From contig JAIXWG010000063.1 of assembly GCA_027482245.1 (NCBI GenBank), positions 1 to 64,000 on the forward strand: a stretch of DNA of 64,000 nucleotides. Direction: 5' to 3'. This document shows, piece after piece, positions 1 through 64,000 of the stretch. The stretch comes from Acetobacteraceae bacterium (lineage in GTDB: Bacteria; Pseudomonadota; Alphaproteobacteria; Acetobacterales; Acetobacteraceae). The notes below the pieces were generated by a model. That model was not told the origin of the DNA. It worked only from the letters and a program-made list of their open reading frames with translations, and searched no databases. Position 1 is the stretch's first letter. Each line of letters opens with the position of its first letter. The translations under genes were made by a program, and so were the position numbers.

Positions 1-75
1 AAACTCGTCGTCACGCTGAACGCCATGATGCGCAACCGACAGCCCTGGTCCGCCTGCAAACACCAGACCGCCTGA
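1..75 (+). CDS. IS110-family transposase, C-terminal tail (runs off the left edge)
   Basis: The first 25 codons read in frame 1 to a TGA at 73-75 and end KLVVTLNAMMRNRQPW plus a short tail. A KLxxxLNAMxRxxxPW ending is typical of the C-terminus of IS110/IS1111-type transposases (DEDD recombinases). Only this tail lies in the window, so it cannot be told whether the element is intact. No terminal inverted repeat can be assigned with confidence; IS110 members often lack long ones. Confidence 0.7.
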   Translation, partial: KLVVTLNAMMRNRQPWSACKHQTA

Positions 76-118
76 CCCCGCCACGCTCTCCGCAAGACGG
101 TTGCTCGGAACCCATGAG

Positions 119-195
119 ACTGGTCGCGGAAGGGAGGGGCACCGCGGAACCGCTTGTCCGGAGCGCGCTCGGGGCCCCTCCCTTCCGCGACCAGT
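119..195. repeat. Large perfect inverted repeat (22-bp arms, 33-bp spacer)
   Basis: Positions 119-140 (beginning ACTGGTCGCGGAAGG) are an exact reverse complement of 174-195. The 33-base centre (141-173) is not symmetric. The repeat lies 43 bases beyond the transposase stop codon. It could be a REP-like intergenic element, a strong transcript hairpin, or part of the end of the neighbouring insertion sequence. Confidence 0.75.
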
Positions 196-206
196 AACCC
201 CGCGGT

Positions 207-228
207 CCAGGGTCCCGTTGGACCCTGG
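207..228. repeat. Short hairpin, 9-bp stem
   Basis: CCAGGGTCC (207-215) pairs exactly with GGACCCTGG (220-228) around a CGTT loop. It lies between two other hairpins in the same 150-bp gap and probably belongs to the same composite intergenic repeat. Confidence 0.6.
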
Positions 229-240
229 CGCGGGAGAGGT

Positions 241-269
241 CCGGAGAGGGGCGCGCAGCCCCTCTCCGG
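241..269 (-). terminator. Hairpin, 12-bp stem; candidate terminator of the GntR gene
   Basis: Positions 241-252 pair perfectly with 258-269 around a five-base loop (253-257). The hairpin lies 20 bases beyond the stop codon of the minus-strand GntR gene, where a terminator would be expected. There is no U-run on either side, so intrinsic termination is uncertain. Together with the upstream hairpins it may simply be a repeat. Confidence 0.4.
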
Positions 270-289
270 GACAGCGCCGCCCCCGCGCC

Positions 290-916
290 TTACGGCGCCC
301 CCGGGCTCAGGTTGTGGTCCCGCATCACCTGCTGGAGGGCCGGCAGGTCGCGCGCGCGGATGAGGCGGATGATGGCGAAGTGGTGGTCGGCGCCGCGGCG
401 CAGCAGGTCCATCGTGTTGCGGCGGCGGATGACGGCGGCGGGGACTCGGGCGCGGAGGTCGAAGAGCAGTTCGACGAGTTCGCGGTTCGGGCAGGGGGCG
501 AGCATCGTGGTGTGAAAGGCGATGTTCGCGGTTTCCTGGTCCTCGACTGTGCCGGATTCGAGGGCGGCGGCGAAGCGTTCGGCGTGGTGCTGCATGGTGG
601 AAAGGGCGGTGTCGTCCAGCCGGTCGATCACCAGCGCGGCGGCGGCCACTTCCAGCACGGCGCGCACTTCCATCACCTGGGCGACGCGGGCGGGGTCGAA
701 ATCCTCCACCTGGTAGCCGCGGCGGGCGATGTGGCGGACCAGGCGTTTCTCCACCAGGCGGTCCAGCGCCTGGCGGATGTCGAGGCGCGTGGCGTTGTAG
801 GCGGCTTCCAGGTCGATCTGCCGCAGCCAGGACCCGGGGCCGAGGCGGCCGAGATGGATGTCCTGTTCCAGCAGGCGGGTGAGGTCGCGGGTGCGGGCGG
901 GGGCGGCGGCCTGCAT
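290..916 (-). CDS. GntR-family transcriptional regulator (FCD/FadR subfamily)
   Basis: A 208-residue protein with an N-terminal winged helix-turn-helix (about residues 10-65, including RLDIRQALDRLVEKRLV) followed by an all-helical FCD ligand-binding domain. The order and length match FadR/VanR-type regulators that sense small organic acids. The start at 916 is preferred because AGGAG lies seven bases upstream; a longer form from 952 adds 12 residues but has no ribosome-binding site. It is divergent from the hydantoinase operon, with a perfect 12-bp palindrome between them, so it probably represses that operon and itself. The effector is unknown. Confidence 0.9.
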   Translation of the reverse strand: MQAAAPARTRDLTRLLEQDIHLGRLGPGSWLRQIDLEAAYNATRLDIRQALDRLVEKRLVRHIARRGYQVEDFDPARVAQVMEVRAVLEVAAAALVIDRLDDTALSTMQHHAERFAAALESGTVEDQETANIAFHTTMLAPCPNRELVELLFDLRARVPAAVIRRRNTMDLLRRGADHHFAIIRLIRARDLPALQQVMRDHNLSPGAP

Positions 917-975
917 CGCGGTGTCTCCTGGCGCGCTTGTGCGGTTGACCATGCGGCGCCGATCATGGCATCAAA

Positions 976-987
976 ATTGGCGCCAAT
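976..987. promoter_or_regulatory. Candidate GntR operator, ATTGGCGCCAAT
   Basis: A perfect 12-bp palindrome in the gap between the divergent GntR gene and the hydantoinase A gene, 15 bases before the latter's ATG. GntR regulators typically bind such short palindromes in divergent intergenic regions. No second exact copy was noticed in the window. Confidence 0.55.
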
Positions 988-1002
988 CCAGAAGGACGCG
1001 GC

Positions 1003-3069
1003 ATGAGCCTTCCCCCTGCCCTGCGTATCGGCGTCGATTCCGGCGGCACCTTCACGGATGTCTGCCTGTGGGATGGCGCGGCGGGGCGGCTTTCCGTCTG
1101 GAAGGTCAGCAGCACGCCCGGCGATCCGAGCGAGGGCATCGCGACCGGCATCGGCCAGGCGCTGGCGGAGGCGGGGCGTGCGGGGGCGGAAGTCGCCTAT
1201 TTCGGCCATGGCACCACGGTCGCGACCAATGCGCTGATCGAGGGGCGGGGCGCGCGGACGGGCATGGTGACGACGCGCGGCTTCCGCGACGTGATCGAGA
1301 TCCGCCGCCAGATGCGGCCCGCGCTCTATGACCTGCAGGCACGGAAGCCCGAGCCGCCGGCGCCGCGCGATCTGCGGCTGGAAGTGGCGGAGCGCCTGCG
1401 CTTCGATGGCAGCGTCGAGACGGCGCTGGATGAGGATGAGGCCCGCGCCGCGGTGCGGCGGCTGCGGGATGCGGGGGTGGAGGCGGTCTCCATCTGCTTC
1501 CTCTTCGGCTACCTGGCGCCGGCGCATGAGGCGCTGGTGGCGCGGCTGGTCGAGGAGGAGATGCCGGGCGCCTTCGTCAGCACGTCGCATGAGGTGGCGC
1601 CGGAGTTCCGAGAGTATGAGCGGTTTTCCACCACCACGGTGAACGCGGCGCTGGGCCCGGTGATGCGGGGCTATCTGGGGCGGTTGGCACCGCGGCTGGC
1701 GGCGATGGGCGTGGCGGCGACGCCGCACCTCACCCAGAGCAATGGCGGCGTGATCTCGGCGGAGGCCGCCTCGCGCTTCCCGGTGCGGACGGTGCTGTCG
1801 GGGCCTGCAGCGGGCGTGACGGGCGCGCTGGCGATCGGGCGTGCGGCGGGTGTGCCGGGCATCATCACCTTCGACATGGGCGGCACGTCGTCCGACGTCG
1901 CGCTGATCGATGGCGGGCGGCCGCGCATGGCGGTGGATGTGGCGGTGCATGGCAATCCGCTGAGGGTGCCGATGCTGGACATCCACACGGTCGGCGCGGG
2001 CGGCGGATCGATCGCCTTCGTGGATAGCGGCGGGCTGCTGAAGGTCGGGCCGCGCAGCGCGGGCGCCTTCCCGGGGCCGGTCTGCTACGGCCTCGGCAAC
2101 GAGGAGCCGACCGTCACGGACGCGAACCTCGTGCTCGGCGTGCTGAACCCGACGCATCTGCTGGGCGGGCGCATGGCGATCGATCGCGGGCGGGCGGAGG
2201 CCGCGATCACGCGGCTCGGCGCGGGCATCGGGCTGGATGCGATGCGGACGGCGCAGGGCATCATCAGCGTCGTCACCGCCAACATGGCGAAGGCGATCCG
2301 CGTCATCTCCGTCGAGCGCGGCTATGATCCGCGCGACTATGTCCTGATGGCCTTCGGCGGCGCGGGGCCGCTGCACGCGGCGCGGCTGGCGCGGGAGTTG
2401 GGGATGGCGCGGGTGCTGGTGCCGCGCAATCCCGGCATCCTCTGCGCCATGGGGCTGCTGCTCAGCGATCTGCGCACGCATCTCTCGGCCGGGCGGATGC
2501 TGCCCCTGTCGCCGGACGGGCTTTCCGGCCTGCGCGACGGTTTTTCGCGATTGGAGTCCCAGGCGGCGACCTGGTTCGCGCATGAGGGCATCGCGGAAGC
2601 GGATCGCGCGACGGCGCGCAGCATCGACCTGCGCTACGAAGGCCAGGGGCATGAGCTGATGGTGGATTGCCCCGACGGCAAGCTGGATGAGGCCGCGCTG
2701 GCCGAGGTGACAAGGCGCTTCGAGGCCGCGCACAAGCAGGTCTATGGCTATGCCTCGCCGGAGGAGCCGATCCGCGTCGTGACGCTGCGGCTGGAAGCGA
2801 CGGGCCGCGTGCCGAAGGCCGACATCGCCGCGCATCCGCCGGCCGAAACCGCCGTGGAGGACAGCATCATCGGCACGCGCCAGGTCTGGCTGCCCGAAGC
2901 CGGCGCCGTGGTCCCCTGCCCGCTGCATGACCGCGCGAAACTCGGTCCCGGGCATCGCGTGGCCGGCCCCGCGGTGATCGAGCAGATGGACAGCACCACG
3001 CTGCTGCTGCCCGGCCAGGTCGCGACCGTCGATCCCTGGCTCAACCTCATGGTGGAGGAGGCGGCGTGA
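1003..3069 (+). CDS. hyuA: Hydantoinase/oxoprolinase A subunit (ATP-dependent cyclic-amide hydrolase)
   Basis: 688 residues, the usual size for HyuA. The protein shows the actin-like ATPase signatures of the hydantoinase A/oxoprolinase family: DSGGTFTD at residues 12-19, GHGTTVATNALIE near 68, and FDMGGTSSD near 290. The family opens five-membered cyclic amides (hydantoins, 5-oxoproline) or carboxylates ketones with ATP, as a cytoplasmic complex with HyuB. GAAGGA lies seven bases before the ATG. It is the first gene of a nine-gene operon and overlaps hyuB by four bases. The co-transcribed peptide-type importer suggests an imported cyclic or pyroglutamyl-like substrate; the exact substrate cannot be read from sequence. 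Confidence 0.92.
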   Translation: MSLPPALRIGVDSGGTFTDVCLWDGAAGRLSVWKVSSTPGDPSEGIATGIGQALAEAGRAGAEVAYFGHGTTVATNALIEGRGARTGMVTTRGFRDVIEIRRQMRPALYDLQARKPEPPAPRDLRLEVAERLRFDGSVETALDEDEARAAVRRLRDAGVEAVSICFLFGYLAPAHEALVARLVEEEMPGAFVSTSHEVAPEFREYERFSTTTVNAALGPVMRGYLGRLAPRLAAMGVAATPHLTQSNGGVISAEAASRFPVRTVLSGPAAGVTGALAIGRAAGVPGIITFDMGGTSSDVALIDGGRPRMAVDVAVHGNPLRVPMLDIHTVGAGGGSIAFVDSGGLLKVGPRSAGAFPGPVCYGLGNEEPTVTDANLVLGVLNPTHLLGGRMAIDRGRAEAAITRLGAGIGLDAMRTAQGIISVVTANMAKAIRVISVERGYDPRDYVLMAFGGAGPLHAARLARELGMARVLVPRNPGILCAMGLLLSDLRTHLSAGRMLPLSPDGLSGLRDGFSRLESQAATWFAHEGIAEADRATARSIDLRYEGQGHELMVDCPDGKLDEAALAEVTRRFEAAHKQVYGYASPEEPIRVVTLRLEATGRVPKADIAAHPPAETAVEDSIIGTRQVWLPEAGAVVPCPLHDRAKLGPGHRVAGPAVIEQMDSTTLLLPGQVATVDPWLNLMVEEAA

Positions 3070-4700
3070 GCGACCGCATCGATCCCATCACCGTCGAGGT
3101 GATCGGCAGCGCGCTCTCCACCATCGTGGAGGAGATGGGCAAGGCCATCATCCGCGCCGCCTATTCCGCCAACATCAAGGAACGCCGCGACTGCTCTGCC
3201 GCCCTGTTCGACACGCGAGGGCGGATCATCGCGCAGGCGGAGCAGATCCCGCTGCATTTGGGATCGCTGCTCGGCATCGCGGAGCGCGTGCTCGGCACCA
3301 CGGATGTGGCGGCGATCCAGCCGGGCGACGTCTTCATCGGCAATGACGCGCATACCGGTGGCGGCACGCATCTCAACGACATCGTCTTCCTGGAACCCGT
3401 CTTCGTGGACGGCGCGCTGGTGGCGTGGGTGGCGAACCTCGCGCACCACTCCGACTTCGTGGATCGTGGCCACGCGCATATCTTCCAGGAGGGGCTGCGC
3501 ATCCCGCCCATCCGCCTCTATCGCGCGGGCGTGCTGCAGCAGGATGTGCTGGACCTGGTGCTCCTGAACTGCCAGGTGCCGCGGGAACGCGTGAACGATT
3601 TTCGGGCGCAGATGGCCGCGAACCGTTTGGGCGTGCAGCGTTACCAGGCGCTGGCGGCGCGATACGGCGTGCGGGTGCTGCATCAGGCGACGCGGGAACT
3701 GCTGGACTATGCCGAGCGCAAGACCCGCGCCGGCATCGCCGCCATCCCCGACGGCCGCTACTCATTCAGCGCCCCCTTCGACACAAGCCTCTGGCCGGAG
3801 CTGCTGCATCTGGCGGTGGCGATCGAGGTCGCAGGCAACGAGATCCATTTCGATTTCGCCGGCAACCCGCCGCAGACGCGGTCGGGCCTCAACATGGTGT
3901 TCACGGCCCTGCAGGCCACGGTCTACTACGTCGTGAAGACGCTGCTGGACCAGGACACGCCTGCTAATGCTGGCTTCCACCGCGCCATCCGCATCAGCGC
4001 GCCCGCTGGTTCCATCGTCAACGCGCTGCCGCCGGCCGCCGTCTACAGCCGCCACGACGTCGCGCAGCGCCTGGTGGACATGTGCTTCGCCGCGCTGGCG
4101 GAGGCGATCCCGGATCGCGTGCCCGCGGCCTCCACCGGCGTGACGGTGCTGACGATGAGCGGCATGCACCCCCGCACGGGCCGCTACTACGTCTACAACG
4201 AAAGCATGGGTGGCGGCTTCGGCGCGCGGGCGGGGCAGGACGGGATGGATGGCGTGCACGTCCACACCACCAACTCCGCCAACATCCCGGTGGAGGCGCT
4301 GGAATCCGAGCAGCCCGTGATGGTCGAGGCCTATGAGCTGGTGCGGGACAGCGGCGGGCCCGGCCGCTACCGCGGCGGCATGGGCATCAGGCGTCGCGTG
4401 CGCGCGGTGGGGCATGAGGCGACAGTCAATCTCGGCGGGCCCTGCAACATCGTCCCGGCCTGGGGGCTGGAGGGCGGGCTGTCCGGCGGCCTCGCGCGCG
4501 TGGAACTCTCCGCCGGCGTGGCCGCGCTGAAGCGGCGCGACGGGCTGATTCCCGATGGTGGATCGGGCGCGGCCGTGACCTCCGGCGGCGGCGGCCGCGG
4601 CGATCCGCGCGCACGGGACCGGGACGCGGTGCGGCGCGACCTGCGGGAGGATCGCATCAGCGCGGAAGCCGCCGGCGCCATCTACGGGCTGGAGGATTGA
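3066..4700 (+). CDS. hyuB: Hydantoinase B/oxoprolinase subunit
   Basis: 544 residues beginning with GTG in a GTGA overlap with hyuA. The protein starts with the family-typical DPITVEVIGSAL and carries NESMGGGFGARAGQDG around residue 378, followed by a glycine-rich RYRGGMGIRR region, both characteristic of HyuB. It forms the catalytic complex with HyuA in ATP-dependent cyclic-amide hydrolysis. The stop codon overlaps the ATG of the next permease gene by one base, so transport and hydrolysis are translationally linked. Substrate specificity is not resolved. Confidence 0.92.
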   Translation: MSDRIDPITVEVIGSALSTIVEEMGKAIIRAAYSANIKERRDCSAALFDTRGRIIAQAEQIPLHLGSLLGIAERVLGTTDVAAIQPGDVFIGNDAHTGGGTHLNDIVFLEPVFVDGALVAWVANLAHHSDFVDRGHAHIFQEGLRIPPIRLYRAGVLQQDVLDLVLLNCQVPRERVNDFRAQMAANRLGVQRYQALAARYGVRVLHQATRELLDYAERKTRAGIAAIPDGRYSFSAPFDTSLWPELLHLAVAIEVAGNEIHFDFAGNPPQTRSGLNMVFTALQATVYYVVKTLLDQDTPANAGFHRAIRISAPAGSIVNALPPAAVYSRHDVAQRLVDMCFAALAEAIPDRVPAASTGVTVLTMSGMHPRTGRYYVYNESMGGGFGARAGQDGMDGVHVHTTNSANIPVEALESEQPVMVEAYELVRDSGGPGRYRGGMGIRRRVRAVGHEATVNLGGPCNIVPAWGLEGGLSGGLARVELSAGVAALKRRDGLIPDGGSGAAVTSGGGGRGDPRARDRDAVRRDLREDRISAEAAGAIYGLED

Positions 4701-5620
4701 TGGGGCGCTTCCTCCTCTCCCGCCTCGGCGACGGCATCGTGGCGATCTGGGGCGTGGTGACGATCGTCTTCGTCGTCTCCCGCCTTCTGGGCGACCCCGC
4801 GATCCTGCTGCTGCCGGTGGGGGCGAGCGAGGAACAGCTCCAGGCCCTGCGCGCAGGCCTTGGCCTCGATCGGCCGATCTGGCAGCAGTACCTGACCTTC
4901 CTCGGCGGCGTGGCGCAGGGCGATTTCGGACAATCTTTCCAGTTCATGCGGCCGGCGCTGTCCGTGGTGCTGGAACGCATGCCGGCGACGATGGCGCTGG
5001 CGGGATCGGCGCTGCTGGTCGGCGTGGTGCTGGGCGCCGTCGCGGGATCCATGGCGGCGCTGTTCCGCGGCACCATCGTGGAAGGCGTCGTGATGCTGCT
5101 GGCGCTGCTCGGCCAGGCGACGCCGGTCTTCTGGCTCGGGCTGCTGCTGATCCTGCTGTTTGCCGTCGATCTCGGCCTGCTGCCGACCGGCGGCTATGAG
5201 GGTCCGGCGAGCCTGATCCTGCCGGCACTGACGCTCGGCACCTTCACCACCGCCAGCATCGCGCGGCTGCTGCGGTCCGGCATGCTGGACGTGATGAAGG
5301 ACGACCATGTGCGCACCGCGCGCGCCAAGGGGCTGCTGCCGGGCACGGTCTTCCTGTGGCATGTCGCGCGGAACTCCCTGATCCCCGTCGTCACCATGGT
5401 CGGCATCCTGGCCGGGGAGTTGCTCGGCGGATCGGTCGTGACGGAAACGGTCTTCTCCTGGCCCGGGGTCGGGCGCCTGATCGTGCAGGCAATGGAGGCG
5501 AAGGACTTTCCCGTGGTGCAGGCCGGCGTGATGGTGATCGCGACCATCTTCGTCGTCATCAACCTCTTCGTGGACATGCTCTACGGCCTGCTCGACCCGC
5601 GCATCAGGGCACGGCGATGA
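4700..5620 (+). CDS. ABC transporter permease, DppB/OppB type
   Basis: An inner-membrane protein of 306 residues with about six transmembrane segments, starting MGRFLLSRLGDGIVAIWGVVT. The N-terminal first helix and the cytoplasmic EAA loop (ARAKGLLPGTVFLWHVARN, about residue 208) match the BPD_transp_1 permeases of peptide/nickel importers. It would pair with the following DppC-like permease. The ATG at 4700 overlaps the hyuB stop; a TTG three bases earlier is possible. Confidence 0.9.
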   Translation: MGRFLLSRLGDGIVAIWGVVTIVFVVSRLLGDPAILLLPVGASEEQLQALRAGLGLDRPIWQQYLTFLGGVAQGDFGQSFQFMRPALSVVLERMPATMALAGSALLVGVVLGAVAGSMAALFRGTIVEGVVMLLALLGQATPVFWLGLLLILLFAVDLGLLPTGGYEGPASLILPALTLGTFTTASIARLLRSGMLDVMKDDHVRTARAKGLLPGTVFLWHVARNSLIPVVTMVGILAGELLGGSVVTETVFSWPGVGRLIVQAMEAKDFPVVQAGVMVIATIFVVINLFVDMLYGLLDPRIRARR

Positions 5621-6474
5621 GGGAAGCCTGGCGGGCGCTGACGCGCCGATCCGGATGGCTGGGCTTGCTGGGCGCCACGCTGCTGGTGGTGCTGGTGCTG
5701 CTGGCGATCTTCGGCCCCTGGCTCGACCTGCCCGATCCCACGCGGACGAACCTCCGCGCGCGCATGGTGGCTCCGACGCTATCATGGATGAGCCTCGGCG
5801 CGCATCCGCTGGGGACTGACCAGCTGGGGCGCGACATCCTGTCCCGCATCGTGGCGGGCAGCCGCGTGACCTTGATGGTCGCGGGTGCGGCGGTGGTGCT
5901 GGGCGGCGTGCTGGGCACGCTGCTTGGGCTCGTCTCCGGCTACTTCCGCGGCTGGGTGGATCGCATCCTGATGCGGCTGGTCGATATCCAGCTGGCGCTG
6001 CCGCTGATGCTGCTGGCGCTGATGGTGGTGGCGGCGCTGGGGCCGAGCCTGCGGAACCTGGTCGGCGTGCTCGCGCTGGTGTCCTGGGTCCGCTACGCGC
6101 GCATCGTGCGGGGCCAGGTGCTGGCGGTGCGGGAACGCGAATTCGTGCAGAGCGCGCGCGCCATCGGCGCGTCGCATGCGCGGATCATCCTGCGCCACAT
6201 CCTGCCGAATGTGCTGACACCGGCGCTGGTAGTGGCGACGCTGGAACTGGCGCGGGTGATCGTGCTGGAGGCCGGGCTCTCCTTCCTCGGCCTCGGCATC
6301 CAGCCGCCCGATCCCAGCTGGGGGCGCATGCTGGCGGATGGGCGCACCTACATCTCCTCCGCCTGGTGGATCATCACCTTCCCGGGCCTGGCGCTGATGC
6401 TGACGGTGCTGGCGGTGAACCTGCTGGGCGACTGGCTGCGGGACTTCTTCGACCCGCGACTGGCGGTGCGGTGA
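5617..6474 (+). CDS. ABC transporter permease, DppC/OppC type
   Basis: 285 residues, with an N-terminal membrane segment (GLLGATLLVVLVLLAIFGPW), the N-terminal OppC-like region ending near LGTDQLGRDILSRI, and the permease core with EAA loop ARAIGASHARIILRHILP near residue 180. The ATG sits in an ATGA overlap with the DppB-like gene. It forms the second half of the transmembrane channel of this importer. Ligands are likely peptides, modified amino acids or similar small molecules. Confidence 0.9.
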   Translation: MREAWRALTRRSGWLGLLGATLLVVLVLLAIFGPWLDLPDPTRTNLRARMVAPTLSWMSLGAHPLGTDQLGRDILSRIVAGSRVTLMVAGAAVVLGGVLGTLLGLVSGYFRGWVDRILMRLVDIQLALPLMLLALMVVAALGPSLRNLVGVLALVSWVRYARIVRGQVLAVREREFVQSARAIGASHARIILRHILPNVLTPALVVATLELARVIVLEAGLSFLGLGIQPPDPSWGRMLADGRTYISSAWWIITFPGLALMLTVLAVNLLGDWLRDFFDPRLAVR

Positions 6475-7463
6475 TGGCGCTGCTGGCGATCGAGGGCCTG
6501 TCCGTCGGCTTCGCGCGGGAAGGCCGCTTCGCACGCGTCATCCCCGAGCTGACCTACAGCGTGAAGGCGGGCGAGACGCTCGGCATCGTCGGCGAAAGCG
6601 GCAGCGGCAAGAGCGTGCATGCGCTGGCGCTGCTGGGCCTGCTGCCGCAGCCGCCGGGGCGCATCCTGGGCGGGCGCGCGGTCTTCGATGGCGCTGACCT
6701 GCTGACGATGCCGGAGGCGCGGCTGCGGGACCTGCGCGGCGGTCGCATCGGCATGATCTTCCAGGACCCGATGACGGCGCTGAACCCGGTGCTGACCATC
6801 GGCCGGCAGATCGCGGAACCGCTGATGCGCCACAAGGCGATGTCGATGCGCCAGGCGCTGGACCGCGCGGCGGACCTGCTGGCGCTGGTCGGCATCCGCG
6901 ACGGCGCACGCCGGCTGTCCCAGTACCCGCATGAATTCAGCGGCGGCATGCGCCAGCGCGTGATGATCGCGATCGCCATCTCCTGCGAGCCCGCCTTGCT
7001 GATCGCGGATGAGCCGACGACGGCGCTTGACGTGACGGTGCAGGGGCAGATCCTGGACCTGATGGCGGAGTTGCGGGAGCGGCTGCGCATGACGATGGTC
7101 TGGATCACGCATGACATGGGCGTGGTCGCCGGCATCGCCGACACGATCCAGGTGATGTATGCCGGGCGCATCATGGAACGCGGCCCCGTCGATGCCGTCT
7201 TCGCCAGCCCGCGCAGCGCCTATACCTACGGGCTGCTGCAATCCCTGCCGCATGGCGCCCGGCCGCCGGGCGGGCGGCTGATGCAGATCCCCGGCTCCCC
7301 GCCTGACATCTTCGCGCCACCGCCCGGCGATCCCTTCGCGCCGCGCAACCCCTTCGCGACCCCGCGCTGCCAGGTGGAGGCGCCGCCGCTGCGCGCCGTG
7401 AACGGCAGCGCGCCGGGGCACATGGTGGCGGCGTGGTACGATCTGCCGGCGCTGCTCGCATGA
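6474..7463 (+). CDS. ABC transporter ATP-binding protein, DppD/OppD type
   Basis: 329 residues. Walker A is GESGSGKS (40-47), the signature FSGGMRQR lies near 157, and Walker B ADEPTTALD near 176. The C-terminal cysteine-poor extension with a PGSPPDIFAPPPGDPFAPRNPF block is the oligopeptide/dipeptide-transporter C-terminal domain seen in DppD proteins. It energizes the permease pair upstream together with the next ATPase and overlaps both neighbours by one to four bases. Confidence 0.92.
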   Translation: MALLAIEGLSVGFAREGRFARVIPELTYSVKAGETLGIVGESGSGKSVHALALLGLLPQPPGRILGGRAVFDGADLLTMPEARLRDLRGGRIGMIFQDPMTALNPVLTIGRQIAEPLMRHKAMSMRQALDRAADLLALVGIRDGARRLSQYPHEFSGGMRQRVMIAIAISCEPALLIADEPTTALDVTVQGQILDLMAELRERLRMTMVWITHDMGVVAGIADTIQVMYAGRIMERGPVDAVFASPRSAYTYGLLQSLPHGARPPGGRLMQIPGSPPDIFAPPPGDPFAPRNPFATPRCQVEAPPLRAVNGSAPGHMVAAWYDLPALLA

Positions 7464-8362
7464 CCGCGCCGCTGCTCCGCGTCGAGGGCCTGCGACGCCA
7501 CTACGCCAGCGGCGGCGGGTTGTTCGGCCGCGCCCGATACGTCACGCGCGCCGTCGATGACGTCAGCTTCGACGTCATGCCCGGGGAGACGCTGGGCCTG
7601 GTCGGCGAAAGCGGCAGCGGCAAGAGCACGACGGGCCGCCTGGTGATGGGGCTGGAGGAGCCGGATGCCGGCCGCGTCGTCTTCGACGGTACGGACCTCA
7701 CGGCGCTGTCCGCTTCCCGGCGAAAGCCCTTCCGCCGGCGCATGCAGATCGTCTTCCAGGACCCCTATGCCGCGCTGAACCCGCGCATGCGCGTCGGCGA
7801 TTTCGTGGCGGAACCACTCGTCGTGCATGGCATGGAATCCGGCCCTGATCGCGTGGCGTCGCTGTTCCGGACCGTCGGCCTCGACCCCGCCTTCATGCAG
7901 CGCTTCCCGCATGAATTCAGCGGCGGCCAGCGCCAGCGCATCGGCATCGCGCGCGCCATCGCGCTGCGGCCGCAATTCCTGGTGGCGGATGAGCCGATTA
8001 CGGCGCTGGATGTCTCCATCCAGGCGCAGATCGTGAACCTGTTCCAGGACCTGCAGGAGAGCATGGGCCTGGCACTGATGTTCATCGCGCATGACCTGTC
8101 GATGGTCCGCTACCTCTGCTCGCGCGTCGCGGTCATGCTGCGCGGGCGGATCGTGGAGATGGGGCCGACCGAGGCGGTGTTCGGCAACGCGCAACATCCC
8201 TACACCCAGGCGCTGCTGTCCGCGGTGCCGATCCCCGATCCCGCGCGGGAACGCGGGCGCAAGCGGCTCGCCTTCGATGCCGGCGGCTATTCCTTCCCGC
8301 CGGGCGCCGCGCTGCGCGACACCGGCGGTGGTCATTTCGTGTTGATGGGAGATGCGGCATGA
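7460..8362 (+). CDS. ABC transporter ATP-binding protein, DppF/OppF type
   Basis: 300 residues. Walker [10 protein letters not shown] (49-57), signature FSGGQRQR near 152 and Walker B VADEPITALD near 176 are intact. It is the second ATPase of the Dpp-type importer. The C-terminus after the conserved HPYTQALLSAVP is short and lacks the usual cysteine cluster of many DppF proteins. Its last codons overlap the start of the UroD-like gene (ATGA), placing that gene firmly in the operon. Confidence 0.9.
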   Translation: MTAPLLRVEGLRRHYASGGGLFGRARYVTRAVDDVSFDVMPGETLGLVGESGSGKSTTGRLVMGLEEPDAGRVVFDGTDLTALSASRRKPFRRRMQIVFQDPYAALNPRMRVGDFVAEPLVVHGMESGPDRVASLFRTVGLDPAFMQRFPHEFSGGQRQRIGIARAIALRPQFLVADEPITALDVSIQAQIVNLFQDLQESMGLALMFIAHDLSMVRYLCSRVAVMLRGRIVEMGPTEAVFGNAQHPYTQALLSAVPIPDPARERGRKRLAFDAGGYSFPPGAALRDTGGGHFVLMGDAA

Positions 8363-9336
8363 AGCCGGCCGACCTGGTACGCGCAACGATTGCGGGAGAG
8401 GCCACGCCGCGGCCCGCTTTCTCCTTCTGGACGCATTTCCCGGGCATCGACCTCGACCCCGACGCCATCGCGCGGGAGACAGTGGCCTTCACCCGCGCGA
8501 CTGGCGCCGATTTCGTGAAGTCCATGCCGAACGGTCTCTATGTCGTGGAGGATTGGGGCGTCCGCGCCGACTATTCCGAGATCGCCGCGGGTGGCGTCGC
8601 CAAGGTGACGGCAAGCCCGATCCAGGTGCCGGAGGACTGGACGCGCGTGAAGCGCCTGGACCCGACGGCCGGCGTGCTGGGGCGTGAATTGCGGCACCTG
8701 AAGCTGCTGGTGGAAGCGCTGGGGCCTGAGGTGCCGGTGCTGGCGACGGTGTTCTCCCCTGTCACCATCGCCAAGAAGCTTATCGGCGGCAACGGCTTCG
8801 CGACGCATCTGCGCGACCATCCCGCGCTGGTGCAGGCGGCGATGGCGGAGATGGCGGCCACCACCGCCGCCTTCAGCCGGGCCGCCATCGCGCTGGGCTG
8901 CGCGGGCGTCTTCTTCGCGGTGCAGGACGCGACCAGCGCGGTCGGCGAGGCCGCCTATCGCCGCGATTTCCTGGCGCATGACCTGGCGGCGCTGGAAGGG
9001 GCTGAGGGTGGCTGGTTCAACGCCGTGCACATGCATGGCGACGACATCCTCTTCGACCTGCTCAGCGAACTGCCGGTTCCAGTGCTGAACTGGCATATTG
9101 GGGAGACCGCACCGTCCATCGCGCAGTATCGCGCGGCGGGCGGTCGCAAGCCGATCCTCGGCGGGCTGCGGCGCACGCCGATCACGCAGGGCGACATGGG
9201 CGCGATTGAGGAGGACCTGGCGGCGATCAATACCAGCGGGCCGGGCGTGCTGATTGCCCCGGGCTGCGTCATCCGCCATCCCGTCGATACCGCGCTGCTG
9301 GCGCGCATCGGTGCGCGCATCCGGGGCGAGGCATGA
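8359..9336 (+). CDS. Uroporphyrinogen decarboxylase/cobalamin methyltransferase-superfamily protein
   Basis: 325 residues with a UroD-like TIM barrel. The heme-pathway signature RQAGRY is absent, so it is not HemE. A VHMHGDD motif near residue 223 and APGCVIRH near 300 resemble in position the H-x-C ... C zinc site of MtaA/MtbA corrinoid methyltransferases, here with HxH. That suggests metal-dependent methyl- or other C1-group chemistry on the imported compound, but this is inference. It sits between the transporter ATPase and a hydrolase with four-base overlaps on both sides. No corrinoid protein is encoded nearby. Confidence 0.75.
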   Translation: MKPADLVRATIAGEATPRPAFSFWTHFPGIDLDPDAIARETVAFTRATGADFVKSMPNGLYVVEDWGVRADYSEIAAGGVAKVTASPIQVPEDWTRVKRLDPTAGVLGRELRHLKLLVEALGPEVPVLATVFSPVTIAKKLIGGNGFATHLRDHPALVQAAMAEMAATTAAFSRAAIALGCAGVFFAVQDATSAVGEAAYRRDFLAHDLAALEGAEGGWFNAVHMHGDDILFDLLSELPVPVLNWHIGETAPSIAQYRAAGGRKPILGGLRRTPITQGDMGAIEEDLAAINTSGPGVLIAPGCVIRHPVDTALLARIGARIRGEA

Positions 9337-10172
9337 AGCGCGTCCCCATCGCCGGCGCCGAACTCCTCGTCGAGGATATCGGGGAGCCCAGGCGCGGCAC
9401 GATCATCCTGGTGCATGGCGGGCGCGGCATCGGCGACCATGCGGGGGAGATGGCGGCCTATCGCCCGCTGGCCGACGAATACCGCGTCATCGCCTATGAC
9501 CAGCGGGGCTGCGGGCAATCCTCCCTGACGCCGCCCTTCACCTTCGACCGCCTGGCGGATGACCTGGAGGAGCTGCGCGAAACGCTGGTGGGCGCGCCCT
9601 GCATCATCCAGGGCGGCAGCTTCGGCGGCATGATCGCGCTGACCCACACGCTGCGCCACCCCGGCAGCGCGACGCATCTGATCCTGCGCGGCACGGCGCC
9701 GAGCCATCATCACGAGGCCGAGGCGGTCGAGAACATCAAGGCGCGGCTGCACAAGGCGACCAGCGCATCGGTCCGCATGGTGGAGAAGATGTTCTCCGAC
9801 GAGGTGGTGGACGACACGGAGCTGCGGCTGATCTGGGCGGCGCTGCAGCCCCTCTACTACGAGCGATTCGATCCCGATGCCTCCATGGAGCGCACGCGGA
9901 CCATGTCCTTCCACGCGAAGACGCATAACGACCTCTTCGCGGAGAAGGATTACGATTTGCGCCCCCGGCTGCCGGAGATCACCATTCCCACCCTCGTCGT
10001 CTGCGGCGCGGCGGACTGGATCTGCCCGCCATCCCAGTCCAGGCTGATCGCGGACGCGGTGCCGAAGGCCGAGCTGTTCATGGTCGAGGGTGCCAACCAT
10101 TCGGTGCATGTCGAGGCGCGGGACGCGGTGCTGGCGCGCATCCGGCGCTTCCTGGCGGAACACGGGGCATAG
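9333..10172 (+). CDS. Alpha/beta hydrolase, proline iminopeptidase-like
   Basis: 279 residues. Oxyanion-hole motif HGGRG near 28-32, nucleophile elbow GGSFGG at about 93-98 with Ser, an acid after strand 7 (GAADWICPP) and a C-terminal NHSVH near 256 supply a complete catalytic triad. DQRGCGQSS is typical of the prolyl iminopeptidase (S33) branch. It is cytoplasmic, with no signal peptide. In this operon it could cleave the linear peptide or amide released after ring opening. Unlike the alpha/beta hydrolases at 42429 and 45676, its active site is intact. Confidence 0.85.
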   Translation: MKRVPIAGAELLVEDIGEPRRGTIILVHGGRGIGDHAGEMAAYRPLADEYRVIAYDQRGCGQSSLTPPFTFDRLADDLEELRETLVGAPCIIQGGSFGGMIALTHTLRHPGSATHLILRGTAPSHHHEAEAVENIKARLHKATSASVRMVEKMFSDEVVDDTELRLIWAALQPLYYERFDPDASMERTRTMSFHAKTHNDLFAEKDYDLRPRLPEITIPTLVVCGAADWICPPSQSRLIADAVPKAELFMVEGANHSVHVEARDAVLARIRRFLAEHGA

Positions 10173-10180
10173 GAGAGGTC

Positions 10181-11689
10181 ATGAGAAGCATCCCCTTCGC
10201 GCGTCGCGCGGCGCTCGCGGCGCTGCTGGCAACCGGCCTGGCCACGGGCGCGGCGGCGCAGCCGCGGAACCTGACCATCGCGCTGTCCACCAACGTCAAC
10301 ACGCTCGATCCGCACAACACCACGACGATCGGGACCGATCTTTCCGTCATCAGCCACATCCACCTGGCGCTGCTGGTGCGCGGGCCTGACATGAAGCTGC
10401 AGCCGCAACTAGCGACGGCGTGGCAGGCGGTGGACGACACGACCTGGCGCTTCACGCTGCGATCCGGTGTCACCTTCTCCAACGGGGAAGCGCTGGACGC
10501 GGAGGCGGTGAAGTGGAATTTCGAGCGGGTGATGAACCCCGCCAACAATGCGCGGGTGCGGCCCTGGTTCGCGCTGGTGTCGGAGGTTTCCGTCATCTCG
10601 CCCACCGAGATCGAGGTGAAGACGCGCAGCCCCTACCCTGCCCTCGCCGACCAGCTCTCCACCTTCTTCCTGCTGCCGCCGCGCTGGACGCAATCCAACA
10701 ACCCGGCCAATGCCGCGGTCGGCGCCGGCCCCTATGAGCTGCGGCAATTCGCCAGCGGCGACCGCGCGGTGCTGCAGGCGCGGGCGGGCTGGACGGGCGA
10801 TCGCCCGGCCTTCGACAGCATCACCTTCCGCGTCATTCCCGAAGCCGGCGCGCGCATCGCCGCGCTGATGGCGGGCGAGGTGGACCTCATCACCGGCGTG
10901 CCGCCGAGCGAGATGCGGCGCATCGACCAGTCCGGCCGCGCACGGTCCGGTCATGTCGATTCCATCCGCAGCGTCTTCGTGAAGTACAACCTGCTGACGC
11001 AGCCCTTCCGCGACAGCCGGCCGCTGCGCCAGGCGCTGAACGCGGCGGTGGACCGGGAAGCGATCCGCGACGCGATCTGGAACGGCATCGGCAGCGTCTC
11101 CACCTGCCAGGTCCTGACTCCCGCCTATTTCGGCTACAACGAATCGCTGCGCGCGCCCGCCTACGACCCCGCCCGCGCGCGGCGCCTGCTGCAGGAAGCG
11201 GGCGTGCGGCCCGGCCAGCTGACGATCGAGTTCGAGGTGCCGGTCGGCCCCTACCTGCTGGCGCAGGAGATCACCCAGGCCGTGGCCGCGCAGCTCGAGG
11301 AAGTCGGCGTCCGGACGCGGATCGTCGAGATGGAATTCGGCGCCTGGATGAACAAATACCTCCGCGCGCCGACCATGGGGCAGATGGCGTATCTCTCCCA
11401 GGCCTGGCCGACGCTGGATGCGGATGGGCTGCTGGCGCTGTTCGAAAGCGGCAGCCCCTATGCCTACTGGAACGACGAGCCCTTCACGGCGCTGCTGCGC
11501 CAGGCGCGGCAGACGACGGATGCGGCGCGCCGCCGCACGCTCTACGCCCAGGCAACGCAGCGCATGTGCGACGAATCGCCGGTGCTCTTCCTATTCACCC
11601 AGCCCGTGACCTACGCGACCTCCAACCGAGTCACCTGGCAGGCGCGGGGCGATGACTGGGTGCGCGCGGCGGACATGGCGCCGCGCTGA
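10181..11689 (+). CDS. ABC transporter substrate-binding protein, family 5 (peptide/nickel type)
   Basis: 502 residues with a signal peptide (MRSIPFARRAALAALL ... AAAQ, cleavage near 26) and the SBP_bac_5 fold: opening ALSTNVNTLDPHNTT, then WRFTLRSGVTFSNGEALDAEAVKWNFER, and a long bilobed periplasmic domain. GGAGAGG lies just upstream of the ATG. It delivers ligand to the DppBCDF-like importer encoded upstream and is the last gene of the operon. Its final 79 bases run antisense over the end of the next, convergent gene. Confidence 0.92.
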   Translation: MRSIPFARRAALAALLATGLATGAAAQPRNLTIALSTNVNTLDPHNTTTIGTDLSVISHIHLALLVRGPDMKLQPQLATAWQAVDDTTWRFTLRSGVTFSNGEALDAEAVKWNFERVMNPANNARVRPWFALVSEVSVISPTEIEVKTRSPYPALADQLSTFFLLPPRWTQSNNPANAAVGAGPYELRQFASGDRAVLQARAGWTGDRPAFDSITFRVIPEAGARIAALMAGEVDLITGVPPSEMRRIDQSGRARSGHVDSIRSVFVKYNLLTQPFRDSRPLRQALNAAVDREAIRDAIWNGIGSVSTCQVLTPAYFGYNESLRAPAYDPARARRLLQEAGVRPGQLTIEFEVPVGPYLLAQEITQAVAAQLEEVGVRTRIVEMEFGAWMNKYLRAPTMGQMAYLSQAWPTLDADGLLALFESGSPYAYWNDEPFTALLRQARQTTDAARRRTLYAQATQRMCDESPVLFLFTQPVTYATSNRVTWQARGDDWVRAADMAPR

Positions 11690-12990
11690 GCCTCCCACGC
11701 GCCGAGCGCGCGCTGCGCGGCACGATCGCCGAGCAGCGCCGCGCCCAGCGCCTTCCGACCGGCGCGCAGCGCGGCCTCGATCAGCATGCGCTCGAACAGG
11801 TCGCGTTGCGCGTCGCTGCCGCCGAGCGCGCGGAGACGGTGGCGCAGCGGCAGCAGCAGCGCCACCGCCTCCGCCGGATCGTCCTGCAGCAGGGCGATGG
11901 CATGCGCGGCGGGAAGCCCGACCAGCGCCAGCACGCGGGCCTGGCTGTCCACCTGCGTGGCGGCGCGGTGGCGCATCGCCTCCAGCTTCGCCGCCAGCGC
12001 GCCATGCCGTCCCGCCGCGCCCAGCGCCAGCACGTGATGCAGGTCGATGAAGGCGAGGCCGGGCTGCGTCGCGCGCCGCGCGGCGAGGTCCGCCAGCGCG
12101 TCCCAGCGCGCGGCGCCGACGGCCACACCCTGTGCCTCCAGCCGCCACAGCAGCGACGCGGCATTGGCGAAGTCGCGCACATCCTCACAGGGCAGGGCTG
12201 CAATGTCGCGGTCGAACAGCGCCAGCGCGGCGTCGACCTGGCCGAGATGAAGGTGGAACAGCGCGGCGTGCCAGTGCAGGTGGCGGCCGAAGGACCCGCC
12301 CTGCGCCAGGCCCGGATGCAGTGCGGCGATCCAGGCCAGGCCGTGGCGGGCACGGCCCTCGCGCTCCATCACATGCGCGACGGCATGCGCGCCCCAGAGG
12401 TCATCGGGTGCCGCGGCGACGCCGGCACGGCCCGTGAGTTCGGCCGCGGCGGCATCGCCCGTCTCCTCCAGCGCGAAGGCGTGGCAGCCCAGCACGAAGC
12501 CGTAGCCGGAAATGGACCGGTCCCAGGCCGGCAGCGCGGATTCGACGGCAAGGCGCATGGCGGTGGCGTCGCCCAGCATGAAGCGGATGGCATGCGCCAG
12601 CTTCAGCGCCATCGCGTCCAGCGGTGCGGCGCGCAGCACGCCTTCCAGCAGCGTCGCGGCGCCTTCCATGTCTCCGTCCTTCGCCCAGGCAGCCAGGGTT
12701 CGGACAAGGGCGTGTTCGCGCGGCGTGCCGCCGCGGTCGCGCAGCGCGGCGCGGGCGGCGGCCAGGTGATGCAGGGCCTGCGGGTGGAGTTCGGCGCGGG
12801 CCGCGACCAGCGCGCCAAAACCCGCCAGCGCATGCGCCGCCACCAGGCCCGGATCGAGCGCGAGGGCCTGCTGCAGCATCGACGAAAGATCGGCACGGTG
12901 CGCCAGCAGCGACAGCACCGCGCCATCCAGCGCGGCCACCGCTGCCGGCGCCGCGCTCGTCACCTCCAGCCCTCGTGCATCCCGGATCAT
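11611..12990 (-). CDS. Tetratricopeptide-repeat protein, TTC38-like
   Basis: 459 residues, almost entirely alpha-helical and Ala/Leu-rich, with no signal peptide. The segment APDDLWGAHAVAHVMEREGR with a following HLHWHAALFHLHLG resembles the TTC38 family of superhelical TPR-like proteins, whose function is unknown. It lies at the distal end of the acid-sugar operon, 52 bases after the TTT binding-protein gene, and could be co-transcribed. The final 26 codons overlap the convergent substrate-binding protein gene, so the true C-terminus may depend on a stop codon inside that gene. Confidence 0.75.
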   Translation of the reverse strand: MIRDARGLEVTSAAPAAVAALDGAVLSLLAHRADLSSMLQQALALDPGLVAAHALAGFGALVAARAELHPQALHHLAAARAALRDRGGTPREHALVRTLAAWAKDGDMEGAATLLEGVLRAAPLDAMALKLAHAIRFMLGDATAMRLAVESALPAWDRSISGYGFVLGCHAFALEETGDAAAAELTGRAGVAAAPDDLWGAHAVAHVMEREGRARHGLAWIAALHPGLAQGGSFGRHLHWHAALFHLHLGQVDAALALFDRDIAALPCEDVRDFANAASLLWRLEAQGVAVGAARWDALADLAARRATQPGLAFIDLHHVLALGAAGRHGALAAKLEAMRHRAATQVDSQARVLALVGLPAAHAIALLQDDPAEAVALLLPLRHRLRALGGSDAQRDLFERMLIEAALRAGRKALGAALLGDRAAQRALGAWEAQRGAMSAARTQSSPRACQVTRLEVA

Positions 12991-13042
12991 CGCCGCCTTG
13001 CCTCCGCTTCTGACGGGGGCTTCGCGGCGACCGGCGGGAAGG

Positions 13043-14020
13043 TTACTCGGGCTGGTAGTTCACGCTGCGGAGAAGCTCCGTCGCGCGGCTGATCTCGTTG
13101 CGGATGAAGGCCTTGGTCTCGTCGATGCTCTCCGTCACCGGCTCCAGCACCTGGTTGGTCAGGCGGGCGACGATGGCGGGGTCGCGCATCGTCTCCTGCA
13201 TCAGCGCGTTCACGCGGCCGCAGATCTCCTGCGACGTGCCCTTCGGAGCCCAGGAGGCATACCAGGACTGGAACTCGTAGCCGGGCAGCCCGGCCTCCGC
13301 CATGGTCGGCACATTCGGCGCCAGCGGCGAACGCTCCGCCGCGGCGATGCCCAGCGCACGGATGCGCCCATCGCCCGTGGCCGGCAGCAGCGCGAAGGAG
13401 GGATCGATGAGGAGCTGCGCGCTGCCACCCATCAGATCCGTCAGCGCGGGCTGCGTGCCGCGATAGGCGACCATGTCGAGATCGGCGCCGGTGCGGCGGT
13501 TGAACTCGATGGTGGCGAGGTGCCCGGCGGAGCCGAGGGAGGAGATGGCGATGTTCCAGTCCCGCGGATTGGCCTTCGCCGCGGCAACCACATCGGCGAT
13601 GGTCCGCTGCGGGCGGCTGCCGCTGATCACCATCACCAGCGGCGCGCGGGCGACGCGGGCCATGACTTCCAGGTCGCGCTCCGGATCGAAGTTCGCGCCC
13701 CGCAGTACCATCGGCATGACGGCCGTGTTGAAGGCGGAGGCGAGCAGCGTGTAGCCATCCGGCGCCGCGCCCAGCACTTCGCGCGTGCCGACCAGGCCGG
13801 CGCCGCCGGTGCGGTTTTCCGTCACCGCCGTCGCGCCCAGCTTCTCCTGCAGCTTCTGCGCCAGCAGGCGGGCCAGCGCGTCATTCGCGGCGCCGGGCGG
13901 CCAGGGGCACACCACGCGGATGGTGCGGCCATGCGGCCAGGCGGCCTGGGCATGGACGACGGGCGCGGCCAGCAGGCCGAGGCCGCCGACGGCGGACTGG
14001 ATCAGGGTGCGGCGAAGCAT
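13043..14020 (-). CDS. TTT-family (Bug/TctC) periplasmic substrate-binding protein
   Basis: 325 residues from an ATG preceded by GGAGGA; the longer frame upstream has no such support. A signal peptide (MLRRTLIQSAVGGLGLLAAP ... HAQA) is followed by the Bug-family opening WPHGRTIRVVCPWPPGAANDALAR and the TAPDGYTLL-type motif. These proteins capture carboxylates for the tripartite tricarboxylate transporter. No TctA or TctB membrane subunit is encoded in the window, so it is an orphan receptor. Being last in the acid-sugar operon suggests a threonate-like or related sugar-acid ligand. Confidence 0.9.
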   Translation of the reverse strand: MLRRTLIQSAVGGLGLLAAPVVHAQAAWPHGRTIRVVCPWPPGAANDALARLLAQKLQEKLGATAVTENRTGGAGLVGTREVLGAAPDGYTLLASAFNTAVMPMVLRGANFDPERDLEVMARVARAPLVMVISGSRPQRTIADVVAAAKANPRDWNIAISSLGSAGHLATIEFNRRTGADLDMVAYRGTQPALTDLMGGSAQLLIDPSFALLPATGDGRIRALGIAAAERSPLAPNVPTMAEAGLPGYEFQSWYASWAPKGTSQEICGRVNALMQETMRDPAIVARLTNQVLEPVTESIDETKAFIRNEISRATELLRSVNYQPE

Positions 14021-14046
14021 CTTCTTGTTCCTCCTTGTTCGGGTCT

Positions 14047-15216
14047 TCAACCACGCACCCAGTCGAGGGGCACATGGACGTATTTGATGGCCTGGCGCCA
14101 ATAGGTGTAGGCGATGTGCAGCGAGCCATCGGCGGCCAGGCGGAGCGAGGGGTAGCTGAACTCCCGGTTCAGCTTCTCCTTCGAATTGTTGGTCATGCAG
14201 AAGCCGTCACCGGTTTCGAGATTCCGGCGATGCGGCCAAGTGAGGCCGCCATCGTAGCTGACGGCCAGCGTCATCGGCGCGCGCGGCGCGCCCCAGAAGG
14301 CGCTGCGGCCTTCGCTGGACGGGGCGACCGGTTCCTCCATGTCCGCGATGTCGTCGTAGAGCGACACGCGGCGATCCGTGGCGTCCTTCGCGCTGCTGTC
14401 GTTGAACAGGATCGCGATGCCGCCATCGGCCAGGCGGATGGCCTGGATGGAGGAGTTGTTGTTGGGCAGCGTCGTCGGCTGCGGCGCGGTCCAGCTGCGG
14501 CCGCCATCGCTGGACGTGCTGCGATAGACCCAGTCCGCCCAGCGGCTGCGATAGAAGGCGACCAGCGTGCCATCCTCCATGTCGAGGATGCACATGTGGC
14601 AGGTGCCGGTGCTGTCGGGCACCGCGTGCTCCGTCCAGGTCCGGCCTTCGTCCGAGGACAGCATGACGGAGGAGGTATCGAGGTTGCCAGTCCAGGCGCC
14701 GACGGGCGGCTTGGTGCAGCGCCAGATCGGCAGCAGCCAGTTGCCTTCCGACGTCACGATGATGGGCTGGCGGATGAAGGTGCCGAAGCCCGGCTGCTCC
14801 CCGATCATCGTCTCGATCGGGCCCCAGCTGGCGCCGCCATCATGGCTGATGCGGCGGCGGATGAGGGCGGTGTCCTGGTTGCCGCTGACCTGCGCGGTCC
14901 AGAGCAGCCAGAGCGACCCGTCCGGGGCCGGGAACAGCAGCGGGTTCTGCTCCGACCGCGTCGGGTCATCCGACAGCGTCTGCGCCGGCGACCAGCGCGT
15001 TGCCCCGGGGGCGAGGCGGGAGAAGCGGACGGAAATGTCCGGCACGCCTTCCTGCGTGCCGCCGAACCAGACGCAGCCGAGGTCCCCGCCCGGCAATTCC
15101 ATGAGGAACGATGCATGGTTCTGCACGCAGGGCGTCGGGATGAAGCATTCGCGGCGCGCGGGGTCGCCAGGCGCGGCGGCCAGCGTCTCGGGCTTGTCGA
15201 TGATGCCGGTGTCCAT
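14047..15216 (-). CDS. BNR/Asp-box repeat protein, sialidase-like six-bladed propeller
   Basis: 389 residues with four clear Asp-box motifs (S-x-D-x-G-x-x-W): SHDGGASW near 122, SSDEGRTW near 182, SSDGGRSW near 233 and SYDGGLTW near 318. This spacing fits a sialidase-like beta-propeller (BNR_2 family). No signal peptide is visible, so it appears cytoplasmic, which is odd for a true sialidase. It sits between the Fe-alcohol dehydrogenase and the TTT binding-protein genes, 11 and 26 bases away. It may act on a sugar-acid derivative, perhaps as a hydrolase or lactonase-like enzyme; the activity is unknown. Confidence 0.85.
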   Translation of the reverse strand: MDTGIIDKPETLAAAPGDPARRECFIPTPCVQNHASFLMELPGGDLGCVWFGGTQEGVPDISVRFSRLAPGATRWSPAQTLSDDPTRSEQNPLLFPAPDGSLWLLWTAQVSGNQDTALIRRRISHDGGASWGPIETMIGEQPGFGTFIRQPIIVTSEGNWLLPIWRCTKPPVGAWTGNLDTSSVMLSSDEGRTWTEHAVPDSTGTCHMCILDMEDGTLVAFYRSRWADWVYRSTSSDGGRSWTAPQPTTLPNNNSSIQAIRLADGGIAILFNDSSAKDATDRRVSLYDDIADMEEPVAPSSEGRSAFWGAPRAPMTLAVSYDGGLTWPHRRNLETGDGFCMTNNSKEKLNREFSYPSLRLAADGSLHIAYTYWRQAIKYVHVPLDWVRG

Positions 15217-15227
15217 CGCGCGTCTCC

Positions 15228-16358
15228 TCAGAAGGCGCGGCGGTAGATCGCGAGGATCTCCGCCGCACTGATGTCGCGGGGGTTGTTGTCCAGCAGGCGG
15301 CGGATGGCGTGGGCTTCCGTCGCCATCGATTCCAGCGAGGACTCCGGCACGCCGAGGGCGGAGAGGCGCATCTCGATCCCGAGCTTCGCGCAGAAGGCGT
15401 GCGTCGAGTCGCGCACCACGCTTTCGTCGCTGCTCGCGGGCAGGCCGAGCGCCTGCAGCACCAGCGCGGTCTTCGCTGGCATCACCGGCGCGTTGAAGGC
15501 GAGCGTATGCGGGAAGACGAGGGCGCAGGCATGGCCATGCGCGATGTGCTGGCGCGTGCCGAGCGGATAGGCCACCGCATGGCCGGCCGTGGTGTTCACC
15601 GGGCCGAGGCAATAGCCGCCGTAGAGCGAGGCGAGCATGAGGCCCGCGCGCGCTTCCGTGTCACTGCCATCGGCGACGGCGCGTGCGAGGTAGCGGCCGA
15701 CGAGGCGAATGCCCTCCAGCGCATAAAGATCGATCAGCGGATGCGCGCGCTTGCTGGTGAAGGCCTCCACGCAATGCGCCATGGCATCGACGCCGGTCGC
15801 GGCGGTGACGGCGGGCGGGACGCTCATGGTGAGTTCCGCGTCCACCACGGCCAGGTCGGCCAGCATGTGGCGGCTCTGCACCGCCAGCTTCTGCTCCGTC
15901 GCGGGATCGGTGACGAGGGATCGCGTGCCGGCCTCGCTGCCCGTGCCGGCCGTGGTGGGCACCTGGGCGAGCTTCACGCTGCGGCCGCGCACCTTCTCCG
16001 GCCCCACCACCTCATGCAGCGTCTGCCCGCTGCCCGGCAGCACGGCGACGAGCTTCGCGAGATCGAGCGCGCTGCCGCCGCCGAGGCCGACGACGAGCTG
16101 CGGCTTGAAGTCCTCCGCCATCGCCAGCGCGGCATCCAGGTTCGGCAGGTCGGGCTCCGGCTTCACCTGGCCGAAGACCGAGACCTCCCCCGGCAGGCCC
16201 AGCACATCGACGCGCTTCGCGTTGAAGCCGCCGCTGACGACGAGGGTACGGGTGATGCCCTGCTCCCTCGCCCATTGGCCCACGATGCCGACGGTGCCGG
16301 CGCCGAATTCGAGGCGCGTGGGGCGCAGGATCTCGATGGGTCGCAAAAGGTCGGTCAT
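15228..16358 (-). CDS. Iron-containing alcohol dehydrogenase
   Basis: 376 residues of the group III Fe-ADH family (lactaldehyde, maleylacetate and glycerol-type reductases). The NAD-binding GGGSALDLAK lies near 92-101. Metal ligands appear intact: Asp and His in GVDAMAHCVEA (about 187 and 191), His in TTAGHAVAYP (about 258) and His in AHGHACALVFPH (about 272). Its ATG overlaps the end of pdxA2 by one base. In the operon it could oxidise or reduce a hydroxy-acid intermediate alongside the kinase and the 4-phosphate dehydrogenase. Confidence 0.9.
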   Translation of the reverse strand: MTDLLRPIEILRPTRLEFGAGTVGIVGQWAREQGITRTLVVSGGFNAKRVDVLGLPGEVSVFGQVKPEPDLPNLDAALAMAEDFKPQLVVGLGGGSALDLAKLVAVLPGSGQTLHEVVGPEKVRGRSVKLAQVPTTAGTGSEAGTRSLVTDPATEQKLAVQSRHMLADLAVVDAELTMSVPPAVTAATGVDAMAHCVEAFTSKRAHPLIDLYALEGIRLVGRYLARAVADGSDTEARAGLMLASLYGGYCLGPVNTTAGHAVAYPLGTRQHIAHGHACALVFPHTLAFNAPVMPAKTALVLQALGLPASSDESVVRDSTHAFCAKLGIEMRLSALGVPESSLESMATEAHAIRRLLDNNPRDISAAEILAIYRRAF

Positions 16359-17374
16359 CAGGCGGCTCCGGCGGCGAGTTGCTCGGCGTATTCGATGGCT
16401 TCGATCAGGCTCGTCTCACTGGCGATGCCCTTGCCCGCGATGTCGAAGGCAGTGCCATGATCGACGGAAGTGCGGATCACCGGCAGGCCGAGCGTGACGT
16501 TCACGCCTGACAGCGCCTCCCACTTCCCGGTCTTCGGATCGACGTTGAAGCCGAGCAGCTTGACCGGGATGTGGCCCTGGTCGTGGTACATCGCGACGAC
16601 GGCGTCGTACTGGCCGGCGCGCAGCTTGACGAAGACGGTGTCGCCCGGGATGGGGCCCAGCACATCCATGCCATCGGCCACGGCCTGCGCGATCGTCGGC
16701 TCCGTCACGTCGATGTCCTGGCGGCCGAACAGCCCGCCCTCCCCCGCATGCGGGTTCAGCGCGGCGACGGCGATGCGGGGCTTCTGGATGCCGAGGCGCT
16801 TCAGCGCGCCATGGGTCAGGTTCAGAACGCGGCGGATGCGTTCCGGCGTCGCGCGCTTCGGCACATCCTCCAGCGCGCAATGCGTCGTCACATGGCTGAC
16901 GCGCATGTTGCCGTGCGCCAGCAGCATGACGCTGCCCTTCACGCCGGTGAGCTCCGCCAGCATCTCCGTATGGCCGGCATAGTGGTAGCCGGCGTTGTTC
17001 AGCGCTTCCTTGTTGAGCGGCGCGGTGACGATGGCGCCGACGCGGCCCTGCATCGCCAGCTTCACGCCCTGCTCGATGGCGAGGTAGGCGAAGCGCCCGG
17101 CCTCCGCCGCCACCTGGCCCTGCACGATCGGCGCGCGCTCCTCGCCCGCCTGCAGGAAGGCCAGCGCGGGCCATTCGTCATCGACGGGCACATGCGGGAT
17201 GGCGGGCGCGCCGGCGGCGGCGCGGGCCTGTTCCAGCGCCGTGCCATGGCCGATGACGAGCAGCTTCAGGTCACCCGCGGCGATGCGCGGCGCCAGTGCC
17301 GCGCAGGCCTTGACGATGATCTCCGGCCCGATGCCGGCGGGGTCGCCCATGGTGATGGCGAGGTGGCGGCTCAT
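16358..17374 (-). CDS. pdxA2: 4-phospho-D-threonate 3-dehydrogenase-type PdxA2
   Basis: 338 residues. Opening motif MGDPAGIGPE (8-17) and the metal-binding histidines in AGHTEML (about 131), YHDQGHIPVK (about 258) and DHGTAFDIAGKG (about 302) identify a PdxA-fold dehydrogenase. Because it overlaps a DUF1537 kinase gene, the PdxA2 role is favoured over vitamin B6 synthesis. In that pathway it oxidises and decarboxylates D-threonate 4-phosphate to dihydroxyacetone phosphate. The pairing is an established catabolic module (DtnK-PdxA2). The start at 17374 is fixed by the ATGA overlap with the kinase. Confidence 0.88.
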   Translation of the reverse strand: MSRHLAITMGDPAGIGPEIIVKACAALAPRIAAGDLKLLVIGHGTALEQARAAAGAPAIPHVPVDDEWPALAFLQAGEERAPIVQGQVAAEAGRFAYLAIEQGVKLAMQGRVGAIVTAPLNKEALNNAGYHYAGHTEMLAELTGVKGSVMLLAHGNMRVSHVTTHCALEDVPKRATPERIRRVLNLTHGALKRLGIQKPRIAVAALNPHAGEGGLFGRQDIDVTEPTIAQAVADGMDVLGPIPGDTVFVKLRAGQYDAVVAMYHDQGHIPVKLLGFNVDPKTGKWEALSGVNVTLGLPVIRTSVDHGTAFDIAGKGIASETSLIEAIEYAEQLAAGAA

Positions 17375-18453
17375 GCAGCTTCGGTTCCCGTCAGGATGCC
17401 GTTCGCCGCCAGCAGGTCGCGCCACAGCGCATCCCCGCCGAAGGCGCCGGATTTGGAGATGACATCGACACCGTCCCAGCGCCCGCCGACCAGGCGCGAA
17501 CGCGGCACGCCGGGGGCGAGGAGGCCGGTGGTTTCCAGCGCGGTGGCGCCGAGCGCCCGGCACAGCGCGCGCAGCGTCTCGCCGCCCGCCACCACCAGCG
17601 TGCCGGGGCGCGGCAACGCCGCCACCAGACCCTGCATCGCCGCCGCGATGGCCTGCGCGGCGGCCGGGCGCGGCGTGCCCTCCGGCAGCGCGAAGCCGGC
17701 CAGGGCGGCGCCCTCGGCCTGCATCAGGGCGCGGACCCGCGCGGCGCTTTCGGCACCGCCATCGGGCAGGCGCAACGCAAGCGGCCCGCAGGCCGCCAGC
17801 TGCCGCGCGGTGACGCCCTGGTCGGAGCCGAAGAGGCCGAGCACGGGACCGCGCAGCGTTGCATCGCGCGGGGCGGGGCGTGTGGCTGCCAGAGCGCCCG
17901 CGAGGCCGCCACTGCCGCACCACAGCACGGGACCGTCGGCGGCCAGGCCGCGCGCGACGATGCGCGCCAGATCGCTGTCGCGTTCTGCATCGGCGATCAC
18001 GATGCCGGCGGGCAGCGCACCGCCTTCGGGCAGGGGCCTGGCCTGAAGCCCCTCCTTCGCCAGCAGCGCCGGCAGGGCGGCACGCGGCACCCAGCCCTCG
18101 CCTTCCCGCGCGTATTGCGTGGCCCCGCGCGTGATGCGGCCCATGGCGGGGAAGGCCGGCGCCAGCACGACAGTGCGGAAGGCATCGTGGCAAGCTGCAA
18201 GCTCCGCCATGGGATGCCCGCGCAGCAGGCTGTCCAGCTTCTTGAAGGCGATGCTGGCGCCGGCGAGGATCGGCGCCACGGCACGTGTGGCCACCAGCGC
18301 CGCGTCGCGCGTCGCCTCCCGCGTGCCCGTATCGATGGCGAGGCTCCCCTGCGCCGCGCCGTCCCACACGACGCGCACGAGACCGAAGAGGCCGGTGAAC
18401 TCCGCGGCGCTGTCCAGCGCGCCGGTCAGGTCATCGGCCAGCAGGCGCAGCAT
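17371..18453 (-). CDS. dtnK: Four-carbon acid sugar kinase (DUF1537), probable D-threonate kinase
   Basis: 360 residues. The N-terminal ADDLTGALD motif (6-14) is the substrate-binding hallmark of the DUF1537/OtnK-DtnK-LtnK family. The C-terminal nucleotide-binding domain carries VAGGETLRALCRALG and the final GGRWDGVDVISKSGAFG motif. The enzyme phosphorylates the 4-hydroxyl of threonate or erythronate with ATP in the cytoplasm. Adjacency to pdxA2, without an LtnD-type dehydrogenase or OtnI/OtnC partner, favours D-threonate over L-threonate or D-erythronate; this is inference from context. It overlaps both neighbours. Confidence 0.85.
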   Translation of the reverse strand: MLRLLADDLTGALDSAAEFTGLFGLVRVVWDGAAQGSLAIDTGTREATRDAALVATRAVAPILAGASIAFKKLDSLLRGHPMAELAACHDAFRTVVLAPAFPAMGRITRGATQYAREGEGWVPRAALPALLAKEGLQARPLPEGGALPAGIVIADAERDSDLARIVARGLAADGPVLWCGSGGLAGALAATRPAPRDATLRGPVLGLFGSDQGVTARQLAACGPLALRLPDGGAESAARVRALMQAEGAALAGFALPEGTPRPAAAQAIAAAMQGLVAALPRPGTLVVAGGETLRALCRALGATALETTGLLAPGVPRSRLVGGRWDGVDVISKSGAFGGDALWRDLLAANGILTGTEAA

Positions 18454-19319
18454 CAGCGGCCGCCCCGCGCCACGCCGATGGCGCCGAGGGAGAGGCGCAC
18501 GCCCTCACCCAACTCCTGCGCGATGCGCAGCGCCTGCGGCACGGCGTCGGCGACGAAATCACCAATCGGCGCGCGGCCGGCGGCGATGGTCATGCTGACG
18601 CCCGCGATCGGGCGCCCGCGCGCATCCAGCACCGGCGCGGCGACGGTGCGGAGGCCATAGGCATTCTCCCCGTCCGACACCGCGTAGCCCTGCGCCCGCA
18701 CCTGCGTGAGGCGCGCCAGCAGCGCATCGAGGTCCGTGACCGTACGCTCCGACAGCATGAGGCGCGGCACGGCGGCCAGGTGTTCGTGCTGCTCCACGAC
18801 CGGCAGCCAGGCGAGCATCGCCTGGCCCAGCGCGGTGGCATAGGCGCCGATGCGCGTGCCGGCGCGGCGCACCAGGCCATGGCGTTCCAGCCCAGCCTCG
18901 ACGCGCGCGAGGTAGACGACCTCCCCCCCTTCCAGCACGCCGAGCGACGCGGCATCGGCATGGGCGGGCACGACTTCCTTCAGCAAGGGCGTGGCGTGGC
19001 CCGGAAGATCATCGGCGGAGAGCGCGGCGAAGCCGAGTTCCAGGCATTTCAGCGTCAGCCGGAAACGGCGCGTATCCGGCACCGCGCGCAGGTGGCCGAG
19101 ATCGGCCAGCGTGTGCACCAGGCGATAGGCGGTGCCGCGGTCGAGCCCGCTGCGGGCCGCGACCTCTGCCAAAGTCTGCTCCGGGTGGTCCGCGGTGAAG
19201 CTGCGCAGCACGGCGAAGACCTTCGCGACGGACTGGACCTGGTTCTTCGGGTTGTCCATGGCGCGCGCGGAGGCGCTGCGCGGGCTGGCATCCCGGTCGC
19301 TGTCCTGCGCAAGGCTCAT
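18453..19319 (-). CDS. IclR-family transcriptional regulator of the acid-sugar operon
   Basis: 288 residues: an N-terminal winged helix-turn-helix (about 25-85, with EVAARSGLDRGTAYRLVHTL) and a C-terminal IclR effector domain. It is the first gene of the minus-strand operon and overlaps dtnK by one base. A perfect 10-bp inverted repeat lies 32-55 bases upstream of its start, so it probably regulates its own operon. AAGGA lies 12 bases before the ATG at 19319; an alternative start is 20 codons downstream. A threonate-like acid is a reasonable effector guess. Confidence 0.9.
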   Translation of the reverse strand: MSLAQDSDRDASPRSASARAMDNPKNQVQSVAKVFAVLRSFTADHPEQTLAEVAARSGLDRGTAYRLVHTLADLGHLRAVPDTRRFRLTLKCLELGFAALSADDLPGHATPLLKEVVPAHADAASLGVLEGGEVVYLARVEAGLERHGLVRRAGTRIGAYATALGQAMLAWLPVVEQHEHLAAVPRLMLSERTVTDLDALLARLTQVRAQGYAVSDGENAYGLRTVAAPVLDARGRPIAGVSMTIAAGRAPIGDFVADAVPQALRIAQELGEGVRLSLGAIGVARGGR

Positions 19320-19350
19320 CGGCCGTGGCGTTCCTTCCCCTGGATTATCG

Positions 19351-19374
19351 GATTCCGAACATTTGTTCGGAATC
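19351..19374. promoter_or_regulatory. Candidate IclR operator (10-bp perfect inverted repeat)
   Basis: GATTCCGAAC (19351-19360), spacer ATTT, then its exact reverse complement (19365-19374). The AT-rich centre stands out from the GC-rich surroundings. The position just upstream of the IclR gene that begins the operon is what is expected for autoregulation. It differs from the GTTCGC-N3-GCGAAC type sites of the second IclR protein in this window. Confidence 0.7.
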
Positions 19375-19423
19375 TCCGCCTAGCGTTACTCCCGCGCGGT
19401 TTCGGCCGTCAAGCGGAAGGCGC

Positions 19424-20107
19424 CTACAGCGAGGCGCCGCCGCAGATCATGATCTGCTGCCCGGTGATGGCCGCGGCCTCCCGCCCCAGCAGGAAGGCCA
19501 CCAGGGCCGCGACTTCCTCCGGCCGGATGAAGCGGCCGATCGGCGGCGCCTTGGGCTGCATGGAGGCGCGGGCGGGGTCGCGCAGCATGGGCGTGTCCGT
19601 GACGCCGGGGGCGACGACATTCACCGTGATGCCGCGCGGCGCGAGTTCCGCGGCGAAGGACCGCGCCAGGCCCACCAGCGCGGCCTTGGTGGCGGCGTAA
19701 TAGGCGCGGCCCGGCGCGCCGCCGGAGGTGCGGGACCCCACGAAGACCACGCGGCCCCCGGCTTCCATGCGCGGGATCAGCGCATCGGCCAGGCGCGCGG
19801 CGACGTCGACATGCAGGCGCCAGAGCTGGTCTCCTGTCTCCGGCTTCATCACGCCCAGCGCTTCCGCCCGCATCAGCCCGGCCGCATGCACCAACGCATC
19901 CGGCGCCAGGCCATCCAGCGCGGGGGCGAGCGCATCGGCATCGAGGAGATCGACGCTGCGATGCGTGTAGCCCGCGCCCGCCCAGTCCGGCGCCTTGCGG
20001 CTGAGGCCCGTGACCTGCCAGCCATCGGCGAGGAGGCGCTGCGCGATGGCGGCGCCGATGCCCGAACTGGCGCCGGTGACGACGGCGTGGCGGGGCTTGT
20101 CGGACAT
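19424..20107 (-). CDS. SDR-family oxidoreductase
   Basis: 227 residues of a classical short-chain dehydrogenase. The cofactor motif GASSGIG is at 12-18, NxAG appears as HAAG, and the catalytic YAATK is near 137-141, followed by ITVNVVAPGVTDTP. The start at 20107 is preferred over a longer frame because GAGGAG lies upstream and the Rossmann strand begins directly. It is divergent from a CaiC-like ligase gene. It probably oxidises or reduces a hydroxyacyl or hydroxy-acid substrate; specificity is unknown. Confidence 0.88.
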   Translation of the reverse strand: MSDKPRHAVVTGASSGIGAAIAQRLLADGWQVTGLSRKAPDWAGAGYTHRSVDLLDADALAPALDGLAPDALVHAAGLMRAEALGVMKPETGDQLWRLHVDVAARLADALIPRMEAGGRVVFVGSRTSGGAPGRAYYAATKAALVGLARSFAAELAPRGITVNVVAPGVTDTPMLRDPARASMQPKAPPIGRFIRPEEVAALVAFLLGREAAAITGQQIMICGGASL

Positions 20108-20176
20108 GGTGCGGCTCCTCGGGTTGCGGGTTCTTGGCGCCGGCTCCGCTTCAGCGTCAAGCGAGGGGCGCGTCGA

Positions 20177-20207
20177 TTGACAGGCCCAGGCGGCGCGCGG
20201 GACGATC
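20177..20207 (+). promoter_or_regulatory. Candidate promoter of the ligase gene
   Basis: A perfect -35 hexamer TTGACA (20177-20182) is followed after 18 bases by GACGAT (20201-20206), a weak -10. GGAGGAG at 20211-20217 is the ribosome-binding site for the ATG at 20226. A very similar arrangement (GATTGACAG followed by ACGATCC) precedes the other plus-strand ligase gene at 56122. Confidence 0.4.
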
Positions 20208-20225
20208 CGCGGAGGAGTTCCCGCC

Positions 20226-21707
20226 ATGCCGCAGCCCGTGCCGCCCCCCGGCGGCTTCATCGAGATGTTCGGCGCCATCGCCGCGGCGGAGCCGACGCGC
20301 CCCTTCGCCATCGTGGACGGCACGGTGCTGGATTTCGGCGCGCTGGATGCGCGCAGCGATGCGATGGCGCGGGCGTTACGCGGGCTTGGCGCGGTGCGGG
20401 GCGATCGCGTGGCGGTCATGCTGCCGAACGGCGTGCCGGCCCTGGCGCTGGTCTTCGCCCTGGCCAAGGCGGGGCTGGTCTGGGTGCCGCTGAACACGGC
20501 GCTGGTCGGCGACGGGCTGCGCTACATCCTGGGCCATGCGAAGCCGCGCCTCGTCGTCGCGGATCCAACGTTGGTTGCGACGCTGCGGGAGGCGGGCGCC
20601 ACGACGGTGGTGGAGCCGGCCGCGCTGGAGGGCCCGCCCGGCGCGCCCTTCCGCGAGACGCTGCCCGACCCCGCCGAGGACTTCGCCATCGGCTACACCA
20701 GCGGCACCACCGGCCCGCCCAAGGGCGTGCGCGTGTCCCATCGCATGCTGCGACTGGCGGGCGAAGGCGTGCTGCTGGTGGCCGATGCGCGCGACGGCGA
20801 CGTGATGTTCATGTGGGAACCACTGTACCACATCGGCGGCGCGCAGATGGTGGTGGTGCCGCTGCTGCGGCGCGCCGTGCTGCATCTGGTGCCGCGCTTC
20901 TCCGCCAGAAGCTTCTGGGACGAGGTGATCGCGGCCGGCGCCACGCATATCCACTACCTCGGCGGCATCCTGCAGATCCTGCTGAAGCAGGAGCCGAGCG
21001 CGAAGGAACGCGCGCATCGGGTGCGCGTGGCCTGGGGCGGCGGCGCGCCAGCGGAGATCTGGGACGCGGTGCGGGGTCGCTTCGGCGTGGAACTGCGCGA
21101 ATGCTATGGCATGACGGAGGCGAGCAGCTTCAGCACCGCCAACCGCAACGGCGCGCAGGGCTCCGTCGGCACGGCCATGCCGTGGTTCGAGGTGTCGCTG
21201 CACGCGCCGCCGGGCGAGCGCGGCGAGATCATCGTCCGCGCCCGCGATCCCCTCGCGCTGACGCAGGGCTACCTGGACAACCCCGAGGCCACCGCGAAGG
21301 CGCTGCGCGATGGCGCGCTGCATACGGGCGACCACGGATCCTTCGATGCCGAGGGCAACCTGTTCTTCCACGGCCGGATGTCCGACAGCGCGCGGGTGCG
21401 GGGCGAGAACGTCGGGGCCTGGGAGGTGGAGAGCATCGCCACGCAGCATCCCGACATCGCCGATTGCGCCATGGTCGGCGTCGCCGCCGAGGTCGGGGAG
21501 CAGGAGATCAAGCTCTTCGTGCAGCCGAAGCCGGGCGTGACGCTGGATGCCGCGGCGCTCGCCGCCTGGCTGGAGCCGCGCCTCGCCCGCCACCAGCGGC
21601 CGCGCTACATCGCGGTGGTGGAGGCGTTCGAGCGCACGCCGAGCCAGCGCATCATGAAGCACAGGCTTTCGCGGGCCACGGATGATAGCTGGGACAGGAA
21701 CGCCTAG
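20226..21707 (+). CDS. Class I adenylate-forming ligase (CaiC-like acyl-CoA synthetase)
   Basis: 493 residues. The P-loop motif YTSGTTGPPKG lies near 156, the A5 motif ECYGMTEASSF near 295 and the A7/A8 region HTGDHGSFDAEG with RMSDSARVRGENV near 375-400. It resembles crotonobetaine/carnitine-CoA ligases. In the A10 motif the usual GK is replaced by QR (TPSQRIMKHRL), so the adenylation lysine seems to be arginine or shifted; the same ending is seen in some relatives. It would activate an organic acid with ATP and CoA in the cytoplasm. It overlaps the convergent dipeptidase gene by four bases. Confidence 0.88.
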   Translation: MPQPVPPPGGFIEMFGAIAAAEPTRPFAIVDGTVLDFGALDARSDAMARALRGLGAVRGDRVAVMLPNGVPALALVFALAKAGLVWVPLNTALVGDGLRYILGHAKPRLVVADPTLVATLREAGATTVVEPAALEGPPGAPFRETLPDPAEDFAIGYTSGTTGPPKGVRVSHRMLRLAGEGVLLVADARDGDVMFMWEPLYHIGGAQMVVVPLLRRAVLHLVPRFSARSFWDEVIAAGATHIHYLGGILQILLKQEPSAKERAHRVRVAWGGGAPAEIWDAVRGRFGVELRECYGMTEASSFSTANRNGAQGSVGTAMPWFEVSLHAPPGERGEIIVRARDPLALTQGYLDNPEATAKALRDGALHTGDHGSFDAEGNLFFHGRMSDSARVRGENVGAWEVESIATQHPDIADCAMVGVAAEVGEQEIKLFVQPKPGVTLDAAALAAWLEPRLARHQRPRYIAVVEAFERTPSQRIMKHRLSRATDDSWDRNA

Positions 21708-22729
21708 CCGCCCCAGACGCGCCCGAGCAGCCTGAGCCAGTTCTCGCCGAGCAGCTTGAGGATCAGCGCCTCGTCCCAGCCGCGCCGGACCATGGCGGCG
21801 GTGATGTGCGGCATCTCATGGATGCGCTGGATGCCGCGGGGCTTGTTGATCTTGGCCGTGGCGAATTCGGTCAGGTTGCGCGCCGTGCCTTTGTCCCGGC
21901 TGGCATAGTTCTGGTAGGGGCCGGGCCGCGGATGGTCCAGGCTGAAATCGGCGCCGAGCCCCACATGATCCTCGCCGACCAGCGCGATCACATGCTCCAT
22001 CGCGTCGATGTAGTCCTCCACCGTTGCATCATTGCCGCGGCGGAGGCCGGGGGCGAAGAGGCTGATGCCGATGATGCCGCCGGCCGCCGCGCAGGCCTTC
22101 AGCAGCGCGTCGGTCTTGTTGCGCGGCACGTCATGCAGCGCGCGCGGCAGGACATGGCTGATGGCGCAGGGCTGTTTCGACCAGGCGATGGCGTCGAAGC
22201 TCGTCTTCTCCCCGACATGGGAGAGGTCGCAGAGCACGCCGACGCGGTTCATCTCATGCACCACTTCCCGCCCGAAGCCGGTCAGGCCGGAATCCGTGAG
22301 TTCGAGGTAGCCTGCGCCGGAATAGTTCTGCGTGTTGTAGGTCAGCTGCATGATGCCGACGCCGAGATCCTTGAAGATCCCGATATCCTGCAGCCGGTCC
22401 TCGATTGGGGAGGTGTTCTGCCAGCCGATGCTGATGCCCGTGCGCCCTTCCCGCTTGGCGGCGTGGATGTCGGCGACCGTCTTCACGGGCCGCAGCAGGT
22501 CCGCATTCTCCGCCAGCATCCGGCGCCAGTCGCTGATGTTGTCGAGGCCCCCGCGCAGATCCTCCCACAGCACGGAGGCCGCGTTCACGCAGGTGACGCC
22601 GCCCGTCTTCATCTCCTCGAAGATCGTGCGGGACCAGTTGCATGTGGAAAGGCCATCGAAGACCACGGCGCGCGCATGCAGCGCGGCCGCGCGTGCCATG
22701 ATGGCGGGATCCTCATGCGCCAGCATCAC
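21704..22729 (-). CDS. Membrane-dipeptidase (M19) family protein with altered metal site
   Basis: 341 residues with the renal-dipeptidase TIM-barrel. Two histidines are recognisable in LCDLSHVGEKT and AISHVLPRALHDVPRN, and the Asp in GLGADFSLDH. However, the N-terminal H-x-D of canonical members is DGLST here (Leu27, Thr29), and the bridging Glu of IEGG is absent (GISIGWQN). It therefore belongs to a divergent subfamily and may not be a binuclear zinc dipeptidase. No signal peptide is seen. It is the last gene of a minus-strand trio and overlaps the DsbA-like gene by four bases. Confidence 0.85.
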   Translation of the reverse strand: MMLAHEDPAIMARAAALHARAVVFDGLSTCNWSRTIFEEMKTGGVTCVNAASVLWEDLRGGLDNISDWRRMLAENADLLRPVKTVADIHAAKREGRTGISIGWQNTSPIEDRLQDIGIFKDLGVGIMQLTYNTQNYSGAGYLELTDSGLTGFGREVVHEMNRVGVLCDLSHVGEKTSFDAIAWSKQPCAISHVLPRALHDVPRNKTDALLKACAAAGGIIGISLFAPGLRRGNDATVEDYIDAMEHVIALVGEDHVGLGADFSLDHPRPGPYQNYASRDKGTARNLTEFATAKINKPRGIQRIHEMPHITAAMVRRGWDEALILKLLGENWLRLLGRVWGG

Positions 22730-23328
22730 GCGGCCTTCGCCAGCGCGCGATCGACGAAGTCGAGCCGGTCCTGGCCCCAGAACAGCTCGTCATTCACGAC
22801 ATAGGTGGGGGTGCCGAAGATCCCCCGCCGCTCGGCCTCCGCCAGGTTGCCGTGCCAGGTCTCGATGTGGCGGGGCAGCGCGGGATCGCGCACCAGCGCC
22901 GCACCTCCCTCCCCCACCGTGGCGCGCGCGATCTCGCGCAGCGTGTCCAGGTCGGCGATGTCGCGATCCTCGGCCCAGAGCGCACGCTGCACGGCAAAGC
23001 TGAAGCCGGGCGCGTCGAGCCCCGCCTCCTGCACGGCGATGACGGCCTGCGCCGCCGTCTCGATCGTGCGGCAGGGGTAGAAGCGCGGCGTGAGGTTCAG
23101 CGGCATGCCGAGATGCGCGCGCCAGCGCGACAGCTCCAGCGCATGGTAGTCCTGCCGCGGCTGCGCCCGCGTCCGCAGCGGGATGCCGCCATTCGCCTCG
23201 ATCACGCGAATCGGCCGCAGCACGATGCGCGCGCCGTGCTTTTTCGCAATCGCCCAGAGCTGCGGCGTGCCGAGATAGGCCCAGGGGGAGGAGATGCCGT
23301 AGAAGACCAGGATCTCAGGCTGCGGCAT
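22726..23328 (-). CDS. DsbA-family / 2-hydroxychromene-2-carboxylate isomerase-like protein
   Basis: 200 residues. A thioredoxin-fold protein starting LVFYGISSPWAYLG with no CxxC, followed by a helical insertion and the cis-Pro region FGTPTYVVNDELFWGQDRLDFV. This pattern is typical of the HCCA isomerase/kappa-class GST branch, which uses glutathione for double-bond isomerisation of aromatic breakdown products. It is flanked by a flavin monooxygenase gene (14-base overlap) and the M19-like gene, suggesting one degradation pathway. The substrate is not determined. Confidence 0.82.
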   Translation of the reverse strand: MPQPEILVFYGISSPWAYLGTPQLWAIAKKHGARIVLRPIRVIEANGGIPLRTRAQPRQDYHALELSRWRAHLGMPLNLTPRFYPCRTIETAAQAVIAVQEAGLDAPGFSFAVQRALWAEDRDIADLDTLREIARATVGEGGAALVRDPALPRHIETWHGNLAEAERRGIFGTPTYVVNDELFWGQDRLDFVDRALAKAA

Positions 23329-24775
23329 CGCTGTCACTCTCCAGGGGCCCGGTCCAGGGCGTCCATTCGTCGCCCTGCAATTCGGCGGTGTCGTAGCGGT
23401 CGAACTGATCGCGGATGCGGGCGCGATCCTCGACGAAGAGGCTGCGTGCCATCGCCTCCGCCACGCGGCGCGCCCCCTCGCTGACCGAGGGAATGCCGCT
23501 GGTGAGCTTGCCGTGCGACAGCACCGCGGGGAAGGTGAAGCAGGCGATGCGCGACAGGCCCGGGCAGGCACCGGGCACGCGTTCCTGGAACTCGAAGCCT
23601 GCGCCGAGGTCGGGGTGCTGCGCCAGCGCCTCGTCACGCTCCTCGGGCGGCGGCGTGTAGCTGTCCGCCCAGCGCCGGATATGCGGCGCGATGGCCTGCA
23701 ATTCCGGCCGCGTCTCCGGCGCGATGGCGAAGCCGGTGGCGAGGATGAGGAAGTCGAGCCGCAGCGTGCCGCGTGGCGTCTCCACGCGGATGGCGCCGCG
23801 ATCCTCCCGCGCCGCCAGGATCGGGCAGCCGAAGAGGAAACGCGCATTCGGGAAGGCGGAGACGCGCAGCACGGATTGCCGCGGCGCGGGCAGTTGCGCG
23901 TCATTCGCCAGGCGAAAGAAGCGCCACTTCTCCTCCATCGGCAGGCCCATGAAGCCATGCGCCATGCCCTTGCTGCCGATGCCCGTGAACTTGTCGATGC
24001 GCGGCATCTGCGGGCGGCGAATCAGCATGTCCACGGAAGCCGCACCGGCCTCCAGCGCCACCGCGGCATTGTCCATCGCGGAGGCACCGGCGCCGACGAC
24101 GGCCACGCGCTTGCCGGCGAGCGAGGCGATCTCGATCGCCTCCGCCGAATGCGCCCAGAAGCGGCGCGGCAGGCCGCGCACCACGGCGGGCACGGCGGGG
24201 CCGCCCAGCCCGTCGATGCCGGTGGCGAGCACGACGCGGCGGGCGTGCAGCACGCCGTGGTTGGTCGCGATGCGGACGGGGCCCTCGGCCTGCGGCTCGA
24301 TGGCCGAAACCTCGACGCCGTTGCGGACGGGCAGGTCCAGCACGCGGCGGTACCAGACCATGTAGTCCATCCACATCGGGCGCGGGATGCGGAACATCGC
24401 GGCCCATGCGGCCTCGCCCCACTGCGCCTCGAACCACGCCCGGAAGGTGAGCGAGGGGATGCCGAGCGCCGGGCCCGCAACCTCCTTCGCCGTGCGCAGC
24501 GTGCGCATCCGCGCCGTCGTCACCCAGGGGCCTTCCGTGCCGGCTTCCGCCCGGTCCAGCACCGCCACCCGCGTGATGCCGAGGAAGCGCAGAGCGGCGG
24601 CGGCGCAGAGGCCCGAGAGACCGCCGCCGATGACGACGACGTCGAGCAACTCGCCGCCCTCGAAGCGCGTCTCCGGCACCCAGGCCTTGGGCGGCAGGTT
24701 CAGCAGCATCATCTCGCGGCGGAGGCGCGCCTCCAGCGCAAGCAGGCCTTCGGGTTCGGGGGCGGATTGCTGCAT
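23315..24775 (-). CDS. Flavin-dependent monooxygenase-like NAD(P)/FAD oxidoreductase
   Basis: 486 residues from ATG 24775; a longer frame from 24850 exists, and neither has a convincing ribosome-binding site. The FAD Rossmann motif GGGLSG is at 50-55 and a second nucleotide-binding motif GAGASAMD near 222, with an ATG-like motif LILATGFAI near 340. The layout fits class B flavoprotein monooxygenases, but the FxGxxxHxxxW fingerprint is replaced by RFWAHSAEAIEIASL, so it is a divergent member. It heads the minus-strand trio and likely carries out the initial oxidation of the substrate. Confidence 0.82.
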   Translation of the reverse strand: MQQSAPEPEGLLALEARLRREMMLLNLPPKAWVPETRFEGGELLDVVVIGGGLSGLCAAAALRFLGITRVAVLDRAEAGTEGPWVTTARMRTLRTAKEVAGPALGIPSLTFRAWFEAQWGEAAWAAMFRIPRPMWMDYMVWYRRVLDLPVRNGVEVSAIEPQAEGPVRIATNHGVLHARRVVLATGIDGLGGPAVPAVVRGLPRRFWAHSAEAIEIASLAGKRVAVVGAGASAMDNAAVALEAGAASVDMLIRRPQMPRIDKFTGIGSKGMAHGFMGLPMEEKWRFFRLANDAQLPAPRQSVLRVSAFPNARFLFGCPILAAREDRGAIRVETPRGTLRLDFLILATGFAIAPETRPELQAIAPHIRRWADSYTPPPEERDEALAQHPDLGAGFEFQERVPGACPGLSRIACFTFPAVLSHGKLTSGIPSVSEGARRVAEAMARSLFVEDRARIRDQFDRYDTAELQGDEWTPWTGPLESDSDAAA

Positions 24776-24904
24776 CGCGTCAAGCCTAGGACCGGCGGGC
24801 GCGGCGCCACAACCCTGTGGCGGCGCGGCGCCAGATGTCGGATGCTTCATCTTCGGGATTGCGCCGCCAGCGGAAGCCCCTCAGACTGTGCGCCTGTCGC
24901 ATCG

Positions 24905-24923
24905 GCGTTCGCCATGCGAACGC
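24905..24923. promoter_or_regulatory. Candidate IclR operator, GCGTTCGC-CAT-GCGAACGC
   Basis: A perfect 8-bp inverted repeat with a 3-base spacer, 12 bases upstream of the preferred GTG start of the ATP-NAD kinase-like gene. The core GTTCGC-N3-GCGAAC is identical to the palindrome just upstream of the IclR gene at 30941. It probably lets that regulator control the kinase/glycine-dehydrogenase-like operon. It also spans the alternative ATG at 24914. Confidence 0.7.
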
Positions 24924-24934
24924 ATGGGGGTTCA

Positions 24935-26026
24935 GTGGGGCGGCTGGGCGTCATCGTCAACCCGATCGCGGGCATGGGCGGCAGGGTCGGGCTGAAGGGC
25001 ACCGATGGGCCGGATGTGCTCGCGCGCGCGCGGGCGCTGGGGGCGGAGCCGGTCTCCGGCCTGCGGGCCGCGCGGGCCCTGGCGGAGTTGCGGGGGGTGG
25101 CGGTGCTGGCGGCCACGGGCGCCATGGGCGCCGAACCCTGCGCGGCAGCGGGCATCCCCTGCGATGTGCTGGATGGCGTGTCGCCGGATGCCAAGGGAAC
25201 GCGCAACGCCGCCAGGGCGATGGAGGCGGCCGGCGTCGTGCTGATCCTCTTCGCGGGCGGCGACGGCACGGCGCGGGACGTGACGGGCGTGGTCGGCACG
25301 CGCGTCCCGGTGCTCGGCATCCCGACGGGGGTGAAGATGCAATCCGCCGTCTTCGCGACCAGCCCCGCCGCCGCCGGACGGCTCGCCGCGCGCGTCATGG
25401 AAGGCGGCGCGCGGTTCCGCGAAGCCGAAGTCATGGATCTGGACGAGGAAGCGCTGCGCGCCGGTCGCGTCAGCCCACGCCTGCATGGCGTAGCGCGGGT
25501 GCCGGAAGAACGCGCGCTGATGCAGGCGGGCAAGGCCGGCGCCGCCGTGCCGGACGAGGCAGCGCTGGAGGCGCTGGCCCGGCGCATCGCGGGCGAGATG
25601 CAGCGCGGCCGGCTCTATGTGCTGGGCTGCGGGACGACGATGCGGCGCATCAAGCGCGCGATGGGCTTCGAGGGCACGCTGATGGGCGTCGACGTCGCGC
25701 TCGACGGAAGGCTGCTCGCCGCCGATGTCACGGAGGCGCAGCTGCTGCGGCTGACGGAACAGGCGCCGGCGACGGCGATCCTCGGCGTGACGGGCGGCCA
25801 AGGCTTCCTGCTCGGCCGCGGCAACCAGCAGGTCAGCGCGGCGGTGCTGCGGCGGATCGGGCGCGGCAACATCATGGTGGTGGCAGGGGCGATGAAGCTC
25901 GCGGCGCTCGATCCCGCCTGCCTGCATGTCGATACGGGCGATGCGGCGATGGATGCGGAACTGGCGGGCTACATCGCCGTGCGCACCGCGCCGGATCGCA
26001 GCGCGATGATCCGCATCGCCGCCTGA
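24935..26026 (+). CDS. ATP-NAD kinase-family protein (AcoX-like)
   Basis: 363 residues from GTG 24935, with GGGGG just upstream. The protein opens LGVIVNPIAGMGGRVGLKGTDG and carries GGDGTARDV near 108, the NAD-kinase-type GGDG motif, as in the AcoX/NadK superfamily. The ATG at 24914 is an alternative, but it has no ribosome-binding site and lies inside the operator palindrome. It is the first gene of an operon with two glycine-dehydrogenase-like subunits and a flavoenzyme. A dedicated NADP(H) supply or a sugar/keto-acid kinase role is possible; the family's activity outside NAD phosphorylation is unclear. Confidence 0.85.
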   Translation: MGRLGVIVNPIAGMGGRVGLKGTDGPDVLARARALGAEPVSGLRAARALAELRGVAVLAATGAMGAEPCAAAGIPCDVLDGVSPDAKGTRNAARAMEAAGVVLILFAGGDGTARDVTGVVGTRVPVLGIPTGVKMQSAVFATSPAAAGRLAARVMEGGARFREAEVMDLDEEALRAGRVSPRLHGVARVPEERALMQAGKAGAAVPDEAALEALARRIAGEMQRGRLYVLGCGTTMRRIKRAMGFEGTLMGVDVALDGRLLAADVTEAQLLRLTEQAPATAILGVTGGQGFLLGRGNQQVSAAVLRRIGRGNIMVVAGAMKLAALDPACLHVDTGDAAMDAELAGYIAVRTAPDRSAMIRIAA

Positions 26027-26055
26027 GGGAGATGAGGGACGTGACAGGAGAGAGC

Positions 26056-27450
26056 ATGACGGCGCATCCCTGGATGGCCAATTCGGTGCCGGCGATCAAG
26101 GAGGCGATGCTGAAGGAGATCGGCGCGCCCTCCATCGAGGCGCTGTTCGAGCAGATCCCCGACAGCCATCGCACGAAGCACGATTTCGCACTGCCGCCCG
26201 CGCTACGGTCGGAGGTGGAGCTGCGGCGGCACATGCTGCAGCTGCTGTCGAAGAACCGGTCCTGCGAGGAGAACCTCTCCTTCCTCGGCGCCGGGATCTG
26301 GCAGCATCACGTGCCGGCCATCGTGGATGAGGTGGCGGGGCGGAGCGAATTCCTGACCTCCGTCTGGGGCACGGCCATGTCGGACCATGGCCGCAACCAG
26401 GCCTGGTTCGAATTCTGCTCCCAGCTCGGCGAACTGGTGGCCTGCGACTTCGTCGGCCTGCCCGTCTATTCCTGGGGCTGCGCCGCCGGCAACGCCATCC
26501 GGTTGGCCTCACGCCTGAACGGACGGCGACGCGTGCTGGTGCCGGCCTGGATGGACCCGGAACGCCTGGCGGTGATCCGGCAATATTGCGAGCCGGAGGG
26601 CATGGCGAGCCACATCGCCGTGGTGACGGTGGCGCAGGATGCGGCGACGGGGCTGCTGGACCTTGCTGACCTCCGCGCAAAGATCAGCGACGGCGTCACG
26701 GCCGTGTATTTCGAGAATCCCTCCTTCCTCGGACTGATCGAGACGCAGGGCGAGGCGATCGCGCAGATCGCGCACCAGGCGGGCGCGCAGGTGATCGTCG
26801 GCGTCGATCCAATCAGCCTCGGCCTGCTGGCGCCGCCACCGGACTATGGCGCCGACATCGTCGTCGGCACGACGCAGACGCTGGGGGCGCACATGAATGC
26901 CGGCGGCGGCGCGGGCGGCTTCATCGCGTCCCGCGACGAGGAGCGCTATGCGCGCGAATACCCGACGCTCAACATCTCCATCACCACGACGCGCAATCCC
27001 GGCGAGCACGGCTTCGCGCTGAGCCTGGCGCATCAGTCGAGCTACGGGATGCGGGAACAGGGCAAGGACTGGACGGGCAATTCCGTCTACCTCACCGCCA
27101 TCGCGAATGCCGTCTACATGTCGCTGTTGGGGCCTGAAGGTTTCCGGGAACTGGGCGAGCTGGTGCTGGCGCGGTCGCATGCGGCGGCGAAGCGGATCGC
27201 CGCCGTGCCAGGTGTATCGGTGCGCTGGGGCGGCGGCTTCTTCCGGGAGTTCGTCGTCGACTTCAGCGCGACGGGCAAGACGGTCGCCGCGACGAACAAG
27301 GCGCTGCTGGCCAAGGGGATCTATGGCGGCAAGGACCTCTCGGCCGACATCCCGGCGCTCGGGCAGAGCGCGCTCTATGCCGTGACGGAAATCCACACGG
27401 CCGAGGACATCGAAAGACTGGCCGTGGCGCTGGAGGACATCGTGCGATGA
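26056..27450 (+). CDS. Glycine dehydrogenase (decarboxylating) subunit 1-like protein (GcvPA paralogue)
   Basis: 464 residues; GGAG lies seven bases before this ATG, better than two upstream in-frame starts. It has a fold-type I PLP-enzyme architecture matching GcvPA along its length (IKEAMLKEIGAPSIEALFEQIP, then a CxAGN-type SWGCAAGNA segment, then DVVVGTTQTLG-like IVVGTTQTLGAHMNAGGG). The conserved AYTPYQxExSQG region of true GcvPA is replaced by SVWGTAMSDHGRNQ. With no gcvT or gcvH nearby, the pair may decarboxylate an amino acid other than glycine. It overlaps the subunit 2 gene by four bases. Confidence 0.82.
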   Translation: MTAHPWMANSVPAIKEAMLKEIGAPSIEALFEQIPDSHRTKHDFALPPALRSEVELRRHMLQLLSKNRSCEENLSFLGAGIWQHHVPAIVDEVAGRSEFLTSVWGTAMSDHGRNQAWFEFCSQLGELVACDFVGLPVYSWGCAAGNAIRLASRLNGRRRVLVPAWMDPERLAVIRQYCEPEGMASHIAVVTVAQDAATGLLDLADLRAKISDGVTAVYFENPSFLGLIETQGEAIAQIAHQAGAQVIVGVDPISLGLLAPPPDYGADIVVGTTQTLGAHMNAGGGAGGFIASRDEERYAREYPTLNISITTTRNPGEHGFALSLAHQSSYGMREQGKDWTGNSVYLTAIANAVYMSLLGPEGFRELGELVLARSHAAAKRIAAVPGVSVRWGGGFFREFVVDFSATGKTVAATNKALLAKGIYGGKDLSADIPALGQSALYAVTEIHTAEDIERLAVALEDIVR

Positions 27451-28997
27451 GCGGGACGCCGAAGCTGATCCACCAGGCGCGGTGGAACGAGCCCGTCGTG
27501 ATGGAGATGGGCGTGAAGGGGCGGCGCGGCATCGTCTTCCCCAAGGCCGAGGGCGATGCGGCGGCGCTGGTGCCGCCCGGCATGCGGCGCCGCAGCGCCC
27601 CTGCCCTGCCGGAGATGACGGAGCACGACGTGCTGCGCCACTACCTGCATCTCTCGCAGCAGGTGCTGGGCATGATGGGCGTCAGCCTCTTCGGCACCTG
27701 CACGATGAAGTACAACCCGCGCGTCAGCGAGGCGCTGGGCCTGCGCCCGCAGATGGCGGAGATCCACCCGCTGCAGGATGACAGCACCATCCAGGGTCTG
27801 CTGGAGATCGTCTACCGCTTCGACCTGATCCTGCGCGAGCTGTCCGGCATGGACCAGTTCGTCTTCCAGGCTGCGGGCGGCGCGGACGCCGCCTACACCC
27901 ACACCTGCGTCACGCGCGGCTATTTCGCCGCGAAGGGGGAGCTGGAGCAGCGGAACGAGATCATCACCTCGATCCAGGCGCACCCCTGCAACCCCGCCAC
28001 CGCGGCGACCGCCGGCTTCAAGGTGGTGACGCTGATGCTGGAGGAGAACGGCTATCCCTCCATCGAGGCGCTGAAGGCCGCGCTGTCCAACCGCACCGCG
28101 GCGCTGATGATCAACAACCCCGACGACATGGGCGTCTACAACCCGCAGATCGTCGAATGGGTGAAGCTGGTGAAGCAGGCCGGAGGCCTCGCCTTCTACG
28201 ACCACGCCAACTTCAACGGCGTGATGGGCCGCATCCGGGCGCGCGAACTCGGCTTCGACGCCTGCATGTTCATGCTGCACAAGACCTTCGGTGGCCCGAA
28301 GGGCGGCGGCGGGCCGGCTGTCGGTGCCTATGGCTGCTCGGCGGAGCTCGCGCCCTTCCTGCCCAAACCGATCGTGGTGAAGGATGAGGCGGCGGGCCTC
28401 TACCGCATGGACCACGACCGGCCCGATTCGGTCGGCAAGGTGCGGGAGTTCCTGGGCAACCTCCACATCGTCATGCGCGCCTATGCCTGGGCGCGAGCGA
28501 TGGGCGCGGATGGCATCAAGGAAGCGGCCGACATTGCCGTGCTGGCCAACAACTACATGGAGAAGCGCCTCCTCGCGATCCCGGGCGTCGCGCGATCCAA
28601 CCCCGAGGCCAAGACCTGGCGCATGGAGATGACGCGCTACGGTCTCGGCCCGCTGAAGGAGGAAACTGGCCTCGGCGTCATCGAAGTCGGCAACCGCATG
28701 ACGGATTACGGCATCGACGCGCCCTGGCTGTCGCATGAGCCCTGGGTTGTGGCGGAGCCCTTCACGCCGGAGGCGGGCGAGCTGTGGTCGAAGGAGGATA
28801 TCGACCTCTGGTGCGACGTGCTGGCGAAGGTCTGCGAGGAAGCGCGCACCGACCCTGAGATGGTCCGCACCGCGCCCCACAACGCCCCCATCGGCCGCGT
28901 GGACAGCGAGGCGCCGGAGGATCCCGCGCGCTGGGCGACGACCTGGCGCGCGTGGCTGCGCAAGCGGGCGGCGCTGGCGCAGCAGGCGGCGGAGTGA
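27447..28997 (+). CDS. Glycine dehydrogenase (decarboxylating) subunit 2-like protein (GcvPB paralogue)
   Basis: 516 residues. The GcvPB landmarks LFGTCTMKYNPRVSE (about 85) and the PLP-lysine motif HKTFGGPKGGGGPA (Lys near 279) are present. In canonical GcvPB the latter reads HKTFxxPHGGGGPG, so the His and last Gly differ. It would form a heterotetramer with the preceding protein and carry the Schiff-base lysine. The substitutions, and the lack of lipoyl H-protein and aminomethyltransferase genes, argue against an ordinary glycine cleavage role. It begins in an ATGA overlap. Confidence 0.85.
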   Translation: MSGTPKLIHQARWNEPVVMEMGVKGRRGIVFPKAEGDAAALVPPGMRRRSAPALPEMTEHDVLRHYLHLSQQVLGMMGVSLFGTCTMKYNPRVSEALGLRPQMAEIHPLQDDSTIQGLLEIVYRFDLILRELSGMDQFVFQAAGGADAAYTHTCVTRGYFAAKGELEQRNEIITSIQAHPCNPATAATAGFKVVTLMLEENGYPSIEALKAALSNRTAALMINNPDDMGVYNPQIVEWVKLVKQAGGLAFYDHANFNGVMGRIRARELGFDACMFMLHKTFGGPKGGGGPAVGAYGCSAELAPFLPKPIVVKDEAAGLYRMDHDRPDSVGKVREFLGNLHIVMRAYAWARAMGADGIKEAADIAVLANNYMEKRLLAIPGVARSNPEAKTWRMEMTRYGLGPLKEETGLGVIEVGNRMTDYGIDAPWLSHEPWVVAEPFTPEAGELWSKEDIDLWCDVLAKVCEEARTDPEMVRTAPHNAPIGRVDSEAPEDPARWATTWRAWLRKRAALAQQAAE

Positions 28998-30145
28998 TCC
29001 AGCAGGCCGATGTCGCCATCATCGGTGGCGGCATCGTCGGGCTCTGCCTGGCGCGCAACCTGGCCATCGCCGGGCGCAACGTGCTGCTGCTGGATGACGG
29101 GCGGCATGGCGGCACCAACGCCAATGCCGGCAGCCTGCACGTCCAGATGCAGAGCCGCTTCCTGCGGATGTACCCGGACCTGGTGCCGAATCTCGAAGCC
29201 TCGCTGCCGCTCTACCCCGCGGCGGCGCGGCGCTGGGGGACGCTCGCGGAGGAAATCGGCGCGGATGTGGAGCTGCGCCAGTCCGGCGGGCTGATGGTCT
29301 GCGAGGATGCGACGAGCTACGAGTTCCTCGCCCGGAAATGCGCGCGGGAGGAGGAGCTGGGCCTGCGCGTGGAGATGCTGGACCGCGCGGCGGTGCGGCG
29401 CATCGCGCCCTATCTCGGGGATGCCGTGGTGGGCGCGGAGCTCTGCCATGACGAGGGAAAGCTCAACCCGCTGCTGGCGAACCAGGCGCTGTGGCGCGAC
29501 CTACGCGCGCGCGGCGTGCCGCATCGGCTGAAGGTCTGGGTGGAGCGGATCGAGCGCGATGGCGCGGCGATGACGCTCACGCTGTCGGATGGCGTCGTCA
29601 TGCGTGCCGGCACCGTCGTGCTCGCGGCCGGTGCGGGCACGGGGCGGCTCGCGGCGCAGATTGGTGGCCATGTGCCGACGGTCGCGGAGCCGCTGCACAT
29701 GAACATCACCGAAGCCGCCGCGCCACTCGTGAAGCACCTGGTGCAGCATGCGGAGCGGATGATCACGCTGAAGCAGCTGGCTAGCGGTCAGGTCGTGATC
29801 GGCGGCGGCTGGCCGGCGCGATTCGCGGGTCCGGACCAGGCGCCGACGGTGCGGATGGAATCGCTGGTTGGCAATCTCTCGCTCGCCCAGCACATCGTGC
29901 CCAGCGTGCGCGACCTTCGGCTGCTGCGCACATGGGCCGGCGTGAACACGACGACGGATGGCCAATGCGTGCTGGGGCCGCTCGGCGCGGAGCCCCGCGT
30001 GCACATCGCGGTGCCGGGCGATGCGGGCTACACGCTCGGCCCGCTGGTGGCCGACATGGCCGCCGCCATCCTGCTGGGCCGCGATCCCGGCTTCCCCGTG
30101 GCGCGCTTCACGCCGGACCGCTTCAGTCGCGGAGCGAGCGGTTGA
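28994..30145 (+). CDS. FAD-dependent oxidoreductase, DAO/DadA family
   Basis: 383 residues from GTG 28994 in a GTGA overlap with the previous gene. The N-terminal FAD motif GGGIVGL is at 11-17, and the C-terminal GDAGYTLGPLVADMAAAILLG resembles glycine/D-amino acid oxidases and sarcosine or hydroxyproline oxidase-type enzymes. It probably oxidises a secondary amine or amino acid in the same pathway as the glycine-dehydrogenase-like pair. It is soluble with no signal peptide. Its last 23 bases overlap the convergent IclR gene. Confidence 0.88.
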   Translation: MIQQADVAIIGGGIVGLCLARNLAIAGRNVLLLDDGRHGGTNANAGSLHVQMQSRFLRMYPDLVPNLEASLPLYPAAARRWGTLAEEIGADVELRQSGGLMVCEDATSYEFLARKCAREEELGLRVEMLDRAAVRRIAPYLGDAVVGAELCHDEGKLNPLLANQALWRDLRARGVPHRLKVWVERIERDGAAMTLTLSDGVVMRAGTVVLAAGAGTGRLAAQIGGHVPTVAEPLHMNITEAAAPLVKHLVQHAERMITLKQLASGQVVIGGGWPARFAGPDQAPTVRMESLVGNLSLAQHIVPSVRDLRLLRTWAGVNTTTDGQCVLGPLGAEPRVHIAVPGDAGYTLGPLVADMAAAILLGRDPGFPVARFTPDRFSRGASG

Positions 30146-30941
30146 TGCGATCCGCGGCGTCCAGCAGTTCCGGCAGGAAGCGGCTGTGCAGCACATCCGC
30201 CGTGACACGGGACGACGGCCCGCAGACGTTGAGCGCGGCCAGCACCGCGCCGCCCGGCGCGCGCAGCGGCACGGAGACGGAGCGCAGGCCGACCTCCAGT
30301 TCCTCATCCACGATCGAGAAGCCGTTGCGGCGCACATCGTCGATGATCGCGCGCAGCTTCGCCTTCGACGTCACGGTGTTCGGCGTCAGCGCGGAGGGCT
30401 TCATCGTCGCCAGCGCCTGCGCCAGCGCCTGGTCGCTCAGCCCCGCCAGCAGCACGCGGCCGACCGAGGTCGCATATGCCGGCAGGCGCCGCCCAACCGC
30501 GATTCCCACGGCGACGACACGACCCGGTGACGGCGCATGCGCGACGTAGAGGGCATCCTCCCCATCCAGCACCGCCGCGAAGGCCGCTTCGCCGAGGCGC
30601 ACGGACAGGTCCACCATGATCGGGCGCGCGATGTCCCAGAGGCCGAGCGAGGCGACCGCGGAGTGACCGAGTTCGAGCAGCTTCGCCGTCGGACGGAATC
30701 GCCCGCCCTCCTGCTCCATGTAGCCGGCATGGGTGAAGGTCAGCAGGAAGCGGCGCGCGGTGGCACGGCTGAGGCCGGTGCGCTCCGCCACCTGCGACAG
30801 GGTCTGGCGCGGCGACTGCCGGTCGAAGCTGCGCAGCACGTCGAGCGCGCGCAGCACGGATTGCACGATCTCCCGATCCTCCCGGGGCTCGGGCGTGTGC
30901 AGGTCACGCGGGATCGCATCATCCATGGTGGTCTTGCCCAT
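30123..30941 (-). CDS. IclR-family transcriptional regulator
   Basis: 272 residues. Winged helix-turn-helix at about 22-85 (LSQVAERTGLSRATARRFLLTFTHAGY), then the IclR effector domain. The SRATARRFLLTF recognition helix resembles PcaR/PobR-type members acting on aromatic or organic acids. The palindrome TGTTCGC-AGC-GCGAACA lies 11 bases upstream of the ATG, and the same core occurs at 24905 and, imperfectly, at 31057. It therefore probably autoregulates and controls the operons on both sides. Confidence 0.9.
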   Translation of the reverse strand: MGKTTMDDAIPRDLHTPEPREDREIVQSVLRALDVLRSFDRQSPRQTLSQVAERTGLSRATARRFLLTFTHAGYMEQEGGRFRPTAKLLELGHSAVASLGLWDIARPIMVDLSVRLGEAAFAAVLDGEDALYVAHAPSPGRVVAVGIAVGRRLPAYATSVGRVLLAGLSDQALAQALATMKPSALTPNTVTSKAKLRAIIDDVRRNGFSIVDEELEVGLRSVSVPLRAPGGAVLAALNVCGPSSRVTADVLHSRFLPELLDAADRINRSLRD

Positions 30942-30951
30942 CGGGTCAGGC

Positions 30952-30968
30952 TGTTCGCAGCGCGAACA
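30952..30968. promoter_or_regulatory. Candidate IclR operator, TGTTCGC-AGC-GCGAACA
   Basis: A perfect 7-bp inverted repeat with a 3-base spacer, immediately upstream of the IclR start codon and in the divergent gap before the sugar ABC operon. Its core is shared with the site at 24905-24923. IclR proteins of the PcaR/PobR type are known to bind such G/TTCGx-centred palindromes. Confidence 0.7.
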
Positions 30969-31056
30969 TAGGTCGCAGGATTCCGGGCGGTCAACGCTGG
31001 AAATCCTCGGAAAGCCCCTTGCGGTTTCGTCATGTGCTGTTTCACACTGCGGTCAT

Positions 31057-31075
31057 GCGTTCGCTGTGCGGTCGC
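31057..31075. promoter_or_regulatory. Imperfect IclR-type site upstream of the sugar ABC operon
   Basis: GCGTTCGC, spacer TGT, then GCGGTCGC. The left half is identical to the site at 24905 and the right half differs at two of eight positions. It lies 42 bases before the ATG of the binding-protein gene. It could be a lower-affinity second site for the IclR protein, but chance similarity in GC-rich DNA cannot be excluded. Confidence 0.4.
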
Positions 31076-31116
31076 CGCCGGCGGGTGACGGAAGCAGGGA
31101 AGCAAAGGGAAGAGAC

Positions 31117-32448
31117 ATGACCGAGACCACCCGCAGCGGCCTCTCTCGCCGCAGCCTGGGCACCGCGCTGGGTGCCGGCGCCATGGCGCTGGCAGCGCCT
31201 GGTGGCGCCCGCGCGCAGACGCCGACGACGCTTCGCTGGTGGTCGCCGCAGACCGCGCCTGCGCAGCGGGAAGCCTACAACTTCCAGATCCGCACCTTCG
31301 AGGAAGCGAATCCGGGCGTGCGCGTGGTGTTCGAGGCGACGTCCGATGAGGGCTATCCCGCGCAGATGGCGGCCGCCTTCGCCTCCGGCCAGGTGCCCTC
31401 CGTGGTGACGCACCTGCCCCACTTCGCCGTCGCGACCTATTGGCAGAACGGCCTGCTGGAGCCCTTCAACGACGTAATCGACATGATCGGCACGTCGAAC
31501 TTCTACGAGGGCGCGAACCGCATCTATGAGATCACGCCCGGCCAGTATGCCGGCACCGGCATCGGCAACTCCGCGGCCAACATGATGTGGCTGCGGAAGG
31601 ACCTCATGCAGCGCGCCAACATCGCGGAAGCGCCGCGCACCTGGGACCAGCTGCGCGATGCGTGCCGCCGGATGCAGGGCGGCGGCGTCTTCGGGGCACC
31701 CCTGCCCTATGCGCGCAACTCCATGACCAGCCTGATCTTCATCTGCTTCGTGCATGGCGCCGGCGGGAACATCTTCACGCCAGACCTGCAGGTGAATGTG
31801 GATAACGACGCGTTCCGCAACGCGCTTGAGTTCTACAAGTCGATGCGGGAGCTCTGCCCGCCCGGCGCGACCAACTATTCCTGGGGCGAGAGCCTGACGG
31901 CCTTCGTGGCCGGCGCCACGGCGACCGGCATCTACACCGGCCGCGTGCTGGCCAATGTCGCCGCGCAGAACCCGCGGATCGCGGATAGCGTCACCTGCGC
32001 GCGCTATCCGACGATCTCGGCCAATGTCGCGCCCTGGACCTTCAACGACTTCCCGAGCGTGATGATCCCGAAGGTCGCGCCGAACGTGGCGCTGGCGAAG
32101 CGCTTCGCGGCGCATCTGTTCCGCGCGGACGGGTACATCCGCCAGCTGCATGCGGCGCCTGGCCATGTGCTGCCGGTGCTGAAGACCATCAGCAGCATGC
32201 CGGCCTACCAGGAGAATGCGCTGATCCAGAAGTACCGCGCCGAAGTGGACCTGATGAGCGAGAGCGCCGCCGCGGGCCACAACCTCGGCTGGGAATCGCC
32301 GCAGCACAAGCCGAACACGGCAGCGGGTCGCATCATCGCGAGCCATGTGCTGGCGGAAGCCGTGCAGCGCTATGTCATCAACAACGAGCCGATGGCGGCC
32401 GTGGTCTCCACCACGGCGCAGCGCCTCGAAGCGCTGATGCGCGGCTGA
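31117..32448 (+). CDS. ABC transporter substrate-binding protein, family 1 (sugar type), Tat-exported
   Basis: 443 residues. The N-terminus has a Tat-like SRRSLG motif (10-15) followed by a hydrophobic stretch ending ARAQ, then the SBP_bac_1 fold with TLRWWSPQTAPAQREAY and FEEANPGVRVVFEATSDEGY. This is the carbohydrate-type (MalE/UgpB) family; ligands are sugars, polyols or sugar acids. It starts the operon of two MalFG-type permeases, an ATPase and four enzymes. GGGAAGAG precedes the ATG. Confidence 0.92.
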   Translation: MTETTRSGLSRRSLGTALGAGAMALAAPGGARAQTPTTLRWWSPQTAPAQREAYNFQIRTFEEANPGVRVVFEATSDEGYPAQMAAAFASGQVPSVVTHLPHFAVATYWQNGLLEPFNDVIDMIGTSNFYEGANRIYEITPGQYAGTGIGNSAANMMWLRKDLMQRANIAEAPRTWDQLRDACRRMQGGGVFGAPLPYARNSMTSLIFICFVHGAGGNIFTPDLQVNVDNDAFRNALEFYKSMRELCPPGATNYSWGESLTAFVAGATATGIYTGRVLANVAAQNPRIADSVTCARYPTISANVAPWTFNDFPSVMIPKVAPNVALAKRFAAHLFRADGYIRQLHAAPGHVLPVLKTISSMPAYQENALIQKYRAEVDLMSESAAAGHNLGWESPQHKPNTAAGRIIASHVLAEAVQRYVINNEPMAAVVSTTAQRLEALMRG

Positions 32449-32457
32449 TCCTGGCGC

Positions 32458-33372
32458 ATGACGTCCAAGGCCGGCGGGCCGGCGAGGGGCAATCCCCTCG
32501 ACCGGCGGGATGCGATGCTGGGGGTGATGCTGATCGCCCCCTGCGTGCTGATCTTCTGCGCCGTCATCGTCTATCCGCTGGTGTCGGCCGTCTATCTGAG
32601 CCTGTTCAACATCTTCACCCCGACGCTGCAGGGCAATTTCGTCGGCTTCAAGAACTACGCGGAGCTCTTCGCGGGCGAGGAGTTCTGGCGGTCGCTGTTC
32701 AACACGCTGGTCTGGACCGTCTGCACGCTGTTCCTGCAGGTGGTGCTGGGTGTCGCGGCGGCGCTGATGCTGCACCAGGCGATCGTCTTCCGCGCGCTGG
32801 CGCGCAGCCTGATCCTGTTCCCGTATTTCGTCTCGACCGTCGTGGCCGTGCTGGTCTGGCGCTGGCTGTTCAATGACCTCTACGGCATTCTTAATCACCT
32901 GATGATCTGGTCGGGCCTGCTGCAGATGCCGCTCGACTGGCTGGGATCGATGCCGAATGCGATGGTCAGCATCGTGCTCGTCGGCGCCTGGAAGTACTTC
33001 CCCTTCGTCGTCATCGCGATCCTCGCCCGCCTGCAGACCATCCCCGACCAGCTCTATGAGGCCGCGACCATCGATGGCGCCGGCGCCTGGGCGCGCTTCA
33101 CGGATGTGACGCTGCCGCAGCTGAAGGACGTGCTGATGGTGGTGGTGCTGCTGCGCGCCATCTGGGACTTCAAGGAATTCGACCTGATCTACCTGATGAC
33201 GGGCGGTGGGCCGCTGATCGCGACGCAGACGCTGCCGCTGATGGTCTACAAGGAGGCCTTCGGCCTGGATGCGATGGGCCGCGCCACGGCCGTTGCGGTC
33301 GCGATGATGTCGGTGATGCTGGTCTTCATGGTGCTGTACCTCCGCCGCATGGGGAAGGAGGAAGCGCGATGA
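32458..33372 (+). CDS. Carbohydrate ABC transporter permease, MalF/UgpA type
   Basis: 304 residues with six predicted membrane segments. The first is LGVMLIAPCVLIFCAVIVYPLVS. The EAA loop reads EAATIDGAGAWARFTDVTLPQL near residue 200. It forms the transmembrane channel with the MalG-type permease, which it overlaps by four bases. It is nine bases downstream of the binding-protein gene. Confidence 0.92.
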   Translation: MTSKAGGPARGNPLDRRDAMLGVMLIAPCVLIFCAVIVYPLVSAVYLSLFNIFTPTLQGNFVGFKNYAELFAGEEFWRSLFNTLVWTVCTLFLQVVLGVAAALMLHQAIVFRALARSLILFPYFVSTVVAVLVWRWLFNDLYGILNHLMIWSGLLQMPLDWLGSMPNAMVSIVLVGAWKYFPFVVIAILARLQTIPDQLYEAATIDGAGAWARFTDVTLPQLKDVLMVVVLLRAIWDFKEFDLIYLMTGGGPLIATQTLPLMVYKEAFGLDAMGRATAVAVAMMSVMLVFMVLYLRRMGKEEAR

Positions 33373-34187
33373 AGCGCATCGCCTTCAACCTCATGGCCTG
33401 GACCATCGTGCTGGTCACGGCCTTTCCGCTCATCTGGATGGTGATCACTTCGGTCAAGCCGCAGTTCGAGCTGTTCCGTATCCCGCCAACCTTCTGGCCG
33501 GAGGAGATCACCTTCGAACACTACCGGCGCCTGCTGTGGGAGACGCCGTTCCTGACTTTCATGCGGAACTCGTTGATCCTGTCCTTCTCGACCACGGTTC
33601 TGGTGGTCGGCGTCGCGACGCTGGGCGCCCACAGCCTGGTGCGGTTCCGCTATCCGGGGCGGGAGAGGCTGGCGCAGCTGGTGCTCTTCACCTACCTGCT
33701 GCCCTCCGTCGTGCTGATCCTGCCGCTCTACCTTATGATGGTGTGGCTCGGTGTCGCGAACTCGCTGCTCAGCCTGGTCATTGCCTATACCAGCTTCGCC
33801 CTGCCCTATGCGCTGTGGCTGCTGCGGAGCTTCATGCAGGGCATCCCGGATGACCTGGAATCGGCGGCGCTGGTCGATGGGGCGACGCGGATGGAGGCCT
33901 TCTTCGACGTGATCCTGCCGCAGGCGCTGCCGGGCATCATCTCGACCTCGCTGTTCACCTTCATCCTGTCCTGGAACGAATATCTCTACGCGCTGGTCCT
34001 CGTGAACACGGACAGCGCGCGGCCGCTGACGACGGGTGTCATGAGCATGCTCGTCTCCTCCTTCAACATCGAATGGTCGCTGCTGATGGCGGCCTCCGTC
34101 ATGATGAGTGTGCCCTTGATCATCATCTTTGCCGTCCTGCAGAAATACCTGACGCGCGGCTTCGGCGCCGGCGGGGTGAAGGGATGA
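33369..34187 (+). CDS. Carbohydrate ABC transporter permease, MalG/UgpE type
   Basis: 272 residues, six membrane segments. The EAA loop is ESAALVDGATRMEAFFDVILPQA near residue 160, followed by SLFTFILSWNEYLYAL, typical of MalG/UgpE proteins. It partners the upstream permease in a sugar-type importer. The stop codon overlaps the ATPase start (ATGA). Confidence 0.92.
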   Translation: MKRIAFNLMAWTIVLVTAFPLIWMVITSVKPQFELFRIPPTFWPEEITFEHYRRLLWETPFLTFMRNSLILSFSTTVLVVGVATLGAHSLVRFRYPGRERLAQLVLFTYLLPSVVLILPLYLMMVWLGVANSLLSLVIAYTSFALPYALWLLRSFMQGIPDDLESAALVDGATRMEAFFDVILPQALPGIISTSLFTFILSWNEYLYALVLVNTDSARPLTTGVMSMLVSSFNIEWSLLMAASVMMSVPLIIIFAVLQKYLTRGFGAGGVKG

Positions 34188-35263
34188 GCGCCGCGGGGGT
34201 TACCTTCACCCGCGTCCGCAAGGCCTTCGGGGAGGCTGTCGCGGTCAAGGGGCTCGACCTCGCGATCAGGCCGGGCGAGTTCGTCTCCCTGCTCGGCCCC
34301 TCGGGCTGCGGGAAGACGACGACGCTGCGGATGCTGGCGGGGCTGGAGTTCCCGACGAGCGGCGAGATCATGATCGGCGACCGCGTCGTGAACGCCGTGG
34401 CGCCAGGCAAGCGCGACATCGCGATGGTGTTCCAGTCCTACGCGCTCTATCCGCACATGACGGTCGGCGAGAACATCGCCTACCCCCTCAAGAAGCAGGG
34501 CATGGCGAAGGCGGAGCGTGCCACGCATGTCGCGCGCATCGCCGCCATGCTGAAGCTGGAGGCGCTGCTGGACCGCAAGCCGCGGCAGCTCTCCGGCGGG
34601 CAGCAGCAGCGCGTGGCGCTGGGACGCGCCCTGGTGCGCAGCCCGAAGGTCTTCCTGCTGGACGAGCCGCTGTCGAACCTCGACGCCAAGCTGCGCGCGC
34701 ATATGCGGGCGGAACTGATCGAGTTGCATCGCACCCTCGGCCGCACCTTCGTCTACGTCACGCATGACCAGCTGGAAGCGATGACGATGTCGGACCGCAT
34801 CGCTGTGATGGAGGGTGGGGAGCTGCGCCAATTCGCGCCGCCGCGGGAGGTCTATGACCGGCCCGCCAACCTCTTCGTCGCGGGCTTCATCGGCACGCCG
34901 CCCATGAATACCCTGCCCGGCAGCTTCGCCGATGGCACGTTCAGCCATCCCGCCATCACGGCCCGCTTCGCCGTGACGGGCGCGCCGTCCAAGGTGGTGC
35001 TGGGCGTGAGGCCGGAGGACGTGCTGATCGGCCAGGGGCCCTACCGCGCCACGGTCCGCGTGGTGGAACCCACGGGGCATGAGACGATCGTGATGCTCGA
35101 TGCCGGCGGGTCGCCGCTGACGGCCCGTGCGCCGGCGGAGGCGAACCTGAACCCTGGCGACAGCGTCTCCTTCGCGCTACGCGCTGACCGCCTGCATCTG
35201 TTCGATGCCACAAGCGAGGCGCGCCTGGATGCGCGCGCCATGACCGTTGAGGAGAGTGTCTGA
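34184..35263 (+). CDS. Sugar ABC transporter ATP-binding protein, UgpC/MalK type
   Basis: 359 residues. Walker A GPSGCGKT (38-45), signature LSGGQQQR near 136 and Walker B LLDEPLSNLD near 159 are intact. A C-terminal TOBE/OB regulatory domain (GVRPEDVLIG onwards) marks it as a MalK/UgpC-type ATPase. It powers the preceding permeases. The stop overlaps the ATG of the DapA-like gene, tying transport to catabolism. Confidence 0.93.
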   Translation: MSAAGVTFTRVRKAFGEAVAVKGLDLAIRPGEFVSLLGPSGCGKTTTLRMLAGLEFPTSGEIMIGDRVVNAVAPGKRDIAMVFQSYALYPHMTVGENIAYPLKKQGMAKAERATHVARIAAMLKLEALLDRKPRQLSGGQQQRVALGRALVRSPKVFLLDEPLSNLDAKLRAHMRAELIELHRTLGRTFVYVTHDQLEAMTMSDRIAVMEGGELRQFAPPREVYDRPANLFVAGFIGTPPMNTLPGSFADGTFSHPAITARFAVTGAPSKVVLGVRPEDVLIGQGPYRATVRVVEPTGHETIVMLDAGGSPLTARAPAEANLNPGDSVSFALRADRLHLFDATSEARLDARAMTVEESV

Positions 35264-36162
35264 TGAACCGCGACGACGTCGACTGGACCGGCCCGATGCC
35301 GGCGCTGACGACGCCCTTCGATGCGGCGGGGCGCATCGACAATGCGGGCTTCCGCGCCAATGTCACGCGCATGCTGGATGCCGGCGCCACGGGCATCGTC
35401 GCCTGCGGCTGCACGGGTGAGTTCTGGGCGCTGGCGATGGAGGAGCGCAAGGCGCTCTATGCCGAGGCCGTTGCCGCGACCGCCGGCCGCGGCACCGTCA
35501 TCGTCGGCACGGGCTGCGTGGGCGAAGCCGATACGATCGAGCTGGCGAAGCATGCGAAGCAGGTCGGCGCCGATGCCGTGCTGGTGCTGCCGCCCTATTT
35601 CGTGAAGCTGACGGATGACGAGATCTTCGCCCACTACAAGGCGGTCTCGGATGCGGTGGAGCTGCCGATCGTCGTCTACAACATCCCCGGCAATGCGGTG
35701 AACGCGATCTCTCCCGCGCTGGCCGATCGCCTGGCGGATCTCGAGAAGGTCGTCGCCATCAAGGAATCCTCCGGCGACTGGAACAATTTCTACGCGACAA
35801 TGCTGGCGGTGAAGGATCGGCTGCGCGTCTTCTGCGGCCCCTCCTCCGTCTTCGGCGTGCCGGCCGTGGCGCTCGGCGCCGATGGCACGGTGGACTGCTT
35901 CCCGAATGTCTGGACCGGCTGCCTGGACCTCTACTACGCCGCGCGCGATGGCCGCAGCGACGCCGCTGATCTGCAGGAGGCCGGGCGCAAGCTGACCGAC
36001 CTCTTCACCAGCGGTGGCCGCACGCTCTACCCCGCCACCAAGGCGGCGATGGACATGATGGGCTTTGCCGGCGGCGGCACGCCGCGGCCGCCGCTGCGTG
36101 CGCTGACGGGCGCGCCGCTGGAGGGGCTGCGCAAGGGTCTCACGGATATGGGGCTGCTCTGA
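35263..36162 (+). CDS. Dihydrodipicolinate synthase-family aldolase/lyase
   Basis: 299 residues, an N-acetylneuraminate lyase-type TIM barrel. GCTGEFW near 48, the catalytic Tyr in YNIPG near 139 and the Schiff-base Lys in AIKESSGD near 167 are all conserved. Presence in a sugar importer operon makes a 2-keto-sugar-acid aldolase or dehydratase more likely than lysine biosynthesis. Products would be pyruvate plus an aldehyde, or a deoxy keto acid. It is one base upstream of the first SDR gene. Confidence 0.88.
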   Translation: MNRDDVDWTGPMPALTTPFDAAGRIDNAGFRANVTRMLDAGATGIVACGCTGEFWALAMEERKALYAEAVAATAGRGTVIVGTGCVGEADTIELAKHAKQVGADAVLVLPPYFVKLTDDEIFAHYKAVSDAVELPIVVYNIPGNAVNAISPALADRLADLEKVVAIKESSGDWNNFYATMLAVKDRLRVFCGPSSVFGVPAVALGADGTVDCFPNVWTGCLDLYYAARDGRSDAADLQEAGRKLTDLFTSGGRTLYPATKAAMDMMGFAGGGTPRPPLRALTGAPLEGLRKGLTDMGLL

Positions 36163-36163
36163 G

Positions 36164-36946
36164 ATGGACCTCGGCATCAGGGGCCGCCACGCCATCGTCT
36201 GCGGCGGCAGCCGCGGACTGGGCGAGGCCTGCGCGCGATCACTGGCGCAGGAAGGCGTGAACCTCACCATCGTCGCGCGCGGCCAGGAGGCGCTGGACGA
36301 AGCGGCGGAGAGCCTGCGGCGCGACACCGGCGTTACCGTCCAGACCGTGGCGGCCGACGTGAACACGCCGGAGGGGCGCGACGCGATCCTGGCCGCCTGC
36401 CCGGCGCCGGACATCCTGGTCTGCAACCCCGGCGTCCGCCAGGTGCCGGGCGATTTCCGCGGCTGGGAGCGCGATGAATGGCTGCGCTGGTGGGACGTGC
36501 ATTTCTACTCCTCGATGGAGCTGATCCGCCGCGTCACCCCGGGCATGTGCGACCGGAAGTTCGGCCGCGTCGTCAGCATCTCCGTCAGCTTCATCAAGTT
36601 CCCGCAGGTTGGCTTCGCCCATTCGCATGCCGCGCGCGTGGCGCTCTCCGGCGCCATCGGCTCCATCGCGCGCGAACTGCTGCCGCACAACGTGACGGTG
36701 AACACGGTCTGCCCGGGGCTGTTCGATACCGATGCGCTGCGCACCAACCTGCACGGCCATGCCGCGCGGCGCGGCACGACGTATGAGGCGATGGTCGAGG
36801 ACCGCATCAATGGCTGCCCCGCGGGACGCTTCGCGCATCCTTCGGAATGCGGTGACCTCGTCGCCTATCTCTGCAGCGCGCAGGCGGGCTTCATGTCGGC
36901 GCAGAACATCGTCAATGATGGCGGCGTCTACCAGGGCCTGTTCTGA
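36164..36946 (+). CDS. SDR-family protein with altered catalytic YxxxK
   Basis: 260 residues with an intact cofactor motif GGSRGLG (14-20). At the catalytic position YxxxK of classical SDRs it has SHAAR (Ser154, Arg158). The rest of the fold is well kept (NVTVNTVCPGLFDTD, INGCPAGRFAHPSECGDLVAYLCS). Related FabG-like SDRs with SNxAR in place of YxxxK exist, so this is a recognisable non-canonical branch rather than a decayed gene. It may bind NAD(P)H and use another mechanism. It lies two bases from the next, canonical SDR gene. Confidence 0.85.
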   Translation: MDLGIRGRHAIVCGGSRGLGEACARSLAQEGVNLTIVARGQEALDEAAESLRRDTGVTVQTVAADVNTPEGRDAILAACPAPDILVCNPGVRQVPGDFRGWERDEWLRWWDVHFYSSMELIRRVTPGMCDRKFGRVVSISVSFIKFPQVGFAHSHAARVALSGAIGSIARELLPHNVTVNTVCPGLFDTDALRTNLHGHAARRGTTYEAMVEDRINGCPAGRFAHPSECGDLVAYLCSAQAGFMSAQNIVNDGGVYQGLF

Positions 36947-36948
36947 GT

Positions 36949-37674
36949 ATGCGTGACGCGGAACTCATCCCCGCCGCGGGCCGCGTCATCGCCATCTCCG
37001 GCGCGGGGCGCGGACTCGGCGCCGCCATCGCGCGGAAGCTGCATGGCGAAGGTTACACGCTGGCCCTCGGCGTGCGCGATCCCGGCGCGGCGCGGGCGCG
37101 GCTGGGCTTCACGGAACGCGCCAGCTTCCATGCCTATGACGCGACGCGTCCCGCGACGGCGGAGGCGTGGATCGAGGCCGCTATCGCGGCGCATGGGCGC
37201 CTCGATGGCCTCATCAACAATGCCGGCATCCTGCGGCGCGTGACCTGGGACGAGGGCGGCGAGGAAGAGCTCGACGAGCTCTGGACCGTCAACGTGAAGT
37301 CGCCCTTCCGCGCCACCAAGGCGGCGCTGCCGCATCTGCGCGCGGCCGGGCATGGGCGCGTGGTCAACATCGCCTCCACGGACGGCAAGCGCATCCGCGA
37401 CGCTTCCGTCTCCATCGGCTATGCCATGAGCAAGCATGCGCTGATGGCCCTCAGCCAGGCGACCAAGCTGGCGGGGTGGGAGGAAGGCGTGCGCGTCACC
37501 GCGCTCTGCCCCGGCGCCATCGATACCGAACTGCTCGCGGGCCTGCCGGGCATCTCCGCCAACCGCCTGTCGCCGGCCACGATCGCGGAGATCGTGTCGC
37601 TGCTGCTGCGGCTGCCGGATACTGCGACCATCGCCGAGCTCATCGTCAACACGCGTTCCGAACACAGCCTCTAG
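36949..37674 (+). CDS. SDR-family oxidoreductase (canonical)
   Basis: 241 residues. GAGRGLG at 18-24, NNAG near 89, catalytic YAMSK near 157-161 and ALCPGAIDTEL near 185 define a classical SDR. It likely interconverts a hydroxyl and a keto group on the imported sugar acid or its product. It follows the non-canonical SDR by two bases and precedes the isomerase gene by 11 bases, so the two SDRs may act as a pair. Confidence 0.9.
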   Translation: MRDAELIPAAGRVIAISGAGRGLGAAIARKLHGEGYTLALGVRDPGAARARLGFTERASFHAYDATRPATAEAWIEAAIAAHGRLDGLINNAGILRRVTWDEGGEEELDELWTVNVKSPFRATKAALPHLRAAGHGRVVNIASTDGKRIRDASVSIGYAMSKHALMALSQATKLAGWEEGVRVTALCPGAIDTELLAGLPGISANRLSPATIAEIVSLLLRLPDTATIAELIVNTRSEHSL

Positions 37675-37685
37675 AGGAGCCCCCC

Positions 37686-38522
37686 ATGGCCGATCTTCGC
37701 GTTGCCGCCTCGACCTTCCCCTTCCTCTACTCGCATGACGGGCTCGGCGCGCTGAAGCACCTGCACGCGCAGGGCTACCGCGCCTTCGAGATGATGATCT
37801 TCCCGCCGCATTGCTGGCCCTCCGAGCTCACGCCGGCGAAGCGCCGCGAATACAAGTCCTGGCTCGCCGACAGCGGTTCCGCCATCACCTCCTTCTGCTA
37901 CCCGCTGCTCGACAACAACCCGAACAGCGTCTGCGCGAAGATGCGGCGCTACACGCTGGACCGGTACCGGGAGGCGATCGACCTCGCCGCCGATTGGGGC
38001 TGCCCCTATGTCTGCGCCATCCCCGGCCCCGTGAACTCCCTGATCGATCCGCCCGTGCCCTGGATGCGCGCCTGGTTCATCGAGGGCATGCGCGAACTGG
38101 TCGATTTCGCGAAGGGCTCCGGCGTCGAGATCATCCTGGAGAACGTGCCCTTCACCTTCCTCCCCAAGGCTAGCGACATGCTGGCGGTGGCCGAGGAGAT
38201 CGGGCCGGAGGTCGGCATCAACTTCGACGTCTGCAACAGCGCCTACATCAAGGAGGATGTGCCCGCCGCCATCCGGATGCTCGGCAAGCGGATCAAGAAC
38301 GTCCACATCTCCGACAGCGGCTACGCCGTCTTCAAGCATGAACGCCTCGGCACCGGCATCGTGGAGCCTGCGCCGGCCGCGACCGCTCTGAAGGAGATCG
38401 GCTACCAGGGCATGACGGTGCTGGAGATCATCACCGACGCGCTGACGCCGGGCGCGGATCCCGATGGTGACATCAAGGCCAGCCACGACATCCTCGCGGC
38501 CTCAGGCTGGGCGGCACGCTAA
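37686..38522 (+). CDS. Sugar phosphate isomerase/epimerase (AP endonuclease 2-type TIM barrel)
   Basis: 278 residues. The xylose-isomerase-like barrel is shown by VAASTFPFLY at the N-terminus, a metal-binding Glu in EIILENVPF near 148, Asp/Asn in NFDVCNSAYI near 180 and His in KNVHISDSG near 203. Family members isomerise or epimerise ketoses and inositol derivatives using a divalent metal. GAGGAG lies 8-9 bases before the ATG. It is the last gene of the operon and is followed by a hairpin. Confidence 0.85.
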   Translation: MADLRVAASTFPFLYSHDGLGALKHLHAQGYRAFEMMIFPPHCWPSELTPAKRREYKSWLADSGSAITSFCYPLLDNNPNSVCAKMRRYTLDRYREAIDLAADWGCPYVCAIPGPVNSLIDPPVPWMRAWFIEGMRELVDFAKGSGVEIILENVPFTFLPKASDMLAVAEEIGPEVGINFDVCNSAYIKEDVPAAIRMLGKRIKNVHISDSGYAVFKHERLGTGIVEPAPAATALKEIGYQGMTVLEIITDALTPGADPDGDIKASHDILAASGWAAR

Positions 38523-38530
38523 GGCCGCCG

Positions 38531-38548
38531 GCGGCGCTTCGGCGCCGT
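38531..38548 (+). terminator. Hairpin with UUCG tetraloop; candidate terminator of the sugar operon
   Basis: CGGCGC (38532-38537) pairs with GCGCCG (38542-38547) around a TTCG loop closed by C-G, the very stable cUUCGg tetraloop; an outer G-T pair extends it. It begins nine bases after the isomerase stop. The following CTTGT is only weakly U-rich, so termination strength is uncertain. Confidence 0.5.
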
Positions 38549-38562
38549 CTTGTCGCGCAACT

Positions 38563-38601
38563 AGGATACATCTTGTGTGGCTGCAACCGATCCTCTAGCC
38601 T
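38563..38601 (+). promoter_or_regulatory. Candidate promoter with overlapping ATACA-N3-TGTGT operator
   Basis: TTGTGT (38573-38578) and TAGCCT (38596-38601) are separated by 17 bases, a plausible weak sigma-70 promoter for the isochorismatase gene. The imperfect palindrome ATACA-TCT-TGTGT overlaps the -35. The half-site GGATACA recurs upstream of the amidohydrolase gene (41619-41625), near the GntR gene at 41733, hinting at shared control. Confidence 0.35.
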
Positions 38602-38631
38602 CGGGTCAGAGGAACAACCGGACAGAGCCGC

Positions 38632-39324
38632 ATGAAGCCCTGGGATGGAATCATCTCTGAGGAAGAGCAACGCGCCTATGGCGCCGCCGGATTCGGGCGG
38701 CGCTCGGGCCTCGGGCGCCGGCCCGCGCTGCTGATCATCGATGTGCAGTACCGCACCGTCGGCACGAAGCCCATGCCGTTCTGGGAGGCGATCAAGGAAT
38801 ACCCGACCAGCTGCGGCGAGGTCGGCTGGGCCGCCGTCGCGCGCATCCAGGAACTGCTCGCGCTGTTCCGTGACAAGGGCTGGCCGGTGCTCTACCCGCA
38901 TGTCTCGCCGAAGGAGAGCTTCGACAGCGGGCGCCTGGCCGCCAAGGTGCCGGCGCTGATGACGGTGCCGCGCGACAGCTACGGCTTCGTGGCGGAAGTT
39001 GCGCCCCGCGATGGCGACATCCTGCTGCCGAAGAAGCACCCCAGCGCCTTCTTCGGCACGCCGCTGGCGAGCTATCTGGTCGATCTGGGCGTCGATACGC
39101 TGGTGGTGACGGGCTGCACGACGAGCGGCTGCGTGCGCGGCTCCGTCGTCGATGCCTTCGCCTATAATTGGCGCGTCGTCGTGCCGCAGGACGCAGTCTA
39201 TGACCGCAGCGCGACCAGCCACGCCGTCAACCTCTTCGACATGGCCGCGAAATATGCCGACGTCATGACGACGGAGGAGGCGGTCGCGGCACTCGGCCAG
39301 CTGGCGCCGCGGGACGCCGCCTGA
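38632..39324 (+). CDS. Isochorismatase-family cysteine hydrolase (N-carbamoylsarcosine amidase-like)
   Basis: 230 residues. The catalytic triad of the family is visible: Asp in LLIIDVQ near 37, Lys in LPKKHPSAFFGT near 132 and Cys in GCTTSGCVRGSVVDAF near 167. Its length and the GCTTSGCVRGS motif resemble N-carbamoylsarcosine amidase and related ureido-acid hydrolases. The next gene, a dihydropyrimidinase-like enzyme, overlaps it by one base. Together they suggest ring opening of a cyclic ureide or imide followed by removal of the carbamoyl group as ammonia and CO2. Confidence 0.88.
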   Translation: MKPWDGIISEEEQRAYGAAGFGRRSGLGRRPALLIIDVQYRTVGTKPMPFWEAIKEYPTSCGEVGWAAVARIQELLALFRDKGWPVLYPHVSPKESFDSGRLAAKVPALMTVPRDSYGFVAEVAPRDGDILLPKKHPSAFFGTPLASYLVDLGVDTLVVTGCTTSGCVRGSVVDAFAYNWRVVVPQDAVYDRSATSHAVNLFDMAAKYADVMTTEEAVAALGQLAPRDAA

Positions 39325-40709
39325 TGCGCTACGACCTGGTGCTGCGCGGCGGCAGCGCCGTGCTGCCGGGCCTCGGCCCGACCACCTGCGAGATCGCGGT
39401 GAAGGATGGCCGCATCGCCGCCATCCTGGCGCGCGGCGCGGCGGCGGAAGCGGAGGAGGAGTGGAACGTCTCCGGCCTCGTCACCATGCCAGGCGCGGTC
39501 GATGTCCATCTCCATCTCGGTCACGGCAAGGACATCAGCCGGCCGCGCGTGCCGGGCGATGCGGCGCAGGAAAGTGCCGCGGCGGCCGCCGGCGGCATCA
39601 CCTGCTTCATCCCCTATCTGATGGCGACCGATCCCTTCGAGGATTTCTGGGACGAGGTCATCGCCGTCACGGAAGCGGGGTCGCGCATCGATTTCGGCTA
39701 CCACCCCATCATCTCGACCGAGGCGCAGCTTGCGGGCATCAGGCGCTATGTCGAGGAGTTCGGCGCGCCCAGCTTCAAGATCTTCATGAACAACCGCGGC
39801 GGCGAGGGCAAGCGCCTGGGCCTGCCGGACATCGATGACGGCTTCCTGCTGCGGCTCTGCGAGACGGTCGCCGCGCATGGCGGCATGGTCTGCCCGCATC
39901 CCGAGACGATCGAGCTCGCCTGGGTGCGCCGCAAGCAGATCATGGCGCAGGACCCCGAGGGCACGGGCGGGCTCGCCAGCTGGAACGCGTCCCGCCCCCC
40001 CTTCGTGGAGGCCGATGCCGTGCAGCGCGCGGCGCTGGTGGCGAAGGAGGCGGGCGCACCCCTCTACATCGTCCACACCTCCTCCGCCGAGGCGCTGGAG
40101 GCCGCGAAGCGTGGTCGCCAGGCCGGCGGCAAGGTCTGGGTGGAGACCTGCCCGCACTACCTCACGCATGACGTCACCTGGGAAGGCGGCGTCACCGGCA
40201 AGATCAACCCACCGCTGCGCGAGGCAGCGGACCGGGATGCGCTGTGGCGCGGGCTGTTCGACGGCAGCATCGACACCGTCGCGACGGACCACGTGCATCG
40301 CGACCTCACGGGCAAGGAGGGCGGCATCTGGGCGGCGTCCCCGGGCTGCCCGGGGATGGAGACGATGCTGCCCGTGCTGCTGAGCGAGGGACACATGAAG
40401 CGCGGGCTCAGCCTGGCGCGGATCGTGGAGCTGGTCTCGACCAACCCGGCCAAGGCGATGGGCCTGCATCGCAAGGGCGCCATCGCGCCGGGCATGGACG
40501 CGGACTTCGCCATCGTCGATCCCGGTCGCCGCTGGACCGTGACGCGCGACGGCGTGCTCTCCTCCGCCGGCTATTCGATCTATGAGGGCTGGACGCTGAC
40601 GGGCCAGGTTGTCCACACCATCGTGCGCGGCCGTGCCGTCATGCGCGATGGCGCACTGGACGACACGGCCGTGGGCAGCGGGCGCTACGTGCCGCGCTCA
40701 CTCCTCTGA
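39324..40709 (+). CDS. Dihydropyrimidinase/hydantoinase-like cyclic amidohydrolase
   Basis: 461 residues of the dihydroorotase-type amidohydrolase superfamily. The metal site is nearly complete: HxH in DVHLHLG (about 61-63), the carboxylated Lys in SFKIF (about 152), His in CPHPE (about 191), His in VHTSS (about 250) and Asp in ATDH (about 317). It is metal-dependent and ATP-independent, in contrast to the HyuAB system at the other end of the window. It likely opens the ring of a hydantoin-, allantoin- or dihydropyrimidine-like compound before the upstream amidase acts. The gene ends 12 bases inside the convergent amidohydrolase gene. Confidence 0.88.
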   Translation: MRYDLVLRGGSAVLPGLGPTTCEIAVKDGRIAAILARGAAAEAEEEWNVSGLVTMPGAVDVHLHLGHGKDISRPRVPGDAAQESAAAAAGGITCFIPYLMATDPFEDFWDEVIAVTEAGSRIDFGYHPIISTEAQLAGIRRYVEEFGAPSFKIFMNNRGGEGKRLGLPDIDDGFLLRLCETVAAHGGMVCPHPETIELAWVRRKQIMAQDPEGTGGLASWNASRPPFVEADAVQRAALVAKEAGAPLYIVHTSSAEALEAAKRGRQAGGKVWVETCPHYLTHDVTWEGGVTGKINPPLREAADRDALWRGLFDGSIDTVATDHVHRDLTGKEGGIWAASPGCPGMETMLPVLLSEGHMKRGLSLARIVELVSTNPAKAMGLHRKGAIAPGMDADFAIVDPGRRWTVTRDGVLSSAGYSIYEGWTLTGQVVHTIVRGRAVMRDGALDDTAVGSGRYVPRSLL

Positions 40710-41579
40710 CAAAGGCAGCTTCAGCCCATACAGCCTGATCGCGTTGTCGCGGAGCACCTTGCGCTTCGCGGCCTCGCGCAGGCCCAGCGCCTCGAACTCC
40801 ACGCGCGCGCGTTCCAGGTCGATGACGGGATAGTCGGTGCCGAAGATCACCTTGTCCTGCCCGAAGCTGTTCATGTAGCGGACGAACTTCTCGTCCCAGT
40901 GCTTCGGCGCATAGGCATCCGTACCGATATAGACATTGGGATGCTTGTAGGCGACGGCGATCATCTCCTCCGTCCATGGCCAGCCGATATGGATGCCGAC
41001 GAGCTTCAGCTCCGGGAAGTCGCACGCGATCGTATCGAGCGTGATGGGGCGGCCGACGCTCTTCAGCGGACGTTCCTCGGAGTAGCGGAGGCAATGGCCG
41101 ATCTGCATCTGGATCGGGATGTTGAGCTCGCAGCACTTCGCATAGATCGGGTAGTAGCGCGCATGGTCGGGCGCCATCTCGAACCAGTGGGGGTAGAGAT
41201 GCGCGCCGATGAAGCCGAGTTCCTTCACCGCATATTCCAGTTCCCGTAGCCCGCGCATGCCTTCCGTCGGATCGACGCCGGCCAGCGCGCTGAAGCGCGT
41301 GGGATAGCGGCGCACCATCTCCGCCACCTTCTCATAGGGCACGCGCCGGTTGATGGTGGTCAGCGCGCTGCCGGCCTTGATGGCGAGGAGGAAGCAGTGC
41401 TCCACGCCGGCGCGGTCCATCTTCTCGATGAAGGCCTCGGGCGTCAGTCCCTTGATGCGGGATTCCTCGGCACCGATCTTCCCCCTGATGAAGCTCTCCT
41501 GCCAGCCCTTCCGCTCCAGCTCCGGATCGGCGAATTCGTAGTTGGTGACAGCATCGATGGCGGCGATGGAATAGGCCAT
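40698..41579 (-). CDS. Amidohydrolase_2-family protein lacking the HxH metal motif
   Basis: 293 residues related to ACMSD-type decarboxylases and hydrolases. The usual N-terminal D-x-H-x-H is IDAVTN (Val11, Asn13), while the later ligands remain: GHCL (about 160), GIHIGWPW (about 195) and FGTDYPV (about 249). A paralogue at 48851 shares VxN and the segments HLYPHWF, RP-TLD and DAYAPKHW, so this is a coherent subfamily. Loss of HxH may mean a mononuclear or altered metal site, or a decarboxylase/hydratase role. It is divergent from the GntR gene at 41733. Confidence 0.85.
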   Translation of the reverse strand: MAYSIAAIDAVTNYEFADPELERKGWQESFIRGKIGAEESRIKGLTPEAFIEKMDRAGVEHCFLLAIKAGSALTTINRRVPYEKVAEMVRRYPTRFSALAGVDPTEGMRGLRELEYAVKELGFIGAHLYPHWFEMAPDHARYYPIYAKCCELNIPIQMQIGHCLRYSEERPLKSVGRPITLDTIACDFPELKLVGIHIGWPWTEEMIAVAYKHPNVYIGTDAYAPKHWDEKFVRYMNSFGQDKVIFGTDYPVIDLERARVEFEALGLREAAKRKVLRDNAIRLYGLKLPLSEE

Positions 41580-41610
41580 GCGCGGGTCCCTCCGTGGCGC
41601 GGTTTCTGGG

Positions 41611-41627
41611 ATGGTATTGGGATACAA
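41611..41627. promoter_or_regulatory. Candidate GntR half-site region GGTAT-TGGG-ATAC
   Basis: GTAT-TGGG-ATAC is a short inverted repeat 34-45 bases upstream of the amidohydrolase start, in the divergent gap with a GntR gene. It contains GGATACA, also found in the promoter at 38563. It is weak on its own. Confidence 0.3.
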
Positions 41628-41681
41628 GTGCGGCGGACAAGGGCAGGCCAGGACGTCGTATGCGATTTGCGGCCAACCCTT

Positions 41682-41696
41682 ATCTGGCATACAGAT
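41682..41696. promoter_or_regulatory. Candidate GntR operator, ATCTG-GCATA-CAGAT
   Basis: A perfect 5-bp inverted repeat with a 5-base spacer, 36 bases upstream of the GntR start and in the divergent gap with the amidohydrolase gene. The reverse strand reads TGTATGCCA, similar to TGTATACA-type sites of FCD-domain GntR proteins. It is the best operator candidate for this regulator. Confidence 0.45.
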
Positions 41697-41732
41697 TGGT
41701 CCAGCGATTCAGGCACGGGTGACGGGCGGACC

Positions 41733-42428
41733 ATGACACGGGGCAAGGGCGTCGGCGGAGAGGCACCGCGCAGCCTGCGGGAACAGGCCTATGACGCCAT
41801 CAAGCAGGGCATCCTGGACAGCCGCTACGCCCCCGGCGCGCTGCTGAGCGAGAACCAGCTGGCCGACGAACTCGCCATCAGCCGCACGCCGATCCGGGAG
41901 GCGCTGCGTGAACTCGCCAGCGGCGGCCTGGTGCGCATCCTGCCCCAGCGCGGCATCATCGTCTCCGAACTCTCGGTGCAGGACATCGTGGAGGTCTATC
42001 AGCTGCGGGAGCAGCTTGAAGGCTTCGCGGTGCGCATCGCCGCGGAACGCATGGGGCCCGCGGATGCGGAGGCGCTGCGCGCGGACCATCGGGAGGCCGT
42101 GTCCCACATGCAGGCGGGACGGCTGCGCGCGGCCTATGATTTCTCCGTGCTGATGCACAGCCGGATCATCGGCCTCGCCGGCAATTCGCGGCTCTCGGCC
42201 TTCATGGGGCAGCTCGGCGACCAGGTGCATCGCTTCGGCCTGCTGACGCTGCGCCACGGCCGCGTCGAACGCGCGCTGCTGGAACATGGCCACATCATCG
42301 ATGCGCTCGTCTCCGGCAAGGCGGAGGAAGCGGAGCAGCTGATGCGCCTGCATCTGCGCGCCGATCGCGACGTAGCCCTGCGCGTGGTGCTGCCCGCCGG
42401 CGTGATGCAGCCCGAACCGGCGTCCTGA
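41733..42428 (+). CDS. GntR-family transcriptional regulator (FCD subfamily)
   Basis: 231 residues. Winged helix-turn-helix at about 15-80 (LLSENQLADELAISRTPIREALRELASGGLV) followed by an FCD domain (ASRTPIREAL recognition helix is diagnostic). The ATG at 41733 is the most upstream plausible start before the DNA-binding domain. It is divergent from an amidohydrolase gene and abuts the end of the minus-strand catabolic operon, and may regulate the former. The effector is unknown. Confidence 0.9.
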   Translation: MTRGKGVGGEAPRSLREQAYDAIKQGILDSRYAPGALLSENQLADELAISRTPIREALRELASGGLVRILPQRGIIVSELSVQDIVEVYQLREQLEGFAVRIAAERMGPADAEALRADHREAVSHMQAGRLRAAYDFSVLMHSRIIGLAGNSRLSAFMGQLGDQVHRFGLLTLRHGRVERALLEHGHIIDALVSGKAEEAEQLMRLHLRADRDVALRVVLPAGVMQPEPAS

Positions 42429-43256
42429 TCACGCGCCGTCGTAGAAGGCCTGGAAGGCCGCGACCGTCTCCGCGAAGGCCGTCGGGGTGCCGGTGCCGTT
42501 GGTGACCAGCGGCTCCGCCTGCGGCATGAGGGCGCGCACGCGGTCGAAGTATTCGAACAGCATGTCGCTGCGCGCACAGGCCAGCAGAGTCGGCACCGTC
42601 ACCAGCTTCAGCCGCGGTTCCTTGTCGTAGCCGATCGCGGCGTTGTAGCTGAGGTGATAGGTCCGCGCGGATTTCAGCACCTCCACCACCTTCTCATGCA
42701 GTTCCTCGGGACTTGGAAGGCCGAGCGGGCGGCGATGCGCGGCATCCCGCTTGTACCAGGGCCAGAACAGGTAGGCGTCGCGGACGAAGTTCCAGATCCA
42801 CTGCAACTGCGACCCGTTCTGGTCCAACGTCACGCCCGGCGCGTAGTGCACCAGCATGTCCGCCCGTTCCTCCGGCGCGTAGAGCGAGACGCCGTCCAGC
42901 ACCAGGCGGCGCACGCGATGCGGAGCGGCGATGGCAATCTCCACCGCAATGTTCGCGCCGGTATGGCTGCCATAGAGGTCGAAGCGCTCCAGCCCCAGCG
43001 CATCAAGCGCGCGTAGATGGGCATCGGCGAAATAGGCGATGGTGGTGTCCTTCGTGCCGGGCACGCAGGAATCGCCGTTGCCGAGCGTGTCGCAGGCGAT
43101 GGCGCGGCGGTGCTGACCGAAGGCGCCGATCAGCGGCTCCAGCAGCTTCGCCGACCCTGGCGAGGCATGCATCATCACCAGCGGCACGCCGCCCGCGCCC
43201 GCGGCGCGGTAATGCACCTGGCCCTCGGCGATCTCCGTGAAGCCGCGGCGGATCAT
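42429..43256 (-). CDS. Alpha/beta-hydrolase-fold protein with His at the nucleophile position
   Basis: 275 residues with a clear alpha/beta-hydrolase frame (HASPGSAKLLEPL oxyanion region, CDTLGNGDS). The nucleophile elbow GxSxG reads GSHTG, placing His98 where Ser normally sits. The C-terminal catalytic His motif (GHxxxxE) is NGTGTPTAFAE here. A cap-helix signature DQNGSQLQWIW ... FWPW is shared with both halves of the protein at 45676. The family is therefore distinct from esterases, and its reaction is unknown. It is the last gene of the eleven-gene operon. Confidence 0.82.
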   Translation of the reverse strand: MIRRGFTEIAEGQVHYRAAGAGGVPLVMMHASPGSAKLLEPLIGAFGQHRRAIACDTLGNGDSCVPGTKDTTIAYFADAHLRALDALGLERFDLYGSHTGANIAVEIAIAAPHRVRRLVLDGVSLYAPEERADMLVHYAPGVTLDQNGSQLQWIWNFVRDAYLFWPWYKRDAAHRRPLGLPSPEELHEKVVEVLKSARTYHLSYNAAIGYDKEPRLKLVTVPTLLACARSDMLFEYFDRVRALMPQAEPLVTNGTGTPTAFAETVAAFQAFYDGA

Positions 43257-44224
43257 TCGGCGCGCAGCCCCGTGGCGCGTTGCAGCTCCTGCATGCGTTG
43301 CAGGTCGCTCGCGATCTTCTGCGCGAATTGCGCGGGGCTCGTGCCCTCGATCTCCAGCCCGTTCTCGACCAGGCGCGCGCTGACCTCGGGCGCGCGCAGC
43401 GTGGCGACGAATTCCGTGTGCAGGCGTTCGATGATCGGCGCCGGCGTGCCCGCGGGCATGTGGACGCCGTACCAGGAATTCATCTCGAAGCCCGGATAGG
43501 TTTCCGCCATCGCCGGCACATCCGGCAGGCGGCTGCTGCGGCCGAGCGTCGTCACCGCCAGCGGTCTCAGCTGACCGGACTGGATGAAGCCCATGACGGC
43601 GCCGATGTTCCAGAAGCCCATGTCGATGCGGCCGGCCAGCATGTCCGTGATCGGCTGCGTCGATCCAGTATAGGGCACGTGCAGCAGGTTGATGCCCGCG
43701 GCACGCATGAACATCTCGCCCGCCAGATGCGTGGTGCTGGCGGGCCCGATGGAGCCGAAGTTCAGGCCCGGGTTCGACGCCCGCGCGACGTTCACCAACT
43801 CCGCCACGTTGTTCGCCGCGGTACCGGGGCGGATGACGAAGACGAGGCCGGAGGAGACCAGCTGCGTCACCGGGATGAAGTCGCGGATCGGATCATAGGG
43901 CACGCTGCGGAAGGCTGGCGTGATGGCGTTGGGGCCGGCCTGGGAGAACAGCACCGTGTAGCCATCCGGCGCCGCGCGGGCGACGGAGGCGACGGCCAGC
44001 GTGCCGCCCGCACCGGGCCGCGTTTCCAGCACCACGGGCTGGCCGAGCGCCTGACTCACCTTCTCGATGATCGGGCGCGCGATCAGGTCGGCGGGGCCGC
44101 CGGGCGGCCAGGGGCTGATGAAGCGGATCGGGCGGTTCGGCCAGGCCCCCTGCGCCAGCGCAGGCGCGGCGAGCGTTGCGACGGTGGCGCCTAGCAGCAG
44201 GCGGCGCGGCAGGACCTGGTTCAT
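43253..44224 (-). CDS. TTT-family (Bug/TctC) periplasmic substrate-binding protein
   Basis: 323 residues with a signal peptide (MNQVLPRRLLLGATVATLAA ... ALAQ) and the Bug-family signature WPNRPIRFISPWPPGGPADLIAR plus AAPDGYTVLFSQ. It would bind a carboxylate for a tripartite tricarboxylate transporter; no TctA/B genes are in the window. It sits within the operon between the hydrolase and acyl-CoA ligase genes with four-base overlaps. The ligand is presumably an acid that the ligase activates. Confidence 0.9.
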   Translation of the reverse strand: MNQVLPRRLLLGATVATLAAPALAQGAWPNRPIRFISPWPPGGPADLIARPIIEKVSQALGQPVVLETRPGAGGTLAVASVARAAPDGYTVLFSQAGPNAITPAFRSVPYDPIRDFIPVTQLVSSGLVFVIRPGTAANNVAELVNVARASNPGLNFGSIGPASTTHLAGEMFMRAAGINLLHVPYTGSTQPITDMLAGRIDMGFWNIGAVMGFIQSGQLRPLAVTTLGRSSRLPDVPAMAETYPGFEMNSWYGVHMPAGTPAPIIERLHTEFVATLRAPEVSARLVENGLEIEGTSPAQFAQKIASDLQRMQELQRATGLRAE

Positions 44225-45675
44225 GATCGGGCTCCCGGGTTCAGCAGCTTCAGCAGCTCCGCCTTCACCACCTTGCCGCCGGCATTGCGCGGCAGCTCGG
44301 CCAGGCGATGGATGATGGACGGCACCTTGTAGGGCGCGAGGTTCGCGCGGCAGCGGTCGCGCAGCGCATCATCTGTGACGCCGTCATCGGCGACGATGAA
44401 GGCGGCGACCTCCTCCCCCATCTCGCGGGACGGTGCGCCGGTGACGGCGGCGTCGCGGATGCCGGGATGCTCGCGCAGAACACGCTCGATGTCCTGCGGG
44501 TAGATGTTCACGCCACCGCGGATGATCATGTCCTTGGCGCGGCCATGCAGGTAGAGGAAGCCTTCCTCGTCCAGCCGCGCCAGGTCGCCGGGATAGAACC
44601 AGCCATCGCGGAACGCGTCGCCATCCTCCGCGCGCCAGTAGCCGCGGGCGGAGGCCGGGCTGCGGTAGCGCAGGCGGCCGATGGTGCCGGGGGGTTGCGG
44701 CGCGTGGTGCTCGTCCACGATCTCGACCTCCACGCGGAAGCCGGGGCGGCCGACACTGTCGGGATGGCGTTCGCAATCCGCGGGGGTGAGGATCGAGACG
44801 CCGCCGCCCTCGGTCGAGGAGTAGAACTCGAAGAGGTTGGGCGTGAGCTGCGTGCGGATCGCGACGCGTTCCTCCGGATGTAGGGCGGAGCCGGAGGAGA
44901 TCAGCACGCGCAGCGTCGGGAAGGCGAGCGTCGCCGGCTTCTCATCCAGCAGGCGCCGGATCATCGTCGGCACGAGGAACAGCACGGTGCCGCCGATCGC
45001 CGCGAGATGCGCGGACAGCGCGCCAACCTTCGTGCGCGGCGACAGGACGGAGATGGTGGCGCCGGCGAAGAGCATCGCGAGGTTGAAGGCGCGGCCACCG
45101 CCGAGATAGAGCGGGGTGACGGAGACATACACGTCCTGCGCGTTCAGTCCCATGTTCAGCCAATAGACCATGAAGCGCGCCTCGAACTGCCGGTGCGTCG
45201 CGCATGGCCCCTTGGGCAGGCCGGTGGTGCCGGAGGACAGCGACAGCACGAGCGGACTGTCATCCGTGATGGCGGCGTCGTGGTAGAGCGTGTCGGAGGG
45301 CGCGATCCAGCCGGGGTCCAGCGCCTGCCAGCCCGACATGGGCAGCGCGGGATCATCGGCTTCCAGCAGCACGATGTCGGGCTGGAAGGCCTCCGCGAAG
45401 CGCCGCTTCTCCTCCGTCTGCCAGCGGCAATCCATCGGCAGGATCACGGCGCCGAGCCGCGCCAGCGCGATCATCGCGACGATATGCTCGGCATGGTCCG
45501 CGAGGCCGAGACCCACCAGCATCTCTCGCCCCACGCCCCTGGCGTGCAGCGCGTGGCAGGCGCCGTCGATCATCCGGTCGAGCGTCGCGTAGTCGATGCG
45601 GCGGTCGCCATCAATGATCGCGACCTTGTCGGGTCGCGAGCGGCGATGCAGGCGGAAGACGGCGTCGAAGGGCAT
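44221..45675 (-). CDS. Class I adenylate-forming ligase (acyl-CoA synthetase)
   Basis: 484 residues. P-loop LSSGTTGLPKG near 147, A5 region FYSSTEGGGVS near 283, hinge GDLARLDEEGFLYLHGRAKDMIIRGGVNIYP near 365-395, and the catalytic A10 lysine in NAGGKVVK near 467 are all intact. It would activate a carboxylic acid to its CoA thioester with ATP. It is encoded directly after the double hydrolase with no gap and overlaps the TTT binding-protein gene, suggesting CoA-dependent breakdown of an imported acid. Confidence 0.9.
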   Translation of the reverse strand: MPFDAVFRLHRRSRPDKVAIIDGDRRIDYATLDRMIDGACHALHARGVGREMLVGLGLADHAEHIVAMIALARLGAVILPMDCRWQTEEKRRFAEAFQPDIVLLEADDPALPMSGWQALDPGWIAPSDTLYHDAAITDDSPLVLSLSSGTTGLPKGPCATHRQFEARFMVYWLNMGLNAQDVYVSVTPLYLGGGRAFNLAMLFAGATISVLSPRTKVGALSAHLAAIGGTVLFLVPTMIRRLLDEKPATLAFPTLRVLISSGSALHPEERVAIRTQLTPNLFEFYSSTEGGGVSILTPADCERHPDSVGRPGFRVEVEIVDEHHAPQPPGTIGRLRYRSPASARGYWRAEDGDAFRDGWFYPGDLARLDEEGFLYLHGRAKDMIIRGGVNIYPQDIERVLREHPGIRDAAVTGAPSREMGEEVAAFIVADDGVTDDALRDRCRANLAPYKVPSIIHRLAELPRNAGGKVVKAELLKLLNPGARS

Positions 45676-47334
45676 CTAGCGCGACATGACGGCGCGGATG
45701 GCGGCGGCGTGATCCGCCGTGCTGTCGCCGTAGCGATGCACCGTCGCATCGGGGCGCACCGCGGCGGCGTCCGGCAGGCACTGCACGAAGGCGTCCGATT
45801 CCGCCGACAGCAGCGCGACGCGATGCGGCAGCGCGGCCAGGCGTTCCGGCAGGGGCCAGGCGATGGCGGCACGCCAGGCCGGGGCGAAGCGATGCGGGTT
45901 CTTGGCCTGCTCGCGGATCTCCAGCTGCAGGCGATCGGGCTCGATCCGCGGCTCCACGCCACGCGCATTCGCCAGGCGACGATCCCACCAGGGAAACCAC
46001 AGCCCCATGTCGCGGCGCATGTGCCACATCTTCAGCAGATGCGATCCATCCCAGCACGGCGTCACATCCGGCGCCCAGCGATCCGCCCATTCGGCGCGCA
46101 GCCGCGCGGGCAGCGCGATGGGGGCATCGAGCAGCACGGACAACGCACGATCGGGCCTCGCGCTGGCAGCGGCGACGACGGTCGCGGCGCCGCTGTTGTG
46201 GCCGAGCAGATGCGCCTGCGTCACGCCGAGCGCGTCGCAGACCTGCCACAGCGTCCGCGACCAGGCCTCGGGCGACTGATCCGCGCTGTCATCGCTCTCC
46301 CCATGGCCGAGCGGATCGAAGCTGATGGCGGGGACATCGAGCGCGCGCAGCAGATCCTCATACAGCGCGGAGGATCCCGGCACATGCGGCGCGATGACGA
46401 GGGGCGGCGCGGCGTGGATGTCGCCCATCACGCGCACCAGCACCTGGTCGTCGCCGATCGTCAGGTAGTTCGTCGTGCTGCGGCCGGCGATCGGCGTGGC
46501 GAGGGGTGGTGGCGGCGGTTCGCCGCGCGCGGGATGGCGCAGCAGGATCTGGCGCTCCACGGCGGCGGCGGCCAGCGGGTCTCGCGGCATCTCTTGCTGC
46601 CACGCGGTCGCCGGATACTGCGCCATGGTGCGGTGCTGGCTGTCGCCGGGGCGGTTGCCGAAGCAGACGGGCACGCGGAGTTCCGGCAGGACCTCCAGCC
46701 CCCGATGCCGGAACGCCGCGCTGTAGCCGATGCGGTAGCCATCGCCGGCTTCCAGCAGTTCCAGCACGCCGCGGTGGTTGAACTCGGTGTCGGGCGCATC
46801 GGTGTCGGCGCGGAAGGCGAGGGTCTGGTTGTGCCACGGCCAGAAGACGTGCTGGTCGCGATAGCGGTACCACAGCCAGACGAGGTGGCTGCCATCCCAG
46901 GATGGCACGATCGGCAGCAGGTACTTCGAAAGCCGCTCCTGCGCCGCCTTCACCGAAAACACAGGAAAACCGTCGGTCAGCGCCATGGAACAGCGGTCGG
47001 GATGGCGCAACGCGTATTCCACGGCGATGGAGGCGCCGGTGTGGCGCCCGTAGGTCGCGGCCTGGTCCACGCCCATCACCGACAGCGCTTCCGCCAGGCC
47101 ATCAGCGAAATCCTCGATCTCCGGCTGTTCGAGCGGCAGCAGGTCGGAGAGGCCGAAGCCCGGCGTGTCGAAGGCGAAGGCCGTGAAGGAACCGGCAAAG
47201 ACGGATTGAGGCTCGCGCAGCACCTTCGCCGAACAGGGCGACGCGTGCAGCAGGCAGACCGCGGGGCCACTGCCGGCACGGGTATAGTGGACGCGACGAT
47301 GGCCGACGGTCAGGAAGTGCTTGGTGATCCTCAT
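45676..47334 (-). CDS. Tandem alpha/beta-hydrolase fusion with non-canonical nucleophiles
   Basis: 552 residues made of two homologous alpha/beta-hydrolase domains (about 1-270 and 275-552). Domain 1 has GRHTG with His98 at the nucleophile position, the same residue number as in the single-domain protein at 42429. Domain 2 has GHNSG with Asn380. Both contain a cap-helix signature, WDGSHLVWLW ... FWPW and WDGSHLLKMW ... WFPWW, shared with the single-domain protein. This points to duplication and fusion within a family lacking the Ser nucleophile. The start at 47334 gives the usual domain beginning and overlaps the oxidase gene by four bases. Confidence 0.8.
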   Translation of the reverse strand: MRITKHFLTVGHRRVHYTRAGSGPAVCLLHASPCSAKVLREPQSVFAGSFTAFAFDTPGFGLSDLLPLEQPEIEDFADGLAEALSVMGVDQAATYGRHTGASIAVEYALRHPDRCSMALTDGFPVFSVKAAQERLSKYLLPIVPSWDGSHLVWLWYRYRDQHVFWPWHNQTLAFRADTDAPDTEFNHRGVLELLEAGDGYRIGYSAAFRHRGLEVLPELRVPVCFGNRPGDSQHRTMAQYPATAWQQEMPRDPLAAAAVERQILLRHPARGEPPPPPLATPIAGRSTTNYLTIGDDQVLVRVMGDIHAAPPLVIAPHVPGSSALYEDLLRALDVPAISFDPLGHGESDDSADQSPEAWSRTLWQVCDALGVTQAHLLGHNSGAATVVAAASARPDRALSVLLDAPIALPARLRAEWADRWAPDVTPCWDGSHLLKMWHMRRDMGLWFPWWDRRLANARGVEPRIEPDRLQLEIREQAKNPHRFAPAWRAAIAWPLPERLAALPHRVALLSAESDAFVQCLPDAAAVRPDATVHRYGDSTADHAAAIRAVMSR

Positions 47335-48854
47335 GGCGTCTCCTCCCGCAGCAGCGCGCCCGGATTCATGCGGCGATCCGGGTCCAGCATCGCCTTCACC
47401 TGGCGCAGCAGCGCCGCACCTTCCGGCGTCATGCGCTCCGCCAACGCGTAGTGGCGGCCGATCTGCGCGTGCACGGCGCCATGCGCATCCAGCACCGCGC
47501 CCAGCGCCTTGCGCGCGTCGCGCACCGCGGCGCGGGCGGTGGGATTGGCCGGGAAGGCGCCGAAGCGCGCGCGGTTCTTCTCCGTCAGGTGCCGCATGTG
47601 CAGCGGGTCCAGCGCGTCGCGCCAATAGAACATCGGCTCGATCGTCACATAGGCGCCAAGCGAGGAGATGATGTGGCTGACGCTGATGCCGTGCTCCGCC
47701 AGCGGCAGCGTCGCCAGGCGGGCCTCCAGCGCGTGCAGGCAGGCCTGCGCGGTGCCGAGTGGCATCATGCCATGCACCGGCACCCAGCGCTCACCGTCAG
47801 GCCCCACGAAGCCGCGGATGGAATAGGGGCGCGCCCGCAGCGCGCGGGGGATGGCGGCCTCGACCTCCCGCCCCCCGGCGGCGGTGGCGATCGCGCGGGC
47901 GGCGGCGATGCCGGCCTCCGCGGCGGGCACCGTCACGCCTTCCGCCGTCAGGTGCAGCGTCCAGGCAGGATCGGCAATCTTCGCGCGCGCCAGGCCCGCG
48001 ACATCGCGCATGGCCTGCATGACGGAGCCCGCGCGGGCGGCGACGGCGGCGGCGGTGCGCAGCGCCTCACCCGCCTCCACCTTCGTCGCGGACTGCCCAC
48101 GCACCGGGTCCATGGCGAGCGCCCGCGCCACCAGGCCCTTCTGCATGATGGTGACGAGCGCGCCCATCATCGCGCCGCCGTCCTCGAAGGCGAAGGACGC
48201 GAAGGCCGCGTCGCGTTCCGGCGCCAGGCGCAGCGCGATCTCTGTCTTGACGCCGAAGGCGCCGCAATCGCCGAGGAACAGGCCCGTCAGGTCCGGACCC
48301 ATGTGCCGCCAGAAGCGCGGCTCGTCGCGCATCGCCAGCGCACCGGTGCGCGCCACACTGCCATCGGCCAGCACGACGGCCAGGCCGATGATGCCATCCA
48401 TGCTGCCCGGCAGGTTCTGCGCGGCCAGGCCGCCGACAGTGCTGGCGGCCCCGGAAATGGGCGAGGCCTGCGCCGAGCGCAGCCCATGCGGCGCCAGCGC
48501 CTCCGCCAGCTTCTGCCAGGTCGTGCCGGCGCCGACGATCGCGGTCAGGTTGGCGGCATCGATGCGGATGCTGTCGAGCCGCGCCGTATCGACGACGACC
48601 GCAGGCGCCGTCGGCACGACGCCGGCGGTGTAGGAGAGGCCCGCACCCCTCGGCACGACCGGCGCGCCGTGCTGCGCCACGATCCGCAGCGCCGCCGCGC
48701 ATTCCGCCGTGCTGCCGGGCCGGACCACCATCATTGCCGGCGCGGCATCGGGCCAGTCGAAGAGGTCGGAGGCGGCGAGCGCGCAGGACGCGGCATCGGT
48801 CGCGACATGCGCCTCCCCGAGCGATGCGCGCAGCGCCGCCACCAGGTCACTCAT
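47331..48854 (-). CDS. FAD-linked oxidase (GlcD/vanillyl-alcohol oxidase type)
   Basis: 507 residues: an N-terminal PCMH-type FAD-binding domain (VRPGSTAECAAALRIVAQ, VVPRGAGLSYTAG, then GxxSTVGGLAAQN) and a C-terminal FAD-oxidase domain ending in MKxxLDPDRRMNPG-like VKAMLDPDRRMNPGALL. Family members oxidise alpha-hydroxy acids or phenolic alcohols. It is cytoplasmic. In this operon it lies between the HxH-less amidohydrolase and the tandem hydrolase, overlapping both, so it probably oxidises a hydroxy-acid intermediate. Confidence 0.88.
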   Translation of the reverse strand: MSDLVAALRASLGEAHVATDAASCALAASDLFDWPDAAPAMMVVRPGSTAECAAALRIVAQHGAPVVPRGAGLSYTAGVVPTAPAVVVDTARLDSIRIDAANLTAIVGAGTTWQKLAEALAPHGLRSAQASPISGAASTVGGLAAQNLPGSMDGIIGLAVVLADGSVARTGALAMRDEPRFWRHMGPDLTGLFLGDCGAFGVKTEIALRLAPERDAAFASFAFEDGGAMMGALVTIMQKGLVARALAMDPVRGQSATKVEAGEALRTAAAVAARAGSVMQAMRDVAGLARAKIADPAWTLHLTAEGVTVPAAEAGIAAARAIATAAGGREVEAAIPRALRARPYSIRGFVGPDGERWVPVHGMMPLGTAQACLHALEARLATLPLAEHGISVSHIISSLGAYVTIEPMFYWRDALDPLHMRHLTEKNRARFGAFPANPTARAAVRDARKALGAVLDAHGAVHAQIGRHYALAERMTPEGAALLRQVKAMLDPDRRMNPGALLREETP

Positions 48855-49750
48855 GCCGGCTTGTCGGCCAGCTTGAAGATGTTGATGGCGTTGTTACGCA
48901 GGATCTTCTTCAGCGGCTCCGGCCGGAAGTCGAGGTCGTGCATCTCCTTCATCGCACGCTCCGGGTCGATGACGGCCCAGTCCGTGCCGAAGAGGAATTT
49001 GTCCTGGCCATAGGTGTTGGCGTAGTGCACGGCCTGCGGCGGCCAGTGCTTCGGCGCATAGGCATCGCCCGCCATGTAGACGTTCGGATGCTTGGTGCAG
49101 CAGGAGATCATCTCATCCGTCCAGGGATAGCCGAGATGGATGCCGATGATCGTCAGCTCCGGGAAATGGATCGCGACCTTGTCGAGCGTCATCGGTCGCC
49201 CGACCGTCGGCAGGCGACGGTCCTGCTGGTAGACGAGGCAATGGCCGACCTGCATCATGATCGGCACCTCCAGCTCCGCGCAGCGGGCGTAGTAGGGGTA
49301 GTAGATGGCGCTGTCCGGCGCCTCCCCGAACCAGTGCGGATAGAGGTGCCCGCCGACGAAGCCGTATTCCTTGATGGCGACGTCGAGTTCCTTGAGGCCC
49401 TTGATGCCGCGCGTCGGATCGATGCCGGCCAGCCCGCTGAAGCGGTCCGGATACTTCGCGCAGATGTCGCGCACCCATTCATAGGGGATCTCGATCGAGC
49501 CCTTCACGCGCAGGTCGCCGCAGCGCACGGCGATGAGGAAGGAACGCTCGATGCCCGCCGCATCCATCTTGCGGAGGTAGTCCTCGATCGAGACGCCGCG
49601 GCGATCCTCCGCCTTGGTGCGCACCTGTTCGCGGAAGCGACCATCGGTCGGGATGCGGCCCTCGGCGAAGGCTTCGGGGGTGAAGACGTTCACGACGATG
49701 TCGATGGCGCCATAGCCCGTTCGGGTGGTGGCGGGGTTGAAGACGGTCAT
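48851..49750 (-). CDS. Amidohydrolase_2-family protein lacking the HxH metal motif (second paralogue)
   Basis: 299 residues, clearly paralogous to the protein at 40698 (shared GHLYPHWFGEAPD-type, GRPMTLDK, KHPNVYMAGDAYAPKHW and FGTDWAVIDPERA segments). The N-terminal metal motif is IDIVVN (Val19, Asn21) instead of D-x-H-x-H; GHCL, GIHLGYPW and FGTD remain. It overlaps the DppF-like ATPase gene and the FAD oxidase gene by four bases each. Its role in the operon may be a decarboxylation, hydration or hydrolysis step with an altered metal site. Confidence 0.85.
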   Translation of the reverse strand: MTVFNPATTRTGYGAIDIVVNVFTPEAFAEGRIPTDGRFREQVRTKAEDRRGVSIEDYLRKMDAAGIERSFLIAVRCGDLRVKGSIEIPYEWVRDICAKYPDRFSGLAGIDPTRGIKGLKELDVAIKEYGFVGGHLYPHWFGEAPDSAIYYPYYARCAELEVPIMMQVGHCLVYQQDRRLPTVGRPMTLDKVAIHFPELTIIGIHLGYPWTDEMISCCTKHPNVYMAGDAYAPKHWPPQAVHYANTYGQDKFLFGTDWAVIDPERAMKEMHDLDFRPEPLKKILRNNAINIFKLADKPA

Positions 49751-50715
49751 GCGCGTTCCTCGACAGGATCGATGATGTTGGTGTGGTCGGCGATGCGGAT
49801 GCAGGCGGCGCCGTGGCCGTCCTCCAGCATCACGGTGGCGGGCGGCGCGGCGGTGCAGGCGGGCAGCACCAGCGGGCAGCGGCCGGCGAAGAAACAGCCG
49901 GGGGGCAGGTTCACGGGGGATGGAATCTCGCCCGTGATCGCGTGACGCTTCAGCCGCACTGCCGGATCGGGCGGCAGATGCGCCGACAGCAGCACCTGCG
50001 TGTAGGGATGCGCGGGCGTGTCGAACAATTGCGCCGCCGGCGCCTGTTCCACGATGCGGCCGAGATAGAGCACGATGACGCGATGGGAGACGAGGCGGAC
50101 CGTCTCCAGGTCATGGCTGATGAACAGCATCGCGATCCCGGTCTCCCGCTGCAGCTCATCCAGCAATTGCAGGATGCCGGCGCGGACGGAGAGGTCGAGC
50201 GAGGAGGTCGGCTCATCCAGCACGACCAGCTTCGGGCGGTTGGCGATGGCGCGCGCGATGGAGACGCGCTGCAGCTGCCCGCCCGAGAGTTCATGCGGGT
50301 AGCGCGACAGAGACGCGACCGGCAGGCGCACGCGATCCGCCAGGCGCCGTGCCTCCGCCAGGCGCGCCGCGCTGTCGAGCGTGGTGTGCAGCGCCAGCGG
50401 TTCCTCCAGCAGGCGGCCGATCGTCATGCGCGGGTTGAGCGAGCCCCAGGGATCCTGAAACACGATCTGCAGCCGGGCGCGCAGCTTCCGCATCGCGGCG
50501 GGCGGCAGCGTCGTGATGTCCTCACCCTCGAACAGGATCGTGCCACCCGTCGGTGCCAGCAGGCGCGTGACGAGCAGTCCGATGGTCGATTTGCCGGAGC
50601 CGGATTCACCGACCAGGCCCAGCGTCTCCCCGGCCGAAATGGAGAAGGAGACGTCGTTCACGGCCTGCACGCCGCCGGGGAAGCAATGCACGAGGTTGCG
50701 GACATCGAGGATCAT
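49747..50715 (-). CDS. ABC transporter ATP-binding protein, DppF/OppF type
   Basis: 322 residues. Walker [10 protein letters not shown] near 35-43, signature [10 protein letters not shown] near 145, Walker [12 protein letters not shown] near 167. The C-terminal domain has the cysteine-containing [14 protein letters not shown] segment usual for OppF/DppF. It is the second ATPase of the Dpp-type importer in this minus-strand operon and overlaps the DppD-like gene by four bases. Confidence 0.92.
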
Positions 50716-51689
50716 GCGGCCTCCTGCGCATAGTGGCAGGCGGCACCATGCGTCGCGTCCAGCGCGATGCGGGGCGGGGGCGCGAGGCAGGCGGTGGTCG
50801 CGCGCGGGCAGCGGTCGCGGTAGAGGCAGCCGCTCGGCAGGTCATAGAGGTCGGGCGGCGTGCCGCCGGTGACGGTGTAGCCGATCTGCGCGATGCGGCC
50901 CGGCGTGCTCGCGATCAGCGCCTGGGTGTAGGGATGGGCGGGGCGCGCGAAGACCTGCGCGACGGGGCCGTCCTCCACGATCTGGCCGGCGAACATCACA
51001 GCGACGCGCTGGCAGTAATGCGCGACCACGCCGAGGTCATGCGTGATGACCAGCGCGCCGAGGTTCCGCGCCAGCACCAGGTCCCGCAGCGTGTCCAGCA
51101 CCTGCGCCTGCACCGTGACGTCGAGGCCCGTGGTGGGTTCGTCCGCGATCACCAGCGCGGGTTCGTTCACCAGCGCCATCGCGATCAGCACGCGCTGCGC
51201 CATGCCGCCGGAGAGCTCATGCGGCCAGGCCTGCATGCGGCGCTTCGGATCGGGGATGCGCACGGCAGCGAGCGTCGCCTCCGCCCGCTCCCGCGCCTCC
51301 GCGCGGCTCGTCGTGCCGTGCACGCGCTGCATGCGGACCAACTGGTCGCCGATGCGCTTCAGCGGATCGAGCGAGGTGAGCGGCGACTGCACCACCATCG
51401 CCATCCGCCTTCCCCGGATCTTCTCGAGTTGGCGGTCGGACATGGCGAGGATATCGCCGCCTTCAAACCGGATCGAACCCTGCGGAATGCGAGCAGGGGC
51501 GCGCAGCAGGCCCATGGCGGCCAGCGCGGTCAGCGACTTGCCGGCCCCGGTCTCCCCCACCAGGCCCACGATCTCCCCGGCATCGACGGTGAAGGAGACG
51601 CCGTTCAGCGCGCGTGCGACGCGCACGCGGTTGTCGAGGCCGCGGGCGGCGAACTCCACATGCAGGTTCTCGACCTCGAGCAGCCTCAC
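50712..51689 (-). CDS. ABC transporter ATP-binding protein, DppD/OppD type
   Basis: 325 residues from a GTG at 51689 that overlaps the permease stop (GTGA). Walker A GETGAGKS near 41-48, signature LSGGMAQRV near 160, Walker [10 protein letters not shown] near 180. The C-terminal [14 protein letters not shown] motif is the oligopeptide-transporter cysteine cluster. It acts with the DppF-like ATPase. A much longer frame upstream is coding only in another frame. Confidence 0.92.
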
Positions 51690-52546
51690 TTGCCCGTCGC
51701 CCGCCGCTTGGGGTCGAGCAGGTCGGACAATCCATCGCTCGCCAGGTTCAGCCCCAGCACCATCGCAATCAGCGCGAGCCCCGGGAAGAGCGCGACCCAC
51801 CATTCGCCGGAGATCACGTATTCCGCGCCCTGCCGGATCATCGCGCCCCATTCCGGCGCGGGCGCCTGCACGCCGATGCCGATGAAGGCGAGGGTGGCGG
51901 AGATGCGCACCGCCCACGCCATGCGCAGCGGCAGCTGCGCGGTGGCGCCGAGGATCGCGTTGGGCAGGATATGCACCAGCAGCACGCGCCATTCCGGATT
52001 GCCCGCGGCGACGGCGGCGCGCACGAAGGTGGCGTTGCGCAGGGCGAGCACCTCCGCACGCACGATGCGGGCGAAGATCGGGCTATCCAGGAACCCCACA
52101 ACCAGGATGACATTGAGAAAACCCTGGCCGGTGGCGGCGACGATGGCGAGGGCCAGGATAATGGTCGGGAACGCGCGCAGCACGTCCAGCACGCGCAGCA
52201 GCACCTCATCCACCCAACCGCCGCGCCAGCCGGCGATGAGGCCGAGCGGGATGCCGACGATGGCCATGATGGCGCCGGCGGGCAGCGCGATGCCGAAGGC
52301 GTAGCGCGCGCCATGGATGACGCGGGACAGCACGTCCATCCCGTTGCCATCAGTGCCGAGGATGAACGGCCCGCTGCCCGGCGGCTTCAGCGTCTCATAG
52401 GGATGCGACAGCGTCGGCGGCATCGGCGCGATGACATCGGCGAAGGCGGCGAGCAGTGCGAAGACCAGGATGATGCCGAAGCCCACCGCGAAGGTCGGGC
52501 TGCGGCGCGCGGTGCCGACGACGCGGTCGAGCGTGGCGGTACTCAT
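51686..52546 (-). CDS. ABC transporter permease, DppC/OppC type
   Basis: 286 residues: N-terminal membrane segment FAVGFGIILVFALLAAFADVI, the GTDGNGMDVLSRVI motif of OppC proteins, and an EAA loop (RAAVAAGNPEWRVLLVHILPN) near residue 190. It forms the membrane channel with the DppB-like permease. The ATG at 52546 overlaps the previous stop by four bases. Confidence 0.92.
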   Translation of the reverse strand: MSTATLDRVVGTARRSPTFAVGFGIILVFALLAAFADVIAPMPPTLSHPYETLKPPGSGPFILGTDGNGMDVLSRVIHGARYAFGIALPAGAIMAIVGIPLGLIAGWRGGWVDEVLLRVLDVLRAFPTIILALAIVAATGQGFLNVILVVGFLDSPIFARIVRAEVLALRNATFVRAAVAAGNPEWRVLLVHILPNAILGATAQLPLRMAWAVRISATLAFIGIGVQAPAPEWGAMIRQGAEYVISGEWWVALFPGLALIAMVLGLNLASDGLSDLLDPKRRATGK

Positions 52547-53553
52547 GCCCGCGCTCGCGGCTCGAGCAGCAGGACGATGAGATCGACCAGCGCGAAGATC
52601 AACACGGAGGCGATGGCAAGCGTCAGCACATAGCCCTGCACCGCCGCGAAATCGCCGAGCAGGATCGCGTTCAGGCCCCAATGGCCGAGCCCGCCCCAGG
52701 CGAAGACGAATTCGATCAGGCTCGCCGCCGCCAGCAGCGACGTGAATTCGGAACCGACGAAGGTGATGACGGGCACCAGCGCGGCGCGCAGCGCGATGCG
52801 GCGGATGACGCGGCGCGGGAAGCCGCAGGCGCGGGCGTAGCGGATGTAGTCGCTGCCCATCACCTCGATCGCGATGGCGCGGGTGTGCTTGATGATGGGC
52901 GCGGTGGCGACGATGGCGAAGCAGCCGACGGGCAGGATCAGCTGCGAGGCGGCGGACAGCGCGGCCTCGCCGTTCCCGGCCAGGATGCTGTCGATCAGCA
53001 CCGACCCCGTGACGGTGGGCGGCGGCGTCACCATCATGGAGACTCGCCCCATCGGTGCCGGCGCCCAGCCCAGGAGGTAGAAGAAGACGAAGATCGCCAT
53101 CAGGCCGAGCCAGTAGGTCGGCAGCGAGAAGCCGAAGAGCGAGCCGAAGCGCGACAGCTGGTCGAACCACCCGTTCGGGCGTTCCGCCGCATGCAGGCCG
53201 AGCGGCACGCCGACCAGGGTGCCGATGCCGACGGCCAGCGTCACCAGTTCCAGCGTCGCCGGCAGATGCGCCGCGATTTCCTTCGTCACCGCCGCATTAC
53301 CCTGCCAGGACATGCCGAGGTCACCCTGCACCAGGCGCGTCAGGTAGCCCCAGAACTGCGTCAGCAGCGGCTGGTCCAGCATCAGCTCCGCGCGGATGCG
53401 CGCCAGCATCGGCGCATCCGCCATCGGGCCCGCCAGCATCGCGACCGGATCCTGATCCCCGATGCGGACCAGCATGAAGGTGAGGAACAGGATGCCGAGC
53501 AGCACCGGCACCGCCACCAGCAGGCGCCGCAGCAGGAAACGCGAAACGCTCAC
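52543..53553 (-). CDS. ABC transporter permease, DppB/OppB type
   Basis: 336 residues, six membrane segments; the first is LLVAVPVLLGILFLTFMLV. The LMLDQPLLTQFWGYLTRLVQGDLG region and the EAA loop (YARACGFPRRVIRRIALRAALVPV) near 245 match DppB. It pairs with the DppC-like permease and overlaps the binding-protein gene by four bases. Confidence 0.92.
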   Translation of the reverse strand: MSVSRFLLRRLLVAVPVLLGILFLTFMLVRIGDQDPVAMLAGPMADAPMLARIRAELMLDQPLLTQFWGYLTRLVQGDLGMSWQGNAAVTKEIAAHLPATLELVTLAVGIGTLVGVPLGLHAAERPNGWFDQLSRFGSLFGFSLPTYWLGLMAIFVFFYLLGWAPAPMGRVSMMVTPPPTVTGSVLIDSILAGNGEAALSAASQLILPVGCFAIVATAPIIKHTRAIAIEVMGSDYIRYARACGFPRRVIRRIALRAALVPVITFVGSEFTSLLAAASLIEFVFAWGGLGHWGLNAILLGDFAAVQGYVLTLAIASVLIFALVDLIVLLLEPRARA

Positions 53554-55121
53554 CGCCGGCAGGCCAAATCCTTCCAGACCAGGCGGTTATGCGGCCGCCA
53601 CATGAAGCCCTCCATGCAGGCGGCGAAGACCTCATGCGTGCCGGGCAGGAAGGTCTCCACGAAGGTCGCGCTCTCCGCCTGGCTGCGCTGCGCCCGCGCC
53701 ACGATGTCGAGCCAGCGCGCATCGTCACGCTCGCCCACCGAGGCATCGATCAGCGCATCGAGTTCCGTGTTGTTGTTGCCGTTGACGTTGGAGCCGCCGC
53801 GCGAATGCGCCGTGAGGAACATGTTGTAGGAGGGATCGGGCACGAAGGAGGAGGTCAGGTGCGTCATGAAGGGCAGCGTCCAGACATTCACGGCGCGACG
53901 CGCCGTGATCTCGGTCGCCGGGATGCGCCGCGGCGTCACGCGGATGCCGGCGCGCGCCAGGCTCGCCTGCATCTGCAGCGCCAGCGGCTCCTCCCACCAC
54001 CAGTTGGTGCTGTATTCCAGCGTGACGTCGAGGCCGTTCGGATGCCCGGCCTCCGCCAGCAGGGCCTTGGCACGGTCGTAGTCGGTCTCGAAGGTATAGG
54101 CATCGATCGCGCCGGGGATCGGCGGGTTCAGCATGGAACGGCTGCGCGTGCCGAGGCCGAGAAACACCGCCTCCCCGATCGCGCGGTAGTCGGTGGCATA
54201 GGCGACGGCCTGGCGCACGCGCACATCGGTGAAGGGCGCGATGCGCGGGTTCATGCGGACGGTGGCGCTGCCGGGTGCCGCGACGCTCTCGACGCGCACG
54301 TTGCGGTCGCGCCGCAGGTCCGCGATCTGCTGCAGGGGCAGCTGTTCGGCGTATTGCACCTGGCCCGTGCGCACCAGCGCGACGCGCGTCGCGGGCGACG
54401 GCACCTCCCGCCACACGATGCGGCTGTAGAAGGGGCGTTCGAACTGGTAGCCGCGGTTGAGCACGAAGACCGCCTGCTGCCCCGCCGTCACGCTTTCCAC
54501 GTGATAGGGACCGAAGCCCGCGGTGTTGGAAGCGAGCCAGCGCGCGGCGAAGGGATCCTCCGCCGTCGCGTGCTTCTTCGCCTCCGTGCTGTCGAACAGC
54601 GCGGGGATGTGCAGCGTCAGCGCGCTGAGGAAGATGCGGTTGCCGCCGGTCAGGCGGAAGCGGACCTCGAAGCGGGAGATCTCCTCCACGCTCTCGATCA
54701 GCGCGACGTTGCGCATGAACAGGCCCGTGCGGCGCTGGGCGTTGGATTTCTCGTAGGTCCAGACGACGTCGGCGGCCGTCAGCTCATTGCCGAAATGGCT
54801 GCGCATGCCAGGGCGGATGCGGAAGACGTACTCCTTCCCGTCCTCCGACACCGTCCAGGATTCCGCGAGATGCGGCTCCACGCGGCCGGGATCGACCTCC
54901 GTGCGGCCACCCTCGCCGCGGCGCGTCGCGAAGCGCGTCAGCCCCTCATAGACATTGACCGAGGCCTCGATCTGGCCGGGCACCCAGATGTCGGGATCGA
55001 AGCCGCGCGGCGTGGAGACCATGGCCATGACCATGGTGCGGTCCTGCGCCTGCGCCGGCGTGAAGCCGATCAGGGTTGCAAGCGCGGCGGTGGCGACCAG
55101 CAGGCGACGGGGGCTCGGCAT
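53550..55121 (-). CDS. ABC transporter substrate-binding protein, family 5
   Basis: 523 residues with a signal peptide (MPSPRRLLVATAALATLIGF ... AQAQ) and the SBP_bac_5 fold (WTVSEDGKEYVFRIRPGM, TAADVVWTYEKS, and a C-terminal bilobed domain). It is the receptor of the Dpp-type importer encoded downstream and the first gene of the eleven-gene operon 42429-55121. The upstream 76-base gap holds a palindromic candidate operator. Confidence 0.92.
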   Translation of the reverse strand: MPSPRRLLVATAALATLIGFTPAQAQDRTMVMAMVSTPRGFDPDIWVPGQIEASVNVYEGLTRFATRRGEGGRTEVDPGRVEPHLAESWTVSEDGKEYVFRIRPGMRSHFGNELTAADVVWTYEKSNAQRRTGLFMRNVALIESVEEISRFEVRFRLTGGNRIFLSALTLHIPALFDSTEAKKHATAEDPFAARWLASNTAGFGPYHVESVTAGQQAVFVLNRGYQFERPFYSRIVWREVPSPATRVALVRTGQVQYAEQLPLQQIADLRRDRNVRVESVAAPGSATVRMNPRIAPFTDVRVRQAVAYATDYRAIGEAVFLGLGTRSRSMLNPPIPGAIDAYTFETDYDRAKALLAEAGHPNGLDVTLEYSTNWWWEEPLALQMQASLARAGIRVTPRRIPATEITARRAVNVWTLPFMTHLTSSFVPDPSYNMFLTAHSRGGSNVNGNNNTELDALIDASVGERDDARWLDIVARAQRSQAESATFVETFLPGTHEVFAACMEGFMWRPHNRLVWKDLACRR

Positions 55122-55143
55122 GGCGCGGTCTCGCCTTATCTCG

Positions 55144-55157
55144 GTTGTTCGGACAAC
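55144..55157. promoter_or_regulatory. Candidate operator, GTTGT-TCGG-ACAAC
   Basis: A perfect 5-bp inverted repeat with a 4-base spacer, 23 bases upstream of the first gene of the large minus-strand operon. It lies between the cupin gene and that operon. TTGT/ACAA half-sites are typical of GntR and LacI-type operators, but no regulator gene adjoins it directly. Confidence 0.45.
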
Positions 55158-55197
55158 GCTAACGTCCAGCTTGCATCCCAGTCAACGCCCGATGCGC

Positions 55198-56037
55198 TCA
55201 ATACCGCTCCGGCCGAGGCCAGGGCTTCGCCATCAGCGGCGCGAGGTCAGGCGGCAGCACGGGCTTGTGGTCCGGCTTCCAGGTGAAGGGCTGGTCGGGG
55301 TCTTCCCAGTCAGTGGTCTGCGGACCGCCAATGCTGCGGAACAGCAGCAGCGTGCCGGTCGGCGATCCGTAAGGCGCGTGCTTGAAGAAGGGCGGCCGCC
55401 AGCAATAGGCGCCGGAGTGCATCGTGCCGAGGTCGCCGGCCAGTTCGCCGGAGATCAGGAAGAACTCCTGCACCACGGGATGGCGTTCGCTGCGCTCGCC
55501 CTGACGGAAGGCGATGGTCGCCGTCAGGTAGGTGATCTCCCCCGTATCGGGGTCCGTGCGCAGGCGGCGCATGCGCGCGGTGCTGGCCATGGATTGCAGG
55601 CCCATGGCGGCGAAATCGCCATCCCAGATGTTGTCCGCGGCGGCGAGGCGCCGCACCAGGCGACGCTCATCGAAGGCACGTCCCTGCCCGCCCGGCGTCG
55701 CAACGGGCGTCGCGGAAAAGAAGGTCAGGACAGCGGCGCCATGCTCTGACGAAAAGCCGCTGCGCGGCATCTCCCTCGGCAGATGCGCGTAGGTGTGTTC
55801 GCCGTATTCGACACCATCGATCGTGATGCTGCCGTCCAGCACCCAGAACTCCTCATCCGCCGCCAGCCATTCCGGTCCGCGCGCGAAGCCCGCGGGATAG
55901 CGGATGATGCAGGAGAGGGCGCCGGTCTCGGCATCGCGCGAGAGAATCTTCGCATCGGCGCCTTCGCGCGCGGCGATCGCATCGCGCTGCCACGGCAGGG
56001 CCTGCGCCTGGATCCATTCGATGTGCGGACGTGCCAT
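55198..56037 (-). CDS. Cupin-domain protein (DUF4437-like)
   Basis: 279 residues with two cupin-like halves: ADEEFWVLDGSITIDGVEY near 62 and VVQEFFLISGELAGDLGTMHSGAYCWRP near 190. The fold resembles bicupin proteins of the DUF4437 type. The activity is unknown; metal-dependent dioxygenase or isomerase functions are common in cupins. The ATG at 56037 is favoured because a TTGACA -35 and a weak -10 place the transcript start almost at it (leaderless); a start at 56046 is possible. It lies 76 bases upstream of the binding-protein gene on the same strand. Confidence 0.8.
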   Translation of the reverse strand: MARPHIEWIQAQALPWQRDAIAAREGADAKILSRDAETGALSCIIRYPAGFARGPEWLAADEEFWVLDGSITIDGVEYGEHTYAHLPREMPRSGFSSEHGAAVLTFFSATPVATPGGQGRAFDERRLVRRLAAADNIWDGDFAAMGLQSMASTARMRRLRTDPDTGEITYLTATIAFRQGERSERHPVVQEFFLISGELAGDLGTMHSGAYCWRPPFFKHAPYGSPTGTLLLFRSIGGPQTTDWEDPDQPFTWKPDHKPVLPPDLAPLMAKPWPRPERY

Positions 56038-56044
56038 GACCGGC

Positions 56045-56073
56045 ATCGCGCACCCGCGCCGCATCGCTGTCAA
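56045..56073 (-). promoter_or_regulatory. Candidate leaderless promoter of the cupin gene
   Basis: On the minus strand TTGACA (56073-56068) is followed by 17 bases and CGCGAT (56050-56045). The start of transcription would fall within a few bases of the ATG at 56037, implying a leaderless mRNA. No ribosome-binding site is present. The -10 is poor, so this is tentative. Confidence 0.4.
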
Positions 56074-56084
56074 GCGGCGATGGA

Positions 56085-56111
56085 TTGACAGCACGCGCGC
56101 GCGGCCACGAT
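56085..56111 (+). promoter_or_regulatory. Candidate promoter of the acyl-CoA ligase gene at 56122
   Basis: TTGACA (56085-56090) is followed after 16 bases by ACGATCC, close to the ATG at 56122. The same GATTGACAG ... ACGATCC pattern precedes the ligase gene at 20226. It is back-to-back with the cupin promoter, only 11 bases between the two -35 boxes. Confidence 0.4.
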
Positions 56112-56121
56112 CCTCCGCGCC

Positions 56122-57666
56122 ATGCCCGATTTCACGCGACGCGGCGCCGCGCGCCACATGCTCATCTCCGACGGCATCCGTGCCTCCGCGGGGCGTACCC
56201 CGGATCGCATTGCGATGCGGGAAAGCGGGCGGTCGCTGACCTATGCGCGGCTGGTCGATCGCATCGGGCGCGTCGCGAACCTGGTGTATGCGGGGCTCGG
56301 CCTGCGGCATGGCGAACGCGCGGCGGTATTCTCTGCGAACTGCCTCGAATACATGGAGATCGTCTGCGGCATGGCGGAAGCCGGCGTCGCCGCGGCCACC
56401 ATCGGCCCCGCCGCCGCACCGCCCGAGATCCGCTTCATCGTCGAGGATAGCGGCGCCCGCGTGATGTTCGTGAGCGCGGCGCTGGAGGAGGTGGCGCGCG
56501 CCGCCGCGCCCTCCGTCGAGCGCTTCGTCGTCATCGGCCCGGCCTATGAGGCCCTGCTGGCGGAGGCCTCGCCCGGCCCCTGCCCTGTCGAGGTCACGGA
56601 GCACGACATCTTCTCCGTCCCCTACACCTCCGGCGCCACGGGCCGGCCGAAGGGCGTGCAGCTGTCGCATCGCGGCCGGGTGCTGTCGGGCTATGCGATG
56701 GCGGGCGAGCATCGCTGCTACACGCCGGAGGATCGCGCCGTCGCCACCACGCCGATGTTCCATGGCGCGGGGTTCCTGATGGCGCTGACGCCGATCTGGT
56801 TCGGCGGCCAGGTGGAGATCCTGCCGCGCTTCGACATCGAAAGCCTGATGGGCACGATCACGAGCTTCCAGGCGACCAGCGCCTATATCGTGCCGGCGCA
56901 TTTCGCCGCGCTCTTCGCGCTGCCGGAGCAGAAGCGGGCGCAGTGGGACATGCGGTCGATGAAGGCCGCCATCAGCGGCACGGCGCCGCTGCCGCAGGCC
57001 ACCAAGGAACGCATCGTCGCCTATTTCGGCGAGGGCAAGCTGTTCGAGCGCTACGGCACGACGGAGACCTCCATCGCCACCTCGCTCGGCCCGCGCGACC
57101 AGCTGCGCAAGCAGGCCTGCGTCGGGCTTCCCTATCCCGCGACGCAGATCCGGATCTGCGACGGCGACGGGAACGAGGTGCCGCAGGGCGAGGTCGGCGA
57201 ACTCTGGGTCTCCTCCCCCTACATGTTCTCCGGCTACCTCAACATGCCGGAGGCGACGGCGGCCGGCACGCGGGGCGACTGGTTCGTCACCGGCGACCTG
57301 GCGCGGCAGGATGAGGAAGGCTTCGTCTACCTGGTCGATCGCAAGAACGACATGGTCATCAGCGGGGGCGAGAACATCTACCCGCGGGAGGTGGAGGAGG
57401 TGATCCTGGCCCATCCCGCCGCCGCCGAATGCGGCGTGACCGGCGCGCCGCATCCCTATTTCGGGGAGGCCGTGACCGCCTTCGTCGTGCTGCGCCCCGG
57501 CATGAACGTCGATGCCGCCACGCTGACGGCGCTCTGCCGGGAGAAGCTGTCCCGCTACAAGGTGCCGAAGGAGATCCGCTTCGTGGAGACGCTGCCGCGC
57601 AACAGCATGGGCAAGGTGCTGCGGCGCGAATTGCGGGCGCGGTTGATCGCGGAGTCTAAGGCCTGA
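56122..57666 (+). CDS. Class I adenylate-forming ligase (long-chain acyl-CoA synthetase-like)
   Basis: 514 residues. P-loop YTSGATGRPKG near 173, A5 motif ERYGTTETSIA near 310, hinge GDLARQDEEGFVYLVDRKNDMVISGGENIYPREVEE near 391-426, and catalytic Lys in RNSMGKVLRREL near 495 are intact. It would convert a carboxylic acid to its CoA ester. It is monocistronic, divergent from the cupin gene, and its last 11 bases overlap the convergent soxA gene. Confidence 0.9.
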   Translation: MPDFTRRGAARHMLISDGIRASAGRTPDRIAMRESGRSLTYARLVDRIGRVANLVYAGLGLRHGERAAVFSANCLEYMEIVCGMAEAGVAAATIGPAAAPPEIRFIVEDSGARVMFVSAALEEVARAAAPSVERFVVIGPAYEALLAEASPGPCPVEVTEHDIFSVPYTSGATGRPKGVQLSHRGRVLSGYAMAGEHRCYTPEDRAVATTPMFHGAGFLMALTPIWFGGQVEILPRFDIESLMGTITSFQATSAYIVPAHFAALFALPEQKRAQWDMRSMKAAISGTAPLPQATKERIVAYFGEGKLFERYGTTETSIATSLGPRDQLRKQACVGLPYPATQIRICDGDGNEVPQGEVGELWVSSPYMFSGYLNMPEATAAGTRGDWFVTGDLARQDEEGFVYLVDRKNDMVISGGENIYPREVEEVILAHPAAAECGVTGAPHPYFGEAVTAFVVLRPGMNVDAATLTALCREKLSRYKVPKEIRFVETLPRNSMGKVLRRELRARLIAESKA

Positions 57667-58378
57667 CCGCGGGAGTCTCGATGGCCATGCCAGCGGCGCG
57701 GTCGTTCAGGAAAATCTCCAGCGAGACGTACTCGGCCGCGCCATAGGCGAAGGGCTCCGACCGCACGCCCGTCATGCAGCCGCGCAGCCTTCGTTGCAGC
57801 GACCCCACGCCCTGCCATTCCAGTCGGTAGAGCGGATAGCCCGTGGGATGCGCCTGCGGGATCACGCTGCCGGCCAGGCGCCTGCCCGCATTGTCGTCGT
57901 GGCACTGGACGCACGACAGGTCGAGCTGCCCCCGGCGTTCCTCGTACAGCGCGCGTCCCTGCGCCAGTGCCGGCGCCAGGCGCGGATCCGTCGGCCGGCT
58001 GATCGGCAGGCCGCGCGATTGGTGCGCGACATAGGCGGTCAGCGCCAGCAGCGCCTGGCTCTCCCGCGCCGGGGGCGTCGCGCGCTGGTGGGTCTCGACG
58101 CAGTTCGCGATGCGGCCGGCGAGGTCGATGGGCGCGCCCCGCGCCTCGTCCCAGGCAGGATAGCGCGTGGCGACGCCGCGCATCGAGGCTTCGGTATGAC
58201 AGGCGGCGCAATCGCGGTTGAAGCGTTCCTCGCCCTCCGCCACCCAGAGCATGCCGGGGTTCTGCATGTCGTCGCGCTGCATGGCCTGCGTCTCCCGCGC
58301 CATGTCCTCGAAGCCCGAACGCCGGTCCTGCGCAGAGGCGGGCAGCGCCAGCAGCAGCAGCGCAAGGGCGCGCCTCAT
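57656..58378 (-). CDS. soxA: Sulfur-oxidising cytochrome c subunit SoxA (diheme)
   Basis: 240 residues with a signal peptide (MRRALALLLLALPASAQ). Two heme-binding motifs, CAACH (57-61) and CVQCH (about 155-159), and the distal-ligand Cys in RLRGCMTGVRSEPF near 198 identify a diheme SoxA. With SoxX it attaches thiosulfate or another sulfur substrate to SoxY in the periplasm. It is the last gene of the operon and overlaps soxZ by four bases. It ends against the convergent ligase gene. Confidence 0.92.
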   Translation of the reverse strand: MRRALALLLLALPASAQDRRSGFEDMARETQAMQRDDMQNPGMLWVAEGEERFNRDCAACHTEASMRGVATRYPAWDEARGAPIDLAGRIANCVETHQRATPPARESQALLALTAYVAHQSRGLPISRPTDPRLAPALAQGRALYEERRGQLDLSCVQCHDDNAGRRLAGSVIPQAHPTGYPLYRLEWQGVGSLQRRLRGCMTGVRSEPFAYGAAEYVSLEIFLNDRAAGMAIETPAVRP

Positions 58379-58695
58379 GTGACCTCGATCGGGCGCGTCT
58401 CCGTCTGCGCGAAGCCGTTGTCGCCCTCCCAGGTCATCGTCACCGTGCCGGTTTGCGTCGCGACGGTGGTGAAGGAGAGGAAAGGGTTGGCGGCGATGGC
58501 GGGCGATAATTCCGCGCTGAAGACGACAGCGCCGTCATAGGTGCAGGTGAAGCGGCGGATGATGTCGCGCGGCATCACGTCCCCCTGCGCATTCGGGCGA
58601 TAGCCCGTCTCCATCGTGTGCTGGATCAGCGTGCGGATGGTGATGATGTCGCCGCGCTTCGCGCTGCGCGGCACGTTGATCAGGACGCGGGCCAT
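58375..58695 (-). CDS. soxZ: Sulfur carrier complex subunit SoxZ
   Basis: 106 residues. The all-beta SoxZ protein is recognisable by ARVLINVPRSAKRGDIITIRTLIQHTMETGYR and FTCTYDGAVVFSAELSPAIAANPFLSF. It forms the SoxYZ heterodimer that carries sulfur intermediates in the periplasm; SoxZ has no signal peptide of its own and is co-exported with SoxY. It is three bases downstream of soxY. Confidence 0.93.
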   Translation of the reverse strand: MARVLINVPRSAKRGDIITIRTLIQHTMETGYRPNAQGDVMPRDIIRRFTCTYDGAVVFSAELSPAIAANPFLSFTTVATQTGTVTMTWEGDNGFAQTETRPIEVT

Positions 58696-58698
58696 GGC

Positions 58699-59139
58699 TC
58701 AACCCTCGATGCAGGCGGCAAGCGTGACGACGACCTGCGCGCGATCCGACCAGAAGCTGCCATCGGACAGCGCGGCCACCGCCAGCAGCGTCTGCGACGT
58801 CGCGAGCCGGATATGGGTGGAGAGCAGCGCGCGGCCGGCGCGGGGGCCGAGCTGCACGGTGATGACATGCGGCTGCGGGTTGCGTTCGTTGAAGACGGCG
58901 ATGGCGCGGACGTGGTCGGCTTCCGTCATCGGGCTGTCCACGATGACGGAGAGCGGCACGGTGTTGCCGTTCTCCACCAGCGGCGAGATGTCGAGCGCGA
59001 CGCGGCCGGGCGTGACCGCGGCGCCGCCGGTGAAACCGCGCACGGCCTCCGCCATCGCCTCCGGCGTCGCCGCGGCGTGACGCGGCATCAGCAGCAGGGC
59101 GGGCGCGGCCAGCAGCAGCCGGCGGGTCGGCACGATCAT
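58699..59139 (-). CDS. soxY: Sulfur carrier protein SoxY with unusual C-terminus
   Basis: 146 residues. A twin-arginine-like N-terminus (TRRLLLAAPALLLMPRHAAA) precedes the SoxY immunoglobulin-like domain (VALDISPLVENGNTVPLSVIVDSPM, VRAIAVFNERNPQPHVITVQLGP). Canonical SoxY ends GGCGG, with the Cys on a flexible arm carrying the sulfur. Here the end is LAACIEG, so Cys143 is kept but both flanking Gly pairs are lost and one residue is added. The protein may still be a carrier, with changed partner or substrate. It overlaps soxX by four bases. Confidence 0.9.
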   Translation of the reverse strand: MIVPTRRLLLAAPALLLMPRHAAATPEAMAEAVRGFTGGAAVTPGRVALDISPLVENGNTVPLSVIVDSPMTEADHVRAIAVFNERNPQPHVITVQLGPRAGRALLSTHIRLATSQTLLAVAALSDGSFWSDRAQVVVTLAACIEG

Positions 59140-59573
59140 CGCGGGGCTTCCTCGCGCAGGGTCAGCAGATAGGCGATCACGTCCTCGATCTCCTGCGCCG
59201 CCAGGATGGGGCGGCCGCGCTGGGCGGGCGCCACGCGGTGCAGGCCCTCGGTCCGGTAGTAGGAGGGCATGATGCTGTCCGGGTTCAAGCGCTTGCCATC
59301 CACCAGGCGCGTGCGGAGTTCGGCGGCGGACCAGCGGAGGCCGGCGCCATCCAGGGGCGGCGCCAGATTGCCCTGGAAGCGTTCCTCCGGGATGGGGCCG
59401 GAATGGCACAGCAGGCAGAGGCCGCGCGTGCGGTCGGCGACGATGGCGCGGCCGTTTCGTGCGTCGCCGGGGGTGGAGGTCAGGGGTACTTCGTCGGCGC
59501 GGGCGGGGGTGGCGAGGAGGAGGAGGGTCAGCACGAAAGCGGCGTGTGTGGCCGCACGTGCGGCATCCCCCAC
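59136..59573 (-). CDS. soxX: Sulfur-oxidising cytochrome c subunit SoxX (monoheme)
   Basis: 145 residues from GTG 59573. A signal peptide (THAAFVLTLLLLATPARA) is followed by a class I cytochrome with CLLCH (53-57), the SoxX-type GNLAPPLDGAGLRWSAAELRTRLVDG and the Met ligand in SIMPSYY near 101. It partners SoxA. The start codon and the GGAGGG ribosome-binding site lie inside a 23-bp perfect palindrome (59567-59616); a TTG at 59660 would give a longer leader reading through that palindrome. Confidence 0.88.
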   Translation of the reverse strand: MGDAARAATHAAFVLTLLLLATPARADEVPLTSTPGDARNGRAIVADRTRGLCLLCHSGPIPEERFQGNLAPPLDGAGLRWSAAELRTRLVDGKRLNPDSIMPSYYRTEGLHRVAPAQRGRPILAAQEIEDVIAYLLTLREEAPR

Positions 59574-59616
59574 CCCGACCCTCCCCCGCGCTTGCGGGGG
59601 AGGGTCGGGGTGGGGG
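59567..59616. repeat. Perfect 23-bp palindrome with GCTT loop at the soxX start
   Basis: The arms 59567-59589 and 59594-59616 are exact reverse complements around GCTT, with C- and G-rich runs (CCCCACCCCGACCCTCC). Similar palindromes are common as REP-like intergenic elements in high-GC alphaproteobacteria. This copy overlaps the translation start of soxX rather than lying between genes. Confidence 0.8.
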
Positions 59617-59672
59617 TCTGCACAACCCGATGCCTGTTCCGCGGCGGACACCGAACTCAACGGCCCATCATC

Positions 59673-60905
59673 CTACCCGAACACATCGGCCGTGATCGTC
59701 GCGAACCAGTCCTCGGCGTAGCGCGCCTCCGCCGCCCGCACGCCGGCGGGTGCGTCCAGCGGGCTGGTGCCGCCGGCGTTCGGCACGTCGGTGAGCAGCC
59801 CGTTCGCGGGCTGATAGACGCCCGCGACGGAGATACCGTACTCCGGTGCCACCAGGCTGTAGCAGGTGTTCAGCAGCTTCGGCGCCTGCACGGCACGCCC
59901 GGCCAGCAGCGCCACCATGGCCGCGGCGGCGACCCGCGCCTGCGCATTGGCGGCGAAGGCGGATTTCGGCATGGCGCCGGCGATGATGGCGTCCCCGATC
60001 ACATGCATCCCGGGGACCTGGCGGCTCTCGAAGCTGGCGGGATCGACGGGGCACCAGCCGGAGCGGTCGGCGACGCCGGCCGCCTGCGCGATCGCGCCGG
60101 CGCGCTGCGGCGGGATGACGTTCAACACCGCGCCATCCTGCGTGCCGAAATCCGTGGTGACGGTGCGGCTGCGTGCATCCACTTCCGTCACCCGGCCGCC
60201 CATGGCGAGGGGCACGTATTCCAGGATGCCGGGATAGAGGCTCGCCCAGGCGGCCTCGAACAGCCGCTGCTTGCTGAACACGTCCTTCGCATCCAGCACC
60301 AGCAGCTTTGACCGAGGCTTCTGCGTCTTCAGGAAATGCGCGATCAGCGAGGCGCGCTCATAGGGCCCGGGCGGGCAGCGATAGGGGTTGGGCGGCACCA
60401 CCATCACGACTGTGCCGCCGTCCGGCATGGCGCGCAGTTGCGCCGCCAGCAATTCGGTCTGCGCGCCGGCCTGCCAGGCGTGCGGCATGACCTCGGCCGC
60501 GGCCTGGTCGTAGCCTGGCAGAGCGTCGTAGCGGATCTCGATGCCCGGCGAGAGCAGCAGCCGGTCGAAGGGCAGCGCCGTGCCATCGGCCAGCGTCACG
60601 CGCCGGGATTCCACCCCCACCGCGCGCTGGTGCACCACGGCGATGCCCTCCGCCCGCAGCGCATCGTAGCCGAAGCGCTGCGCCGCCATCGGGCGGAGGC
60701 CCGCGATGACGGCGTTGCTGAAGGGACAGGCGGTGTAGGTGGCGTTGGCCTCCACCAGCGTCGTCGCGATACCGGCGCGGTGGAGCGACCGCGCGGCGGT
60801 GGCGCCGCCGAAGCCGCCGCCCACGACCACGACGCGGGGCGCTGCCTGCGCCAGCACCGGGGCCGGCAGCAGCGCCGCGGCCAGGGCGCGCCGCGCGATC
60901 CTCAT
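59673..60905 (-). CDS. soxF: Sulfide dehydrogenase flavoprotein subunit (SoxF/FccB-like)
   Basis: 410 residues with an N-terminal signal (MRIARRALAAALLPAPVLAQ) and an FAD motif VVVVGGGFGG (25-34). Cysteines expected in flavocytochrome c sulfide dehydrogenase are present: TACPFSN (Cys60, equivalent to the flavin-linked Cys), PYRCPPGPYERA near 176, and NTCYS in the C-terminal part. It oxidises sulfide or polysulfide in the periplasm and passes electrons to a c-type cytochrome, probably the product of the next-upstream gene, which it overlaps by four bases. Confidence 0.9.
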   Translation of the reverse strand: MRIARRALAAALLPAPVLAQAAPRVVVVGGGFGGATAARSLHRAGIATTLVEANATYTACPFSNAVIAGLRPMAAQRFGYDALRAEGIAVVHQRAVGVESRRVTLADGTALPFDRLLLSPGIEIRYDALPGYDQAAAEVMPHAWQAGAQTELLAAQLRAMPDGGTVVMVVPPNPYRCPPGPYERASLIAHFLKTQKPRSKLLVLDAKDVFSKQRLFEAAWASLYPGILEYVPLAMGGRVTEVDARSRTVTTDFGTQDGAVLNVIPPQRAGAIAQAAGVADRSGWCPVDPASFESRQVPGMHVIGDAIIAGAMPKSAFAANAQARVAAAAMVALLAGRAVQAPKLLNTCYSLVAPEYGISVAGVYQPANGLLTDVPNAGGTSPLDAPAGVRAAEARYAEDWFATITADVFG

Positions 60906-61168
60906 CGGACGATCCAGGCGGCGATGGCCTGGGTCTCCTCCTCGGTGAAGCCGCGCGCAAGGCGGTCCATCAGCGTCGCGGGGCGCGTGCCCTCCCGGAA
61001 GGCGCGCATCGCCGCCGCGACTTCCGCCGCATCGCGCCCGCGGAGCGAGGGGATGGCGGCGTCGCTGCGCGTCGGCGCATGGCAGCCGAGGCAGGTGGAG
61101 GCGCCCGGGGGCGCCTCCTGCGCATAGGCTGGCGCCGCCACCAGCAGCGCCAGCGCAAGCGCCCTCAC
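60902..61168 (-). CDS. Small monoheme cytochrome c (SoxE/FccA-like)
   Basis: 88 residues from GTG 61168, overlapping the upstream gene (GTGA). A short signal peptide (MRALALALLVAAPAYAQ) is followed by CLGCH (26-30) and a C-terminal FTEEETQAIAAWI helix typical of class I cytochromes. Adjacency to the SoxF-like gene suggests that it is the cytochrome subunit of a flavocytochrome c. It could also accept electrons from the molybdenum hydroxylase encoded upstream. It is smaller than diheme FccA. Confidence 0.85.
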   Translation of the reverse strand: MRALALALLVAAPAYAQEAPPGASTCLGCHAPTRSDAAIPSLRGRDAAEVAAAMRAFREGTRPATLMDRLARGFTEEETQAIAAWIVR

Positions 61169-63372
61169 GTCCGGCGCAGATCCGCCTGGTGCAGCGGAAG
61201 CTGGCGCACCCGCTTGCCCGTCGCGGCGAAGATCGCGTTCAGCACGGCGGGCGCGGCGACGGCGATGGTCGGCTCGCCCACGCCGCCCCAAAAGCCGCCC
61301 GTGGGGGCCACGATCGTCTCCACCTTCGGCATGTCGATCATGCGCATGACGGGATAGGTGTCGAAGTTCGTCTGCTCGATGCGGCCGTCCTTCACCGTGC
61401 ATTCGCCATACAGCGCGGCGGAGAGGCCATAGACGAAGCTGCCTTCCACCTGCGCCGCGATCTGCTGCGGGTTCACCGCATAGCCCGGGTCGGTGGCGGC
61501 GATGATGCGGTGCACCTTCACCTCCCCGGCGTCGCTGACGGAAACCTCCGCCACCGCGGCGACGTAGCTGCCGAAGCCATGGGTGACGCAGATGCCGCGA
61601 TGCACGGCCTGGCCGTTCACGGGCTGCGCCGGCGTGCCCCAACCCGCGCGTTCCGCGACGGCGTTCAGCACGGCCAGGTGCTTCGGGTGGTTCGCCATCA
61701 GGGACCGGCGGAAGGCCAGCGGGTCCTTCCCCGTCGCATGCGCCACCTCATCGATGAAGCATTCGAGGTAGATGGCGTTCTGGTTCAGGTTCACGCCGCG
61801 CCAGAAGCCCGGCGGCACATGCGGGTTGCGCATGGCGTGGTCGATCAGCAGGTTCGGGAAGGTGTAGCCGATATCGGCCTCACCCCCGCTGGCGTTGAGC
61901 CCCTGGAAGACCACGGGGTCGCGGCCATCCCGGATGTTCTGCGGGAAGATGCCGGCCACGATGGACTGGCCGCTGATGCGCATGTGCAGGCCGGTGATGT
62001 TGCCCTGCGCGTCGAGCCCCGCCGTCATCTTGCACATCGTCACGGGGTGGAAGCGGCCCTGGAGCATGTCCTCCTCCCGCGTCCAGAGGAGCTTCACGGG
62101 CGTGCCGGGCATCTGCTTGGCGATGTCCACGACCTGGCGGACCCAGTCATGCACCGCGCCACGCCGGCCGAAGCCGCCGCCGAGGTGGATCTTGTGGATC
62201 TCGCAGCGCGCGGGCGGCAGCCCTGCGGCTTCCGCCGCGGCGGCGTGCGCCGCTTCGCCATTCTGGGTCGGGGTCCAGACCTCGCAGCGCTCCGGCGTCC
62301 AGATGGCGGTGGCGTTCATCACCTCCATGCAGGCGTGGTTCTGGTGGGGGTAGCCGTAGACGGCCTCCACCTTGCGCGCGGCACCGGCAATGGCGGCGGG
62401 GGCGTCGCCGTTGCGGTTGCCGACGGCGGCCTGCGGCGCATCGAAGCCCGCCACCATGACCTCCCGGAAGGAGGCGGAGGACGCGTTGGCGTGCTCCCCG
62501 TAGTTCCAGGTGATCTTGAGCGCATCCAGCGCCTTCTTCGCGTGCCACCAGGTATCGGCGACGACGGCGACGGCATCCTGGCCCACGCGCAGCACGCGCT
62601 TCACGCCGGGCATGCGCTCGGCCTCCGCGCTGTCCACCGCGGCGACGGTGCCGCCGAAGACGGGGCAGGCATGGATGGCGGCGTTCAGCATCCCCGGCAG
62701 CTTCAGGTCCATGCCATAGACCTGGCTGCCATTCAGCTTGGCGCGGGTGTCGAGCCGCGCGACGGGCTGGCCGATCAGCTTCCAGTCGCGCGGGTCCTTC
62801 AGCGGTACATCGGCCGCGGCCGGCGCGGGCAGGCGCATGGCGGCTTCGGCGACCGCGCCGAAGGTCGTGGTGCGGCCCGAAGGCTGGTGGGTGATGATGC
62901 TGTTGGCCGCGCGGCATTCACCGGCGGGCACGCCCCAGGCATTGGCGGCGGCCTGCACCAGCATCATGCGCGCCGCGGCGCCGCCCTTCCGGACGTATTC
63001 GTTGCTCTCCCGGATGCCACGGCTGCCGCCGGTGGACATGCTGCCCCAGACGCGGCCGCGCGCCAGGTTCTGGCCGGGGGTCGGGTATTCCGTGGTGACC
63101 TTGGCCCAGTCGCATTCCAGCTCCTCGGCCACCATCTGGGCGAGGCCCGTCAGCGTGCCCTGCCCCATCTCCGACCGCGCGATGCGGATGATGACGGTGT
63201 CGTCGGTCTTCACGACGACCCAGGCATTGACCTCCGGCGTCGCCGGCGCAGCGGCACCCTGGGCGAGGGCCTTGGTGGGCGCGGGGAAGCGGAAGCCGAA
63301 GGTGAAGGCGCCGGCGGCAGCGGCGGCGGTGCCCAGCAGGCCCCGGCGCGACGGCTTGGTGATGGCGTTCAT
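61165..63372 (-). CDS. Molybdenum hydroxylase large subunit (IorB-like), Tat-exported
   Basis: 735 residues. A Tat signal (PSRRGLLGT, 7-15, then a hydrophobic stretch) precedes the aldehyde oxidase/xanthine dehydrogenase molybdopterin-binding domains. Landmarks are SEMGQGTLTGLAQMVAEEL near 65, GGGFGRRGAVHDWV near 405, and the catalytic Glu in GGVGEPTIAVAAPAVLNAIF near 705. It matches isoquinoline 1-oxidoreductase beta subunits, which lack a FAD subunit and pass electrons to cytochrome c. Its gene overlaps the cytochrome gene and lies upstream of soxFXYZA, which is unusual. The substrate is not resolved. Confidence 0.9.
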   Translation of the reverse strand: MNAITKPSRRGLLGTAAAAAGAFTFGFRFPAPTKALAQGAAAPATPEVNAWVVVKTDDTVIIRIARSEMGQGTLTGLAQMVAEELECDWAKVTTEYPTPGQNLARGRVWGSMSTGGSRGIRESNEYVRKGGAAARMMLVQAAANAWGVPAGECRAANSIITHQPSGRTTTFGAVAEAAMRLPAPAAADVPLKDPRDWKLIGQPVARLDTRAKLNGSQVYGMDLKLPGMLNAAIHACPVFGGTVAAVDSAEAERMPGVKRVLRVGQDAVAVVADTWWHAKKALDALKITWNYGEHANASSASFREVMVAGFDAPQAAVGNRNGDAPAAIAGAARKVEAVYGYPHQNHACMEVMNATAIWTPERCEVWTPTQNGEAAHAAAAEAAGLPPARCEIHKIHLGGGFGRRGAVHDWVRQVVDIAKQMPGTPVKLLWTREEDMLQGRFHPVTMCKMTAGLDAQGNITGLHMRISGQSIVAGIFPQNIRDGRDPVVFQGLNASGGEADIGYTFPNLLIDHAMRNPHVPPGFWRGVNLNQNAIYLECFIDEVAHATGKDPLAFRRSLMANHPKHLAVLNAVAERAGWGTPAQPVNGQAVHRGICVTHGFGSYVAAVAEVSVSDAGEVKVHRIIAATDPGYAVNPQQIAAQVEGSFVYGLSAALYGECTVKDGRIEQTNFDTYPVMRMIDMPKVETIVAPTGGFWGGVGEPTIAVAAPAVLNAIFAATGKRVRQLPLHQADLRRT

Positions 63373-63384
63373 GATGCGCGCTCC

Positions 63385-63849
63385 TCAGCCGGCCGCGCCG
63401 GCGGTGCCGGCGGCGCGCTGGATGCCCGCCATGACGCGGTTGTAGGTGCCGCAGCGGCAGATGTTGGTGACCTCCTCCCGGATCTGCTGTTCCGTCGGGC
63501 GGGGCGTCGCGGCCAGCAGGGCGGCGGCGGCCATGATCATGCCGGACTGGCAGAAGCCGCATTGCGGCACGTCGAGTGCCAGCCAGGCCTGCTGGATCGG
63601 GTGGCTGCTGTCGGGGGACAGGCCCTCGATCGTCACGATCTTCTGGTTCTCGTCGAAGGCGGAGACGGGCATGGAGCAGGCGCGGACCGCGGCGCCATCG
63701 ACATGCACGGTGCAGGCGCCGCATTGCGCGATGCCGCAGCCATACTTGGTCCCGGTGAGTTCGAGCTGTTCGCGCAGCACCCAGAGCAGGGGGGTGTCAT
63801 CCTCCACCTGCACGTCGATCACGCGCCCGTTCACGTTGAGCTTGGCCAT
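63385..63849 (-). CDS. [2Fe-2S] subunit of the molybdenum hydroxylase (IorA-like)
   Basis: 154 residues. The plant-type [2Fe-2S] cluster cysteines are in CGIAQCGAC (38, 43, 46) and VRAC (58); the second cluster ligands are CGFC (about 97, 100) and CRCGTY (about 131, 133). This is the small subunit of xanthine-oxidase-type enzymes. It has no signal peptide and is probably exported by hitchhiking with the Tat-bearing large subunit. It begins the eight-gene operon. GGGAGAG precedes the ATG. Confidence 0.9.
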   Translation of the reverse strand: MAKLNVNGRVIDVQVEDDTPLLWVLREQLELTGTKYGCGIAQCGACTVHVDGAAVRACSMPVSAFDENQKIVTIEGLSPDSSHPIQQAWLALDVPQCGFCQSGMIMAAAALLAATPRPTEQQIREEVTNICRCGTYNRVMAGIQRAAGTAGAAG

Positions 63850-63903
63850 CCCGTTCTCTCCCGCCGCCTGCCGGAAACATGTCCCGGCTTGTTGGAAGAA
63901 TCC

Positions 63904-63932
63904 GTATCAGCGGGCGCGGCGCGCGACAACAA
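63904..63932 (-). promoter_or_regulatory. Candidate promoter of the sox/molybdenum-hydroxylase operon
   Basis: On the minus strand TTGTTG (63932-63927) is followed by 17 bases and TGATAC (63909-63904). The leader to the ATG at 63849 would be about 50 bases. Both hexamers are weak matches. The remaining bases to 64000 show no other convincing feature. Confidence 0.35.
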
Positions 63933-64000
63933 CTTCCGGCTGTGGGAGGGCAGGATCGCCTGATTGTTTCGCGGCCATCAGAAGGGCAACGCCAGCGCGG

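Follow-up and report, generated by a model that had tools for sequence, protein, structure and literature searches.

A sox cluster accompanied by a molybdenum enzyme of the xanthine oxidase family is already in print: in 2013 a second cluster, soxX2Y2Z2A2F2, was described in Starkeya novella together with the xanthine-oxidase-family enzyme Snov_1975/1976, without an assigned function (PMC3797975). According to the available text of that paper, SoxAX and SoxYZ of the second cluster went undetected, and its authors proposed either that the cluster has no functional significance in this species or that it plays a role under conditions other than theirs. For the SoxY family as a whole, the tree in PMC11237559 left out, as its accessible sections state, sequences without a GGC motif, so that carriers with A-A-C arms would be missing from that study. 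The gene set analysed here is not described in the available portions of PMC12997753, PMC4782131, PMC5336275, PMC11237559, PMC5894208 and PMC6397845, and a literature search with most subscription journals outside its scope returned no paper containing both 'SoxY' and 'AACIE'.

In this study we focus on a stretch of 64,000 nucleotides (the window) of contig JAIXWG010000063.1 from an Acetobacteraceae bacterium (GCA_027482245.1), for which the original prediction was a sox operon of eight closely spaced or overlapping minus-strand genes with a molybdenum hydroxylase in place of SoxB and SoxCD. All eight genes are present on the minus strand between positions 57656 and 63849, in the predicted order iorA-iorB-cytC-fccB-soxX-soxY-soxZ-soxA, and have family matches. 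The iorA-like gene (63385..63849) encodes a small [2Fe-2S] subunit of the xanthine oxidase family (154 residues; Pfam Fer2_2, 93 bits, and Fer2, 37.5 bits), and the iorB-like gene (61165..63372) the large molybdopterin subunit (735 residues; MoCoBD_1, 116 bits, and MoCoBD_2, 107 bits), the N-terminus of which reads as a twin-arginine sequence. They are followed by cytC (60902..61168), encoding a small monohaem cytochrome c that matches Cytochrome_CBB3 with 26.2 bits, slightly below the Pfam cut-off of 27, and by an fccB/soxF-like gene (59673..60905), whose product, with matches to FCSD_central (161 bits) and FCSD-flav_bind (93 bits), corresponds to the flavoprotein of flavocytochrome c sulfide dehydrogenase. 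Next come soxX (59136..59534), for the monohaem cytochrome of SoxXA, soxY (58699..59139), soxZ (58375..58695) and soxA (57656..58378), for the dihaem cytochrome of SoxXA, in which the cysteine of RRLRGCMTGVR is present. SoxX (TIGR04485, 77 bits, cut-off 61), SoxZ (TIGR04490, 85 bits, cut-off 76) and SoxA (TIGR04484, 201 bits, cut-off 110) all exceed the thresholds of the canonical Sox families, and Pfam matches were also obtained for SoxY, SoxZ and SoxA.

Four of the seven junctions of the operon are 4-base overlaps, GTGA between iorB and cytC and ATGA between cytC and fccB, soxX and soxY, and soxZ and soxA; iorA and iorB are separated by 12 nt and soxY and soxZ by 3 nt, while the end of a convergent ligase gene overlaps the end of soxA by 11 nt. 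From the sequence, cytC probably starts at the GTG overlapping the iorB stop. The most likely start of soxX is the GTG at 59534, instead of the TTG at 59660 of the listed open reading frame, because of the position of a hairpin and the signal-peptide-like N-terminus of the resulting product. This hairpin, a perfect 23-bp inverted repeat with a 4-nt loop in the fccB-soxX gap (59567..59616, minus strand), is the sole perfect one in a scan of the window (stem of at least 14, loop of 3-8), and could possibly act as an mRNA processing or stability element. Despite its resemblance to a genome-wide repeat, it occurs as one exact copy.

SoxY ends in VVTLAACIEG, an AACIEG arm, and the GGCGG ending of canonical Sox is absent. 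The protein belongs to the NCBIfam class TIGR04487, "SoxY-related AACIE arm protein" (199 bits, cut-off 172), and reaches 87 bits, below the cut-off of 125, with the true-SoxY family TIGR04488. Among the best 80 of 233 relatives from a genome scan, which were picked by similarity to the window SoxY and not by their arm, the A-C-x-E arm is found in 80/80, and Ala142, Cys143 and Glu145 are kept in at least 98% of the aligned sequences. The exchange of GGCGG for AACIE, on which the original prediction is silent, is the best clue to a changed partner enzyme.

The redox residues of the other products are likewise present in aligned relatives, with haem and catalytic cysteines retained in SoxA, SoxX, SoxY and FccB, the non-haem ones being presumably catalytic. 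SoxA, whose solved relatives are 1h31_A (119 bits) and 2c1d_A (113 bits), keeps the four cysteines of its CxxCH motifs in 73/73 relatives and Cys201 in 99%. Both haem cysteines of the small cytochrome (Cys29 and Cys32) are found in 48/48 relatives, and the eight cysteines of IorA in 98-100% of 64. FccB, with Cys177 and Cys348 in 53/53 relatives, which we take to be the redox pair of flavocytochrome c sulfide dehydrogenase, fits this enzyme by its FCSD flavin-binding domains and its cysteine pair; its solved relatives are 5n1t_A (441 bits) and 1fcd_A (390 bits).

The lack of SoxB, and of a SoxC above its cut-off, extends from the operon to the whole genome, which is listed as 99.6% complete and 5.44% contaminated, in 71 contigs: a profile search gave no match to TIGR04486 (SoxB), and the one SoxC match reached 36 bits for a cut-off of 420. 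This search disposes of the possibility that SoxB, or a SoxC above its cut-off, is encoded elsewhere in the genome. Moreover, soxB is in view at 0/80 related loci (best 80 of 233, within the fetched stretches). SoxB scores above its cut-off in 22 of 66 other operon-bearing genomes, taken from 47 of the 80 named loci (best 80 of 233) and 20 loci of a class sample minus one locus, and one more genome carries a SoxB fragment that abuts the end of a contig. Counted by hand, two of the 16 operon genomes with a listed completeness of 90% or more and a contamination of 5% or less have SoxB. In the eight genomes where both loci were read, soxB adjoins a second SoxY with a normal arm. Taken together with the arm, these data are consistent with a Sox variant free of SoxB, where IorAB would act on the cargo carried by the altered SoxYZ arm. 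This is the reading we prefer, while giving it slightly less than an even chance.

The linkage of the molybdenum enzyme to the sox genes was analysed in the 59 of the best 80 loci (of 233) with enough flanking sequence, 21 being left out. Upstream of soxY, soxX is found in 59/59 and iorA with iorB in 58/59; soxZ lies beside soxY in 56/59 and soxA follows in 53/59, the soxZ and cytC counts coming from a simple frame search that may be low. The order is conserved in many alphaproteobacterial and several betaproteobacterial genera, as the original prediction had proposed to check, which rules out an operon peculiar to one strain. The original interpretation is supported in part, namely by the own genome, devoid of SoxB and of SoxC above the cut-off, and by the persistence of the hydroxylase genes with the sox genes across genera, so that neither of the outcomes named beforehand as refuting it was obtained; a takeover of the role of SoxCD by IorAB, the substrate of the enzyme and its contact with SoxY are conjectural. 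At six Methylobacterium loci soxA does not follow soxZ, and each of these genomes has a SoxA above the cut-off outside the stretch read; for the single locus lacking upstream iorAB, a different contig carries an IorB at 58%. Non-core gene families recur at 17 or fewer of the 82 loci, and opposite-strand shadow frames account for some of the largest.

This conservation bears on the view that the operon is a thiosulfate-type Sox cluster that is truncated and at present functionless. Such a view would suit the Starkeya novella copy, hardly expressed and considered by its authors to be possibly without functional significance, as far as the text of PMC3797975 available to us goes. It is made very improbable by the haem and catalytic cysteines and the gene order kept over so many genera. 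The accessory genes bear on another alternative. Since fccB is present upstream in 41/59 loci and cytC in 38/59, we regard both as accessory, and their frequency could also indicate that a single organosulfur compound is handled in two uncoupled steps, IorAB oxidising the carbon part and SoxXYZA with flavocytochrome c taking the freed sulfur. The second cytC-fccB-soxYZ set of the own genome, which comes without iorB, points in the same direction. However, in the 18/59 operons lacking an upstream fccB, and with no soxB in view, freed sulfur would have no evident outlet, and the arm change is left unexplained; we consider this two-step scheme distinctly unlikely.

The relation between arm and partner was examined in 129 SoxY matches from 385 genomes of the same class, a neighbour being a gene within 7.5 kb and soxB being labelled with three reference frames that match each other at 51-69%. 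The neighbour is iorB for 37 matches, soxB for 38, neither for 54 and both for none. Ala precedes the arm cysteine in 36 of the 37 iorB-linked proteins and Gly in the other one; in the soxB-linked proteins this residue is Gly in 38/38, all ending in GGCGG. Eight genomes carry one SoxY of each kind, and all eight obey the rule. Among the 54 proteins with neither neighbour, 9 have Ala and 45 Gly. Of these nine, four are main-clade proteins on short contigs or in split sets, and five have GACS arms, four of them near SoxX and SoxA; Ala before Cys may therefore mark the loss of SoxB and not the gain of IorAB. Three GGCGG proteins have no soxB within the available stretch. A distant SoxY clade also lies beside iorAB, with GACS or SGCI arms at two loci and GACGG at three, and the iorAB-SoxY association thus occurs in more than one lineage.

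Shared ancestry inflates these counts. On a SoxY tree of 103 of the 129 matches, the Ala state needs three changes and the iorB label six, and an independent-pairs test has no power; the 26 matches left off score weakly, largely as long frames of the fused type, and show Gly ahead of the Cys with no iorB or soxB in view. A Fisher test of arm residue against partner gives 3e-11, a value that overstates independence because the trees hold few independent events, and we do not accept it as proof of the rule.

IorAB itself fits the IorAB/AldH type of the xanthine oxidase family, with separate [2Fe-2S] and MoCo-binding subunits and the GVGEP motif, whose Glu700, shared by at least 98% of 66 aligned relatives, we assume to be the catalytic Glu of the family. 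The main-clade IorB proteins form a distinct group, with 43 positions at 95% or more among them and at 10% or less in the outgroup, in a comparison of 90 sequences, near-copies included, with ten outgroup sequences, one of which is placed with a sox-linked 48% type on the IorB tree. Several of these positions fall just past GVGEP (TIxVA), a stretch not wholly special to the main clade since GVTVVAP stands at this place in the solved aldehyde dehydrogenase; the distant sox-linked IorB proteins are without TIxVA. At least five changes of sox linkage are needed on the IorB tree, and linked and unlinked copies are intermixed outside the main clade. Within it, four copies have no adjoining sox gene, and the genome of one of these holds a soxXYZA set with an A-C arm on another contig, one of the four main-clade sets mentioned above.

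The best solved relative of IorB, with 251 bits for residues 4-734, is 8gy3_C, the large subunit of an aldehyde dehydrogenase, and IorAB could be a free-standing periplasmic dehydrogenase of aldehydes (or N-heterocycles) that SoxYZ, SoxXA and Fcc serve, for instance by removing damaging sulfide or thiosulfate, maintaining the Mo=S sulfuration or carrying electrons. Fused SoxYZ-like carriers adjoin PQQ alcohol/methanol dehydrogenases, and for some of these carriers a role in protection or assistance has been proposed, according to the accessible text of PMC11237559 and PMC12997753. Furthermore, one genome retains iorAB-soxX-soxA with no SoxY match, so either SoxYZ is not always needed or this operon is decaying. 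Yet IorB is matched in 144/385 genomes of the class and only 37 of the 129 SoxY matches are near an iorB, which argues that this type of enzyme needs no SoxYZ helper in general, and the strict conservation of the arm tip would go unexplained. We therefore hold the service role to be rather unlikely.

Under the preferred reading, in which IorAB acts on the SoxYZ cargo, the setting would be a periplasmic, SoxB-independent pathway of the Sox carrier type. By homology, SoxXA would oxidatively couple an R-SH compound to the arm cysteine of SoxYZ. The altered arm (A-C-hydrophobic-Glu/Asp for G-G-C-G-G) would then offer this cargo to IorAB and not to SoxB or SoxCD, and the molybdenum enzyme could oxidise or hydroxylate the tethered cargo using water. 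Electrons may pass through the iron-sulfur clusters of IorA to SoxX/SoxA, or to the small cytochrome where present, and FccB with its cytochrome, where they occur, might handle sulfide or persulfide left on or freed from SoxY. An organic sulfur compound is a likelier cargo than thiosulfate, since no component of the module can release sulfate by the known route. To our knowledge, enzymes of the xanthine oxidase family have no known oxidation of sulfur or of protein-tethered substrates, and if the coupling is real, this would be the first one we know of to act on a protein-tethered substrate. In that case many bacteria whose soxAXYZ genes might let them pass for thiosulfate oxidisers would do something else, probably with organic sulfur, and the residue before the arm cysteine (Ala or Gly) with the neighbour (iorB or soxB) would be a simple rule to separate the two kinds. 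A broader claim, which we consider somewhat unlikely, is that of a second kind of Sox pathway, with a xanthine-oxidase-family molybdenum enzyme working on organosulfur cargo tethered to an A-C-x-E SoxY in replacement of SoxB and SoxCD, the arm serving as routing code to the enzyme.

The locus shares with the canonical Sox pathway (SoxXA, SoxYZ, SoxB, SoxCD) a SoxX, SoxA and SoxZ above their cut-offs and the carrier cysteine, and differs from it by having no SoxB match, no SoxC above the cut-off, an arm other than GGCGG and a xanthine-oxidase-family enzyme in the operon. By its printed gene content, the second cluster of Starkeya novella agrees with the operon, with soxXYZAF and a xanthine-oxidase-family molybdenum enzyme and without SoxB or SoxCD; that species has a complete sox cluster as well, whereas the window genome is without SoxB, and the available text of PMC3797975 treats the cluster as a duplicate sox set and leaves the SoxY arm unmentioned. 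Compared with IorAB/AldH-type molybdenum hydroxylases (isoquinoline 1-oxidoreductase; aldehyde dehydrogenase 8gy3), the enzyme has the same two-subunit build with [2Fe-2S] and Mo and matches 8gy3_C over its full length, while main-clade IorB differs by conserved residues of its own (relative to the ten outgroup sequences) and by its sox neighbours. Finally, as in the quinoprotein-associated SoxYZ-like carriers (TIGR04557; SoxYZ-S2/S4 in the accessible text of PMC11237559), a SoxYZ-type carrier stands beside a periplasmic dehydrogenase not known as a sulfur enzyme. The window SoxY (46.6 bits) and SoxZ (37.2 bits) fall far below the TIGR04557 cut-off of 140; those carriers are fused SoxYZ proteins near PQQ enzymes, with SoxH, in the parts of PMC11237559 and PMC12997753 available, whereas here SoxY and SoxZ are separate and are joined by SoxXA and a molybdenum enzyme.

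The eight genes lie on the minus strand at 57656-63849, in the order iorA, iorB, cytC, fccB, soxX, soxY, soxZ and soxA; iorA and iorB encode the small [2Fe-2S] and large molybdopterin subunits of a xanthine-oxidase-family enzyme (IorAB), cytC a small monohaem cytochrome c and fccB the flavoprotein of flavocytochrome c sulfide dehydrogenase. This gene order, bounded by a convergent ligase gene that abuts the operon end, had been proposed in the original prediction, and the gene assignments are borne out by Pfam and NCBIfam matches, the small cytochrome scoring slightly below its cut-off. Four junctions are 4-base overlaps and two more are gaps of 12 and 3 bases, which suggests a single, translationally coupled transcript. 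Only the gap between fccB and soxX departs from this pattern: it contains a perfect inverted repeat (59567-59616) with a stem of 23 bp and a loop of 4 nt, the sole perfect hairpin with a stem of at least 14 in the window and present as one exact copy genome-wide. In the stretches searched, Falsiroseomonas stagni has an 11-bp hairpin of related sequence, and three other loci (L010-L012) have hairpins of 8 bp only.

SoxY was scanned across 84,980 species genomes, and the best 80 of 233 relatives were used. By record title these include many Acetobacteraceae and Roseomonas kin, Methylobacterium, Microvirga, Bradyrhizobium and Reyranella, and seven Betaproteobacteria (Methylibium, Massilia, Herminiimonas, a Burkholderiaceae bacterium, Rubrivivax, Rhodoferax and Rhizobacter). 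The linkage of iorAB to sox extends beyond one strain with its order conserved: among the 59 loci with enough flank from these best 80, iorA and iorB are upstream of soxY in 58 and soxX in all 59, soxZ adjoins soxY in 56, soxA is downstream in 53, and fccB and cytC are upstream in 41 and 38, respectively. Each of the six genomes whose locus lacks a nearby soxA has SoxA elsewhere, and no further family around the operon is common to more than 17 of 82 loci. In a FastTree phylogeny built from 60 IorB rows, the copies from betaproteobacteria fall within a clade that is otherwise alphaproteobacterial, which points to horizontal transfer.

The absence of SoxB and SoxC, initially remarked for the operon itself, held in profile searches of the whole genome, which gave no SoxB match and just one SoxC-family match of 36 bits. 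SoxB is near the operon in none of the 80 stretches (best 80 of 233 relatives). It exceeds the cut-off in 22 of 66 operon-bearing genomes, with a fragment at a contig end in one further genome. Of the 16 genomes whose listed completeness is 90% or more and contamination 5% or less, 2 have it; these counts are to be read knowing that draft genomes may miss genes. The window's own genome also carries a second set, cytC-fccB-soxY-soxZ (L120 8520-10916; contig C28, about 42.5-44.9 kb), whose SoxY arm, the C-terminal tip bearing the carrier cysteine, reads GGCLS, with neither SoxB nor IorB adjoining.

The window SoxY exceeds the cut-off for TIGR04487, a family that NCBIfam has already named for its AACIE arm, and scores below that of true SoxY. 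The arm is A/P/G-A-C-V/I/L/T/A-E in all of the best 80 of 233 relatives, and Ala142, Cys143 and Glu145 are kept at 98% or more in the aligned relatives. A class sample of 385 genomes has 129 listed SoxY matches, whose neighbours were read up to about 8 kb on each side where contigs permitted (L095 is one short contig). Among these, alanine precedes the cysteine in 36 of 37 SoxY near iorB and glycine in 38 of 38 near soxB; alanine occurs in 9 of the 54 near neither, and none is near both. All eight genomes with both SoxY kinds obey this rule, and repeating the neighbour labelling left the counts unchanged. The association is clustered by descent, and a pair test on the SoxY tree was without power; in a SoxY tree from which the arm was left out, the alanine state takes three changes and iorB linkage six, so the rule represents a few independent events. 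In that tree at least one iorB-linked group, L168/L169 with L279/L281/L282, lies far from the main clade, the group containing the window operon, on a fully supported branch.

Several observations count against a coupling of SoxYZ to IorAB. For nine SoxY with an Ala-Cys arm, no iorB is visible in the DNA read; four of these belong to split sets or short contigs, and the other five have GACS arms. Genome G066 has iorA-iorB-soxX-soxA (L158 7759-11913), in which soxY and soxZ are missing from their usual place, and the genome as a whole gives no SoxY match. Sox genes are absent beside four IorB of the main clade, and outside this clade sox-linked and unlinked copies are mixed in the IorB tree. 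For the cluster in Starkeya novella, neither SoxAX nor SoxYZ was detected, and transcript levels were very low (PMC3797975). The GACS-arm loci (L248, L250, L252, L256 and L273) have neither soxB nor iorB in view, with SoxX and SoxA nearby in four of five, and are perhaps a further SoxB-less Sox variant.

Over its full length, IorB aligns with an aldehyde dehydrogenase large subunit of solved structure (8gy3_C, 251 bits). Forty-three positions are conserved at 95% or more in 90 main-clade IorB and at 10% or less in a small outgroup of 10 sequences, several of them in a TIxVA stretch after the GVGEP motif, where four outgroup rows have GTPPIAP and the others vary. With so small an outgroup, and with GVTVVAP at this place in the solved enzyme, TIxVA marks the clade but does not prove a new active site. 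The stretch is not shared by the more distant SoxY-adjoining IorB (L163-L169). Two divergent IorAB-SoxYZ loci have FGE (sulfatase-modifying-factor) domain proteins nearby (L166 5445-6296; L168 3410-4276). A divergent iorAB-soxYZA locus has a TonB-dependent receptor in its neighbourhood (L163 12505-14448), a possible hint of an imported substrate there.

By homology, SoxXA would join a thiol compound to the SoxY cysteine, and the arm would then go to enzymes. In the canonical model, SoxB and SoxCD act next (PMC5336275). Here SoxB and a true SoxC are lacking, and the arm tip is bulkier and acidic. Most simply, the altered arm would have come to serve another enzyme, and IorAB is the one enzyme that accompanies it in nearly every locus; direct contact, cargo and reaction are what we infer. 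An organic sulfur compound is the favoured cargo, because the module is without the usual means of sulfate release. Electrons could pass to the cytochromes SoxX, SoxA or cytC, and flavocytochrome c would be an optional sulfide handler.

We found no report of the arm-partner rule or of the breadth of the module in the open-licence literature, judged largely from listings. A 2024 SoxY family study removed sequences without GGC, discussed divergent SoxY located near alcohol and methanol dehydrogenases and proposed roles in carbon or organosulfur metabolism (PMC11237559). The operon is a real, conserved and partly known Sox variant that hints strongly at a new partner enzyme, with a mechanism that we infer. 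In 2013 Kappler and colleagues had already described these genes together in S. novella, noting a xanthine-oxidase-family enzyme and the missing SoxB and SoxCD (PMC3797975).
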